From NCBI RefSeq assembly GCF_000687145.1, contig NZ_JMFG01000004.1, positions 1-46,400 on the forward strand: DNA of 46,400 nucleotides, read 5' to 3'. Position numbers and translations under genes: made by a program. The DNA is from Thermoanaerobaculum aquaticum (lineage in GTDB: Bacteria > Acidobacteriota > Thermoanaerobaculia > Thermoanaerobaculales > Thermoanaerobaculaceae). Below the pieces are notes generated by a model. It had not been told where the DNA came from, made no database searches, and saw only the letters and a program-made list of their open reading frames with translations. Below are positions 1-46,400 of this stretch, in pieces; position 1 is the first letter of the stretch; the number at the start of each line of letters is the position of its first letter.

Positions 1-644
1 CCCGGCAGCGGCAAGGTGGAAACCGGCCTGCCAAAAAACGGGGCAAAGGTGCCCCGGGGACCGGCGTCCTGATCCGCCACCATCACCACCACCCGTCCTT
101 CCTGCAGCGATTTGAGGATTTCCCGCGGGGCGGTGCGCCCCTTGGAGATGAATTTCACCGCGTCCCCGGGGATGCCGAGGATGAAGCGGTCCACGTAGGG
201 GTTGTGCTGGCGTCCCACCAGCAGGGCGCAGGGGATACCCCGGGCCGCCAGGGCGGTGACGTACAGGGCCCAGGCCCCCAGGTGGGCGGTGACCACGACG
301 GCGCCTTTCCCCTGGGCCAGAGCCTCCCTGAGCTCCTGTTCGCCTTGCACCGCTACCAGCTCCCCCACCCGCCGGCGGTCCCGCCCGGCAAAGCGCACGA
401 ACTCCGCCACCGTGCGGCCAAAGTTGCGGGCGGCGGCAGCCGCTAAACGTTGGCGTTCCCGCAACGAAAGTTCAGGAAAAGCTATTTCCAGGTTGGCAAA
501 CACCAGCTGCCGGCGAATTCGCAGCCACCAGCCCACCTGCCCCACCACTGCTCCCAGGGCCAGGGCCCAGGGGCGCGGGAGAGCGCGAAAGAAAAGGGCC
601 AAAAGCCAAAGCCCGGCGTACTCGGCCAGGTGGCGCGCCTTCAT
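1..644 (-). CDS. Lipid A biosynthesis-type (LpxL/HtrB family) acyltransferase, 3' end outside window
   Basis: The frame runs from ATG at 644 to the left edge, giving 214 residues of the N-terminal part. It has a hydrophobic N-terminal segment followed by the LPLAT core. The family block VADQDAGPRGTFAPFFGRP is clear, as is the GRQHNPYVDRF region. LpxL-type enzymes transfer a secondary acyl chain to lipid A at the inner membrane. The catalytic HxxxxE/D motif reads H121-LGAW-A126, so the acidic partner is alanine here, which is unusual. The ATG overlaps the tyrA stop (ATGA), so the two genes are translationally coupled. Family assignment is confident; activity and exact acyl acceptor are not. 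Confidence 0.82.
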   Translation of the reverse strand, partial: MKARHLAEYAGLWLLALFFRALPRPWALALGAVVGQVGWWLRIRRQLVFANLEIAFPELSLRERQRLAAAAARNFGRTVAEFVRFAGRDRRRVGELVAVQGEQELREALAQGKGAVVVTAHLGAWALYVTALAARGIPCALLVGRQHNPYVDRFILGIPGDAVKFISKGRTAPREILKSLQEGRVVVMVADQDAGPRGTFAPFFGRPVSTLPLP

Positions 645-1747
645 GGCCGACCGTTGAGCTCCGGGAGGGCCTGCCTGGCTTCCTGCATGAGCTGACGGAA
701 CCCTTCGCGGTCCCCGGCTTCCACCAGCTTGACCAGCTCCTCCAGGCTTTTTCTCGTGGCCTCGTAAACCTGATGGCGGTGGGGGTTCAAGCGTTGGATG
801 TCCAGGTACAGGTCGGGATCCTCGGACAACACCGAAGCGGCGGTGGCGGCCTGGCGTTCGAAGGTGGTGGAGGCGCAAGCGGCCAGCTCCCGGGGGTCCA
901 AGCCGGAAGCGGCAAGAGCGCGGCCAAAGAGCATACCGGTGAGGTGCGCCAGCCCCAGAAGCCAACCCATGAGCCGGTCGTGGTGGGGGAAGGGCACGGG
1001 GATCACGTGGGTGTAAGGGTGCTGCAAAAGCGGCAGGATCGTTTGCTGCTCCAGCTCGGGCTCCCGGCGGCAGGCAAGGACAAAGGTGAGCGACTGGTAA
1101 GGGGATTTGCCGGGCCCAAACATGGGATGGAGACAGGCCACCCGTACCCCCGTTTCCTCCGCTTCCCGCAGCGCTTCTTCCAGATGGGACTTGATGGAGG
1201 CAATTTCCACCACCAAACCCGGAGGACGCAGGCCAACGATTTCCGAAAGCACCGCGGGAGTGCGGTCTAAGGGCACGGCAACGATGATGAAGGCGTACTG
1301 GGAAAGCGGCACGTCAGCCAAGCGCGTGTAAAGCCCCTCGGAAGGGGGCACCGGGCTCCAGGCGGGGTCCAGGGCTTCCACCTGGTGCCCCACCAGCGAC
1401 AAAAAATGGCGGAACCACCCACCCATGGCCCCCGCCCCCCCCACTACCAAGACCTTCTGGCCGCGCTGGCGCCGCAGCTCCACACCCACCCGGTGCTGGC
1501 GCTCCACCGAGCCGCGGATGACCGCGGCAAAAATGGCCTCCATGATTTCCGGGGAAACACCGCAGGCTTCCGCGTGCTGGCGGGCGCGGGTGAGGACCCG
1601 GTCCTCCACGTCCCGCACCACCACCGGGAGCCCCTGTGCTGCCTTTACCTGTCCCACCTGGGCGGCCAAATCCATGCGCCGGCGCAAGAGCTCCAAAAGC
1701 GCGCGATCCACATCGGCAATGGCGTCCCGAAGTTGCGCTAGATCCAT
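641..1747 (-). CDS. tyrA: Bifunctional chorismate mutase / prephenate dehydrogenase (T-protein)
   Basis: A 368-residue protein, close to the length of the enterobacterial T-protein. Residues 1-90 are an AroQ-type chorismate mutase helix bundle (start MDLAQLRDAIADVDRALLEL). From about residue 98 follows a Rossmann domain (VLVVGGAGAMGGWF) and the prephenate dehydrogenase helical domain with the LHPMFGP motif. It converts chorismate to 4-hydroxyphenylpyruvate for tyrosine synthesis. I chose the ATG at 1747 over an in-frame ATG at 1765 because AAGGAGGGG (1751-1759) sits just upstream of it. It is the first clear gene of a minus-strand unit continuing into the acyltransferase. Confidence 0.93.
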   Translation of the reverse strand: MDLAQLRDAIADVDRALLELLRRRMDLAAQVGQVKAAQGLPVVVRDVEDRVLTRARQHAEACGVSPEIMEAIFAAVIRGSVERQHRVGVELRRQRGQKVLVVGGAGAMGGWFRHFLSLVGHQVEALDPAWSPVPPSEGLYTRLADVPLSQYAFIIVAVPLDRTPAVLSEIVGLRPPGLVVEIASIKSHLEEALREAEETGVRVACLHPMFGPGKSPYQSLTFVLACRREPELEQQTILPLLQHPYTHVIPVPFPHHDRLMGWLLGLAHLTGMLFGRALAASGLDPRELAACASTTFERQAATAASVLSEDPDLYLDIQRLNPHRHQVYEATRKSLEELVKLVEAGDREGFRQLMQEARQALPELNGRP

Positions 1748-1799
1748 GCGCCCCTCCTTGGGCATGCTAGCGCACTTTGCCAGGGCTTTGGCCGGGGGT

Positions 1800-1892
1800 C
1801 TAGAGGATGGCGGAAACCAGAAGCAAAAGGGTCAGCGCCGCCAGCATGAGCTCCAGCGCCGGTGCTTGCGGGCTTGTGGTGCGGTCGGTCAT
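1800..1892 (-). CDS. Candidate 30-residue single-span membrane protein
   Basis: A short frame begins at ATG 1892 after a good ribosome binding site (GGAGGGAGAA) and ends at TAG 1800. The product has a polar N-terminus (MTDRTTSPQAPALE) and then a continuous hydrophobic stretch of about 15 residues (LMLAALTLLLLVSAIL), so it could be a single-pass membrane peptide. It lies about 50 bases upstream of tyrA on the same strand and diverges from selD. No family is recognised. The binding site and hydrophobic run are the only support, and chance occurrence is possible. Confidence 0.4.
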   Translation of the reverse strand: MTDRTTSPQAPALELMLAALTLLLLVSAIL

Positions 1893-1954
1893 TTCTCCCT
1901 CCGAGGAGACTACGGAAACCAAAGCCCGTCCGTTGGGCGTGCTAGCATGCCCCC

Positions 1955-3001
1955 GTGACGCGGGAGGAGATCTTCAAGCTTACGGAAATGGTGAGCTGTG
2001 CCGGTTGAGCGGCTAAGCTGGGTCCGGCGGACCTGGCCCAGGCTCTGGCGCAGCTTTCCTTCCCTTCGGACCCCCGGGTCCTGGTGGGCGGTGACCGCCT
2101 GGACGACGCGGGAATCATCGAGCTTAATCCGGACCTGGCGCTGGTGCAGACCGTGGACTTCTTCACCCCCATCGTGGATGACGGCGAAGACTTTGGGTTT
2201 ATCGCCGCTGTCAACGCGCTTTCGGACATCTACGCCATGGGTGGTGAGCCTCTTTCCGCTCTTGCAGTGGCGGGGTTTGCCCCGGATGTGGTGCCGCTTT
2301 CGGTGCTCGGGGATATCTTCCGCGGCGGTGCCCAAGCTTGCGCGCGGGAAGGCGTGGTGCTTTTGGGCGGGCACACCGTTCGCTCTCCTGAGATCTTTTA
2401 CGGCCTGGCGGTCACCGGCACGGTCCACCCCAGGCGGTTCTTGACCAAGGCGGGAGCCCAACCGGGGGACCTCTTGGTTCTCACCAAGCCTTTGGGCACC
2501 GGTTTGCTTTCCACCTGGCTCAAGCGCGGGCAAATGCCTGAGGAGTTCCTGCAGCCGCTGGTGGCTTCCATGAAAGAGTCCAATCTGCAAGCCTCCCGGG
2601 TGCTGCGCGAGCACGCTCATGCCCTCACCGACGTCACTGGCTTTGGCTTACTGGGCCATGCGCTAGAGATGGCTAAGGCGTCAGGTGTGGCTTTCGAGCT
2701 CTGGGCTTCCGCGGTGCCGTTGCTGCCTGGAGCCATGGAAGCTGCTTGCGCTAAAGCCGTGGCGGGGGGGCTGAAGGCCAACCGGGCTTGGGTGGGCGAA
2801 CGGGTGAGCGGCTGGGAGCTCATCCCCGAGGAGTGGGCCTTGATCCTCTGCGACCCTCAAACCTCCGGTGGGCTTTTGGCCGCCGTGCCTGCCCAAAGTG
2901 CAAAAGAGCTTTTGGAAAAGTTGCCCCACGCGGCGGTCATCGGCACCGTCATCTCGGGGACTTCCGGAACCATCGCGCTTACAATGGAACCCAGGAGGTA
3001 G
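1955..3001 (+). CDS. selD: Selenide, water dikinase (selenophosphate synthetase), selenocysteine-containing
   Basis: SelD makes selenophosphate from selenide and ATP. Reading TGA at 2006-2008 as selenocysteine extends the frame upstream to GTG 1955 and gives 348 residues, matching the usual length. The catalytic N-terminal motif then reads SCAGU(A)AKLGP, with Sec at residue 18 where Cys-type enzymes have Cys. The glycine-rich region, the VDFFTPIVDD metal/ATP site and the LLGGHT and DVTGFGLLGH motifs follow. A hairpin just downstream of the UGA could be the bacterial SECIS. In-frame TAG at 1943 limits how far upstream the start can be. There is no clear Shine-Dalgarno; a TANNNT box lies 6 bases before the GTG. 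Without Sec readthrough only a fragment lacking the active site would be predicted. Confidence 0.93.
2006..2042 (+). promoter_or_regulatory. UGA selenocysteine codon and candidate bacterial SECIS hairpin of selD
   Basis: The in-frame TGA is at 2006-2008. A perfect 5-bp stem, GGTCC (2021-2025) with GGACC (2029-2033), closes a GGC loop at 2026-2028, 17 bases after the UGA. Bacterial SECIS elements lie within the coding region directly after the UGA and usually present guanines in the apical loop for SelB. Spacing and loop fit. A competing lower pairing, CTGGG (2018-2022) with CCCAG (2038-2042), is possible. Confidence 0.6.
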
Positions 3002-3003
3002 CC

Positions 3004-4419
3004 ATGAAGCTCCGTTGGCTTTTTTCCGCTGCTTTGACCGGTGGCGTGTGCCTGGGTTTAGCTTGGTCGGCGGAGCCCCCTACCGTCATTTCCACTGCCG
3101 ATGGGGGGCAGACGCTGTCGCTTACGGTGTACAACGTGGGTCGGGCCCTGGTGCGGGACAGCCGGCCGGTGGTGTTGCCCTCCGGCGTGGTCAAGCTCGA
3201 ATACCGCGACATTGCTGCCAAAGTGATGCCGCAAACCGTGGCGTTCATGGCCGATGACACCGTGGTGCTGGAGCAAAACTACGAGTACGACCTGCTTTCT
3301 CCCAAAACGCTTTTGACCAAGTTCTTGGGCAAGGAAGTGACTTTGGTGCGGGAAGAGCCGCGCCTGGACGGCCCCGGAACCGTGCGACAGGAAATCCGCG
3401 CCACGCTTTTGTCTGTGGAAAACGGCACGGTGTGGCGGGTGGGTGATCGCATCGTGGCCAACCCAGCCTACCGGGAGCTGGTTTTTGACTCGGTGCCGCC
3501 TTACCTGCGGGAAAAACCCACGCTGGTTTGGCTTTTGCAAAGCCAGAAGGCGGGACCGCGCACGGTGCAGGCCACCTACCTCACCGAAGGCATCACCTGG
3601 CGGGCCGACTACGTGTTGAGCCTGGACCAACAGGGGGAGAAAGGGGCCCTTACCGGGTGGGTGACCCTTTCCAACAACTCCGGGGCGTCTTACCCGGAAG
3701 CCAAGCTGCAGCTGGTTGCCGGGGAAGTGCACGTGGTGCGGGAAGAGCGGCCCCGGGAAGCGGTGATGGCCGAAAAAATGATGGCCAAAGCCCCCGGGAT
3801 GGCAGAAGAAGCCCTGGGGGAGTACCACCTTTACACGCTGGAGCGCCCCACCACGATCCTCGACCGCCAGGACAAGCAGGTTTCATTGCTGCAAGCTTCC
3901 GGGGTGAAGGCCGTCAAGCACTTTGTGGTTGCCGGCTTTCCTTACTACTTTTGGTCGCGGCAGGACCTCCACCGCGAGCCGGTACGGGTGAAGCTGGAGA
4001 TGGCCAACACCGCCGCCAACGGCTTGGGTTTGCCGCTGCCGGCGGGGACCGTGCGCGTGTACCAGCGGGATAGCCGCGGGGTCGAGCAGTTCATGGGGGA
4101 AGACCGGATCGAACACACCCCCAAAGACGAAACCGTCAAGTTAGAAATAGGCACGGCCTTTGATGTGGTCGCTGAGCGGGTACAAACGGACTTTCGGTCT
4201 TTTGATAAGGTCACGGAAAGCGCTTTTGAAGTGCGGCTTCGCAACCACAAGGAGGAGCCCATTACCGTGGAGGTGGAAGAAAGCATCGGCGGCGATTGGG
4301 AAATGCTTTCCCATTCGCACCCCTATCAGAAACGCTCGGCTTTTGTGGTGGTGTTTTCGGTGCCGGTGCCCGCTCATGGGCAGAGTGCCTTGGCGTACCG
4401 GGTGCGGGTGCGGCACTAA
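3004..4419 (+). CDS. DUF4139 domain-containing secreted protein
   Basis: A 471-residue protein with an N-terminal signal peptide (MKLRWLFSAALTGGVCLG, cleavage probably after WSA). It has the features of DUF4139 proteins: an early VYNVGRALVRDSRPVVLP strand pair, the LEQNYEYDLLSPKTLLTKFLGK segment, and the core YLTEGITWRADYVLSLD followed by LSNNSGASYPEAKLQLVAGEV. These are beta-rich exported proteins of unknown function. The start is ATG 3004, whose binding site AGGAGG overlaps the end of selD; two bases separate selD's stop from this ATG, so the pair is cotranscribed. A link to selenium metabolism is not implied. An upstream in-frame extension into selD was rejected. Confidence 0.78.
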   Translation: MKLRWLFSAALTGGVCLGLAWSAEPPTVISTADGGQTLSLTVYNVGRALVRDSRPVVLPSGVVKLEYRDIAAKVMPQTVAFMADDTVVLEQNYEYDLLSPKTLLTKFLGKEVTLVREEPRLDGPGTVRQEIRATLLSVENGTVWRVGDRIVANPAYRELVFDSVPPYLREKPTLVWLLQSQKAGPRTVQATYLTEGITWRADYVLSLDQQGEKGALTGWVTLSNNSGASYPEAKLQLVAGEVHVVREERPREAVMAEKMMAKAPGMAEEALGEYHLYTLERPTTILDRQDKQVSLLQASGVKAVKHFVVAGFPYYFWSRQDLHREPVRVKLEMANTAANGLGLPLPAGTVRVYQRDSRGVEQFMGEDRIEHTPKDETVKLEIGTAFDVVAERVQTDFRSFDKVTESAFEVRLRNHKEEPITVEVEESIGGDWEMLSHSHPYQKRSAFVVVFSVPVPAHGQSALAYRVRVRH

Positions 4420-5567
4420 CGGGCGACGAGGGCGGCGCAGTAAAAGCCGGGGTAAAGGGCAAGGCAGCGGTCCAGGGTTGCGGGGAGCACCATGGCATCG
4501 CCAAACCCTGCCGCACGGAGGGCGTTTTGCCAGCCCTGTTGACACAAAAACCCCGGGCGGCTGCGGATGCCGTCCTGGTTCTTGGCCTGCTGGTAGCTTT
4601 TGAGCAGCAAAAACGGCAGCTCCAGATGCACCGGCGCTTGAAAGCTGGGGCGCATCAGCTCCCCCAGGACCAAAGCCCCACCGGGGGCAAGCAGGGTGCG
4701 CAAGCGTTGAAGAGCCAAAACCACGTCGCTGGCCAAATGCAGGACGTTCACCGCAAAAACCGCGTCAAAAAGCACTCCGGGAAGCCCTTGCTCTTCGGGG
4801 GCAAGCTCGATGTCGTAAGGCCGAGCCTCCAGTTGGCAACCTTCAGGCAGAAGCTGGCGGACCAAGCGGCTGCCCCGGCGCAGGAAAGCCGGGTGCACCT
4901 CGGTAAAGACGTAAAGGGCCGGGGGTTTGCCGGCATCCCAAAGAGCTATCAAAGCCGCCTCAGCGGCGCTCCCACCGCCACCCCCCAGCTCCAGGAGGCG
5001 CGCCTGAGGGCCCACGGCGCGGGCCAGGGCCAGGGCGGCCAGAGCGTTGGTGGGGGCGTAGTGAATGTTGCGGTTAGAAAAGTAGGAAAACCACAAATCC
5101 AGCTGGCTTAAGGAAAAGAGGGCTTCCTCGCCGGTGGTTTTTCCTGCCAGCACGTCAGGAAGCGCCTGGGTGGCCAGCTTCTGCACCGCCATGGCCGGCT
5201 CCGCTTGGGGGCTGGCCGCCACTGCTGCGGCAAAGGCAGCTTCCAGGTCAACCCTCGGCACGATGGCGGGTACGTGCACGATGCCGTCTTGCTCCTCAGC
5301 AAGCCCGTAAAGGCGCAGGCAGTCGAAAAGCCAGCGGGACAGGGCCAGGCCGTGGGGTGAGTGCCTCCGCAAGCGGGCAAAATCCTCGGCCGTTCCCGCA
5401 AACCCGCCCAGAGAGAGCTCGTGCACCAAAAAGCGAAGGCAGTCCCCCACGAAGGCGTCCAAAACCTCACAGGCCCGGGTGAACTCCTCGCTGAACACGG
5501 TTTCGGGAACGTCGGGGAGCAGGTCCCGCAGGGCCTGGCGGGGAATGGGCTGGGGGAGCTTGCTCAC
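4416..5567 (-). CDS. Class I SAM-dependent methyltransferase
   Basis: A 383-residue protein. The SAM-binding motif I, LLELGGGGGSAAEA, is at about residues 191-204; motif IV-like FDAVFAVNVLHL and the LAPGGALVLGEL strand follow. The first 180 residues are helical and could form a dimerisation or lid domain, as in O- and C-methyltransferases of natural-product pathways. The substrate cannot be told. The start is GTG 5567, preceded by GGAGGGGG and overlapping the dusB-type gene's stop by four bases (GTGA). Its 3' end overlaps the convergent DUF4139 gene by four bases. Confidence 0.82.
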   Translation of the reverse strand: MSKLPQPIPRQALRDLLPDVPETVFSEEFTRACEVLDAFVGDCLRFLVHELSLGGFAGTAEDFARLRRHSPHGLALSRWLFDCLRLYGLAEEQDGIVHVPAIVPRVDLEAAFAAAVAASPQAEPAMAVQKLATQALPDVLAGKTTGEEALFSLSQLDLWFSYFSNRNIHYAPTNALAALALARAVGPQARLLELGGGGGSAAEAALIALWDAGKPPALYVFTEVHPAFLRRGSRLVRQLLPEGCQLEARPYDIELAPEEQGLPGVLFDAVFAVNVLHLASDVVLALQRLRTLLAPGGALVLGELMRPSFQAPVHLELPFLLLKSYQQAKNQDGIRSRPGFLCQQGWQNALRAAGFGDAMVLPATLDRCLALYPGFYCAALVAR

Positions 5568-6538
5568 GCCCCCTCCATTTGCGCCGTGAAAAAGGCGTCC
5601 ACAGAGGCCATGATGTCCTCGGCGCTCTGCAGCTGGGAAAGCTGGCACCGTAAACGGCGGCCGTGGGGGAGGCCGTGGGTGTACCAACCCACGAAGGTCT
5701 TGAGCTTGTGGAGAGCGGTTTTTGCGTCTTCTCGCTGCAAAACCCAGGAAAAATGCTGGCGCATGAGCCGGTACCTGTCCTCCAGGGTGGGCTCCTGGGG
5801 TTGCCGACCGGCCAGCAAATCGGCGGTCTGGCGGAAGATCCAGGGGTTAAGGAGGGCGGCCCGCCCAATCATCACGCCCTGACAGCCGGTTTCGCGGAAC
5901 ATGCGGAGGGCGTCTTCAGGCGTTTTCACATCCCCGTTGCCAATCACGGGAATGGAAACGGTTTCCACCAGCCGCGCAATGGCGCTCCAATCCGCTTGCC
6001 CGGTGAACATTTGCTTGGCGGTGCGGGGGTGGAGGGTGATGGCATTTACGCCTTCGTCCTGAAAGATGCGCCCCAGCTCCAGGTAGGTGAGCCGGTCTGA
6101 ACGCACCCCCAGCCGGAACTTTACGGTAAGCGGGATGCGGATGCGCTTGCGCACCTCCCGGACGATGCGACGGGCCAGTTCAGGATCGCCGGTGAGGGCT
6201 GCCCCCGCACAGCCCTTGAGCACCTTGTTGGCCGGGCAGCCCATGTTGATGTCGCACACATCCGCCCCCATGGCCTCCACCTGGGAAGCCGCTTCGGCCA
6301 TGGTCTCGGGATCCGAGCCGTAAATTTGGATGGCAATGGGGCGCTCTTCCTCCACGAAGTGAAGCATGCGGAGGGTGCTGGGCTTTTCCTTCAGAAGTCC
6401 CACCGCCGAAATAAACTCCATGCTCACCAAACCGCAACCACCCAGCCTCCGGATCAGCAGGCGGAAGTCACGGTCGGTGATGCCGGCCATGGGGGCCAGC
6501 AGCAACGGCGGGTCAACGGAAAGCGCACCAATACGCAT
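5564..6538 (-). CDS. dusB: tRNA-dihydrouridine synthase (DusB-like)
   Basis: A 324-residue flavoprotein that reduces uridines to dihydrouridine in the tRNA D-loop. Visible signatures are LAPMAGITDRDFR at the N-terminus, the SMEFISAVGLL strand, the DINMGCPANKVLKGCAGAAL active-site loop with the catalytic Cys, TVKFRLGVRSD, and the FMN-phosphate site VIGNGDV with GCQGVMIGRAAL. The helical tRNA-binding domain is at the C-terminus. The start ATG 6538 has no good Shine-Dalgarno but a TATATT box 8 bases upstream, so the mRNA may be nearly leaderless. It is followed by the overlapping methyltransferase. Confidence 0.92.
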   Translation of the reverse strand: MRIGALSVDPPLLLAPMAGITDRDFRLLIRRLGGCGLVSMEFISAVGLLKEKPSTLRMLHFVEEERPIAIQIYGSDPETMAEAASQVEAMGADVCDINMGCPANKVLKGCAGAALTGDPELARRIVREVRKRIRIPLTVKFRLGVRSDRLTYLELGRIFQDEGVNAITLHPRTAKQMFTGQADWSAIARLVETVSIPVIGNGDVKTPEDALRMFRETGCQGVMIGRAALLNPWIFRQTADLLAGRQPQEPTLEDRYRLMRQHFSWVLQREDAKTALHKLKTFVGWYTHGLPHGRRLRCQLSQLQSAEDIMASVDAFFTAQMEGA

Positions 6539-6579
6539 CGCCGTTGAATATAACAGAGGCGTTGTGCCAAGATTCCGCC

Positions 6580-7374
6580 ATGCGCATACGTGCAGTGGGT
6601 GTCCTTGTGACCGGAGCGAGTCGCGGCATCGGCAAGGCGTTGGCGCTAGAGCTTGGCCGCCGTCACTGTCGAGTGGCTTTGGTGAGCCGCAACCCGGATG
6701 AGCTGGAGCTGGTGGCCCGGGAAGTCCGGGGCGTGGGTGGAGAAGCAGCGGTGTTTGCGGGGGACGTGGCCGACGCCCAGGCTATGGACGATCTGGCGCA
6801 GCAAGCGGCGTCCTGGCTGGGCCGCTGGCAGGTGGTGGTTGCCAACGCCGGGGTGGGTTTCCACGGAGAAGGGTGGCGGGCCTCTCCAGAGGAGGTGGGG
6901 CGTGTTGTTTCCGTGAACTTCCTGGGGGTGGTCAACACCATCCGCTCGGCGGTTCCCTATCTCCGGCAGCACAATCCCTCCGCCGTTGGGGTGGTGAGCT
7001 CCCTTTCAGCCCTTATCCCCTACCGAGGGGGTGGTGTTTACGCGGCCAGCAAGGCCGCCATCAACGCCTACCTTTCTTGCCTCAAGCTGGATTTGCGCGG
7101 CACGGGCATTGCTGTGGGCTGGGTGTGTCCGGGTCCTGTGGCCACCGGTATGATCGTGGACGGGGTGCCCCACCGCAAGCTCCCCCCTTTGGCGCGTCTG
7201 GCTGTTCCCATTTTGAAACCCGAAAAAGTGGCAAGGACCCTGCTTCGGGTTTTGGAGCGGGGAGGGGGAAGCAAAGTGATCCCCTGGCAAGCTGCCTTTT
7301 TTGCGCGCTTTTACCAGCACATGCCGCGCCTGGCCGAATGGGTTTTGAACGTTACTGGATCGGGGACCCCATAG
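6580..7374 (+). CDS. Short-chain dehydrogenase/reductase
   Basis: A 264-residue SDR. The cofactor motif TGASRGIGK is at about residues 11-19, the NAG motif (VVANAGVGF) follows, and the catalytic Ser (SSLSAL) and YxxxK (YAASK) are intact. The C-terminal region (KPEKVARTLLRVLERGGG) resembles acyl-reductase or sterol-type SDRs acting on lipophilic substrates, but the substrate is not defined by sequence. It diverges from the dihydrouridine synthase; the start codons are only 41 bases apart. ATG 6580 was chosen because it leaves the usual short lead before the Rossmann motif. Confidence 0.88.
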   Translation: MRIRAVGVLVTGASRGIGKALALELGRRHCRVALVSRNPDELELVAREVRGVGGEAAVFAGDVADAQAMDDLAQQAASWLGRWQVVVANAGVGFHGEGWRASPEEVGRVVSVNFLGVVNTIRSAVPYLRQHNPSAVGVVSSLSALIPYRGGGVYAASKAAINAYLSCLKLDLRGTGIAVGWVCPGPVATGMIVDGVPHRKLPPLARLAVPILKPEKVARTLLRVLERGGGSKVIPWQAAFFARFYQHMPRLAEWVLNVTGSGTP

Positions 7375-7448
7375 TGTGACCATATTGTTAACAGAATGTG
7401 CCAATCTGTTTGCTTTCAGTTTTTTGTTTTACATCCCGGAGGGGGTAC

Positions 7449-7478
7449 TTGCACTCAGGCTATCGAATGTGATACAAA
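7449..7478 (+). promoter_or_regulatory. Candidate sigma-70 promoter of the FHA/AAA+ gene
   Basis: TTGCAC at 7449-7454 and TACAAA at 7473-7478 are separated by 18 bases, in a locally AT-richer 134-base gap upstream of the gene at 7509. A good ribosome binding site (GGAGGG, 7496-7501) follows. Confidence 0.4.
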
Positions 7479-7508
7479 ATAGCACGGCGATGAACGGAGG
7501 GCATCAAA

Positions 7509-9317
7509 ATGCTCTTGCTTTCAGTTGAATCGGAAAACGGGGCCACACTAACCTACCGTTTGCAGAAGACGAAAATTGCTGTGGGTTCCGCACCCAGCAA
7601 CGATGTGGTGGTCACCGGCCCAGGCGTTGGTGATCGTCATTTGATCATTCAGCGCAGCGGGGAGGCCTTCACCTTTGTGACCGCCGAACGGCAAATGGTG
7701 GTGTTAAACGGTGAGCGCCGCTCCCGAGGGGTTCTTAACCCCGGCGACCGATTGCGTTTGGGCACCGTGACCCTGGTTTTCCGGGGCATGGTTGGCGGTG
7801 AAGTGGCCTTGACCGAGGAGGAGCCCCCGCGACCGATCAAAGCCCCGGCTCAGCCCACCGCCGAGTCGGTGGTGGTGCGTCCGGAGCCTGGAGGGTTTGC
7901 CCAGGCTCGCATGCGGCTTTTGGAGCTTTTTGCCCAAAGTCGGCCGGACCGCACCCATCAGCTCATCGCCATCCTGCGCGAGGCGGTAGGGGAGGCAGAA
8001 TTTGCCTTGGTGATTCCCCGGGAAGGAGGGGGACCGGCAGCCGAAGGGGTGGTGTTGGCTTCCCTGTGGAGTGGGGAGCTGCCCAACGTACCGGCGGCAA
8101 TTCTCCGGGAGCTGGCGACTCCGGGCAAGTTTGTGATTCAGGACGGAGCGAAGGATGGCGGTACCGCCTTTGTGGCCGTGCGAACGCCCACGGGCTCCCT
8201 GGTGGCGCTGCTTTTGGCCCGACCGGTGGGGGCGTTGGGTGATGAAGGCGTGGCGCTGGTGGCGGAAGCCGCGCGGCTTCTGGGGCTCTTCTGGGAGCAG
8301 GTGGAGCGCATGGACTCAAGCTTCACCAGCTGGGAGCTGGAGGCACGCCACCGCCTGGAGATGCTGCTCCCGGGCACCTCGCAGGCCATCCAGGTGCTGC
8401 GCGATGGTCTTCTGCAAGCGGCCCGCGGTCTGGAGCCAGTTTTGATTTGTGGGGCTCCCGGGTCGGGGCGTACGGAAACCGCCCGCATTTTGGCCACCTT
8501 GGAGCCGGTGGCCGGTCGTCGGGTGGTGATTTTTGAGGGCCGCGACGCCTCTCTGGAGGTTCTGCGGCAGGAGCTCTTTGGCCCATCGGGCAAACCCACC
8601 TTTACCGGAACCATGGGTGGCTTGGTGGGCGAGGCGCGGGGCGGCCTTTTGGTGGTTCGCAACGCCGAGCTTTTGCCGGAACCCATTCAGGTGGAGCTGG
8701 TGGGTGTGGTCAAAACCCAGGCCCAGCAGCCATTGTCGTCCACCAGCACCCGGTGGGTGGTGACCTGCGGCGAGGATCCACTGGCTTTGGTACAGCAGGG
8801 CAAGCTGTCTTCGGCTTTGTTCATGGTGTTTTCCTCGCGCATGCTGCGGGTGCCACGCCTAGAGGAACGCAAGGAGGATTTGCCCTTGATTGTCGCTTCC
8901 CTGTTGCGACAGGTGGCGGCAGAGCAAGGGAAAAACGTGCGCGGCATTACCGTGGAGTGCCTGAACGCGCTGCTGTCCCGGAGCTTTCCCGGGCAAATGG
9001 CGGAGCTGGTGGGGGAGTTGCGACGGCTGGTGGCAGCCACCGCCGAGGGCGATATGGTGCGCTGCGACGAGCAGGTGACGACGGTGGCCGCCAAGAGCGG
9101 TGGGGTGGAGGGTGCGGAGGTCCTGCTCTCGGACAACCTCAAAGAGGTGGTGCCCAAGGTGGAGCAGCTCATCATCGACCGGGTGATGCGCAAGGTGAAG
9201 GGCAATCAGTCCAAAGGCGCGAGGATTCTGGGCATCTCCCGGGGCGCTCTCATTGCCAAGCTCAAGGAGTACAGCATCCCCGACTACCGCTACCTCCGGC
9301 GCCGGCGCGGGGTGTGA
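7509..9317 (+). CDS. FHA - GAF-like - degenerate sigma-54 activator AAA+ - Fis HTH protein
   Basis: A 602-residue protein with the layout of a sigma-54 enhancer-binding protein. Residues 1-95 form an FHA domain (phosphothreonine binding; the usual GR is GS, the SxxH part is present). Residues 135-265 look GAF-like. Residues 280-520 are an AAA+ domain, and 560-590 a Fis-type helix-turn-helix. The AAA+ motifs are damaged: Walker A reads GAPGSGRT (315-322, Lys replaced by Arg), the GAFTGA loop reads TFTGTM (365-370), and Walker B reads GGLLVVRNA where GGTLFLDEI is usual, without the acidic pair. ATP hydrolysis and sigma-54 remodelling are therefore doubtful. It may act as a DNA-binding regulator or scaffold reading a Ser/Thr kinase signal. 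It stands alone in its own unit. Confidence 0.85.
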   Translation: MLLLSVESENGATLTYRLQKTKIAVGSAPSNDVVVTGPGVGDRHLIIQRSGEAFTFVTAERQMVVLNGERRSRGVLNPGDRLRLGTVTLVFRGMVGGEVALTEEEPPRPIKAPAQPTAESVVVRPEPGGFAQARMRLLELFAQSRPDRTHQLIAILREAVGEAEFALVIPREGGGPAAEGVVLASLWSGELPNVPAAILRELATPGKFVIQDGAKDGGTAFVAVRTPTGSLVALLLARPVGALGDEGVALVAEAARLLGLFWEQVERMDSSFTSWELEARHRLEMLLPGTSQAIQVLRDGLLQAARGLEPVLICGAPGSGRTETARILATLEPVAGRRVVIFEGRDASLEVLRQELFGPSGKPTFTGTMGGLVGEARGGLLVVRNAELLPEPIQVELVGVVKTQAQQPLSSTSTRWVVTCGEDPLALVQQGKLSSALFMVFSSRMLRVPRLEERKEDLPLIVASLLRQVAAEQGKNVRGITVECLNALLSRSFPGQMAELVGELRRLVAATAEGDMVRCDEQVTTVAAKSGGVEGAEVLLSDNLKEVVPKVEQLIIDRVMRKVKGNQSKGARILGISRGALIAKLKEYSIPDYRYLRRRRGV

Positions 9318-9323
9318 GCTTTT

Positions 9324-9722
9324 TCAGGTCTCCCGCAAGGTAAACGCCCCGGGCAACAGCTCCCGGAGGGAACGAACCTGGGTTTTGTGGTTGGCGTCTT
9401 GGGTCACCACCAACAGGTCAGGGTTGAACTCCGCCAGCACCTGTCGGCACGCGCCGCAGGGCAGCAAATCGTGCTGGTTGCCAACGATGGCTACGGCCAC
9501 CGGCCGAGCCCCGGCCAGCACGGTGGCGGCTATGGCGTTGCGTTCGGCACAAATGGTCAAGCCAAAGGAAGCGTTTTCCACGTTGCACCCCGTAAAAACC
9601 CGCCCGTCTTCGGCTAAAATCGCGGCTCCCACCGGAAAGCGCGAGTACGGGGCGTAGGCCTGGGCTTGCGCTTGTTTGGCTTTTTCAATGAGCTGGCGGA
9701 TGATCACCGGTGCAAGGTCCAT
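9324..9722 (-). CDS. cdd: Cytidine deaminase
   Basis: A 132-residue homotetramer-type cytidine deaminase that converts cytidine and deoxycytidine to uridines in pyrimidine salvage. The zinc site is complete: CAE (in [13 protein letters not shown]) with the catalytic Glu, and PCGAC. The substrate motif [10 protein letters not shown] is intact. The start ATG 9722 is 6 bases after a TATGGT box (9729-9734, minus strand) with TGGACC 17 bases further up, so transcription may start at or next to the ATG. The same frame is open upstream into the icd region, but that part is antisense to icd and was excluded. Confidence 0.93.
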
Positions 9723-9836
9723 GTTTTCACCATACAGCCTCTTGCCCTTTCGGTCCAGCTTTGTGCCTGTGAAATCTTGACCAAAGTCTGGCAAGCGTGT
9801 AACCTCCCGGCGGCAGGAGTTGCCAGGGAGGGTACG

Positions 9837-11081
9837 ATGGGACTTGAAAATCTCAAAATCCCAGAATGGGGGGAAAGGATTGGTTGGGATGGGCAAAAGA
9901 TTTCCGTGCCCGATAAGCCCATCATTCCTTTCATTGAAGGGGACGGCACCGGGCCGGATATTTGGCGCGCCACCAAGCGGGTTCTGGATGCGGCCGTGGA
10001 AAAGGCCTACGGTGGCCAGCGCAAAATCGCGTGGGTGGAGGTGTTGGCCGGGGAAAAGGCGTTCAACCTCACGGGCAACTGGCTCCCCGATGAAACCGTT
10101 GAGGCCATTCAGTACTTCCGGGTAGCCATCAAGGGACCTTTGACCACGCCTGTGGGTGGGGGGATCCGCTCCCTCAACGTAACCCTGCGCCAGGTGTTGG
10201 ACCTTTACGCCTGCGTGCGCCCGGTACGCTGGATTCCCGGGGTTCCTTCGCCGGTGAAGCGGCCGCAGGATGTGAACATGGTGATCTTCCGGGAAAACAC
10301 CGAGGACGTGTACGCCGGCATCGAGTGGCCCTCGGGCTCGGCCGAGGCGGAAAAGCTTCGCTCGTTCATCGAGCGTGAGCTGGGCAAGAAAATCCGGCCC
10401 GAGTCGGGGATTGGCGTCAAACCCATTTCGCCCTTTGGTTCCAAGCGCCTGGTGGCGAAGGCCATCCGCTATGCCCTGGAAAACCACCGGGACTCCGTCA
10501 CCCTGGTGCACAAGGGTAACATCATGAAGTACACCGAGGGTGCCTTCCGCGATTGGGGTTACCAGGTGGCCAAGGAGCAGTTCGCCGATGTGGTGCTGAC
10601 CGAGGACGAGCTATACAGCCAATTCAACGGCCAGCTCCCCACCGGCAAGAAGGTGGTGATCAAGGACCGCATTGCCGACTCCATGTTCCAGCAGGTGTTG
10701 CTGCGGCCTTCCGAGTACTCGGTCATTGCCACCCCCAACCTCAATGGCGACTACCTTTCGGATGCTCTGGCAGCGCAGGTGGGCGGCCTGGGCATGGCCC
10801 CGGGATCCAACCAGGGTGACGAGCACGCGGTGTTTGAGGCCACCCACGGCACCGCCCCCAAGTACGCAGGCCAGGACAAGGTGAACCCCGGCTCGCTGAT
10901 CCTTTCCGGCGAGATGATGCTCCGCTACTTGGGCTGGACCGAAGCGGCCGACCTGGTGGTGAAGGGGTTGGAGAAGGCGGTGGCCGACAAGCAGGTGACC
11001 TACGACCTGCACCGGCAAATGGAGGGGGCCACCCTCGTTTCCTGCTCGGGCTTTGGGGAAGCCATCGTCGCCAGGATGTAG
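9837..11081 (+). CDS. icd: NADP-dependent isocitrate dehydrogenase
   Basis: A 414-residue enzyme of the TCA cycle, oxidising isocitrate to 2-oxoglutarate, with length close to the E. coli protein. Visible are [14 protein letters not shown], the substrate loop [20 protein letters not shown] with its regulatory-type Ser, the isocitrate site [14 protein letters not shown], and the cofactor segment [16 protein letters not shown]. The Lys-Tyr pair in that segment is the NADP-specific form. The start is ATG 9837 after a GGGAGGG site. It diverges from cdd across 114 bases. Confidence 0.95.
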
Positions 11082-11147
11082 GTGGGCGGCCCGGCGGGAA
11101 CGGGCGTAAGCTCCCACCGCCGGGGTTTGCAAAAGGAAACCGGCAAA

Positions 11148-11176
11148 GTTTGGGGCGCACGGTGTGCGCCCCAAAC
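11148..11176 (+). terminator. Perfect 13-bp inverted repeat after icd
   Basis: GTTTGGGGCGCAC (11148-11160) and its exact complement (11164-11176) flank a 3-base loop GGT. It is placed 66 bases after icd and could end its transcript, but there is no T-run on either side, so it is not a textbook intrinsic terminator. The remainder of the gap 11082-11277 shows only a possible TATCAT -10 box at 11256-11261. Confidence 0.45.
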
Positions 11177-11277
11177 GCCGTTGCGCTGCAGGCTCTACCT
11201 GGCTGCGAAGCTGAGTCCACGAACGGCAACCCTTAGGGTGGGCTTGTTGCTCGACTATCATGGGTGCGGAGGGTTTC

Positions 11278-12147
11278 ATGCCTGAGTTGCAGCGACCGAA
11301 GATTTCCGCGGTGATTACCACCTACAACGAAGAGCGAAATATCGGCGATTGCATTGAGTCGCTCCTGTGGTGCGATGAAATCGTGGTGGTGGACTCCTTT
11401 TCCACCGATCGCACCCCGGAAATCGCCAAGTCTTACGAGAAGGTGCGCTTTTTTCAAAGGCCCTACTACGGCTCGGCGTCGCAAAAGAACTGGGCCATGG
11501 ATCAGACCCAGTACGAGTGGATCTTGATCTTTGACGCTGACGAGCGCTGCACCCCGGAGCTGCAAGCGGAAATCGAGGCCCTTTTGGCTTCCGGCCCCAA
11601 GTACGAGGCTTACACCATCAAAAGGCGGGTGTACTTTATGGACCGGGTCATCCGCTTTTCCGGCTGGCAGCACGACCGGGTGGTGCGGCTGGTGAAGCGC
11701 GGCGCAGGACGCTATCCCAACCGGAGGGTGCACGCCGACATGCAAACCCGCGGGCCCGCTCCGGTGCTGAAGAACCCCATGCTGCACTTCATGATTGAGT
11801 CCTTCGAGCAGTACCTCCCCCGCATCATCAAGTACGGCTTTTGGGGAGCGGCGCAAGGGTGGAAAACCGGCAGGAGGTCCGGCTTTCTTGAGGTTTTTGG
11901 TCGTTCCACCTGGCGCTTCATCCGCATGTACGTTTTTCAACTGGGCTTTCTCGATGGCATGGCGGGCCTGGTGTTTTGCATGCTGCAAGCCTTTGGAACG
12001 TACCTCAAGTGGGCCATCCTCTGGGAGTGGCGGGTCAACGCCGCCCGCGGCCGCATGCCCAACCTCCCGCCCTTTGATGAGGACGAAAAGGTTTGGGAGT
12101 GGAAGGCCGGCGAGGAAAACGCTGAGGAGCAAAAAGCAAACGGCTAG
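11278..12147 (+). CDS. Family 2 glycosyltransferase (WaaE/LgtF-like)
   Basis: A 289-residue GT2 enzyme. The nucleotide-sugar fold starts with ISAVITTYNEERNIGDCIESL, then VVVDSFSTDRTPEIA, and the metal-binding DxD-type motif IFDADERC. Residues GWQHDRVVRLVKRG and YPNRRVHADM resemble the lipopolysaccharide core beta-1,4-glucosyltransferases of the WaaE/LgtF type. The C-terminal part holds amphipathic or membrane-associated helices. A role in surface polysaccharide is inferred. ATG 11278 is preferred over ATG 11260 because GGAGGG lies 6 bases before it. Its TAG stop shares the palindrome CTAG with the convergent dsbD stop. Confidence 0.85.
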   Translation: MPELQRPKISAVITTYNEERNIGDCIESLLWCDEIVVVDSFSTDRTPEIAKSYEKVRFFQRPYYGSASQKNWAMDQTQYEWILIFDADERCTPELQAEIEALLASGPKYEAYTIKRRVYFMDRVIRFSGWQHDRVVRLVKRGAGRYPNRRVHADMQTRGPAPVLKNPMLHFMIESFEQYLPRIIKYGFWGAAQGWKTGRRSGFLEVFGRSTWRFIRMYVFQLGFLDGMAGLVFCMLQAFGTYLKWAILWEWRVNAARGRMPNLPPFDEDEKVWEWKAGEENAEEQKANG

Positions 12148-13880
12148 CTCGCTGGAGAACCCGCCGGCACCAGCTTCCTTACACGGCGCAGGAACTCCTC
12201 CGGACCCTCGAAGCCGGTGAGGCGCAGATCCTGAGCTTCGCGGCCCTGGTAAAAGAACAGCACCGTGGGAACCCCCGCCACCCCGTAAGCCTTCCGCAGC
12301 TCCTCGGTTTCTTGAGAAATTTGGGTGAGGTCAACCTTGAGGCGGCGGAAGCTCGCAAGCTTGGCTTTGACCTCCGGACGGGAGAAGGTCTTTTCATCCA
12401 GCTCCTTGCAGGGCAAACACCAGTCGGCGTAAAAATCCACGATCACCGGTCCACCCTGGGCAATGGCCTCCTGCAACACCTGCGCGTTGGCCTTCTCCCA
12501 GGAAAGCTCCTGTGCGGGGGTGGTGCCCGAGTGCGGCCAAAGCCACGCCCCCGCCAACACCAGAGCCAGCGTCACCGCCCGCATGAAGCGATCTACCGCG
12601 GCAATTTCGTAGCCGGGTCGGGCAATGACAGCCAGGTAAAAGCCACCGAGCACCAGACTTAACGCCAACAGCTTGTCCCCGAGGTCCCCGGGGAGCAAAG
12701 GACGGGCAAAGTAAAAGGCCAGGGCCACCAGGAGCACCCCGAAAAGCTGACGCACCCCTTCCATCCACGCCCCGGAGTGGGGGAGTTTTTCCAGGCTGCG
12801 GGTGGAAAGGGCCAGGAAAAGGTAGGGAAGACCGAGACCCAGGGCCAACGTGAAGAAGAGCAAAAAGCCCAGCATCACCGATTGCTTTTGCCCCACGTAG
12901 GCCAAGAGGCCCAAAACGAACGGCCCAATGCAAGGAGCCGCCACCAAGCCCACCACCAGCCCCATCACCAGGGAACCCACCACCCCCTGGCGGGCCCCAG
13001 CTACTCCAGAAACCCACGCGGGGATGCGGATCTCCCAAAGGCCAAACATGGAGGCGGCTAGCGCCAAAACCACCACCACAATCCCGCCGGTGACCCACGG
13101 CGATTGCAGCGCCGCACCGAAAAGTTTTCCGGTGAGGGCGGCTACCACCCCCAGGGTCGAGTAGGTCACCGCCATACCCAGCACGTAGAAGCTAGCAAGC
13201 AGAGCGGTGCGCTTGCTGCTTCCGGTTTGGTTGAGGAAAAACCCAACGGTCACGGGGATAATGGGGTACACACAGGGCGTGAGGTTCAACGCCAGTCCCC
13301 CCAGAAAAACCAGAAAAAGCTGCAAGAGAAGCGAAGCACCAGCAAAACGCTCGCTCACCGAGCCTTGGGCTACTGCGCCGCCAGCGGGTGCCGAGGGCAC
13401 GGTATTGGCTGTCGGTGGGCTTACCATCGCACCCCAAGGGACCGAAAACGCCACCTTCTTGGGCGGCAGGCAGCTCACGTTGTTGCAGGCCTGGGCTTCA
13501 AGGAAGCCGGTTAGCGTCACCTCGCCGGCACCCGCCGGAGCCTTCACCGGGATCCTCACCCAGAAGCTCCCCTCAAAGAGCTCCACCGCTTGCTCAAAAA
13601 CCTCCAGCTTGACCTTCTTCGGTTGTGGAAACTGCGGTTCTCCCGCTTCCCACCCCTGGGGAAGCTGCAGCTCCACACGGGTGGGGATGAGGTAAGGGTC
13701 GGATGGGTTGGGAGGGTTCACGTGCCAACCTTCTTGCAAACGAACTTCCAGCGCCACCACCCCCGCCTCTCCGCCCGGCTGTGGCCGGCGTTCCCAACCG
13801 GCTTGGGCCACGGAAAAGACTGCCTCCTCGGCAAACACCGCGTTGGCCAGCAACAAGAAACCCAAAAACCACCGCGTCAT
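12144..13880 (-). CDS. dsbD: Thiol:disulfide interchange protein DsbD
   Basis: A 578-residue protein with all three DsbD parts. After a signal peptide (MTRWFLGFLLLANAVFA) comes the periplasmic alpha domain with its cysteine pair C132/C137 (ACNNVSCLPP). The transmembrane core (about 180-450) has the paired cysteines in TPCVYP (C203) and APCIGP (C317). The C-terminal thioredoxin domain has WCLPC (C488/C491). It carries electrons from cytoplasmic thioredoxin to the periplasm. It could supply reductant for the ccm cytochrome c pathway encoded 8 kb away, since no ccdA or ccmG is visible there; that link is inference. Confidence 0.95.
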   Translation of the reverse strand: MTRWFLGFLLLANAVFAEEAVFSVAQAGWERRPQPGGEAGVVALEVRLQEGWHVNPPNPSDPYLIPTRVELQLPQGWEAGEPQFPQPKKVKLEVFEQAVELFEGSFWVRIPVKAPAGAGEVTLTGFLEAQACNNVSCLPPKKVAFSVPWGAMVSPPTANTVPSAPAGGAVAQGSVSERFAGASLLLQLFLVFLGGLALNLTPCVYPIIPVTVGFFLNQTGSSKRTALLASFYVLGMAVTYSTLGVVAALTGKLFGAALQSPWVTGGIVVVVLALAASMFGLWEIRIPAWVSGVAGARQGVVGSLVMGLVVGLVAAPCIGPFVLGLLAYVGQKQSVMLGFLLFFTLALGLGLPYLFLALSTRSLEKLPHSGAWMEGVRQLFGVLLVALAFYFARPLLPGDLGDKLLALSLVLGGFYLAVIARPGYEIAAVDRFMRAVTLALVLAGAWLWPHSGTTPAQELSWEKANAQVLQEAIAQGGPVIVDFYADWCLPCKELDEKTFSRPEVKAKLASFRRLKVDLTQISQETEELRKAYGVAGVPTVLFFYQGREAQDLRLTGFEGPEEFLRRVRKLVPAGSPAS

Positions 13881-14023
13881 GAAGCCTCCCCGGAGCCGCT
13901 GCTCCCCGCCCTATTTTGCCTGAGCCGGGGTAGAAGTAACTCCTGCGTGCCACCAACCCGCAAATCTGGAGGTACGGGCGGTGTTTTTGCCGCCCGAGCG
14001 CTCCCCGAGGTAATTCCGGGTTC

Positions 14024-14052
14024 TCGACAGGTGGGGCTTTTGGCGTTACAAT
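14024..14052 (+). promoter_or_regulatory. Promoter of tRNA-Gln (and probably prs-rplY-pth)
   Basis: TCGACA (14024-14029) and TACAAT (14047-14052) are separated by exactly 17 bases. The tRNA begins 13 bases after the -10 box, as expected for a short-leader stable RNA promoter. Confidence 0.72.
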
Positions 14053-14064
14053 ACTCGCGCCGAC

Positions 14065-14140
14065 TGGGGCGTCGGCAAATTGGTAAGCCACGGGACTTTG
14101 GATCCCGCATGTGCAGGTTCGAGTCCTGCCGCCCCAGCCA
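14065..14140 (+). tRNA. tRNA-Gln (anticodon UUG)
   Basis: A 76-base cloverleaf. The acceptor stem pairs TGGGGCG (14065-14071) with CGCCCCA (14130-14136), with discriminator G and an encoded CCA (14138-14140). The D stem is GGC/GCC and the anticodon stem CGGGA/TCCCG; the loop CTTTGGA puts TTG at 14098-14100. The T arm carries GGTTCGAGTCC. The U1-A72 pair is typical of tRNA-Gln. It is followed 20 bases later by prs, an order (tRNA-Gln, prs, rplY, pth) also known in gammaproteobacteria. Confidence 0.96.
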
Positions 14141-14160
14141 GCTTGTGTTTAGGGGGAGGG

Positions 14161-15108
14161 ATGGACGGGGAGCTGCCGCTGATTGTGCTTTCGGGTCGAG
14201 CGCACCCGAACCTTACCGAGCGAATCTGCGATTACCTGCAAATCACCCCCGGAAGAATCGCGCTTTTTAATTTTTCCGACGGAGAAAACGCCTGCCAAAT
14301 CGAAGAAAACGTGCGCGGCGGCGACGTATTCGTAGTGCAGCCCACCTGTCCGCCGGTGAACGACAACCTGATGGAGTTGCTCATTATCCTGGACGCCTGC
14401 CGCCGTTCTTCGGCGCAGCGAATTACGGCGGTCATTCCGTACTTTGGCTATGCCCGGCAGGACCGGAAGGATAAGCCGAGGGTGCCTATCACCGCCAAGC
14501 TGGTGAGCGATCTTTTGACTTCGGCGGGGGCGACCCGCATCTTAACCATGGATTTGCACGCCGCGCAAATTCAGGGCTTTTTCAATATCCCCGTGGACCA
14601 TTTGTTTGCTGCCCCGGTCCTCATTGAGGAAATCAAGAGGCAGGGGCTTTCTAACCTGGTGATGGTGTCCCCCGATGCCGGCGGGGTGGAGCGGGCCCGT
14701 GCCTTTGCCAAAAGGTTAGACGCCGGGTTGGCCATTGTGGACAAGCGGCGCACCAGCCCCAATCACGCCGAGGTCATGCACATCATCGGTGATGTGGAGG
14801 GGAAGACCTGCGTCATTGTGGACGACATCATTGATACCGCAGGTACCCTGGTGAAGACGGCCGAAGTGTTGCATCAACGTGGGGCGGCCCGGGTGCTGGC
14901 GGCAGGTGTGCATCCGGTGCTTTCGGGACCGGCGGTGGACCGAATCGAGGCCTCGGTGGTGGAGGAGGTCATCGTCACCGACACCATCCCCCTCGGCCCG
15001 CGGGCCTCTCAATGCGCGAAGATTCGCCAGCTTTCGGTGGCCGAGCTTTTGGGCGAAGCCATTCGCCGCATCCACGAGGCCAAGTCGGTGTCCAGCCTTT
15101 TCGTTTAA
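14161..15108 (+). CDS. prs: Ribose-phosphate pyrophosphokinase (PRPP synthetase)
   Basis: A 315-residue class I PRPP synthetase, making PRPP from ribose-5-phosphate and ATP for purine, pyrimidine, His and Trp synthesis. Family motifs are SDGENACQIEENVRG, YFGYARQDRKDKPR (ATP site), MDLHAAQIQGFF, SPDAGGVERARAFA and the PRPP loop VIVDDIIDTAGTL. ATG 14161 follows a strong GGGGGAGGG site 20 bases after the tRNA. It is probably cotranscribed with tRNA-Gln upstream and rplY/pth downstream. Confidence 0.96.
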   Translation: MDGELPLIVLSGRAHPNLTERICDYLQITPGRIALFNFSDGENACQIEENVRGGDVFVVQPTCPPVNDNLMELLIILDACRRSSAQRITAVIPYFGYARQDRKDKPRVPITAKLVSDLLTSAGATRILTMDLHAAQIQGFFNIPVDHLFAAPVLIEEIKRQGLSNLVMVSPDAGGVERARAFAKRLDAGLAIVDKRRTSPNHAEVMHIIGDVEGKTCVIVDDIIDTAGTLVKTAEVLHQRGAARVLAAGVHPVLSGPAVDRIEASVVEEVIVTDTIPLGPRASQCAKIRQLSVAELLGEAIRRIHEAKSVSSLFV

Positions 15109-15167
15109 CTGGGGATTTGTGGTAAGCTTTGCCGCCTCGTTTGGGGCGCAGGTAGGAGGATTGTGCC

Positions 15168-15836
15168 ATGGGTGAGTTGGTCATCGAGGTGGAGCGTCGG
15201 GAACGCTTTGGCAAGGGAGCCAGCCGCAAGCTGCGGGCCCAGGGGCTGATCCCCGCGGTGGTGTACGGCGGGGGCAAGGAACCCGTGCCGGTGGTGGTGA
15301 ACCGCAAGTTTGTCACCGAGCTTCTCCACCAGGAAAAGGGCAAGAACACCATCTTCTTGCTGCGGATGAAGGGCACCAAGCAGGAGCGCCACGCCATGCT
15401 CAAGGACTTCCAGGTGGATCCCATCACCCAGCAGTACATCCACCTGGACTTCATCCGGGTCATGAAGGGGCAGCACGTGCGGGTGGAGGTGCCGGTGGAG
15501 TTGACCGGGGAATCGGTGGGGGTCAAGGCCGGCGGGTTCCTGGACTTCACGGGTCGTTCGCTGCACATTGAGTGCCCGGCCGATGCCATCCCGGAAAAGA
15601 TCGTGGTGGATATTTCGGGGCTCCACATTGGCCAGCACGTTACTGCCGCCGATGTTTCGCTGCCGGCAGGGGCCAAGCTCCTGGATGATCCGCACAAGGT
15701 CCTGGTCACGATCGAAGGCCGAGCTGCGGCTGCTGAAGAGGAGCTGGCTGCGGCGCCGGCGGGGGAAGAGATGGCCGAACCCGAGGTCATTCGGCGGGGC
15801 AAGGCCGAGGCCGAGGAAGGCGAGGAAGAGTCCTAA
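15168..15836 (+). CDS. rplY: 50S ribosomal protein L25/Ctc family
   Basis: A 222-residue long-form L25 (Ctc) protein that binds 5S rRNA. The N-terminal L25 beta-barrel covers about residues 1-95 (RFGKGASRKLRAQGLIPAVV; QVDPITQQYIHLDF). The C-terminal TL5-type domain covers about 96-190, followed by an acidic Ala/Glu-rich tail. The binding site AGGAGG precedes ATG 15168. It sits between prs and pth, the usual position of the gene. The gap before it (59 bases) shows no terminator. Confidence 0.94.
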   Translation: MGELVIEVERRERFGKGASRKLRAQGLIPAVVYGGGKEPVPVVVNRKFVTELLHQEKGKNTIFLLRMKGTKQERHAMLKDFQVDPITQQYIHLDFIRVMKGQHVRVEVPVELTGESVGVKAGGFLDFTGRSLHIECPADAIPEKIVVDISGLHIGQHVTAADVSLPAGAKLLDDPHKVLVTIEGRAAAAEEELAAAPAGEEMAEPEVIRRGKAEAEEGEEES

Positions 15837-15839
15837 CCT

Positions 15840-16415
15840 GTGGAGCTGGCCGCGATCGTGGGTTTGGGCAACCCCGGAGCGGAGTACGAACGCACCAGGC
15901 ACAACGTGGGCTTCCGGGTGGTGGACGAGCTCGCCCGGCGTTTTCGCTGCGGGTCGTTCAAGCCCCGACCCTACGCTTTGGTGGCGGAGAGATCAGGCTC
16001 CCGCCGCGTGCTGTTAGTAAAACCCACTACCTACATGAACCGCTCGGGGCAAGCGGTGGCGGCCCTCTGTCGCGAGGAAGGTCTGGTTCCAGCTCAAGTT
16101 TTGGTGGTTGTGGACGACGTGGACCTCCCTCTGGGGCAGCTGCGACTCCGTTCCCGAGGCGGGCCGGGTACACATAATGGCTTGCGCTCGGTGGTGGAGG
16201 CGGTAGGGGAGTCGTTCCCGCGGCTGCGGCTGGGGGTGCGGGGCGCCCAGCCGTGGAGCGACCTTGCCGCCTACGTGCTGGCGCCTTTTACCGAGGAAGA
16301 AGAACCGGTGGCCGAAGCGATGGTTCAGCGGGCGGCTGACTGCGTGGAAGAAGCGTTGTTTTCGGGGTTGGCCCGGGCGGCCAACCGCTTCAACGTGAGG
16401 AACGCACTGGAGTGA
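15840..16415 (+). CDS. pth: Peptidyl-tRNA hydrolase
   Basis: A 191-residue enzyme that releases tRNA from prematurely dropped peptidyl-tRNA. Motifs are VGLGNPGAEYERTRHNVGF with the catalytic His, KPTTYMNRSGQAV, and VVDDVDLPLGQLRLRSRGG followed by GTHNGLRSV. The start is GTG 15840, three bases after the rplY stop, so the genes are coupled. An unusually long leader is not needed because the N-terminus aligns directly with the family. Confidence 0.94.
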   Translation: MELAAIVGLGNPGAEYERTRHNVGFRVVDELARRFRCGSFKPRPYALVAERSGSRRVLLVKPTTYMNRSGQAVAALCREEGLVPAQVLVVVDDVDLPLGQLRLRSRGGPGTHNGLRSVVEAVGESFPRLRLGVRGAQPWSDLAAYVLAPFTEEEEPVAEAMVQRAADCVEEALFSGLARAANRFNVRNALE

Positions 16416-16442
16416 AAACGCGAAAGGTCCTCTTTGGGGCCG

Positions 16443-16470
16443 TTGCGGATTGGGCGTTGTGTGGTAATAT
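16443..16470 (+). promoter_or_regulatory. Promoter of the rpsF operon
   Basis: TTGCGG (16443-16448) and TAATAT (16465-16470) are 16 bases apart. They sit 57 bases upstream of the rpsF start, just after pth. Confidence 0.6.
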
Positions 16471-16484
16471 GCAGGCTCCTTGCT

Positions 16485-16514
16485 CCCTCCCCGGATGAGG
16501 GGGCCGAAGGGCCG
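16485..16514 (+). promoter_or_regulatory. Possible rpsF leader hairpins (S6:S18 autoregulation candidate)
   Basis: The leader contains CCCTC (16485-16489) pairing with GAGGG (16497-16501) around a CCCGGAT loop, and a second GGCC-GAAG-GGCC element just after it, next to the binding site AAAGGAG. Many bacteria regulate rpsF-rpsR through an S6:S18 complex binding a leader hairpin that shows an unpaired CCG. An unpaired CCG is present in the first loop, but I could not align the full motif. Confidence 0.3.
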
Positions 16515-16526
16515 AAAGGAGATAGT

Positions 16527-16946
16527 ATGGCGCTTTACGAGTTAGGTTTGGTGTTAACTCCCGATTTGGAAGACGAGGCAAGAGAAGCGTTCATCGGTGA
16601 GCTCAAGCAGCTCCTCGCCACCCAAGGGGCCACCATCGTCAAGGAAGACGTATGGGGCAAGAGGACGCTAGCTTACCCCATCCGCCATAAGCGGGAGGGG
16701 TATTACCTCTTTTGGCAGTTCGAGGCACCGGGAACCGCAGTGGCGCCGCTGGAGTACAAGCTGCGGCTCTCCGACGAGGTGCTTCGCTACCTGACGCTCA
16801 ACCTCGACCGCGAGTTGCGGCGGGCTCGGAAGCTGTCGGCAGCGCGCGCTGCCCAACAAGCCGCCAAGGCTGCGGAACAGGGGACGGAAGCGGTCCCCGC
16901 CCCGGCGGCCGGTGAGGTCGGTGCATCACCGACGGAGGAGGCCTAA
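16527..16946 (+). CDS. rpsF: 30S ribosomal protein S6
   Basis: A 139-residue S6. The core (residues 1-97) begins [17 protein letters not shown] and includes [20 protein letters not shown] and the YYLFWQFEA strand. The tail after about residue 110 is rich in Ala, Glu and Pro and is probably disordered. ATG 16527 follows AAAGGAGATAGT. The stop codon shares one base with the rpsR start (TAATG). No ssb gene lies between rpsF and rpsR. Confidence 0.96.
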
Positions 16947-17176
16947 TGTCCAAGAAAAAGTTCTTGAGCAAGCGCAAAAAGGTTTGCAAGTTCACGGCTG
17001 AAGGCATTGATTACATTGACTACAAGGACGTGGAGCTGCTGCGCCAGTTCACGCCGGTTTCCGGGAAGATTCTGCCCCGCCGGGTTTCCGGTACCAGCCC
17101 CATTTACCAGCGCAAGCTCACCCGGGCCATCAAGCGGGCGCGGATCATGGCGCTTCTGCCGTTTGTAGGTGACTAA
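16946..17176 (+). CDS. rpsR: 30S ribosomal protein S18
   Basis: A 76-residue S18, a primary rRNA-binding partner of S6. The basic N-terminus ([16 protein letters not shown]) leads into the family core with [15 protein letters not shown], the loop [13 protein letters not shown], and [20 protein letters not shown]. It overlaps rpsF by one base. Confidence 0.97.
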
Positions 17177-17201
17177 CCCGGGGATTTTTTCCTCTTAAGC
17201 C

Positions 17202-18146
17202 ATGGAAGGCACATCACATCGAGAAAACAAAGGGGCGGCGTGGTCCGGCCCCTTTGTTGCTGGTGTGGTGTCGCTTCTCTTTTACGGCGCGCTTTTTCTG
17301 GTTCCGCTAATTGGCGGCTTCGTGGCGCTCTTGTCTCCGCTTCCCCTGGTGCGGGAGCTGGCTTTGGGGAGGCCAGCGTTTGCCGCTTGGGGCTGGGTGC
17401 TGGTGGTGCTGGTGGGAGCGGCGTTTTTGGCTCCCAGCAGCTGGCTGACCCTGGCGGTTACCGGTTATTTGCTGGTGGCGGTGTGGCCCACGGTGAGCGT
17501 GGAGGTCTGGCAGCGGCGCCCGTGGTCCACCGGCCGCTGGCTGGCAATCCTCACCTTAGGGGCGTGGGCCGTGGCAAGCTCAGTCGCCGCGGCGTTTTTG
17601 GGTCCCGAAAGGGTGGCGGAGGAGCTGCCTCAGTTGATGGTTCGCTGGATGCTGGGCCACCAACAAACGGCCAAGCTCTGGGGTCTCGGGGAGTCCGAGT
17701 TGCTGCAGGCGGTGGCGGGAATGCTTGGCTACCTAACCCCTTTTCTGGTGGCTATTTACGTCATGGGGGTTGGGCTTTTGCTTTGGTCCAAGCTGCCGCT
17801 TTTGGGTTTCGCCCAGGGCCGTGAGTCGTTTCTCGCTTACGTTTCGGAGGAATGGCTTCCTTTGGGGTTCGTGGTGGGCGGGTTGGGCTGGGTTTTTGCG
17901 CCCGGCGCGTGGGGATGGTTGGCGGCCAACCTGCTCGCTTGCGTGTTAGCCTTGTACTTTGTGCATGGAACCGCTATTATTCTCGCGTATTTGGGTCCCC
18001 GCTGGGGCAGCAGTCGCTGGGTGCGGATGGCGGTGGTGGTTTTGGGGATCCAGGTGCCGATAGCGTTCATTTACGCTGGTCTTGGCTTGCTTGACAGTTT
18101 TGTCAGGCTGCGGCCATCGTCAGATAACGAGGGGAGTTCGTCATGA
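17202..18146 (+). CDS. DUF2232 (YybS-like) multi-pass membrane protein
   Basis: A 314-residue protein with about eight hydrophobic spans. The first span is around residues 17-40; the C-terminal spans include LGFVVGGLGWVFAPGAWGWL and VVVLGIQVPIAFIYAGLGLL. Its place between rpsR and rplI is the typical place of DUF2232/YybS proteins, whose function is unknown. The start ATG 17202 is 25 bases after rpsR and its stop overlaps rplI (ATGA), so it is part of the ribosomal operon. The assignment rests on context plus hydrophobicity more than on a sharp motif. Confidence 0.75.
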   Translation: MEGTSHRENKGAAWSGPFVAGVVSLLFYGALFLVPLIGGFVALLSPLPLVRELALGRPAFAAWGWVLVVLVGAAFLAPSSWLTLAVTGYLLVAVWPTVSVEVWQRRPWSTGRWLAILTLGAWAVASSVAAAFLGPERVAEELPQLMVRWMLGHQQTAKLWGLGESELLQAVAGMLGYLTPFLVAIYVMGVGLLLWSKLPLLGFAQGRESFLAYVSEEWLPLGFVVGGLGWVFAPGAWGWLAANLLACVLALYFVHGTAIILAYLGPRWGSSRWVRMAVVVLGIQVPIAFIYAGLGLLDSFVRLRPSSDNEGSSS

Positions 18147-18598
18147 AGGTGATTTTGAACGAGCATGTTCCGAACTTGGGGGATCGCGGGCAAGTTTTGG
18201 AGGTAAAGCCGGGTTACGCCAGAAACTACTTGATTCCCAAGGGCCTTGCTTACGAAGCGACCCCGGCCAACCTGGCTCGTTTCCAGGCGGAGCAGAAGCG
18301 CTGGGAGTTGCGCCAGGAGAAGGAGAAAACCACGGCCAGTGAGTTGGCCGCTCGCTTGGCCGGGGTTGAGCTCACCTTCAAGCGCCGGGCCGGGGAGGAG
18401 GACACCCTTTACGGTTCGGTTACCGCTTCGGATATTGCCGAGGCTCTGGAAGCCAAAGGGTTTGCGGTGGATCGCCGCAAGGTGGTGCTGCCCCAGCACA
18501 TCAAGCGGCTGGGCACCTACACCGTGGAGCTTCACCTGCATCGGGATGTAACGGTTCCTTTGGTGGTGCACGTGGAGCCTCTGGAAAGCCAGAGCTAG
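18143..18598 (+). CDS. rplI: 50S ribosomal protein L9
   Basis: A 151-residue L9. The N-terminal signature is complete: VILNEHVPNLGDRGQVLEVK then PGYARNYLIPKGLAYEAT. A long connecting helix (FQAEQKRWELRQEKEKTT) and the C-terminal rRNA-binding domain (LYGSVTASDIAEAL) follow. The start overlaps the preceding membrane protein gene by four bases. The next gene begins four bases after its stop. Confidence 0.97.
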   Translation: MKVILNEHVPNLGDRGQVLEVKPGYARNYLIPKGLAYEATPANLARFQAEQKRWELRQEKEKTTASELAARLAGVELTFKRRAGEEDTLYGSVTASDIAEALEAKGFAVDRRKVVLPQHIKRLGTYTVELHLHRDVTVPLVVHVEPLESQS

Positions 18599-18602
18599 CC
18601 CT

Positions 18603-20069
18603 ATGGAAGGGAGCCCAGCCTCCCGCCAAGTAAGCTGGAAGGGAAAGCTGCGCCGCCTGCTGGCGGCGCCTTTTCGTTTTTTGCTGAAGGACGAGCTGGG
18701 CAGGATTGCTGAAACGGAGCGGGCTTTGAATCGCTTACGGGAGGAGCTCGGCGAAAGCCAAACCCAGCTCGCCACGTTGGGCCAAGCGCTGCTAGAGGAG
18801 CGGGCAACCCGGGAGCACGATTTAAGCGATCTGCGCCAGGCGTACCTGGCCACCCGCTCGGAGTTTGAAGAGGTCCGCGATACACGCCTCCCCAGGGTGG
18901 AGGCGGATTTTGCCAACTTCCAAAAGGCTTTTCTGGCGCTCCAGGGGGAGCTGGAGCAGCTACGGGATGTGCGGCTTCTGGTGTTGGAGCGGGCTGCCCA
19001 GGGGCTGCAGGGAGCTTTCGACGAGCTCCAGCGGGAGCTTGTCCGACTGCGGGACGAAGCTCTCCCCCGGGTGGAAACAACGCAAGGGTTGCTGCAAAAG
19101 GCGCATGAACAGCTGCAGCAAGAGCTGGAGTTGGTTCGCGATAGCCGGATGCCGGAGCTGGCCCGGGCCGTGGATGCGCTCCAACGGGGGCTTGAGGCTG
19201 TTCAGCACCTGGGCGAGGAGATTCGCGACCATAGGCTTCCGGCAGCTTCCGCCAGGCTTGAAGCGTTGGTGGAGCGGCTTTTCGAAGAGATCACGGTGAC
19301 CCGCAGCCTGGTGGACCGCCTGCTGGCCCACGAGCCTTTGCAGGTGGGGGTTTTGGAGCAACCCTGGGAGGAGGAGCTGCCGGAGGCAGTCCGTCGCGCC
19401 TGGCTGCGGTTTTTGCAGTCCCACCGGGGGAGCCGGCAGGAAATTCTGACCCGAGCTTCCGAGTACGTGGAGGTTTTCCGCGGGGCCGGCCCCGTGCTGG
19501 ATTTGGGTTGTGGCCGGGGGGAGCTGCTGGAGGCGCTCACCAAAGCGGGAATTCCCGCCTTTGGCGTGGACAGCGATCCAGCTGCAGTGGCAGAATGCCA
19601 ACGGCGGGGCCTTGAAGCCCGCGTCTTGGACGCCCTGGAAGCCCTGGCGGCGCAGCCCCAGGGGAGCCTCGGTGGTGTGGCCTGCGTCCATCTCATCGAG
19701 CACCTCCCGGCGGCCCGCTGGATGAAGCTCTTTGAGCACGCGGCAAGGGTGCTACGCCCGGGCGGCATCCTGGCGGTGGAAAGCCCCAACCCGGAAACCC
19801 TCAGGGTGGGGGCAGGGTTGTTTTGGGTGGACCCCACCCACCTCCGCCCCGTGCACCCGGAGGCGGCTCGCTTCGTGGCGGAAGCCGTGGGTCTTGAGCT
19901 GGTGGAGGTTCGCAAGCTGCGGCCGTTCCCTCCGGAGCAGCAGCTGGCCGCGCAAGTGAACGACGAAAGGTGGCGACCTATTTTCCAGCAGTTGGATGCC
20001 TGGCTTTCCGGCGCTCGGGACTACCTTTTGGTAGCCCGCAAGCCTTTCTCCGAAAAGGCAGGTTCCTAG
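18603..20069 (+). CDS. SAM-dependent methyltransferase with a repeat-built coiled-coil stalk
   Basis: A 488-residue protein. A basic N-terminal segment (residues 1-35) is followed by a charged helical region with four consecutive 29-residue repeats (92-207) and a fifth partial one. The C-terminal methyltransferase domain starts at about 270: motif I VLDLGCGRGELLEAL, then FGVDSDPAAVAECQRRG, the CVHLIEHLP segment and LRPGGILAVESPNPETL. Such stalk-plus-methyltransferase proteins occur among O-antigen chain-terminating enzymes (WbdD type), where the coiled coil acts as a ruler; that role here is inference. It begins four bases after rplI, so it is read with the ribosomal operon. Confidence 0.82.
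   Translation: MEGSPASRQVSWKGKLRRLLAAPFRFLLKDELGRIAETERALNRLREELGESQTQLATLGQALLEERATREHDLSDLRQAYLATRSEFEEVRDTRLPRVEADFANFQKAFLALQGELEQLRDVRLLVLERAAQGLQGAFDELQRELVRLRDEALPRVETTQGLLQKAHEQLQQELELVRDSRMPELARAVDALQRGLEAVQHLGEEIRDHRLPAASARLEALVERLFEEITVTRSLVDRLLAHEPLQVGVLEQPWEEELPEAVRRAWLRFLQSHRGSRQEILTRASEYVEVFRGAGPVLDLGCGRGELLEALTKAGIPAFGVDSDPAAVAECQRRGLEARVLDALEALAAQPQGSLGGVACVHLIEHLPAARWMKLFEHAARVLRPGGILAVESPNPETLRVGAGLFWVDPTHLRPVHPEAARFVAEAVGLELVEVRKLRPFPPEQQLAAQVNDERWRPIFQQLDAWLSGARDYLLVARKPFSEKAGS
18876..19223 (+). repeat. Four tandem 87-bp units encoding 29-residue coiled-coil repeats
   Basis: Each unit encodes RDxRLPxxE at the start and LQxEL near the end (starts RDTRLP, RDVRLL, RDEALP, RDSRMP). 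All four are exactly 29 residues, with Gln at positions 16 and 23 and Arg-Asp at 1-2 conserved. A fifth start, RDHRLP, is at 19224. The DNA has diverged between units, so the repeat is old and not an assembly artefact. Confidence 0.9.
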
Positions 20070-20098
20070 CTACAGAAGAGCCTTGCGTTGTAAGAGCT

Positions 20099-21034
20099 CT
20101 AAGCCGCTGCCCCCAAGTAGGGTTGAAAGAGCTCCTTTAGCTGCAAAAGGGTTTGCGCAAACCCCCGGTTTCTCACGGCTTCCAGGATCTCCTCGCGGCT
20201 TGCTGAGCGGGCCAGCTCTTTGGTGTCCTCCACAATGTCGAAAAAATGCGAAAGCGGCGCCAGGGAAAGCGGGCGAAAGTTCTTCTCGTACCAAGCTGAC
20301 TCCCGCACGGTTTCCCACACCGGGCAAGCGGGGGCTTTGCCTTCTTTGAAGATGGCATCGGCGGTGCGCACCACCTCCTGGTAGAGGGCCGCCATGATCT
20401 TCTTGGTGTCGCCGGTTTCTAGGGCTCGAAGCAGGGCCTCCTTGCTGAGCCCCTGGCTGGAGGCAGGCGCCGCTCGGGTTTCCGGAGCAGCGGGTGGAGG
20501 CGCGGGAGTGGGAGGGCTTTTGCGCTCAACTGCCGGGGCCTCGGCAGGCTTTGCTTCTTGTGCTTTCGCTGGTGCAGGAGGCGTGGGCGTCCTGCTCGTA
20601 CCTTCGAAGCTCTTGCGGATGCGTTCCCCCAGGCCGGCCAGGAGCTCCATCTCCAGTTCGGAGATGGGCCGGGCGTAGGCCACCCTTTGAAATACCGTGT
20701 CGAGCTCCAAAAAACGCACGCGCAGCATGGCTTCCCGGCCACTGGTGGGAAGCCAATCCACTTGCTCCAGGAGGGTGGGGTTTGCGGCGAGGATTTCCGC
20801 CAGATCGGAAAAGCTCGCGTAGTCCAGGAGATCGCAGCTGTCGGTGCGAAACCAGCTCACCCCCTGCTCCCGCAGGCGGCGCTGAGCCAAGAACAACCGT
20901 AAATCTTCGGGAATCCGCTCCTCCCAGGCTTCTCCCGCCAACTCCCTCAACCGCTCACGCACGGAAGTCCGGAGGCGGTGGAGGAGGTCGGCAATGAGAC
21001 GGTAGGCGTCGAGGTTGAGGTCGAGCTTGCCCAC
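20099..21034 (-). CDS. HEPN (Swt1-type)-like protein with degenerate catalytic motif
   Basis: A 311-residue protein. Residues 5-135 resemble a Swt1-type HEPN domain: a basic helix (LRTSVRERLRELAGEAW), the segment LLDYASFSDLAEILAAN (69-85), then LELDTVFQRVAYARPISELE (109-128). In that last block HEPN ribonucleases have RNxxxH; here the positions read F, Q and Y, so RNase activity is unlikely. A Pro/Ala-rich linker (148-200) joins a C-terminal helical domain of unknown type. It starts at GTG 21034, one base after the LON-domain gene's stop, and ends the ccm operon. The HEPN assignment is from motif memory and is moderate. Confidence 0.6.
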   Translation of the reverse strand: MGKLDLNLDAYRLIADLLHRLRTSVRERLRELAGEAWEERIPEDLRLFLAQRRLREQGVSWFRTDSCDLLDYASFSDLAEILAANPTLLEQVDWLPTSGREAMLRVRFLELDTVFQRVAYARPISELEMELLAGLGERIRKSFEGTSRTPTPPAPAKAQEAKPAEAPAVERKSPPTPAPPPAAPETRAAPASSQGLSKEALLRALETGDTKKIMAALYQEVVRTADAIFKEGKAPACPVWETVRESAWYEKNFRPLSLAPLSHFFDIVEDTKELARSASREEILEAVRNRGFAQTLLQLKELFQPYLGAAA

Positions 21035-21035
21035 G

Positions 21036-21647
21036 TTAGTTCCACTGCCCTCCTTTCCGTAACCACATGTACGGCCGCAAAAACCTCTGCCTTCGTTCCA
21101 GCTCCCGCAGGGCCAAGAGCAAAACCTGGCCGCGGGCCACGGGGTCGGCGAGGTTTAACAGGCCCTGCTGCTGGCTGGGCTCCAGCTGGAGCTGGGCGGT
21201 CAGGCGCCAGGTGAGCGTTTCCAAGCTCAAGGTGCGCATGCCGTGGCAAAGCTCGCGGTCGGCATCGCACCACAGCCTGGAAAAACGACGGAGCAACAGG
21301 CGACGGAGGGGCTCCTGGCGTTGCAGGGGCCGCGGCGTGTCGGGAAAGTTCTCCGCCCGCACCATGGGGATGTCCTCGGCTTCCAGCTGGCGCAGCCGGC
21401 AACGGCTGAGGGCGCGGAAGATCACGCTTCCCCGGCCTTTTTCCGTGGGGATGACCTGGGCCCGCACCCCCACCTCATGGACCGCTTCGTCCTCGTAGAA
21501 GGAAGCCACCAGCAGGTCATCATGCGCTGAAGCCCGGCGGATCACCTCAAGGGCCACGGCCCCCACGGGGGTGACCTCCACCTCCAAGGTCGGCAAGAGC
21601 ACGAACCCATCCAACGGGTAAAGGGGAAGCACGAAACCCGCCTGCAT
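21036..21647 (-). CDS. Stand-alone LON N-terminal (substrate-binding, PUA-like) domain protein
   Basis: A 203-residue protein without ATPase or protease domains. The N-terminal beta region (LPLYPLDGFVLLPTLEVEV; LLVASFYEDEAVHEVGVRAQV; GRGSVIFRALSRCRL) matches the LON substrate-binding domain. The C-terminal half is helical (ETLTWRLTAQLQLEPSQQQGLLNL), as in the second half of Lon N-domains. Such proteins are found in many bacteria with unknown roles. ATG 21647 follows GGAAGAG and lies 44 bases after ccmF; longer versions would run into ccmF. It is joined to the HEPN-like gene by a one-base gap. Confidence 0.8.
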   Translation of the reverse strand: MQAGFVLPLYPLDGFVLLPTLEVEVTPVGAVALEVIRRASAHDDLLVASFYEDEAVHEVGVRAQVIPTEKGRGSVIFRALSRCRLRQLEAEDIPMVRAENFPDTPRPLQRQEPLRRLLLRRFSRLWCDADRELCHGMRTLSLETLTWRLTAQLQLEPSQQQGLLNLADPVARGQVLLLALRELERRQRFLRPYMWLRKGGQWN

Positions 21648-21691
21648 GCTCTTCCAGTATACAGCCTTTACCGGGAGGCAAAAGGCGCGGC

Positions 21692-24205
21692 TTAAGCAAA
21701 CTCCTCTTGCCGCCGCCAGGCGGCCAGCACCCCGCCGGCCAGGAGCACCACCAGCCCGGTCCACAACAGGCCAATCATGGGTTTGACGCTTACGTCTGCG
21801 GAAAAACGGGCCGGTTCACCGGGGTCCGGGGGAGCGTTGGGATCAAGGACCAAAAGCTCCACCAGCTTTTCGTCAGCGTTCATTTGGCCGATGCGGATGG
21901 AAACCCCGGAAAGGGGAGGCAGGGCCGCGTCCAGGCGTTGGCCGCCGCTCCTCACCGCCGGTGTGACCTCAAACTCCTTCCCGTCGGCGGTTTTAGCCTT
22001 GAAAACCGCGCCGATGTTGATCTTTCCCGCCTGGGGGTCGAAATCCGAGAGGTCAAACGTGTCAAAGGTCAAGGTGACCCCGCGATAAACCAGGGACTGC
22101 CCCGGTTTGAGGAAGGCCCGCTTGGCCACCCCGGAGGGGATACCCGCCACGTGCAGGCGGATCCTGCCGGCCGAGGCATTCACCCCCACCAACTGCACCT
22201 TGATGCCCGGGCGGCCGGGCACCTCTACCCCGTGGCTTTCCAGGCCGGTGGGCTTGGAGACCAGCTTGGGCGTGAGGGCATAGGTTTGGCCGTCAGTGGT
22301 GAGCTGCAATCGGGCACCAATGGAGAGCTCCTCGCCCGTTTCGTGGCCACCGCCCATGTCAAAGCCCTGGAAAGTAATGAAGAGCGGCCCGAGCTGGGTG
22401 CTTTCGCCCTTGCCCAACTCCACCATGCCGGCATCTTCCGGGGGACGGCCGGGGTTGTACTCCACTGGCGAGATGTATAAGTCGTGGGTGAGGCGCACCA
22501 GCACATCGGGGTGGGCCACCAGCTGCTGGGTCTTCTCGTTAATGAACATCCTGGGGCGAGCCTGGCGCAGGCGCCCTTGGCTGTCCTTAACCTCCACCAG
22601 CATCACATCCTTTTCCAAGGGGTTGTCGTTGCGGATGCCCTTGAAGGTGAGCGTGTACCCGAAAAGTGTTTGCGGCTGACCCTCCGCGAGGGTTACCTTT
22701 TGCGTCTTGTCGTAGGCCGAGGAAGTAATGATGCCGGTGAGCATGAGCCCCAAACCCACGTGGGCTAGGTAGCCGCCCATGGCCCGAAAACGCCGCTGCC
22801 GCATCTCGTCCATGCTCTTCAAGAGGTTAGAGGCAAAAGCCAGGATGGAAACGAAGAGGAAAACCAAAAACAGCACGCCCCGCGCACCAAAGGCTACCGC
22901 TCCCAGAGTGCCAGCAAGCGCTACACCTGAGGCCAAAAGGAGCCTTTGGCCAAGCTCTTTGGCGGTGCCTTTCCAGTGGAGGTAGGGAACCACCCCCAAA
23001 AGCAGCGCCAGCAGGATGCCCACCGGCAAGGTGACGCGGTTGTAAAAGTCGGCACCCACCTGGGATGGCTTGGTGAACAGCCGGGTAATGAGCGGGGAGG
23101 ATGTTCCCACCAGCACCACCGTGGCGGTGGCTAGCAAAGCCCCAATGGCAATGACGAAAAACACGGTGCGGGAAAAGAACGGCTCCTCACCCACTTCTGA
23201 GGGGATCTCCCGCCACCGCCAAAACAGAAATGCAAGTCCCAGCGATAGGAAGAACAGCAGGTTGAAAACCAGCCATCCGGTGATACCCAAATCGACAAAG
23301 GAGTGCACCGAAAAGTCGGCAAGAACCCCCGATCGGGTCAAAAACGTGGCGTACACCACCAACACAAAAGACACAATGGCCAAGAAGAAGTTGAGCTTGC
23401 GGAAGCGGTTGCGGGCTTTTTGCAGGACAAGCCCGTGAACCAAGGCGGAAGAGGTAAGCCACGGCACCAGAGAGGAATTTTCCACCGGATCCCAACCCCA
23501 GTAACCGCCCCAGCCCAAGGTCACGTAAGCCCAGTAGCCTCCCAGCAGGATGGCGGCACCCAGCGTCACCACCGTCACTAGAGCCCAGGGTAGAGAGGCT
23601 TTCACCCACTCCTCGTAGCGCCGGCTCCAAAGGGCAGCAATGGCCAGGGCAAAAGGCACCGCGGTGGCGGCGTAACCCAAGAACATAATGGGCGGGTGAA
23701 TGGTCATCCAGAAGTTCTGCAGCAAGGGATTGAGGCCCTGACCGTCCACCGGCACCTGCCCCGGGGGCAGGCCTTGGAGAAAGCGGAACGGGGACTGCTT
23801 CAGCAAGATGGCGATGAGGGACAGGAGGGTCAGGTTGTAAACCAAAAGCGCGCGGTTCTCATAGTGCCGGGAAAAGCGGATGAAAAAGATGCCAATGACC
23901 GCCCCCCAAAGGATCCAAAGGAGGAAGCTACCCTCTTGCCCAGCCCAGAAGGTCGAAACCAAGTAAAACCAGGGAAGGGAAAGGTCTGAATACGAAAACA
24001 CGTAATGAAGCCGGAAATCGTGGGTGAGGATGAGGTAAAGGAGGATTCCTGAAGCCAAAAACACCGCAAAGGTGCCGTAGTAATAGGCTTGTCGGGCGTA
24101 GGCTTTGAGCTCCTCACGGCCACGATCGGCCCGCCAGTAAAAAAAGGCGGAGGCGGCAAACGCCAGGAAAGCCGCCCACAACGTAATGACTCCAGGCCAG
24201 TACAT
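21692..24205 (-). CDS. ccmF: Cytochrome c haem lyase subunit CcmF, enlarged
   Basis: An 837-residue multi-span membrane protein; the E. coli protein has 647 residues. CcmF attaches haem delivered by CcmE to apocytochrome c. Visible are the external haem-handling WWD segment WGGYWGWDPVENSSLVPW (232-249), periplasmic His in MTIHPP (170), and GQEGSFLLW (89-97). From about residue 500 to 808 there is a large soluble region before the last span (811-829). This region carries two copies of a roughly 92-residue module (598-689 and 700-791). It follows ccmE after 34 bases, with its binding site in GGGGGGAACC before ATG 24205. Confidence 0.94.
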   Translation of the reverse strand: MYWPGVITLWAAFLAFAASAFFYWRADRGREELKAYARQAYYYGTFAVFLASGILLYLILTHDFRLHYVFSYSDLSLPWFYLVSTFWAGQEGSFLLWILWGAVIGIFFIRFSRHYENRALLVYNLTLLSLIAILLKQSPFRFLQGLPPGQVPVDGQGLNPLLQNFWMTIHPPIMFLGYAATAVPFALAIAALWSRRYEEWVKASLPWALVTVVTLGAAILLGGYWAYVTLGWGGYWGWDPVENSSLVPWLTSSALVHGLVLQKARNRFRKLNFFLAIVSFVLVVYATFLTRSGVLADFSVHSFVDLGITGWLVFNLLFFLSLGLAFLFWRWREIPSEVGEEPFFSRTVFFVIAIGALLATATVVLVGTSSPLITRLFTKPSQVGADFYNRVTLPVGILLALLLGVVPYLHWKGTAKELGQRLLLASGVALAGTLGAVAFGARGVLFLVFLFVSILAFASNLLKSMDEMRQRRFRAMGGYLAHVGLGLMLTGIITSSAYDKTQKVTLAEGQPQTLFGYTLTFKGIRNDNPLEKDVMLVEVKDSQGRLRQARPRMFINEKTQQLVAHPDVLVRLTHDLYISPVEYNPGRPPEDAGMVELGKGESTQLGPLFITFQGFDMGGGHETGEELSIGARLQLTTDGQTYALTPKLVSKPTGLESHGVEVPGRPGIKVQLVGVNASAGRIRLHVAGIPSGVAKRAFLKPGQSLVYRGVTLTFDTFDLSDFDPQAGKINIGAVFKAKTADGKEFEVTPAVRSGGQRLDAALPPLSGVSIRIGQMNADEKLVELLVLDPNAPPDPGEPARFSADVSVKPMIGLLWTGLVVLLAGGVLAAWRRQEEFA
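21833..22414 (-). repeat. Internal duplication in the CcmF periplasmic region
   Basis: The copies lie at 22139-22414 and 21833-22108. Compare GPLFITFQGFD with GVTLTFDTFD, LSIGARLQLTTDGQTYALTP with INIGAVFKAKTADGKEFEVTP, and IKVQLVGVNASAGRIRLHV with VSIRIGQMNADEKLVELLV. The spacing between the three blocks is the same in both copies. The similarity is visible only in protein, so the duplication is old. Confidence 0.75.
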
Positions 24206-24239
24206 GGTTCCCCCCTTTTAGATAAGCGCCAACGACCTC

Positions 24240-24638
24240 TTAGGAACGGGCGCCGTACTGCTTTTCCTCAACTCCCTGGTACTTGGATGGGCACTTGACC
24301 AAGAGCTTTTCGGCAACGAAAACCCCGTTGGTGAAGCGACCGATGGCGACGATTTGCGTGGCCTCTTCGAAGTTCCCCGGTTTGGTGCCGGCAAATTCCA
24401 CCTTCATGCGATCGCCTTGGGTGTCCTCCAGCACAAAAACCAGCTTGCCGTTGGCTTCGTCGTAGTAGGAGGAGCCCTGCACCAGCTTTCCGGCCACCTG
24501 CACCGCGTCTTGCGAGGCCCTGGCCTGCGCAAAGCTCACGTAGGGGGTTAGGCTGGCTTTAAACGCCCCGGCCCCAAACGCCACAAAACCCACAATCAAC
24601 GCAAGTCCCACCACGGTCCAAACGGCGCGCCGGTTCAT
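24240..24638 (-). CDS. ccmE: Cytochrome c-type biogenesis haem chaperone CcmE (CxxxY type)
   Basis: A 132-residue protein with one N-terminal membrane anchor (residues 7-25) and a periplasmic OB-fold domain. CcmE carries haem from CcmABCD to CcmF through a covalent bond, usually to His in HxxxY. Here the site is LLVKCPSKY, C116 to Y120, the Cys variant known from archaea and Desulfovibrio. ATG 24638 has GAGGAGG upstream and overlaps the ccmD stop (ATGA). The flexible tail after the site is short. Confidence 0.92.
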   Translation of the reverse strand: MNRRAVWTVVGLALIVGFVAFGAGAFKASLTPYVSFAQARASQDAVQVAGKLVQGSSYYDEANGKLVFVLEDTQGDRMKVEFAGTKPGNFEEATQIVAIGRFTNGVFVAEKLLVKCPSKYQGVEEKQYGARS

Positions 24639-24757
24639 TGGGTTTCCTCCTCTAACTTGGCCAAGCGGCGTTCCAAACCCAGGCAGTACAGGAAAATCCC
24701 TACCCAAATGCCGATGGTTACGGCAGCAACCCAAAACAAGCTTTCAGGTGCTGGCAT
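24635..24757 (-). CDS. ccmD: CcmD-like small membrane protein
   Basis: A 40-residue peptide with one hydrophobic span (about residues 7-29: LFWVAAVTIGIWVGIFLY) followed by a charged tail (LERRLAKLEEETQ), the typical CcmD layout. CcmD helps release haem-loaded CcmE from CcmABC. It lies two bases after ccmC and overlaps ccmE by four bases. It is short and easily missed in annotation. Confidence 0.85.
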   Translation of the reverse strand: MPAPESLFWVAAVTIGIWVGIFLYCLGLERRLAKLEEETQ

Positions 24758-24759
24758 CT

Positions 24760-25437
24760 TTACTCTCCCCCCTCTTCCCGCCGCAGTCTAAGGCGGGAAA
24801 GCCTCACCTCCAGAGAATACAACCACCAGAACAGCCCGGTAAATCCCAAAAGCGAACCCAAGAGAACCTGGAACATCCTGGGGTTCATCTGCACCTTCAC
24901 CGAACCCTGGGCACTGATGATGGTGTCGGGGTGCAGGGACCAGTAAATCCTGGGGACCACGAACACCAAAAACGGCATGGTAACGAAGGCGAGGATCGCA
25001 TAAGCGGCTGATAAGGACCCGCGGCGTTCCGCATCGCTCACCGCCTGGCGCAAGGCAAAGTAGGCGGCGTAAATCAAAAGCAAAATGGCAATGGAAACCT
25101 CCCGGGGGTCCCAGTTCCAGAAACTGCCCCACATGACCTTGGCAAACAGAGACCCGCTTACGGTGGCGAGCACTGCAAACATTAGCCCCAGGCGGGCTGC
25201 CGCGGCCGCTCGCGCATCGTCCAGCAGGTTGCGGTGCCGGAGGTAGCGCAGCGAAGCCACTAAGTTCACGCAAAAGGCCAAAACCGCCACCCAGGCTTGG
25301 GGGACGTGGAAGAACACAATGCGGGACGATTCCCCCTTAAAGCCCGCGGCGGCAGGGGCGTAAAAGAAAGCCGCCCAAATCACCACGCAAAACCACACGA
25401 AGAGAACAGCCAACGAGATTTTTTTGGTCTTAGTCAT
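24760..25437 (-). CDS. ccmC: Haem exporter protein CcmC
   Basis: A 225-residue six-span membrane protein. It displays haem through the periplasmic WWD motif WGSFWNWDPRE (103-113), flanked by His in VFFHVPQAW (44) and in a later loop (YWSLHPDTI). It catalyses haem attachment to CcmE. Its 5' end overlaps ccmB by eight bases and its stop is two bases before ccmD. Confidence 0.95.
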   Translation of the reverse strand: MTKTKKISLAVLFVWFCVVIWAAFFYAPAAAGFKGESSRIVFFHVPQAWVAVLAFCVNLVASLRYLRHRNLLDDARAAAAARLGLMFAVLATVSGSLFAKVMWGSFWNWDPREVSIAILLLIYAAYFALRQAVSDAERRGSLSAAYAILAFVTMPFLVFVVPRIYWSLHPDTIISAQGSVKVQMNPRMFQVLLGSLLGFTGLFWWLYSLEVRLSRLRLRREEGGE

Positions 25438-26110
25438 GCCACACCACCGGAAAGAGGAATGCCGAGGAGACCAACGTCACCCCGGTGAGAGAAAAGACAG
25501 CCCGCAGAGAAGGCAGCACCGCCGAAAGCTCGGCAGCGGTCACCGCCATACGCGTTCCTTGAATGAGAAAAACCAACATGGGCAACACTAAAGGCACCGC
25601 CAAAACCACAAACAGCGTGGCCGATCCCGTGGCCCGGGAGATGATCGCCGCCACCATGGTGGCGGTGGCTGCCAAACCCAGGGCCCCGGCTACCAGCACC
25701 AGCGTCAACGCCGGCACGTTGGCCACCGAAAAGCCCATAAAAATCGAGAAAAGCGGCACCAAGAAAAACTCAAGCCCCAAAAGCAGCACCAGGTTGAACA
25801 GGAACTTGCCTGTAAAAACCGCGCCGGGCCGGGCGGCAAGCCGCAGAGCCTTGGCGGTGTGAGCATCCTCCTCCTTGACGAAAACCCTGGGGAGGCCGGA
25901 GCTGGCGGCAAAGAACAAGATGATCCACAGAAGCGCCGAGTGCAGGTGGGGGCGGTCCTGCTCGTGGATGCGGTAGGGTCCAATTTGATAGGCCACGGCC
26001 ACCAGCGTGGTGAGGGCAAAAAGACCCACCGAGGACACCGCCACCCGGCTGCGGAGCTCCGACACCACCTCCTTGCGCAGAACCGTGAAGCTCTCAATGA
26101 GCAAGCTCAA
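25430..26110 (-). CDS. ccmB: Haem exporter ABC permease CcmB
   Basis: About 224-226 residues with six hydrophobic spans; pairs with CcmA as an ABC transporter needed to free holo-CcmE. The N-terminal cytoplasmic segment SFTVLRKEVVSELRSR is typical of CcmB. No ATG fits; TTG at 26110 (with AGGG just upstream) or TTG at 26104 are the best starts, both inside the end of ccmA. The 3' end overlaps ccmC. Confidence 0.88.
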   Translation of the reverse strand: MSLLIESFTVLRKEVVSELRSRVAVSSVGLFALTTLVAVAYQIGPYRIHEQDRPHLHSALLWIILFFAASSGLPRVFVKEEDAHTAKALRLAARPGAVFTGKFLFNLVLLLGLEFFLVPLFSIFMGFSVANVPALTLVLVAGALGLAATATMVAAIISRATGSATLFVVLAVPLVLPMLVFLIQGTRMAVTAAELSAVLPSLRAVFSLTGVTLVSSAFLFPVVWHD

Positions 26111-26714
26111 GGACCCTGTCTCCCCATGCCACCTCACGCGGATCGTTAGTGGCAACCACCACCGTGGCCCGTTCCCGCCAGGCCATTACCAACTCTTTAA
26201 GAAGCCTGTGGCCCGCTTCGTCGAGGTTGGAAGAAGGCTCGTCCAAAAGCAGCACCTCCGGGCGATGCACCAGAGCTTGGGCCAGCTTGACCCTCTGCAG
26301 CATCCCCGAGGAAAACTGCTTCACCGGACGGGAAAAATCAGCTCCCTTCAGCCCCAGCTGTTCCAGCACCGCGGCCAGCTCCTTGTCGGGGAGCCGTAAA
26401 CCCCGGACCTGGGTGAAAAAACGCAGGTTCTCCATGGCGGAGAGCTCTTCGTAAACCGACAAATCGGGAGCGCATACTCCTAAATGGCGGTGCCATTCCT
26501 CTTTGGGCAGGGCCCGGCCGTTGGCTAGGTAGCTCACCTCCCCTTGGGAGGGACGCAAAAGCCCACCCAAGATGTTGAGGAGGGTGGACTTACCCGAGCC
26601 GTTGGGGCCGGTCACCACCAGCACCTCACCCGGTTTGGCGGCACCGTTCACGTTTCGCAAAACCGCCCGCCGGCCAAACCGCTTGCTCAAACCCGAAAAG
26701 CGAAGCTCCACCAC
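26094..26714 (-). CDS. ccmA: Haem exporter ABC ATPase CcmA
   Basis: A 206-residue ABC ATPase. Walker A is GPNGSGKST, Walker B LLLDEPSSNLD, and the signature is the weak form FSSGM typical of short CcmA proteins. It powers release of holo-CcmE. The start is GTG 26714 or the next GTG at 26711. It is the first gene of the ccm unit and diverges from the GT-C gene across 65 bases. Confidence 0.92.
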   Translation of the reverse strand: MVELRFSGLSKRFGRRAVLRNVNGAAKPGEVLVVTGPNGSGKSTLLNILGGLLRPSQGEVSYLANGRALPKEEWHRHLGVCAPDLSVYEELSAMENLRFFTQVRGLRLPDKELAAVLEQLGLKGADFSRPVKQFSSGMLQRVKLAQALVHRPEVLLLDEPSSNLDEAGHRLLKELVMAWRERATVVVATNDPREVAWGDRVLELAH

Positions 26715-26779
26715 GCCGGCAAGCTTACCATGGTTAAACGTCTCCTGCTGTTTTTACGGGGTTTTGCTAAAGTCTTACC

Positions 26780-28978
26780 GTGCTCACGGTGACGGAGCTG
26801 TGGCCCTTCTTTGAAACCGGCCAACGCCGAGCGGATCAGCTGTTGTCGGCGGCAATGCTGGCGGTGTTAGCGGTTTCCCGCCTTGCCTTTTTGCCCAAAG
26901 GCCCCTGGGAGCAAGACGAGGCGCTTTTGGCTTGCGGGGTGATGGACTTCGACCCGGCCCACCACATGCCTCACCCCCCGGGCTTTCCCCTGTGGATTTG
27001 GCTGGGGCGGCTGGTTATGCGCTTGGGCGCTGGGGAGCCACTTTTGGCCTTGCAGCTGGCCAGCGCCGCACTTTCGCTTCTTGGGCTTTGGGCGCTATTC
27101 GTCGTGACGAACCGCTGGCTGGGGCGGAACCTGGCGGCGGTGACGGTGCTGGCAGCGGCTTTCATCCCCGGGGTGTGGTTCCACGCCAGCCGCGGCTTTT
27201 CCGAAACCCCTTCGGCGGGGGTTTTTCTGGTGGCCTTGGCGCTCTGGAGTGTGACCCGTAATTTCGTCGCCTCTTCCTTGCTGGTCACGGCCGCGGCCCT
27301 GATCCGTCCCCCCTTGGCGCCGTTTTTTGCCGTGGTTGTGCTGCTTTGGGCTTGGGAAATAAGGGCAAACCCGAGGCTCCTTGGAAAAGCGGCGTTGTGG
27401 TCGGGTTTGCTGGTGGTCCTCAGCCTGGGGCCTCTGATTTTTGAAGCTGGAGGGTGGGAGTTTTACTGGTGGGCCTTCCAAACCCACGGGCAGTACCACG
27501 TGGCGCTTTTGGGCACCGAGGGTTTTTCCTTCCCGCACGTGGGATGGGTGCGGGGCTTGGGTGGCCTGGTGCCAGCGGTCGTCGTGGGGCTTCTGTCGGT
27601 GGTAGGGGGGCTTTGGCTAGTCATGCAGGGGAAGGTCAAGCTTGTGCCGAACCTTCTGGCCGGTGGCTTTTTGATTTACCTGCTGCTCTTTACCCACAAC
27701 CGCACCTATCCCCGCTACTGGGTCCTGACCTGGCTTTTATGTGCCCCTCTGGCGGTGGCAGGGCTTAAGGCACTGCTGCGGGCGAACGTTTTGGTGGCAA
27801 CCGCTGCCGCTGGAGCCGCCACCCTCGGGGCCTTTTGGACCCACCCCGCCCTTTCGTACGTGCATTCGCACCCGCTGCCGGTGGTGGAAGCTTTAACCGC
27901 GGTGGGCAGGGATGAAAAGCGAACCCTGGTGTTTGAGGAGCAGTTCTTTTCGTTCCGGAATTACCTGGCGCGGGTGGGGTTTTTTCGTGCAGCCAGCCTG
28001 CGTTTTTCGGAGGTAAAAGCTCCTAAATTCGCGGTGGGGGGCAGCAACTTGTTCCTGCTGCGGGAAAGCGAGCGGGTGTACCTGCCTGCTTCGGTCACCT
28101 GGGTCAACCGGTGGGAAATCCGCGAGCCCCGGGTGCTGGAGCTTTCCCAGGACCGGTTTTTACGGGCGGAGGTCGTGCAAAACCCGGTGCTCCTCTGGGA
28201 AGGGGGGTCCGTCCTGGAAGAGGAAGATGGTCACCCCTTCGTGTGGCTTTTTCCCGAAAGCACCCTGCTCCTTCCGGCGGTTTCGGGTCCTGGTTTTGTT
28301 ACGCTGGCGGTGGAGCTGCCTCCCGGTGTGCGTTCCAGCCAGGTGGAAGCTTGGGTCGGTGACCAGCATGTGGGGGTTTTTGAGCTTCCTGCCGGGCGCA
28401 ACCTCATTACCGTTCCCGTGCCGGAGTTGCCACAGCGCCAGACGGTCGCCTGGATCATCCCTCTGCGCCTGAAAGCCTCGGAGTATCGCCGCCTGGCGGG
28501 GGATTATCGGCCCTTGGCGTTGCGGGTGTTCTTTGTGTCGTTGGAGGCCTCGCCGTGGAACCCCCGCCCCTACGGGGTGAAGCCTTTTCCTGTGCCCATG
28601 TTTGTGCAGGCAGTTTCGGGCCAGGGTCTCCACGCTCCGGAGCAGTTCATGGGCTTTTCCGGCGCCTGGTGCCAGGCTCGCTGTTCGCTGTCGCTGCCTT
28701 TGGGAAGCGGCTTGCTGCAGCTCACCCTGGCGGCGCCCCGACCCGGAGGAGCGATGGTCACGGTGCGCCTGGGGGCGGTGGAAGCGAAGATCCCGGTGGG
28801 GCCCCAGCCGGTCACGGCCATGCTGCCCGTTCCCCAGGAGCTTGCCCAGCGGCGGCGGGGGGAGCTGGTGGTTTCCACGGATCCTTACCTTCCGGCTAAC
28901 GACCCACGGGAACTGGGTGTGGTGCTGGTGGAGGTGGGGTTTACCCCACCTCCAGCCCTGTCCCTCGCTACTCGGTAA
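26780..28978 (+). CDS. GT-C type membrane glycosyltransferase with large C-terminal beta domain
   Basis: A 732-residue protein. The first 385 residues hold about ten membrane spans. The first loop has EQDEALLACG and DFDPAHHMPHPPGFPLW, the acidic loop typical of GT-C (PMT/ArnT-like) enzymes that use lipid-linked sugars. Residues from about 390 onward are soluble and beta-rich with no recognised domain. The likely role is glycosylation of an exported product. The start is GTG 26780 or GTG 26789; a TAAAGT box lies 6 bases before the first. Its 3' end overlaps the convergent aldehyde dehydrogenase by 11 bases. Confidence 0.72.
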   Translation: MLTVTELWPFFETGQRRADQLLSAAMLAVLAVSRLAFLPKGPWEQDEALLACGVMDFDPAHHMPHPPGFPLWIWLGRLVMRLGAGEPLLALQLASAALSLLGLWALFVVTNRWLGRNLAAVTVLAAAFIPGVWFHASRGFSETPSAGVFLVALALWSVTRNFVASSLLVTAAALIRPPLAPFFAVVVLLWAWEIRANPRLLGKAALWSGLLVVLSLGPLIFEAGGWEFYWWAFQTHGQYHVALLGTEGFSFPHVGWVRGLGGLVPAVVVGLLSVVGGLWLVMQGKVKLVPNLLAGGFLIYLLLFTHNRTYPRYWVLTWLLCAPLAVAGLKALLRANVLVATAAAGAATLGAFWTHPALSYVHSHPLPVVEALTAVGRDEKRTLVFEEQFFSFRNYLARVGFFRAASLRFSEVKAPKFAVGGSNLFLLRESERVYLPASVTWVNRWEIREPRVLELSQDRFLRAEVVQNPVLLWEGGSVLEEEDGHPFVWLFPESTLLLPAVSGPGFVTLAVELPPGVRSSQVEAWVGDQHVGVFELPAGRNLITVPVPELPQRQTVAWIIPLRLKASEYRRLAGDYRPLALRVFFVSLEASPWNPRPYGVKPFPVPMFVQAVSGQGLHAPEQFMGFSGAWCQARCSLSLPLGSGLLQLTLAAPRPGGAMVTVRLGAVEAKIPVGPQPVTAMLPVPQELAQRRRGELVVSTDPYLPANDPRELGVVLVEVGFTPPPALSLATR

Positions 28979-30389
28979 AGCACACCACCTTCGGTTCGGT
29001 CATTTCCAAAAGGGCAAAAGCTACACCTTCCCGCCCCAGCCCCGAGTTCTTGATGCCGCCGAAGGGCATTTGATCCAGGCGGTAGTCGGTGGAATCGTTG
29101 ATGATGACCCCGCCGCACTCCAGGTGCTTGATGGCGTAGTGGGCGGCCGAAAGGGAACGGGTGAAGATGGCGGCGTGCAAGCCGTAGTCCACGCTGTTGG
29201 CCAGGGTCACCGCTTCCTCCAGCTCATCGAACGGCCAGAGGGCCACCACCGGCCCAAAGACCTCCTGGCACCCCAGCTTCATGGCCATGGTCACGCCGGT
29301 CATCACCGTGGGCTCCACCACCGTGCCAATGGGGCCGCCCCGCTGGCCCCCGCAGTGCACCGTGGCGCCAGAGGCTTCCGCCTCGCGGATCCAGCTTTCA
29401 ATGCGCTTGGCTTCCGCTTCGGTAATCACCGGGCCCATGTCGCAGTTTTCCTCAAGCTTAGGGCCAACCTTGTAGGTCTTGGTTTTGGCCACAAAGGCTT
29501 CAAGGTAGCGCTCAAAAATAGGCCTCTGCACGTAAACCCTCTGCACGCCAATGCAGTTTTGCCCCGCTGCCCAAAAGGCCCCGGAAACCGTATCGGCTAC
29601 CGCGCGGTCAAAGTCGCAATCCGCCATCACAATGACCGGTGAGTTGGAGCCCAGCTCCATACCGATCTTCTTGAGGCCGGCAAGGCGGGTGATGTGAAGA
29701 CCCGCTTCCACCCCACCGGTGAAGGAAACCATTCTCACCCGTGGGTCGCTCACCAGCGGATCCCCCACCTCACCGCCAGGCCCGGTAACGACGTTGAGGA
29801 CGCCGGCCGGCAGCCCGGCGTCTTGAAAAGCCTGGGCCAGTTTCAAGGCGGAAAGGGGGGTGACGGTGGCGGGTTTCAAGACCACGGTGTTACCGCCGGC
29901 AATGGCAGGGCCCAGCTTGTGGGCCACCAGGTTGAGGGGATCGTTGAAGGGGGTAATGGCGGCAATGACGCCAATGGGCTCCCGGTACCAGTAGCCGTGG
30001 CGGTGTTCCCCGCCGGGAAAAGAATCGAAGGGGATCGTTTGCCCGTAGAGCCTGCGGGCCTCTTCTGCCGAAAGGCTCAAGGTGTTGACGCACCGGCGTA
30101 CTTCCTTGCGGGCTTCGCGGATGGTTTTGGAGCCTTCCCGGGCAATGAGGCGGGCAAAGTCCTCCAGGTAGTGGGCCACCGTGTCCGCCACCTTGCGCAG
30201 GATCTCCATGCGTTGGGCCACCGGCGAAAAGCGCCAGCTGCGAAAGGCGGAAACCGCCGCGGAAATAGCCTGATCCACGTGCTGGGGTGTGCCGTGGGGG
30301 ACGGTGTCCACCAGTGAGCCGTCCCAGGGGTCAATGACGGGGATGGTTTCTTTGGTGGCCACCCATTGGCCGTTGATGAGCATGTCCAT
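28968..30389 (-). CDS. NAD(P)-dependent aldehyde dehydrogenase
   Basis: A 473-residue ALDH superfamily enzyme. Catalytic residues are present: Asn149 in TPFND, Glu245 in GMELGSNSP, Cys279 in GQNCIGVQRV. The C-terminal MPFGGIKNSGLGREG motif is intact. It resembles lactaldehyde, phosphonoacetaldehyde and GapN-like branches, but sequence alone does not fix the substrate. ATG 30389 has AGGAGG upstream. It starts nine bases after hom, so the two are cotranscribed, which hints at a role near aspartate-family or threonine metabolism. That is inference. Confidence 0.85.
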   Translation of the reverse strand: MDMLINGQWVATKETIPVIDPWDGSLVDTVPHGTPQHVDQAISAAVSAFRSWRFSPVAQRMEILRKVADTVAHYLEDFARLIAREGSKTIREARKEVRRCVNTLSLSAEEARRLYGQTIPFDSFPGGEHRHGYWYREPIGVIAAITPFNDPLNLVAHKLGPAIAGGNTVVLKPATVTPLSALKLAQAFQDAGLPAGVLNVVTGPGGEVGDPLVSDPRVRMVSFTGGVEAGLHITRLAGLKKIGMELGSNSPVIVMADCDFDRAVADTVSGAFWAAGQNCIGVQRVYVQRPIFERYLEAFVAKTKTYKVGPKLEENCDMGPVITEAEAKRIESWIREAEASGATVHCGGQRGGPIGTVVEPTVMTGVTMAMKLGCQEVFGPVVALWPFDELEEAVTLANSVDYGLHAAIFTRSLSAAHYAIKHLECGGVIINDSTDYRLDQMPFGGIKNSGLGREGVAFALLEMTEPKVVCFTE

Positions 30390-30398
30390 GGTGTCCTC

Positions 30399-31445
30399 CT
30401 AACCTTGCCGCGCTAAAAGCGTGGCGTGAATGTCCAAGAGGTCGGAAATCACCGCAAAGGCGGTTTCCCTTTGACCGGCACCAGCCCCCACGATGGTCAC
30501 CGGGCCCAGAAGGTCGGTGTGGAAGGTTACGGCGTTGGTGGGTCCCATGACCCCCGCTAACGGGTCGGAAAGGGGGACGCGTTGGGCCAAAACGCTGGCC
30601 TTAACGGTGCCGTCCTCCACGTTGGCTTGGGCCACCAGCTTCCACCGCTCGCCGGTTTTCTTGGCTTCCTCGATGTGAGCCGGGGTGATTTCGGTGATGC
30701 CGGACGCAAGCTGCACCTCGGCGAGCTTCAACGGCTTACGCAGCACGGTGTTGGTCAAAATTACCACCTTGCCGGCGGCATCCCAGCCCAAGACGTCGCC
30801 GGAAGGGTCAGCCTCGGCGTAGCCCAGGCTTTGGGCTTCGGCCAACGCTTGCTGGTAGGTGAGCCCTTGCTCCATGCGGGTGAGCATGAAGTTTGTGGTG
30901 CCGTTGAGAATTCCGGAAAAACCGGTAATTTCGCAGCCCCGCAAGCACTTCCAGGCGGTGTTGATGACCGGAGTACCGGACATCACAGTGCCTTCAAAGC
31001 GGAACTCCACCCCGGCGCGGGCGGCTGCCTCCAGCATTTCCCAAGGGGCCACCACCATGGGGCCCTTGTTGGTGGTGACCACGTGCTTGCCGCAGGCAAA
31101 CGCCTCCCGCAAATGCCCGAGGGCGGCGCCGCCGGTTTTGACGTCGGTCCACGAGACCTCCACCACCACATCAGCGTTGGCCTTGCGGATGGTGGTGAGG
31201 GCATCCCATCCCCGCTCGGGTGCCGGGAAGGTGGTGAGGTCGGGATGGTTGTCCAGGTGGTCGAGGAGGGCCTTGGGGTCGAGACCGTTAGGGTCAGCAA
31301 CGGCCCCTTTTTTGACGTCGGACACTGCGGTAATGACAAACTCAGCGCCGTAGCGTTCCTTCAGGTGGGCCTGACGATCGCGCAGGATCTTAGCGACGCC
31401 TTGCCCCACCACACCAAACCCGATCATGGCTAGTTTGAGCTGCAT
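30399..31445 (-). CDS. hom: Homoserine dehydrogenase (short form, no ACT domain)
   Basis: A 348-residue enzyme reducing aspartate semialdehyde to homoserine for threonine and methionine synthesis. Visible are the NAD(P) motif GFGVVGQGVAKIL, TTNKGPMVVAP, the signature FSGILNGTTNFMLTRM and GYAEADPSGDVLGWDAAGK. The protein ends after the catalytic domain, without the C-terminal ACT domain that gives threonine feedback in many homologues. It diverges from the Lrp/AsnC gene across 74 bases and is a likely target of that regulator. Confidence 0.92.
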   Translation of the reverse strand: MQLKLAMIGFGVVGQGVAKILRDRQAHLKERYGAEFVITAVSDVKKGAVADPNGLDPKALLDHLDNHPDLTTFPAPERGWDALTTIRKANADVVVEVSWTDVKTGGAALGHLREAFACGKHVVTTNKGPMVVAPWEMLEAAARAGVEFRFEGTVMSGTPVINTAWKCLRGCEITGFSGILNGTTNFMLTRMEQGLTYQQALAEAQSLGYAEADPSGDVLGWDAAGKVVILTNTVLRKPLKLAEVQLASGITEITPAHIEEAKKTGERWKLVAQANVEDGTVKASVLAQRVPLSDPLAGVMGPTNAVTFHTDLLGPVTIVGAGAGQRETAFAVISDLLDIHATLLARQG

Positions 31446-31494
31446 ACGCGATCCTCCACGGCGGAATTATGGCACACCTTGTGAAAAAAGACAC

Positions 31495-31507
31495 ATCGCA
31501 ATGCGAT
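31495..31507. promoter_or_regulatory. Palindrome in the hom/Lrp divergent region (operator candidate)
   Basis: ATCGCA-A-TGCGAT is a perfect inverted repeat lying directly against a TAGAAT -10-like box (31507-31512). Lrp/AsnC regulators bind such short dyads and usually repress their own gene; regulation of hom from the same site is possible. Confidence 0.45.
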
Positions 31508-31519
31508 AGAATACGCGCC

Positions 31520-31981
31520 GTGGTACTTGACGCTCTTGATCGAAAAATCCTCGCGGCGTTGCAAGAAAACGGGCGGATGCCGCTTTCCGCTATTGCCGAA
31601 AGGGCAGGGGTGGCACCGGCCACGGTGCACGAAAGGTTGGCCAAGCTGCGGGCGGCGGGTGTGGTGCGGGGATTCGAGGTCAACGTGGATCCCCACGCTT
31701 TGGGTTATACGGTCACCGCGCTTGTTCACGTGCGGGTGGATCTGGCCGCCGGGCTGGATAAGACCGTAAACGAGCTCGCAGCTATTCCCGAGGTGGAGGA
31801 AGTGCACCTCATCACCGGTGAGTACGATTTGGTGGTGAAGGTCCGGGCCCGGGACACTGTGCATTTGCAGGAGCTTTTGCTTACGCGGCTGCACAAGGTT
31901 CCGGGTTTTGTGCGCTCGGCCACCGAGGTGTGTCTCACGTCTCCTTTGGAGCGTCACGGGCCTCTCGTCAAACCGGACTGA
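31520..31981 (+). CDS. Lrp/AsnC family transcriptional regulator
   Basis: A 153-residue regulator. The winged helix-turn-helix covers residues 5-55 (LDALDRKILAALQENGRMPL; VAPATVHERLAKLRAAGVV). The C-terminal ligand-binding ACT-like (RAM) domain follows, with LITGEYDLVVKVRARD. It probably senses an amino acid. I chose GTG 31520, which gives normal family length; it is 7 bases after a TAGAAT box, so the mRNA may be leaderless. An upstream ATG at 31469 would add 17 residues and would place the operator inside the coding region. Confidence 0.88.
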   Translation: MVLDALDRKILAALQENGRMPLSAIAERAGVAPATVHERLAKLRAAGVVRGFEVNVDPHALGYTVTALVHVRVDLAAGLDKTVNELAAIPEVEEVHLITGEYDLVVKVRARDTVHLQELLLTRLHKVPGFVRSATEVCLTSPLERHGPLVKPD

Positions 31982-32040
31982 GGCACCCAGGAGAAGTGGC
32001 GGCTCGGGGCTTGTGGCGCGAGCCGAATGCCGCAAAAGCA

Positions 32041-32068
32041 AAAGGGCCCGCAGAAGCGGGCCCTTTTT
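32041..32068. terminator. Bidirectional intrinsic terminator between lrp-type gene and M4 protease
   Basis: GGGCCCGC (32044-32051) pairs with GCGGGCCC (32056-32063) around AGAA, followed by TTTTT on the plus strand and, on the minus strand, by TTT then TGCTTTTG. It serves both convergent genes. Confidence 0.85.
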
Positions 32069-32088
32069 CAGTTGTTTTTTGGAATCGA

Positions 32089-33702
32089 TCAGTAGACGCC
32101 CACCGCGGTCCAGGCGTCCTTCACCCGCTGCACTTCTACCGAGGAAGCGCCAAACAGCTGGGTGGCCGCTTGAATGGTGGCTTGTCGCGCTTGGCTGAAG
32201 TTGGTGGTGGAGGTCATGTAGCCGGTAAGCGCCACGTACCAGATCCTCTCGGCCTTGGCGAGGCCAATACCGGTCACGGAAATTCCAGAGGTGCGGTTGG
32301 TGCCACCGTTGGCGAGGAGGTAGAAGAAGTTGTTGGCAATGCCTGAGGAGTAGTGGACGTCCATGCCGTTGGTGTAGAGGGAATAGTGGTCGACGCTGCG
32401 GCCATCCTTCTTGGGATCGTCCATATAGCGGAGGGCATCGCCCGGCTTGCTGGGGGTATACACCGTCTCGCCAATCCACCAGTCGGGGGGATCGTTGGGG
32501 TTGTTGGCGTAAAACTCCACGGCGGTGCCGAAGATGTCGGAGGTGGACTCGTTGAGGCCACCGGACTCCCCGGAGTACTGGAGGTTGGCGGTGGCGGAGG
32601 TGACGCCGTGAGACATCTCGTGTCCGGCCACATCCAGGGACACCAACGGCGAAAGCACGCTGCCATCGCCATCGCCGTAGGTCATGCACTTGCAGGAGTC
32701 AGACCAGAAGGCGTTGTTGTAGTTGCGACCGTAGTGAACCCGGGAGAAAGCGCCCACGCCATCGTTGTAGATGCCGTTGCGGCCATGCACGTTCTTATAG
32801 TAATCCCACGTAAAGGCCATCCCCAGGTGGGCGTCGGTACCGGCAGTGGCCCGGTCGGAATTGGTGAAGTTCCCCCAGGTGTTGTCGGCATCGGTAAACA
32901 GGGTGCCAGAACCGGTTTGACGGTTGTTCATATCGGTGGTGTAGGCGTTGCCCCGCACGCGGTCCACCATGCCGTACAAATTGGCGGAGGAGTAAAACTC
33001 GGTGTCAATGGAAAGCTGGCCCAAATAGAGGGTCTTTGCGGTTCCCACGGCAGGAGAACCGCTTCCCGGAGGTGGGGTGCTCCCACCGGGCTTGCCGGTG
33101 CGGAGGTCGTCCCAGCGGTCTAAAACCTCGCCGGTCTTGGCATCAATCACGAAGGCTTCGGCCCGCGGCTCTTCCACCTCGTTTTCCACGAACATCCTCA
33201 CCATCCAGGCCAGACGGTAGCTGCCCTTGCTGGGGTAAAAGACCAGCTCGGTTTGCGGCTTTTCCGCCGGTGCGCTGGCCGGCGCCATGAGCGCCCAGGC
33301 CATGCCCACCGCATCCCCCTCGCTGACCCGCGGCGTGGGATCCTCCACATTCACCCGGCGGTGGAAGTTGGAAAGACCTACGATTCGCCGGCTAGCCGCA
33401 TCCACGTGGACGATGACCTCACCGCCCACCACCCGCACGTCCTGCACGCGGGTGTCGAAGCGCACGTGGACTACGCCCGCGCCGTCATGGTCGGCGGTGC
33501 GCAAGGCCAGCCCCTCCCGGGCCGACAACCCCAGCACCCGTGACGCCTCGCGCGTGGCAAATTGCACCGCCACTGCAGCTGCTTCGGCCGTAGCGCTGCT
33601 CTCGTCGGGAAGGTTCACCAGCAGCCTGCCCTCCCGGGCTTGGCCTACCGCCGCCCCCAAGCTAACGACTAGCGCCATGCTTAAAAATGTCGTTTTTTGC
33701 AT
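32089..33702 (-). CDS. Secreted M4 (thermolysin-family) metalloprotease, short form
   Basis: A 537-residue preproenzyme. Signal peptide residues 1-22 (LSMALVVSLGAAVGQA), then a pro-region (about 23-205) with FTP/PepSY-type segments, a Gly/Pro/Ser-rich linker (206-217), and the catalytic domain. Zinc ligands and catalytic residues are present: HEMSH (361-365), Glu385 in GGLNESTSD, and His450 in DVHYSSG. There is no C-terminal PPC domain. ATG 33702 has GGGAGG six bases upstream. A TTGACA box (33759-33764, minus strand) lies upstream, but no good -10 pairs with it. Confidence 0.93.
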   Translation of the reverse strand: MQKTTFLSMALVVSLGAAVGQAREGRLLVNLPDESSATAEAAAVAVQFATREASRVLGLSAREGLALRTADHDGAGVVHVRFDTRVQDVRVVGGEVIVHVDAASRRIVGLSNFHRRVNVEDPTPRVSEGDAVGMAWALMAPASAPAEKPQTELVFYPSKGSYRLAWMVRMFVENEVEEPRAEAFVIDAKTGEVLDRWDDLRTGKPGGSTPPPGSGSPAVGTAKTLYLGQLSIDTEFYSSANLYGMVDRVRGNAYTTDMNNRQTGSGTLFTDADNTWGNFTNSDRATAGTDAHLGMAFTWDYYKNVHGRNGIYNDGVGAFSRVHYGRNYNNAFWSDSCKCMTYGDGDGSVLSPLVSLDVAGHEMSHGVTSATANLQYSGESGGLNESTSDIFGTAVEFYANNPNDPPDWWIGETVYTPSKPGDALRYMDDPKKDGRSVDHYSLYTNGMDVHYSSGIANNFFYLLANGGTNRTSGISVTGIGLAKAERIWYVALTGYMTSTTNFSQARQATIQAATQLFGASSVEVQRVKDAWTAVGVY

Positions 33703-33942
33703 CCTGGCCTCCCTTTCCTCAAGCTCCTGGCTCATACGTTGAACGAAAGAGAGGGCGGTGTCAAGATCCTGCACTGGTAGGACAAAAGAGTTTTTGCGAC
33801 AGGGGCGAGAGGGAAAAGAAGCTTTATCGAGAGCCCGCGTTCGTGGACTCGCGGTGTATTTTTTTCACCGCCGCAGGAGCTGCGCTCGACGAGGAGTGGT
33901 TTTTAATGGCGATTCCGCCGTGACGCGGGATCCCGAAAAACG

Positions 33943-33970
33943 AAAAGCCCCGCCCGAAGGCGGGGCTTTT
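33943..33970 (-). terminator. Intrinsic terminator of the large M4 protease gene
   Basis: A 12-bp perfect stem, AAAAGCCCCGCC (33943-33954) with GGCGGGGCTTTT (33959-33970), closes a CGAA/TTCG tetraloop. On the minus strand the stem ends in TTTT followed by CGTTTTTCG. The rest of the gap 33703-33988 shows only the -35-like box of the next protease. Confidence 0.9.
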
Positions 33971-33988
33971 CAAGCTTTGCTGGTTTGG

Positions 33989-36259
33989 TTACCAGGTGGT
34001 CTTCAGGTAGTAGGGCAAGGTGGTGGAGTAAGCGCCGTTGTAACCGTAGACCTTGATGTAAACCACCCGGCTGGTGCTGGCAGAGTTGTACCAGGTCACA
34101 TGTTCGGCCTGCCCCGTCCCGTTAGTGCCCGAGGCCAAAAGCGTTCCCGAAGAGTTGTAGAGCTTGACGTCGTAGTCCTTGGTGGAGGGCACCGTGAGGT
34201 CCACGGTGAGGGTCTTGTACCCGGGCACCGTGACCTTGAAGTAATCCACGTCGGTGGAGGAACCGATATAACCGGTCACCGTGGTGCCAGAGGTGGAGAT
34301 GACGTTGGCCGACGAGGTGGAGCCGTTGGGCTCGGTTTCGTTCATGGTGGTGCCACCGCCGCTACCACCGGAGTAGGTCGCGGTGAGCGAAACTCCCGAA
34401 TACGAGGAGTAGGCGTACAGGCCGATGTAGAAGTCACCAGCCGCCGGGTTGGAAATGGTTACGGTTTCCGCCGTGGTGCTACCCTCGGACTTGCCGTCGT
34501 AGCTGGAGGTGCTGGGCAGAGCCCCACGCTTCACGTAGAGATCGGCGTCGCCCGATCCCCCGCTGGTAACAACCTTGAGTTGGGTTTGCCCGGAGGGCAA
34601 CGTGATCTTGAAGTAAAGCCAGTTACCGGTGGACGCGGAAAGGTTAGACACGGTTTGCCCGTTGGAAAGGGTGGTCACCTGCACGGCACCACCGGGGGCT
34701 CCCACGGCGTCCCAGCACTTTTGCACGGCGTTGTACTCGGCGGAAGAAGTGCCACCGTAAAGGTCGGCAGCCGCTTGCGCCGTGGCGTTGCGGGCACCTT
34801 GGAAGTTGGTGGAGGAGGTCATGTACGTGGTGAGGGCCCGATAAAAGATCTGCTCGGCCTTGGCCATACCGATGGCCGGCACGCTCACCGAGGTCTTACC
34901 CCGCGGGTGCGTACCGCCGGCTACCAGCAGGTAGTAGGCCAGGTTGGCAATACCGCTGTTACCGTGCACGCCGCAGTAGTCGTTGCTGGAAGAGGGCGTG
35001 CAGTTGGGATAAAGCCGCTCGGGGTAGTAGTCGGCCGAGTAACCGTCGGCGGTCGGGTTGTTCATGTAACGCAGGGCGTCACCGGAAGTGCCCGGCGTAT
35101 AGCACGCCTCGCCGATCTTCCAGGTGTTGGAGGAAACGGCGCCATCGCGGTAGGCCTCGACGTTGGCCCCATAAATGTCGGACCAGGCCTCGTTAAGGGC
35201 TCCGGGTTCCGAAGAGTAGGTAAGGTTGGCGGTCCGCTCGGTAACACCGTGGGCCAGCTCGTGGGCCACCACGTCCAGGGCGTTGGCAAAAGGCGAAAAG
35301 GTGGTGCCATCGCCGTCGCCAAACACCATTTGCGAACCGTTCCAGAAGGCGTTGTTGTAAGCATTGCCGTAATGCACGGTAGCGATGAGCTGCATGCCGG
35401 CGCCGTCAATGGAGTCGCGGTTGAACTTGGTCTTGTAGTAGTTGTAGGTGTAGCCCAGGTTGTTGTAGGCGGCCATGGCCACGCTATCGGAGGAGGAGCC
35501 TCCCTCCACGAAGAGCAGGGTGCCGGGGAGCGAGGTCCCGTTGTTGGCGGTGTAGATCTTGCGGTAGAGGGCGCTGTGGATAAGCGCTTCGCTGGTGACC
35601 AGCTCGCCGGTCACGGCGTCGGCGTAAATCCGGTCCAGGTGCTCGCCCTTGGCATCGCTAAAAGCCACCCGCGTCATCCACGCCAGGTAAGCCTTTCCGT
35701 TCTCACGCACCACGTACACAAGCTCCGGCCTATCCAAAGCCACACCGGAAACGATCCCGGCCTCGCGGGCTGCTTGCTGCAACGCCACCTCGCCGGAAAG
35801 GGCCGGCCGCTGGGGCAGGTTTTCATCGGGAACAAAGGTGCCATTGATGGCGTAGACCTTGCCGGTAGCTTTATCGGCGTGCACCAACAGCTCAGCGCCT
35901 ACCACCGGGATCCCCCGGAGGGTCTGCCGGAAGCGAACGTGAACCTTGCCCAGCTCGTCTTCCTTAACCTCACTGAGGGCCAGTTCTTCGCGGCCCGTGG
36001 CGCGGAACATGGGCGTGAGCTCCTGGAGGAAGCGAAGGGCGCCTGCGGCGTGGTCCCCGCTTTCCAAACGACCCAGCTCACCGGCGATGAAGGTGGGAAC
36101 CCCGGCATCGTTAAACGACAGGGTTTCCACCGCTTCCAGCTTCCCCAATCCGGCAAGCTGGTCGTCGGTTAACGCCGTCATGGGGGCCCTTACTCCGGCG
36201 GCTATGGCAAGGCCCCCCATCATCACCATGACCGCAAGCGTAACCACAAATTTCTTCAT
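33989..36259 (-). CDS. Secreted M4 (thermolysin-family) metalloprotease with two PPC domains
   Basis: A 756-residue preproenzyme. Signal peptide about 1-21; pro-region (22-225) with FTP and PepSY segments; catalytic M4 domain about 230-520 with HELAH (333-337), Glu357 in ALNEAWSD and His432 in GVHGNSG. Two C-terminal pre-peptidase (PPC) beta domains follow: about 530-630 (with GDADLYVKRG) and 640-756 (with DVDYFKVTVPG and DYDVKLYNSSG), joined by a Gly/Ser linker. PPC domains are usually removed after secretion or aid anchoring. GGAGG lies six bases before ATG 36259, within a structured leader. Confidence 0.95.
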   Translation of the reverse strand: MKKFVVTLAVMVMMGGLAIAAGVRAPMTALTDDQLAGLGKLEAVETLSFNDAGVPTFIAGELGRLESGDHAAGALRFLQELTPMFRATGREELALSEVKEDELGKVHVRFRQTLRGIPVVGAELLVHADKATGKVYAINGTFVPDENLPQRPALSGEVALQQAAREAGIVSGVALDRPELVYVVRENGKAYLAWMTRVAFSDAKGEHLDRIYADAVTGELVTSEALIHSALYRKIYTANNGTSLPGTLLFVEGGSSSDSVAMAAYNNLGYTYNYYKTKFNRDSIDGAGMQLIATVHYGNAYNNAFWNGSQMVFGDGDGTTFSPFANALDVVAHELAHGVTERTANLTYSSEPGALNEAWSDIYGANVEAYRDGAVSSNTWKIGEACYTPGTSGDALRYMNNPTADGYSADYYPERLYPNCTPSSSNDYCGVHGNSGIANLAYYLLVAGGTHPRGKTSVSVPAIGMAKAEQIFYRALTTYMTSSTNFQGARNATAQAAADLYGGTSSAEYNAVQKCWDAVGAPGGAVQVTTLSNGQTVSNLSASTGNWLYFKITLPSGQTQLKVVTSGGSGDADLYVKRGALPSTSSYDGKSEGSTTAETVTISNPAAGDFYIGLYAYSSYSGVSLTATYSGGSGGGTTMNETEPNGSTSSANVISTSGTTVTGYIGSSTDVDYFKVTVPGYKTLTVDLTVPSTKDYDVKLYNSSGTLLASGTNGTGQAEHVTWYNSASTSRVVYIKVYGYNGAYSTTLPYYLKTTW

Positions 36260-36260
36260 A

Positions 36261-36298
36261 CCTGACCTCCCTCCCCGGTCAGGCTCCCCCGACCGGGG
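36261..36298 (-). promoter_or_regulatory. Two mutually exclusive hairpins in the 5' leader of the large M4 protease
   Basis: Hairpin A pairs 36273-36280 with 36291-36298 (CCCCGGTC/GACCGGGG, 8 bp, 10-base loop). Hairpin B pairs 36261-36267 with 36277-36283 (CCTGACC/GGTCAGG, 7 bp, 9-base loop). They share bases 36277-36280 and cannot coexist. B ties up part of the Shine-Dalgarno GGAGG (36266-36270) and loops out the rest; A leaves it free. Confidence 0.5.
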
Positions 36299-36317
36299 GA
36301 TCGATTTTGTTGATTGA

Positions 36318-36347
36318 ATTCTGGAGCTGCCGGCAAAGCGATGTCAA
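36318..36347 (-). promoter_or_regulatory. Promoter of the large M4 protease gene
   Basis: On the minus strand, TTGACA (36342-36347) and CAGAAT (36318-36323) are 18 bases apart. Transcription would start about 15 bases before the leader hairpins. The rest of the 348-base gap (36260-36607) is AT-richer and holds no gene I can support; the promoter of the thioredoxin gene must lie near its right end. Confidence 0.55.
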
Positions 36348-36607
36348 GGGCGTATTCAAAACGTCGAAAAATATTTGGTGGTTGTCCAGCCCCGCTCGGT
36401 CCTTTTTTACGATCCACATTGAGAATCAGCCGCGGGCCAAAAGTTTTTCATTGGTTTAGCCCAGGTGCCCGGGTTTCGGCGCGTCCCTAACCCTCACGTT
36501 TGCAGCTGGCCTTGTGGGCTGCGGTGTGCGAAAGTTATCTGGCAGAGTGGGGCGAAGCCGTGTTACTTGTGGAAGACCCGGGGCAAAGAATAGTGATCGG
36601 AGGCGGT

Positions 36608-37051
36608 ATGAAGGTACGGACGGGCTTAATGCTTGCGGTGGTGTTTGGTGGGTTGCTGGTGATGAGCTACGCACTGGGGCCGCGGGGGCAAAGCAAGGCT
36701 CCCGCCACCATCCCATGGGAATCCAACGTCACGGCAGCCTTAGCCAAAGCTGAGGCTCAGCACAAGCTGGTGATGGTGGACTTTTACACCACCTGGTGCC
36801 GGTGGTGTCAGCGGCTGGACGCCACCACTTTGAGCGAACCGGCAGTGGCGGCAAAGATTGGTGATGGTTTTGTTCCTGTGCGCCTGGACGCTGAAAACGA
36901 CGGGCGGGAGCTAGCTCAGAAGTTTGGGGTGGATAGCTACCCCACGGTGGTCTTCCTCGACAAATCGGGCCAGGAGGTCTACCGCATTGCCGGGTACCTA
37001 GAACCCCAGGACTTTTTGCGGGAACTTGAGAACGTGAAGGCCGGCAGCTAA
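36608..37051 (+). CDS. Membrane-anchored thioredoxin-like protein
   Basis: A 147-residue protein. An N-terminal anchor or signal (residues 5-24: GLMLAVVFGGLLVMSYALG) precedes a thioredoxin domain with active site TTWCRWCQRL. The cis-Pro loop is DSYPTVVF. The WCxWC form with an aromatic residue is common in DsbD C-terminal-like and TlpA-like periplasmic reductases. It probably faces the periplasm and handles disulfides. ATG 36608 follows GGAGGCG. It is apparently a single-gene unit. Confidence 0.87.
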   Translation: MKVRTGLMLAVVFGGLLVMSYALGPRGQSKAPATIPWESNVTAALAKAEAQHKLVMVDFYTTWCRWCQRLDATTLSEPAVAAKIGDGFVPVRLDAENDGRELAQKFGVDSYPTVVFLDKSGQEVYRIAGYLEPQDFLRELENVKAGS

Positions 37052-37069
37052 AGCCTTCTTGTGGGCTTC

Positions 37070-37098
37070 TTCACAAGCGCCTGCAAGGGCTGTACAAT
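37070..37098 (+). promoter_or_regulatory. Promoter of the DUF47-PiT unit
   Basis: TTCACA (37070-37075) and TACAAT (37093-37098) are exactly 17 bases apart, 33 bases upstream of the DUF47 start. Confidence 0.7.
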
Positions 37099-37131
37099 GC
37101 CCCCTGTGCCCGGACGGCACGGGGGGCTCGC

Positions 37132-37755
37132 ATGCGTTGGTTCTTGCCAATAGACAGCAGGTTTCTGGAAATCTTCGACCTTGCCAGCGGCAACATTGTG
37201 CAGGCGGTGGAGCTTTTCACCCGCATGCTGCAAGAACCCAAGGAGCTTGCGGCGCGGGTGGAAGAGCTCAAGGCCTTGGAACACCAGGGTGACCGCTATA
37301 CCCACGAGACGCTAGCTCGTCTCAACACCAGCTTTGTGACCCCTTTTGATCGCGAGGACATCCACGCCCTGGCCACCAAGCTGGACGACATCTTGGATGC
37401 GGTGGACGCCACCGGCCATCGGCTTCTGCTTTACGGCGTGGGCCAAGTCCCCGACCGCCTGGTGCAACTGGCGGAGCTTCTTCTCGCCTCTGCCCGCGAG
37501 GTGCAAAAGGCGGTTGTTGCTCTGCACGATCCACGACGCCACAAGGAAGCGCTGACCTGCTGCGTGGAAATCAACAGGCTCGAAAACGAAGCCGATCAAA
37601 TCCACCGCGACGCGCTGGCCGATCTTTTTGCGAATCACCGGGATCCCGTGGAAATCATCAAGCAAAAGGACCTTTTCGCCTTTCTCGAAGAAGGGACAGA
37701 CCGCTGCGAAGACGTGGCCAATATCATTGAGACCATCATCATCAAGGCCTCGTGA
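37132..37755 (+). CDS. DUF47 family (PhoU-like) phosphate transport regulator
   Basis: A 207-residue all-helical protein of the DUF47/PhoU-like family. Typical metal-site stretches are visible: EELKALEHQGDRYTHETLARL, PFDREDIHALATKLDDILD, INRLENEADQIHRDAL, and the end FLEEGTDRCEDVANIIETIIIK. These proteins pair with PiT transporters and are thought to modulate them. It is 28 bases upstream of the PiT gene, in one operon. Confidence 0.92.
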   Translation: MRWFLPIDSRFLEIFDLASGNIVQAVELFTRMLQEPKELAARVEELKALEHQGDRYTHETLARLNTSFVTPFDREDIHALATKLDDILDAVDATGHRLLLYGVGQVPDRLVQLAELLLASAREVQKAVVALHDPRRHKEALTCCVEINRLENEADQIHRDALADLFANHRDPVEIIKQKDLFAFLEEGTDRCEDVANIIETIIIKAS

Positions 37756-37783
37756 TGCTTGAGGCTCACCGGGAGGGCCGGCA

Positions 37784-38782
37784 ATGCTGACCTTGGTGGT
37801 TTTTATCGTGGTCTTAGCCTTGGTGTTTGACTTTCTCAACGGGATGAACGATGCGGCCAATTCGGTGGCAACGGTGGTGGCCACCGGGGTGCTGCCGCCG
37901 AGGCTAGCGGTGCTCTGGGCGGCTTTTTTTAACTTCGTGGCAGCTTTTGGCTTCGAGGTGAAGGTGGCGGGCACCGTGGGCAAGGGCATCGTGCACCCCA
38001 GTGTGGTGGATCCCTTTGTGGTGCTGGCGGCGTTGCTTTCGGCCATTGTCTGGACCTACCTTTGCACGGCCCTGGGGCTGCCCATTTCCGTTTCCCACGC
38101 CATCATTGGCGCCTTGGCGGGGGCCGGCGCGGCCAAGGGAGGCTTGGCTGCCCTCATCCCCTCCGGGATTGGGAAGGTGGCAGCGTTCATCGTCATTTCG
38201 CCGGTAGTGGGGATGATCCTGGGCTGGCTTTTTATGGTCGCGGTTTTCTGGATTTTCCGAAAGGTAAAGGTCCAGAAGGTGGACCGCTGGTTTCGGGTGG
38301 GACAGCTGGTTTCGTCAGGAGCATACTCACTGGGCCACGGCCTCAACGATGCGCAAAAAACCATGGGCATCATTACCGTTCTGCTGTTTTCCACCGGCTA
38401 CCTTAAGGAGTTTCACGTGCCGGTTTGGGTCATCCTTTCCTGTCACGGTGTCATTGCCCTCGGCACCCTACTTGGGGGTTGGAACGTGGTCCACACCATG
38501 GGGATCCGCTTGACGAGGCTGCGGCCGGTGGGGGGATTTTGTGCCGAAAGTGCTGGTGCGGTGTCCCTGATTGGTGCTTCCCTCGCGGGGATTCCCGTAT
38601 CCACCACCCACACCATTGCCGGTGCCATTGCCGGTGTGGGCTCCACCACGCGGGTGTCGGCGGTGCGGTGGGGGGTGGCCAGTCGCATCGTATGGGCCTG
38701 GGTTTTGACATTACCCACTACCGCCCTGGTGGCTGCCCTTACCTGGTGGGTGGTCGACGGCGTTCGGGGGTTTTGGGGCTAA
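37784..38782 (+). CDS. PiT family inorganic phosphate transporter
   Basis: A 332-residue membrane protein with about ten spans. The duplicated PiT signature is present: FDFLNGMNDAANSVATVVAT near the N-terminus and YSLGHGLNDAQKTMGIITVL in the second half. It imports phosphate, probably as metal-phosphate with protons or with sodium. GGGAGGG precedes ATG 37784. It converges with the PBP gene across 35 bases without a clear terminator. Confidence 0.94.
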   Translation: MLTLVVFIVVLALVFDFLNGMNDAANSVATVVATGVLPPRLAVLWAAFFNFVAAFGFEVKVAGTVGKGIVHPSVVDPFVVLAALLSAIVWTYLCTALGLPISVSHAIIGALAGAGAAKGGLAALIPSGIGKVAAFIVISPVVGMILGWLFMVAVFWIFRKVKVQKVDRWFRVGQLVSSGAYSLGHGLNDAQKTMGIITVLLFSTGYLKEFHVPVWVILSCHGVIALGTLLGGWNVVHTMGIRLTRLRPVGGFCAESAGAVSLIGASLAGIPVSTTHTIAGAIAGVGSTTRVSAVRWGVASRIVWAWVLTLPTTALVAALTWWVVDGVRGFWG

Positions 38783-38817
38783 CCTCTGGCTTACAACCAG
38801 CCGCGGCTTTTGTAGTT

Positions 38818-41211
38818 TCAGTTGTCCTTTTCTGCAGCTTTGGCGTTAGCTACTGCTACCGCCTCCGGCGTGGTGATGGGCTCTCCTGGCTTGAACGTGT
38901 AGTAACCCATTTGCCGTTCCCACGGTAGCTCAGCCACCGCGTGAGCTTGCGGGGAACAGGCGACCGGCACCTTGCTTTCGGGGACAGCCTCGAGAATGAC
39001 GTTTTCTCCGCACTCCGGGGTGGCCCTCAGCCCGGTGCGGGGATCCACGGCAATGAGCGTCACCCCGGAGCTCGGCGGCTGGAACTCCTCGTCCCGCACC
39101 CCCGCCGGGAGCCTTTCCAGGTAAGCCTGCATGAAGCGAATCCAGGTGGGCAAGGCCGCCTCCGCTCCGGTCATGCGGCGACCGATGGGCTCTTTTTTAT
39201 CCCGCCCCACCCACACCGCACAGGTGATGCGCGGGGAGTAGCCTATAAACCAAGCGTCGGTGTAAGCGTCGGTGGTGCCGGTTTTGCCAGCCAAATGCCC
39301 CGGTAAGGACGCGGCTTTGGCAGCGGTACCGCGCTGGATTACGCCTTCTAGGGTATGGGTGACCAGAAACGCCACCTGCTCGCTCAAAGCCTGCCGAACC
39401 CGCGGCCGATTTTCCACGAGCACTTGCCCTTGGGCATCCCGAACTTTGGTGAGGAAGAAAGGCTCCACGGCCATGCCGCCGTTGGCGAAGGCGGCGTAGG
39501 CCGCTGCGGTGCTCACCACGGGGAGCTCAAAAGACCCCAGGGCCATGGAGGGATAGGGGTGGAGCTCCTCCCGAATCCCCAAACGGCGGGCGAGCTCAAT
39601 GACCCTTTCGCCCCCCACCATTTGCTGCAGCTTCACCGCTGAGGCGTTGAGGGAGTGCTCCAGGGCGTAGCGCAAGGTCACGATGCCAAAGTACTTGCGG
39701 TAGTAGTTGAGGGGGCAATAGGTGGGCAGGCCGTGTTCGTCGGGCAAGAGCACCGGCGCGTCGAGAATGGTATCGGCGGGGGAGTAGCCGGCCTCGAAAG
39801 CGGTGGCGTACACAAACGGCTTGAACGCCGACCCTACCTGCCTTTTGGCTTGCATGGCCCGGTCAAACTGCGAGCGGTTGAAGTCAAATCCCCCTACGAG
39901 CGCCAGGATGGCCCCGGTGCGGTTGTCCAGCACCACGATGGCGCCTTCCACCTTGGGCTCGGCTTCCAGGCTCACCTCCACGGGCGCAGGTGCCGGGGGC
40001 AGGGTCTTCAGCCGAACCAGAAGGACGTCCCCGGGCTTGATGAGGGAGTACAGGCTCGTGCGCTTGGTCCATTGCGCCTCGGCCAGGGGCAGACGGCCTT
40101 CCCGGCTGCCGATAATGAGCTTGGCCTCCTGGGCTTTTACCTCCTGGACCACGGCGTAGGTGAGCTCACCGGGCTGCCACTTGAGGAACGGCCAACTAGG
40201 GTGACGGAAGGCTTTGAGGTCTTTGATCCCTTCGTCGATCAGGTTGCGCAAGGCCCCCGGCCAGCCCAGGCGCTTTTGCAACTCCACCAGGCCCTCCCGC
40301 AGGGCCTCTTCGGCAAGCCTTTGAAGGGTGGGATCGAGGGTGGTTTCGGCGGTAAGGCCACCTTCCAGCAGCAGCTCGCTCCCCAGCTTTTCTTCCAGGG
40401 AGCGTCTCACTTCCTCCAAAAAGTATGCGGCTGAAGTTTCGCGATCGAGATGGGGGCTGGCCCCCAGTGGCTCCGCTATGGCTTTTTCGTAGGTGGTGCG
40501 GTCAATCATGCCCTCTTCCAGCATGCGCTTGAGCACGTGGTTGCGCCGACGCAAGGCCCTCTCCGGGTGGTCAATGGGGGAGAGGTCGGTGGGTCGCTGG
40601 GGAAGCCCCGCCAGCAGCGCCGCTTCCGGCAGGGTGAGAGCCGAAGCCGGCTTGCCAAAGTAAAAACGGGCGGCTGCCTCCACGCCGTAAACGCCATGGC
40701 CAAAGTTCACCTGGTTGGCGTACAGCGTGAAGATTTGGTCTTTGGAAAAGCGTTGCTCGATTTCAATGGCCAGGAGGATTTCCTTGAGCTTGCGCATGAG
40801 CCTCTTTTCGCGGCTCACGATCCCCACGTTGCGGGCCAGCTGCTGGGTGATGGTGGATCCCCCCTGGGCCTTGCTTAAGGACAGCACGTTGCGCAGGAAA
40901 GCCCGGGCCATGCCCGAAGGGTCCACCCCGGGATGCTTGTAAAAGTTGGCATCCTCCACCGCCAGCACGGCATCCCGGAACACCTTGGGGATTTGCTCGA
41001 AGGTCACGGGGAGCCGGCGTTCGGCAGCAAAGCTGCCAATGACCGAACCGTCCCGGGCTTTCACCACGGTAGCGGCCGGGGGTTGATAGGCGGTGAGGGC
41101 CTCCACCGCCGGCAGCTGGATAAACCGCGCCACCACCACGGCGGCAATGGCACCCACCGCCAGCCCCGCCAGCAAGCCCACCAGCAGCCAGCGCAACAGC
41201 GTCTTCCCCAT
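38818..41211 (-). CDS. mrcA: Class A penicillin-binding protein (PBP1A-like)
   Basis: A 797-residue bifunctional murein synthase. One N-terminal span (about 4-30). The glycosyltransferase GT51 domain (about 50-230) has the catalytic Glu86 in VEDANFYKHPG and GGSTITQQLARN. The transpeptidase domain has SAFK (461-464), SLNAS and KTGTT. An insert between the two (about 340-420) corresponds to the OB-like domain of PBP1A proteins. I favour ATG 41211; GTG 41229 in frame is an alternative. It diverges from the 120-residue membrane protein across 52 bases. Confidence 0.94.
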   Translation of the reverse strand: MGKTLLRWLLVGLLAGLAVGAIAAVVVARFIQLPAVEALTAYQPPAATVVKARDGSVIGSFAAERRLPVTFEQIPKVFRDAVLAVEDANFYKHPGVDPSGMARAFLRNVLSLSKAQGGSTITQQLARNVGIVSREKRLMRKLKEILLAIEIEQRFSKDQIFTLYANQVNFGHGVYGVEAAARFYFGKPASALTLPEAALLAGLPQRPTDLSPIDHPERALRRRNHVLKRMLEEGMIDRTTYEKAIAEPLGASPHLDRETSAAYFLEEVRRSLEEKLGSELLLEGGLTAETTLDPTLQRLAEEALREGLVELQKRLGWPGALRNLIDEGIKDLKAFRHPSWPFLKWQPGELTYAVVQEVKAQEAKLIIGSREGRLPLAEAQWTKRTSLYSLIKPGDVLLVRLKTLPPAPAPVEVSLEAEPKVEGAIVVLDNRTGAILALVGGFDFNRSQFDRAMQAKRQVGSAFKPFVYATAFEAGYSPADTILDAPVLLPDEHGLPTYCPLNYYRKYFGIVTLRYALEHSLNASAVKLQQMVGGERVIELARRLGIREELHPYPSMALGSFELPVVSTAAAYAAFANGGMAVEPFFLTKVRDAQGQVLVENRPRVRQALSEQVAFLVTHTLEGVIQRGTAAKAASLPGHLAGKTGTTDAYTDAWFIGYSPRITCAVWVGRDKKEPIGRRMTGAEAALPTWIRFMQAYLERLPAGVRDEEFQPPSSGVTLIAVDPRTGLRATPECGENVILEAVPESKVPVACSPQAHAVAELPWERQMGYYTFKPGEPITTPEAVAVANAKAAEKDN

Positions 41212-41263
41212 CGCCGTGAGAATCCCCACAAAGTGGCTAGACTGTCAAGTTGGAGGGCGGCCC

Positions 41264-41622
41264 ATGGGGGCGTTGTCCGCTGGCAGGTTGTGGGTGTGGC
41301 GCGGCTTAGGGCTGGCGCTGCTTTTGGTCCTGGTGGTTTTGCTGCTGGGGCTCGCGGGAAAGGTGCGCCAGCTGGAAGGGCGAGCCTGGGATAAAACCAT
41401 GGGGGAGCTGGAAGCCCGCGCCAGGACGCTGCCGTCACCGCTGCGCGATGAGCTGCTGGCTTCCTTGGTTTGCCTCAAGTTGCAGCGCGAAGGTGGGCTT
41501 TTGAACGCCCAGCGGAGCGGTGCGTTTATGAGAGCAGCCAGGGAAGCCCTCGCCGACGGCCAATTGAGCCCCGAAGAAGCTCACCGCGTGCTGGAGGCGG
41601 CGCGCGCTGCCTGTGGCCAGAA

Positions 41623-41626
<4 letters not shown>
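41264..41626 (+). CDS. Small membrane-anchored protein of unknown function
   Basis: A 120-residue protein. One strong N-terminal span (about 10-33: [18 protein letters not shown]) is followed by charged helices ([37 protein letters not shown]). No family is recognised. ATG 41264 has GGAGGG eight bases upstream. Its stop overlaps the uvrB start (ATGA), so translation of the two is coupled. A role in repair is not implied. Confidence 0.75.
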
Positions 41627-43622
<1,996 letters not shown>

Positions 43623-43626
<4 letters not shown>

Positions 43627-44903
43627 GCGCCGGCCCGCTCCACCCACAACGCCAGGATGTTCAAGGCGCACTCGGCCGCTTTGGCCATCCATTCCAGAGA
43701 AACCCACTCCTGCACCGAGTGGAAGTTTTGCCCGCCGGCCCAAATGTTGGGGGTGAGGAGGCCCATGAAGGAAAGGCGGGCCCCGTCGGTGCCGCCGCGA
43801 ATGGCCTTGCGCACCGGCTCCAGGCCCATCCTCCGCACCGCCTCCAGGGCCACCTCCAGCACCTGCGGCTCCTTGCGGATGGCGTAAGCCATGTTGCGGT
43901 AGGACTCCTTGATGGTGATGCTGACCTTGGCCTGCGGGAAGGAAGCTCGCACCTCCTCCACGATGCGCTGCAGGGTGGCTTCCTGCTGGTGCAGCTCCTC
44001 TTCGCTGAAGGCGCGGACCAGGAACTTCACCTCCACCTTGCTCACGTCCCCGCGGATGTCGTAGGGGTGGAGGTAAGGCTGGCGGCCTTCGGTGGTTTCG
44101 GGAAGGAAGTCCTTGGGGAGGCGTTCGATGATGGCGGCAGCCACCCGCACGGCGTTGGTCATCTTGTCCTTGGCGTAGCCGGGGTGGACGTCGTGACCTT
44201 CCACGGTAACCAAGGCCGAGTCGGCGCAAAACGTCTCGTCCTCGATTTCGCCGAGATCGGAGCCGTCCAGGGTGTACGCGTAGCGGGCGCCGAAGCCCGG
44301 GACGTCAAAGTGCTCGGTGCCGCGGCCTACCTCTTCATCGGGGGTGAAGGCCACCCGGACGGTACCGTGGAGGAACTCGGGGTGGCGCTGCATCCAGGCC
44401 AGGGCGGTCATGATTTCGGCAATGCCGGCTTTGTCGTCGGCGCCCAGGAGCGTGGTGCCGTCCGATGTAATCAACGTGTGGCCCAGGCAGCGGGCGAGGT
44501 TGGGGTTTTCCGCGTAGCGGATGACCTGGTTGGAATCGCCGGGCAAGGTGATGTCGCCACCGGCGTAGTTTTCGATCACCTGGGGTTTGACCCCGCCCCC
44601 AGGTGTGCCGAAGTAGGTGTCCAGGTGGGCGATCAGGCCAATGGTGGGGACCTTGCCGTGGGCTGGGTGGTCTGCGGGGATGTTGCTGGGCAGGGTGGCG
44701 TAAACGTAGCCCCACTGGTCCATGGCGGCGTCGCTCAGTCCCAGCGCTTTGAGCTCTTCCACCAGCATGCGGGCCAGGTCCTTTTGCTTTTCGGTGGAAG
44801 GGAACGAAGTGCTGTTTTCATCCGACTGGGTGTCCACCTGCACGTAGCGCAAAAAGCGCTCCAAAAGCTCCTTGCGGTCCTGGGAATCGAGGGTAATTGC
44901 CAT
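43623..44903 (-). CDS. pepT: Peptidase T (tripeptide aminopeptidase)
   Basis: A 426-residue M20B zinc peptidase removing N-terminal residues from tripeptides. Metal-site segments are [30 protein letters not shown] and [29 protein letters not shown] is in the C-terminal part. The dimerisation lid lies between about residues 215 and 330. ATG 44903 has AAAGGAGG upstream. It is 13 bases after the preceding 87-residue gene and is probably cotranscribed with it. Confidence 0.95.
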
Positions 44904-44916
44904 GGGGCCTCCTTTC

Positions 44917-45180
44917 CTAGCGTAAGAGATCGGCGGGCTGCACCTCGCCACGGTCCAGGGCCTTCAAAAGCCGCATGATGATTTGCGCATCGGCAATGGA
45001 GGTGTGGGCATCGGCCATGGCCCCCTCCAAAAGTACCCGCAGCGCTTGGGCCGCTTCGGGGGAGCTTGGGGCCACGGCCAGGACCTCGCGGCAAAGCTCA
45101 AACTCTTCCCCTCGGGGGTGAGGGCCCTGCCGGAGCCGGTTTACGGCCTCGCGAAAGGTGGCAAGCCTGCCTTCGTCCAT
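44917..45180 (-). CDS. Small hypothetical protein upstream of pepT
   Basis: An 87-residue predicted helical, acidic protein (FREAVNRLRQGPHPRGEEFE; ADAQIIMRLLKALDRGEVQP). No family is recognised. The start is ATG 45180 with an in-frame GTG right before it. It ends 13 bases before pepT. Its codon pattern looks like the neighbours and nothing opposite it is coding, which supports a real gene. Confidence 0.6.
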   Translation of the reverse strand: MDEGRLATFREAVNRLRQGPHPRGEEFELCREVLAVAPSSPEAAQALRVLLEGAMADAHTSIADAQIIMRLLKALDRGEVQPADLLR

Positions 45181-45205
45181 CACCGCGCGAGTGTATCATC
45201 CTGCG

Positions 45206-46400
45206 GTGTTTGTCCGGGTTGCGTTTCCGTTGGCGGTTCCTGAAGCTTTGACGTATCGGGTCCCGGAGGCCTGGGTTCCGCAGGCCCGTCCGGGGGTGAG
45301 GGTGCTGGTGCCCCTGCGCGGGCGAGCGCGGGTAGGGCTGGTGTTGGAGCAAGAAACGCAGCCCCCTGAGGGTGTTGCCACGATCTTGCCGGTGCAGGAG
45401 GTCCTGGACGAAGAACCGCTGCTTCCCCCTCACGTTTTGGAGTTGGTGCGCTTCGTGAGCGATTACTACTTTTGCCCGCCCGGCCTGGTGGCCAAAACCG
45501 CCATTCCCCCCAAGCTCATGCAGTTGCCGCCCGCTCGCTTGGAGCTGGGCCCGCGGGCGGTGGAGCTTTGGCCTGCGCTTTCGGGGAAGGCCCGGGAGCT
45601 GGTGGGGTTCTTGCTGGAAAAGCGCCGGGTTTCCCTGCCCAACCTCCGCGCCCGTGGCTTCGATCCCGATGAACTGCGCCGGCTCCTCCCGGAACTGGAG
45701 GAGCGGCAGGTGCTGCGGCTGGTGCAGCCGGCCCCCCCGCGGGAGGCGGGCAGCTGGGTTTCGGTGCTTTCGTTGGTGGCAGAACGCGCGGATGCAGCGA
45801 TGCTCCTTCGCTCCCCCCGCCAGCGCCTGCTTTGGGAGGAGCTTTCCCGCCGGGGGGGATGGGCGGTGGAAAGCGAGCTTTTGGCCGAGCTCGGGCTTTC
45901 CCGCTCGGTCAGCGACGCTCTGGTGAAAAAAGGGCTTTTGCGCCGCTTTCAGCAGCTGCGCAAGAAAGCCCCCCAACGCTGGGAGCTTCCCCCGTCGCCT
46001 CTACCGGAAAGCCTTTCCCCCTCCCAGGAGGAGGCTTGCGCCAGGCTCCAGGCGGCGCTTTTGGCCGGGAGGTTTCAGGCTTTTCTGCTTTTGGGTGTTA
46101 CCGGCTCGGGAAAAACCGAGGTTTACCTGCGCACGGCCGAAGCGGCGGTGCGGGCGGGAGGGCAGGCGCTGATCCTGGTGCCGGAAATTGGGCTTACCCC
46201 CAAGGTGGCGGGGGAGCTGGCGGCCCGCTTTGGCTCCCGGGTGGCGGTGCTGCACTCCTCCCTCCCGGCGGGGGAGCGCTTCGCCCTGTGGGAGAAGGCC
46301 CGCCGCGGGGAGGTGGACGTGGTGGCCGGTCCCCGTTCCGCCTTGTGGGCACCGCTGGCGCGCTTGCGGCTCATCGTGGTGGACGAGGAGCAAGACCCGT
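45206..46400 (+). CDS. priA: Primosomal protein N' (replication restart helicase PriA), 5' part
   Basis: The frame is open from GTG 45206 to the right edge (398 codons). The N-terminal DNA 3'-end-binding domain (FVRVAFPVAVPEALTYRVPE; GVRVLVPLRGRARVGLVLE) is followed by a winged-helix region and the start of the helicase domain: Walker [47 protein letters not shown], and the DEAH-type box reading DEEQDP rather than the common DEEHD. It restarts stalled replication forks. GTG 45191 in frame is an alternative start. A TATCAT box lies six bases before GTG 45206. Confidence 0.92.
   Translation, partial: MFVRVAFPLAVPEALTYRVPEAWVPQARPGVRVLVPLRGRARVGLVLEQETQPPEGVATILPVQEVLDEEPLLPPHVLELVRFVSDYYFCPPGLVAKTAIPPKLMQLPPARLELGPRAVELWPALSGKARELVGFLLEKRRVSLPNLRARGFDPDELRRLLPELEERQVLRLVQPAPPREAGSWVSVLSLVAERADAAMLLRSPRQRLLWEELSRRGGWAVESELLAELGLSRSVSDALVKKGLLRRFQQLRKKAPQRWELPPSPLPESLSPSQEEACARLQAALLAGRFQAFLLLGVTGSGKTEVYLRTAEAAVRAGGQALILVPEIGLTPKVAGELAARFGSRVAVLHSSLPAGERFALWEKARRGEVDVVAGPRSALWAPLARLRLIVVDEEQDP

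Follow-up and report, generated by a model that had tools for sequence, protein, structure and literature searches.

Gene and domain layout

The window, a 46,400-nt stretch of Thermoanaerobaculum aquaticum DNA, encodes on its forward strand a 602-aa protein. Its open reading frame (7509-9317) starts at an ATG at position 7509, with a GGAGGG read upstream in the sequence. Pfam matches to FHA/Yop-YscD_cpl, Sigma54_activat, AAA_lid_14, and HTH_8 agree with the sigma-54 activator architecture with FHA and AAA+ domains that an earlier note on this DNA had assigned to the gene, and an AlphaFold2 model of the full protein has a mean pLDDT of 83. The features are as follows, with the evidence in parentheses.

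7509..9317, + strand: whole gene, 602 aa, FHA - GAF-fold - pseudo-AAA+ - Fis helix-turn-helix (HTH) (open reading frame, Pfam, orthologs, AlphaFold2)
7496..7501, + strand: likely ribosome-binding site GGAGGG (read in sequence)
7509..7793, + strand: FHA domain, residues 1-95 (Pfam PF00498 and PF16697; family alignment)
7890..8366, + strand: predicted GAF-fold domain, residues 128-286 (AlphaFold2, Foldseek, structural Z; without Pfam match)
8370..8858, + strand: pseudo-AAA+ core, residues 288-450 (Pfam Sigma54_activat, 40.7 bits; fold match)
8451..8474, + strand: Walker A position, GAPGSGRT, Lys replaced by Arg321 (alignment)
8571..8615, + strand: position of the GAFTGA sigma-54 loop, here ELFGPSGKPTFTGTM (alignment)
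8640..8663, + strand: Walker B position, GGLLVVRN, Asp-Glu replaced by Arg384-Asn385 (alignment)
8802..8846, + strand: Arg-finger region, canonical FREDLYYRL lost (alignment)
8859..9071, + strand: AAA+ lid, sensor II Arg lost (PGQMAEL) (Pfam AAA_lid_14; alignment)
9129..9314, + strand: Fis-type HTH and family-specific tail DYRYLRR, residues 541-602 (Pfam HTH_8; identity between families; alignment)

Elsewhere in the window, an open reading frame at 2788-4419 (+) encodes 543 aa with a weak DUF4139 match, and another at 26780-28978 (+, 732 aa) has no Pfam match and may not be a gene.

Degenerate AAA+ motifs

The AAA+ domain is recognized as the sigma-54 type (Pfam PF00158, 40.7 bits against a cut-off of 20.2), and the nearest folds to this part of the full AlphaFold2 model are FleQ, VpsR, and NtrC1 (Z about 22). 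The motif changes described in the earlier note are borne out: the Walker A Lys is Arg321, the Walker B Asp-Glu is Arg384-Asn385 (LLVVRN), and the GAFTGA loop is altered, the segment reading ELFGPSGKPTFTGTM. Beyond these changes, alignment shows that the Arg-finger FREDLYYRL has become LSSALFMVF and that the sensor II motif PGNVREL has become PGQMAEL, with loss of its Arg. When seven other sigma-54 activators from the same genome were co-aligned, all seven had the Walker A Lys, the Walker B Asp-Glu, and the sensor II Arg. The C-terminal Fis-type HTH of the 602-aa protein is intact, as the earlier note had also stated (Pfam HTH_8, 35.7 bits).

Orthologs and selection

Orthologs are present as a single copy in 52 of the 149 genomes of the class, and a phylum sample of 396 genomes gave 15 matches, all in this same class. 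They fall into families that we label f1 (the window's), f2, f5, f10, and f11. An f2-type copy found in an f14 genome lies on a 4.3-kb contig and is probably misbinned (L111). In a tree rooted with canonical FHA-GAF activators of related genomes, every family occupies its own branch, f10 is sister to f11, and f1 groups with f2; this tree comes from a quick search, and long branches meet at its root.

The motif replacements are shared across f1 and f2, which answers the question of the earlier note whether the degenerate motifs are conserved. Among the 33 aligned members of these two families, 32 have lost the Walker A Lys and 32 carry Arg at the Arg321 position; the Walker B Asp is replaced in all 33, with Arg at the Arg384 position in 30. 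The sensor II Arg is lost in 33/33, and both the GAFTGA loop and the Arg-finger are gone. Conservation of the two replacement residues suggests a newly acquired structural or ligand function and not drift. Comparison of the window's gene with that of a close species, a 90% identical relative, gives an overall dN/dS of about 0.07, with 0.06-0.07 for the AAA core. Loss of the AAA+ motifs is fixed in two families, and purifying selection is strong.

The remaining families differ in what they keep. All f5 and f10 members have the Walker A Lys and the sensor II Arg, and nearly all have the Arg-finger; their Walker B reads Glu-Glu or Asn-Glu, and they lack GAFTGA. Indeed, the GAFTGA motif occurs in none of the aligned family members, and since f5 and f10 members with an intact Walker A already lack it, the sigma-54 contact appears to be absent family-wide. 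In f11 (three genera), there is no AAA+ domain: a short linker connects FHA-GAF to the HTH in one continuous open reading frame of 350-373 aa. Assembly error can be ruled out as the source of this absence, as three genera have the same single open reading frame. The split gene that seems to occur at another locus (L048) reflects an unknown base, translated as X, and is not counted as evidence.

Because the AAA+-less f11 is sister to the AAA+-bearing f10, the AAA+ domain seems to be dispensable, and in the window's lineage it would be a structural or dimerization module at most. Conservation is instead concentrated at the C-terminus. Between f1/f2 and the other families, the HTH and tail share 56-65% identity, compared with 24-37% for the AAA+ core, and in every family the Fis HTH with its DYRYLRR tail is the best-conserved region. 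On the alignments and tree, GAFTGA loss, a dead AAA+, and the absence of AAA+ thus appear to form a natural series within one orthologous regulator.

FHA and GAF domains

The N-terminal FHA fold is recognized by Pfam at 29.1 bits (cut-off 20.7). FHA domains contact the phosphate through the Arg of a GR motif and the Ser of an SxxH motif. Here the window's protein reads VGS in place of IGR (Arg to Ser) and GDRH at SxxH (Ser to Gly), a degeneration that the earlier note had not described. Across the family, every aligned FHA-bearing member has Ala or Ser in place of the GR Arg, and the Ser of SxxH is kept in f10 only (all but two FHA-bearing members lack it); the Asn of the NG motif is kept in the window's protein and across the family alignment. 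Given the known FHA chemistry, the absent Arg and Ser argue against phosphothreonine reading, and the earlier suggestion that the protein binds phosphothreonine proteins is not supported.

The domain between FHA and AAA+ (residues 128-286), likewise not described earlier, has a GAF fold by prediction. AlphaFold2 run on the domain gave a pLDDT of 86 and a pTM of 0.81, Foldseek placed the GAF domains of CodY and of A. aeolicus Nlh among its first matches (E 1e-5 to 1e-4), and structural comparison of the model with GAF domains using VIA gave Z scores of 12-13.

Genome context

The genes that the earlier note had proposed looking for are all in the T. aquaticum genome: rpoN, twelve protein-kinase matches, which include Ser/Thr kinases, and ten FHA matches. 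The genome also encodes 14 or more other sigma-54 activator-like proteins.

In 25 genomes, the gene for exosortase H (xrtH) lies 0.6-1.0 kb from the regulator (14/20 in f2, 8/14 in f5, and 3/3 in f11). Where the gene order was drawn in these three families, xrtH is convergent to the regulator with one small membrane protein gene between them, for example at L131, L139, L141, and similar f2 loci, and at L046 and L106. In f1, including the window, xrtH is elsewhere in the genome (0/12 adjacent), and many genomes carry xrtH without the regulator gene. We consider a functional link between the regulator and xrtH suggestive. An exosortase H gene is also present in the window's genome (L168, G000:C20:200527-200982), which encodes two proteins whose IPTL-CTERM tails score above the family cut-off.

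Other neighbors recur as well. In many f2 genomes, a Ser/Thr kinase with TPR-type repeats is encoded a few genes away from the regulator (L131:10984-13533 and equivalents). The smc gene adjoins or lies near the regulator in several f5, f10, and f11 genomes (L041, L042, L047, L048, L106, and L112) and is divergent from it where the orientation was read.

Upstream of the gene, a sigma-70 promoter scan returned no individually significant match, and the aligned f1 upstream regions retain a TTG ... TA pattern with a spacing of about 17 bp. The sigma-54 scan found a perfect -24/-12 match upstream of the regulator's own gene in one f1 relative only (L120), which we count against sigma-54 independence. 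A visual search of the upstream regions in f1, f2, f5, f10, and f11 for a shared operator yielded nothing convincing, and we found no binding site or regulon of the regulator.

Proposed mechanism and alternatives

The orthologs have an AAA+ domain that is lacking or dead in some families and the sigma-54 loop in none, so their common function cannot need ATP-driven remodeling of the sigma-54-polymerase. What they have in common is a phosphate-independent FHA, a GAF domain, and a conserved DNA-binding end, for which the simplest account is a GAF-controlled repressor or activator. We therefore favor, with reasonable though not high confidence, a DNA-binding regulator that is controlled by its GAF domain and needs neither sigma-54 nor ATP. 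It would descend from an FHA-GAF sigma-54 activator and have given up both ATP hydrolysis and the sigma-54 contact. The Fis-type HTH and tail would bind specific DNA sites; a small-molecule or redox signal received by the GAF domain may tune the oligomeric state or DNA binding, which a phosphate-independent protein contact by the FHA domain may also tune; and the protein would act as a repressor or activator, presumably at ordinary sigma-70-type promoters. Regulation without ATP hydrolysis and without sigma-54, as the earlier note had envisaged, is thus probable in view of the fixed motif loss, the purifying selection, and the AAA+-less orthologs, and so is the DNA binding that it also envisaged. 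Against this explanation, a nucleotide or other anion could still occupy the P-loop with its Lys-to-Arg change, and an indirect sigma-54 role is possible, rpoN being in the genome.

A broader proposal, which we regard as speculative and rather unlikely, is that this single-copy protein regulates the XrtH surface-protein system throughout the Thermoanaerobaculia. The protein would be an ATP-free, ligand-gated DNA-binding switch in which GAFTGA was lost first, followed by the ATPase (f1 and f2) or the whole AAA+ (f11), with an FHA domain that does not read phosphate.

Among the alternatives, the one that survives best, although we consider it unlikely, is a sigma-70-type regulator whose pseudo-AAA+ pocket senses ATP, ADP, c-di-GMP, ppGpp, or another anion without hydrolyzing it, on the model of R. 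capsulatus NtrC or VpsR/FleQ. The conservation of Arg321 (32/33) and Arg384 (30/33), which speaks against drift, and the purifying selection on the AAA core are compatible with such a pocket, and the two nearest folds, FleQ and VpsR, have both been solved with c-di-GMP. However, f11 orthologs manage without AAA+, and no FleQ-like c-di-GMP motif was noticed.

The very high conservation of the Fis-type HTH, its single copy per genome, and the adjoining smc gene in several f5, f10, and f11 genomes would also be expected of a Fis-like nucleoid-organizing protein rather than a promoter-specific regulator. We think this improbable, as two N-terminal signaling domains are under constraint and the smc neighborhood is not seen in f1 and f2. 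Marginally less probable still is a negative partner that poisons other sigma-54 activators in mixed rings or competes for enhancer sites. The 14 or more candidate targets, the presence of rpoN, and an AAA+ fold that is predicted to be kept in f1 and f2 are consistent with it, but both the Arg-finger at the subunit interface and sensor II have been lost, AAA+-less f11 orthologs would be unable to form mixed rings, and conservation across families centers on the DNA-binding end.

A decaying paralog without function, for which the loss of all catalytic motifs might speak, is refuted in practice by the dN/dS of about 0.07, the copies kept in 52 genomes, and the conserved replacement residues. The earlier note had named homologs with canonical motifs as a sign of such decay; a more canonical AAA+ does exist in f5 and f10, but these are orthologs, from other families, of a gene that is not decaying.

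The regulator is one orthologous protein in three AAA+ states (ATP-competent-looking without the sigma-54 loop, dead, and absent), with nearly the same DNA-binding end. Such a series makes testable what an AAA+ ring still does after the loss of sigma-54 activation. A further lesson is that domain matches alone are not enough to annotate sigma-54 activators or phosphothreonine readers.

Comparison with known systems

Literature searches, with most subscription journals outside their reach, found no published description of the regulator and nothing on FHA enhancer-binding proteins in Acidobacteria, exosortase in Thermoanaerobaculum, or XrtH. By sequence, the best solved matches are ZraR (1ojl, E 1.9e-20) and NtrX (5m7n). 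The regulator shares with sigma-54 activators of the NtrC/ZraR/NtrX type the AAA+ fold, the lid, and the Fis HTH, in the same order; unlike them, it lacks GAFTGA, the Walker A Lys, the Walker B Asp-Glu, the Arg-finger, and the sensor II Arg.

Three enhancer-binding proteins are reported to work with sigma-70: R. capsulatus NtrC, in which GAFTGA is deleted and ATP is bound without hydrolysis; V. cholerae VpsR, which lacks GAFTGA and does not need ATP; and Caulobacter NtrC, which also lacks GAFTGA and needs ATP binding and a Walker B residue (PMC10274813). Common to them and to the regulator described here is an enhancer-binding-protein scaffold without the sigma-54 loop. In contrast to the NtrC proteins, which need ATP binding, Walker A and B are replaced here and some orthologs have no AAA+ at all, and unlike in all three, FHA-GAF takes the place of the receiver domain.

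Closer in layout are the canonical FHA-GAF-AAA+-Fis proteins of related genomes (L177, L178, L179, L180, L182, and L183), which have the same domain order and served to root the tree. Unlike the regulator, most of these paralogs keep the FHA Arg and Ser (e.g., GSRSSADI...VSRNHA), and all those read have Walker A and B, with a loop reading GAATGV or GVATGV.

CodY is a GAF-wHTH global regulator that uses no ATPase. The likeness lies in the GAF fold as the signaling part of an ATPase-free DNA-binding regulator; CodY has an HTH of another family and no FHA domain, and we do not claim common ancestry. The individual ideas put forward here therefore have precedents, and what is new is the combination of full catalytic replacement, loss of the FHA phosphate contacts, and AAA+-less orthologs.
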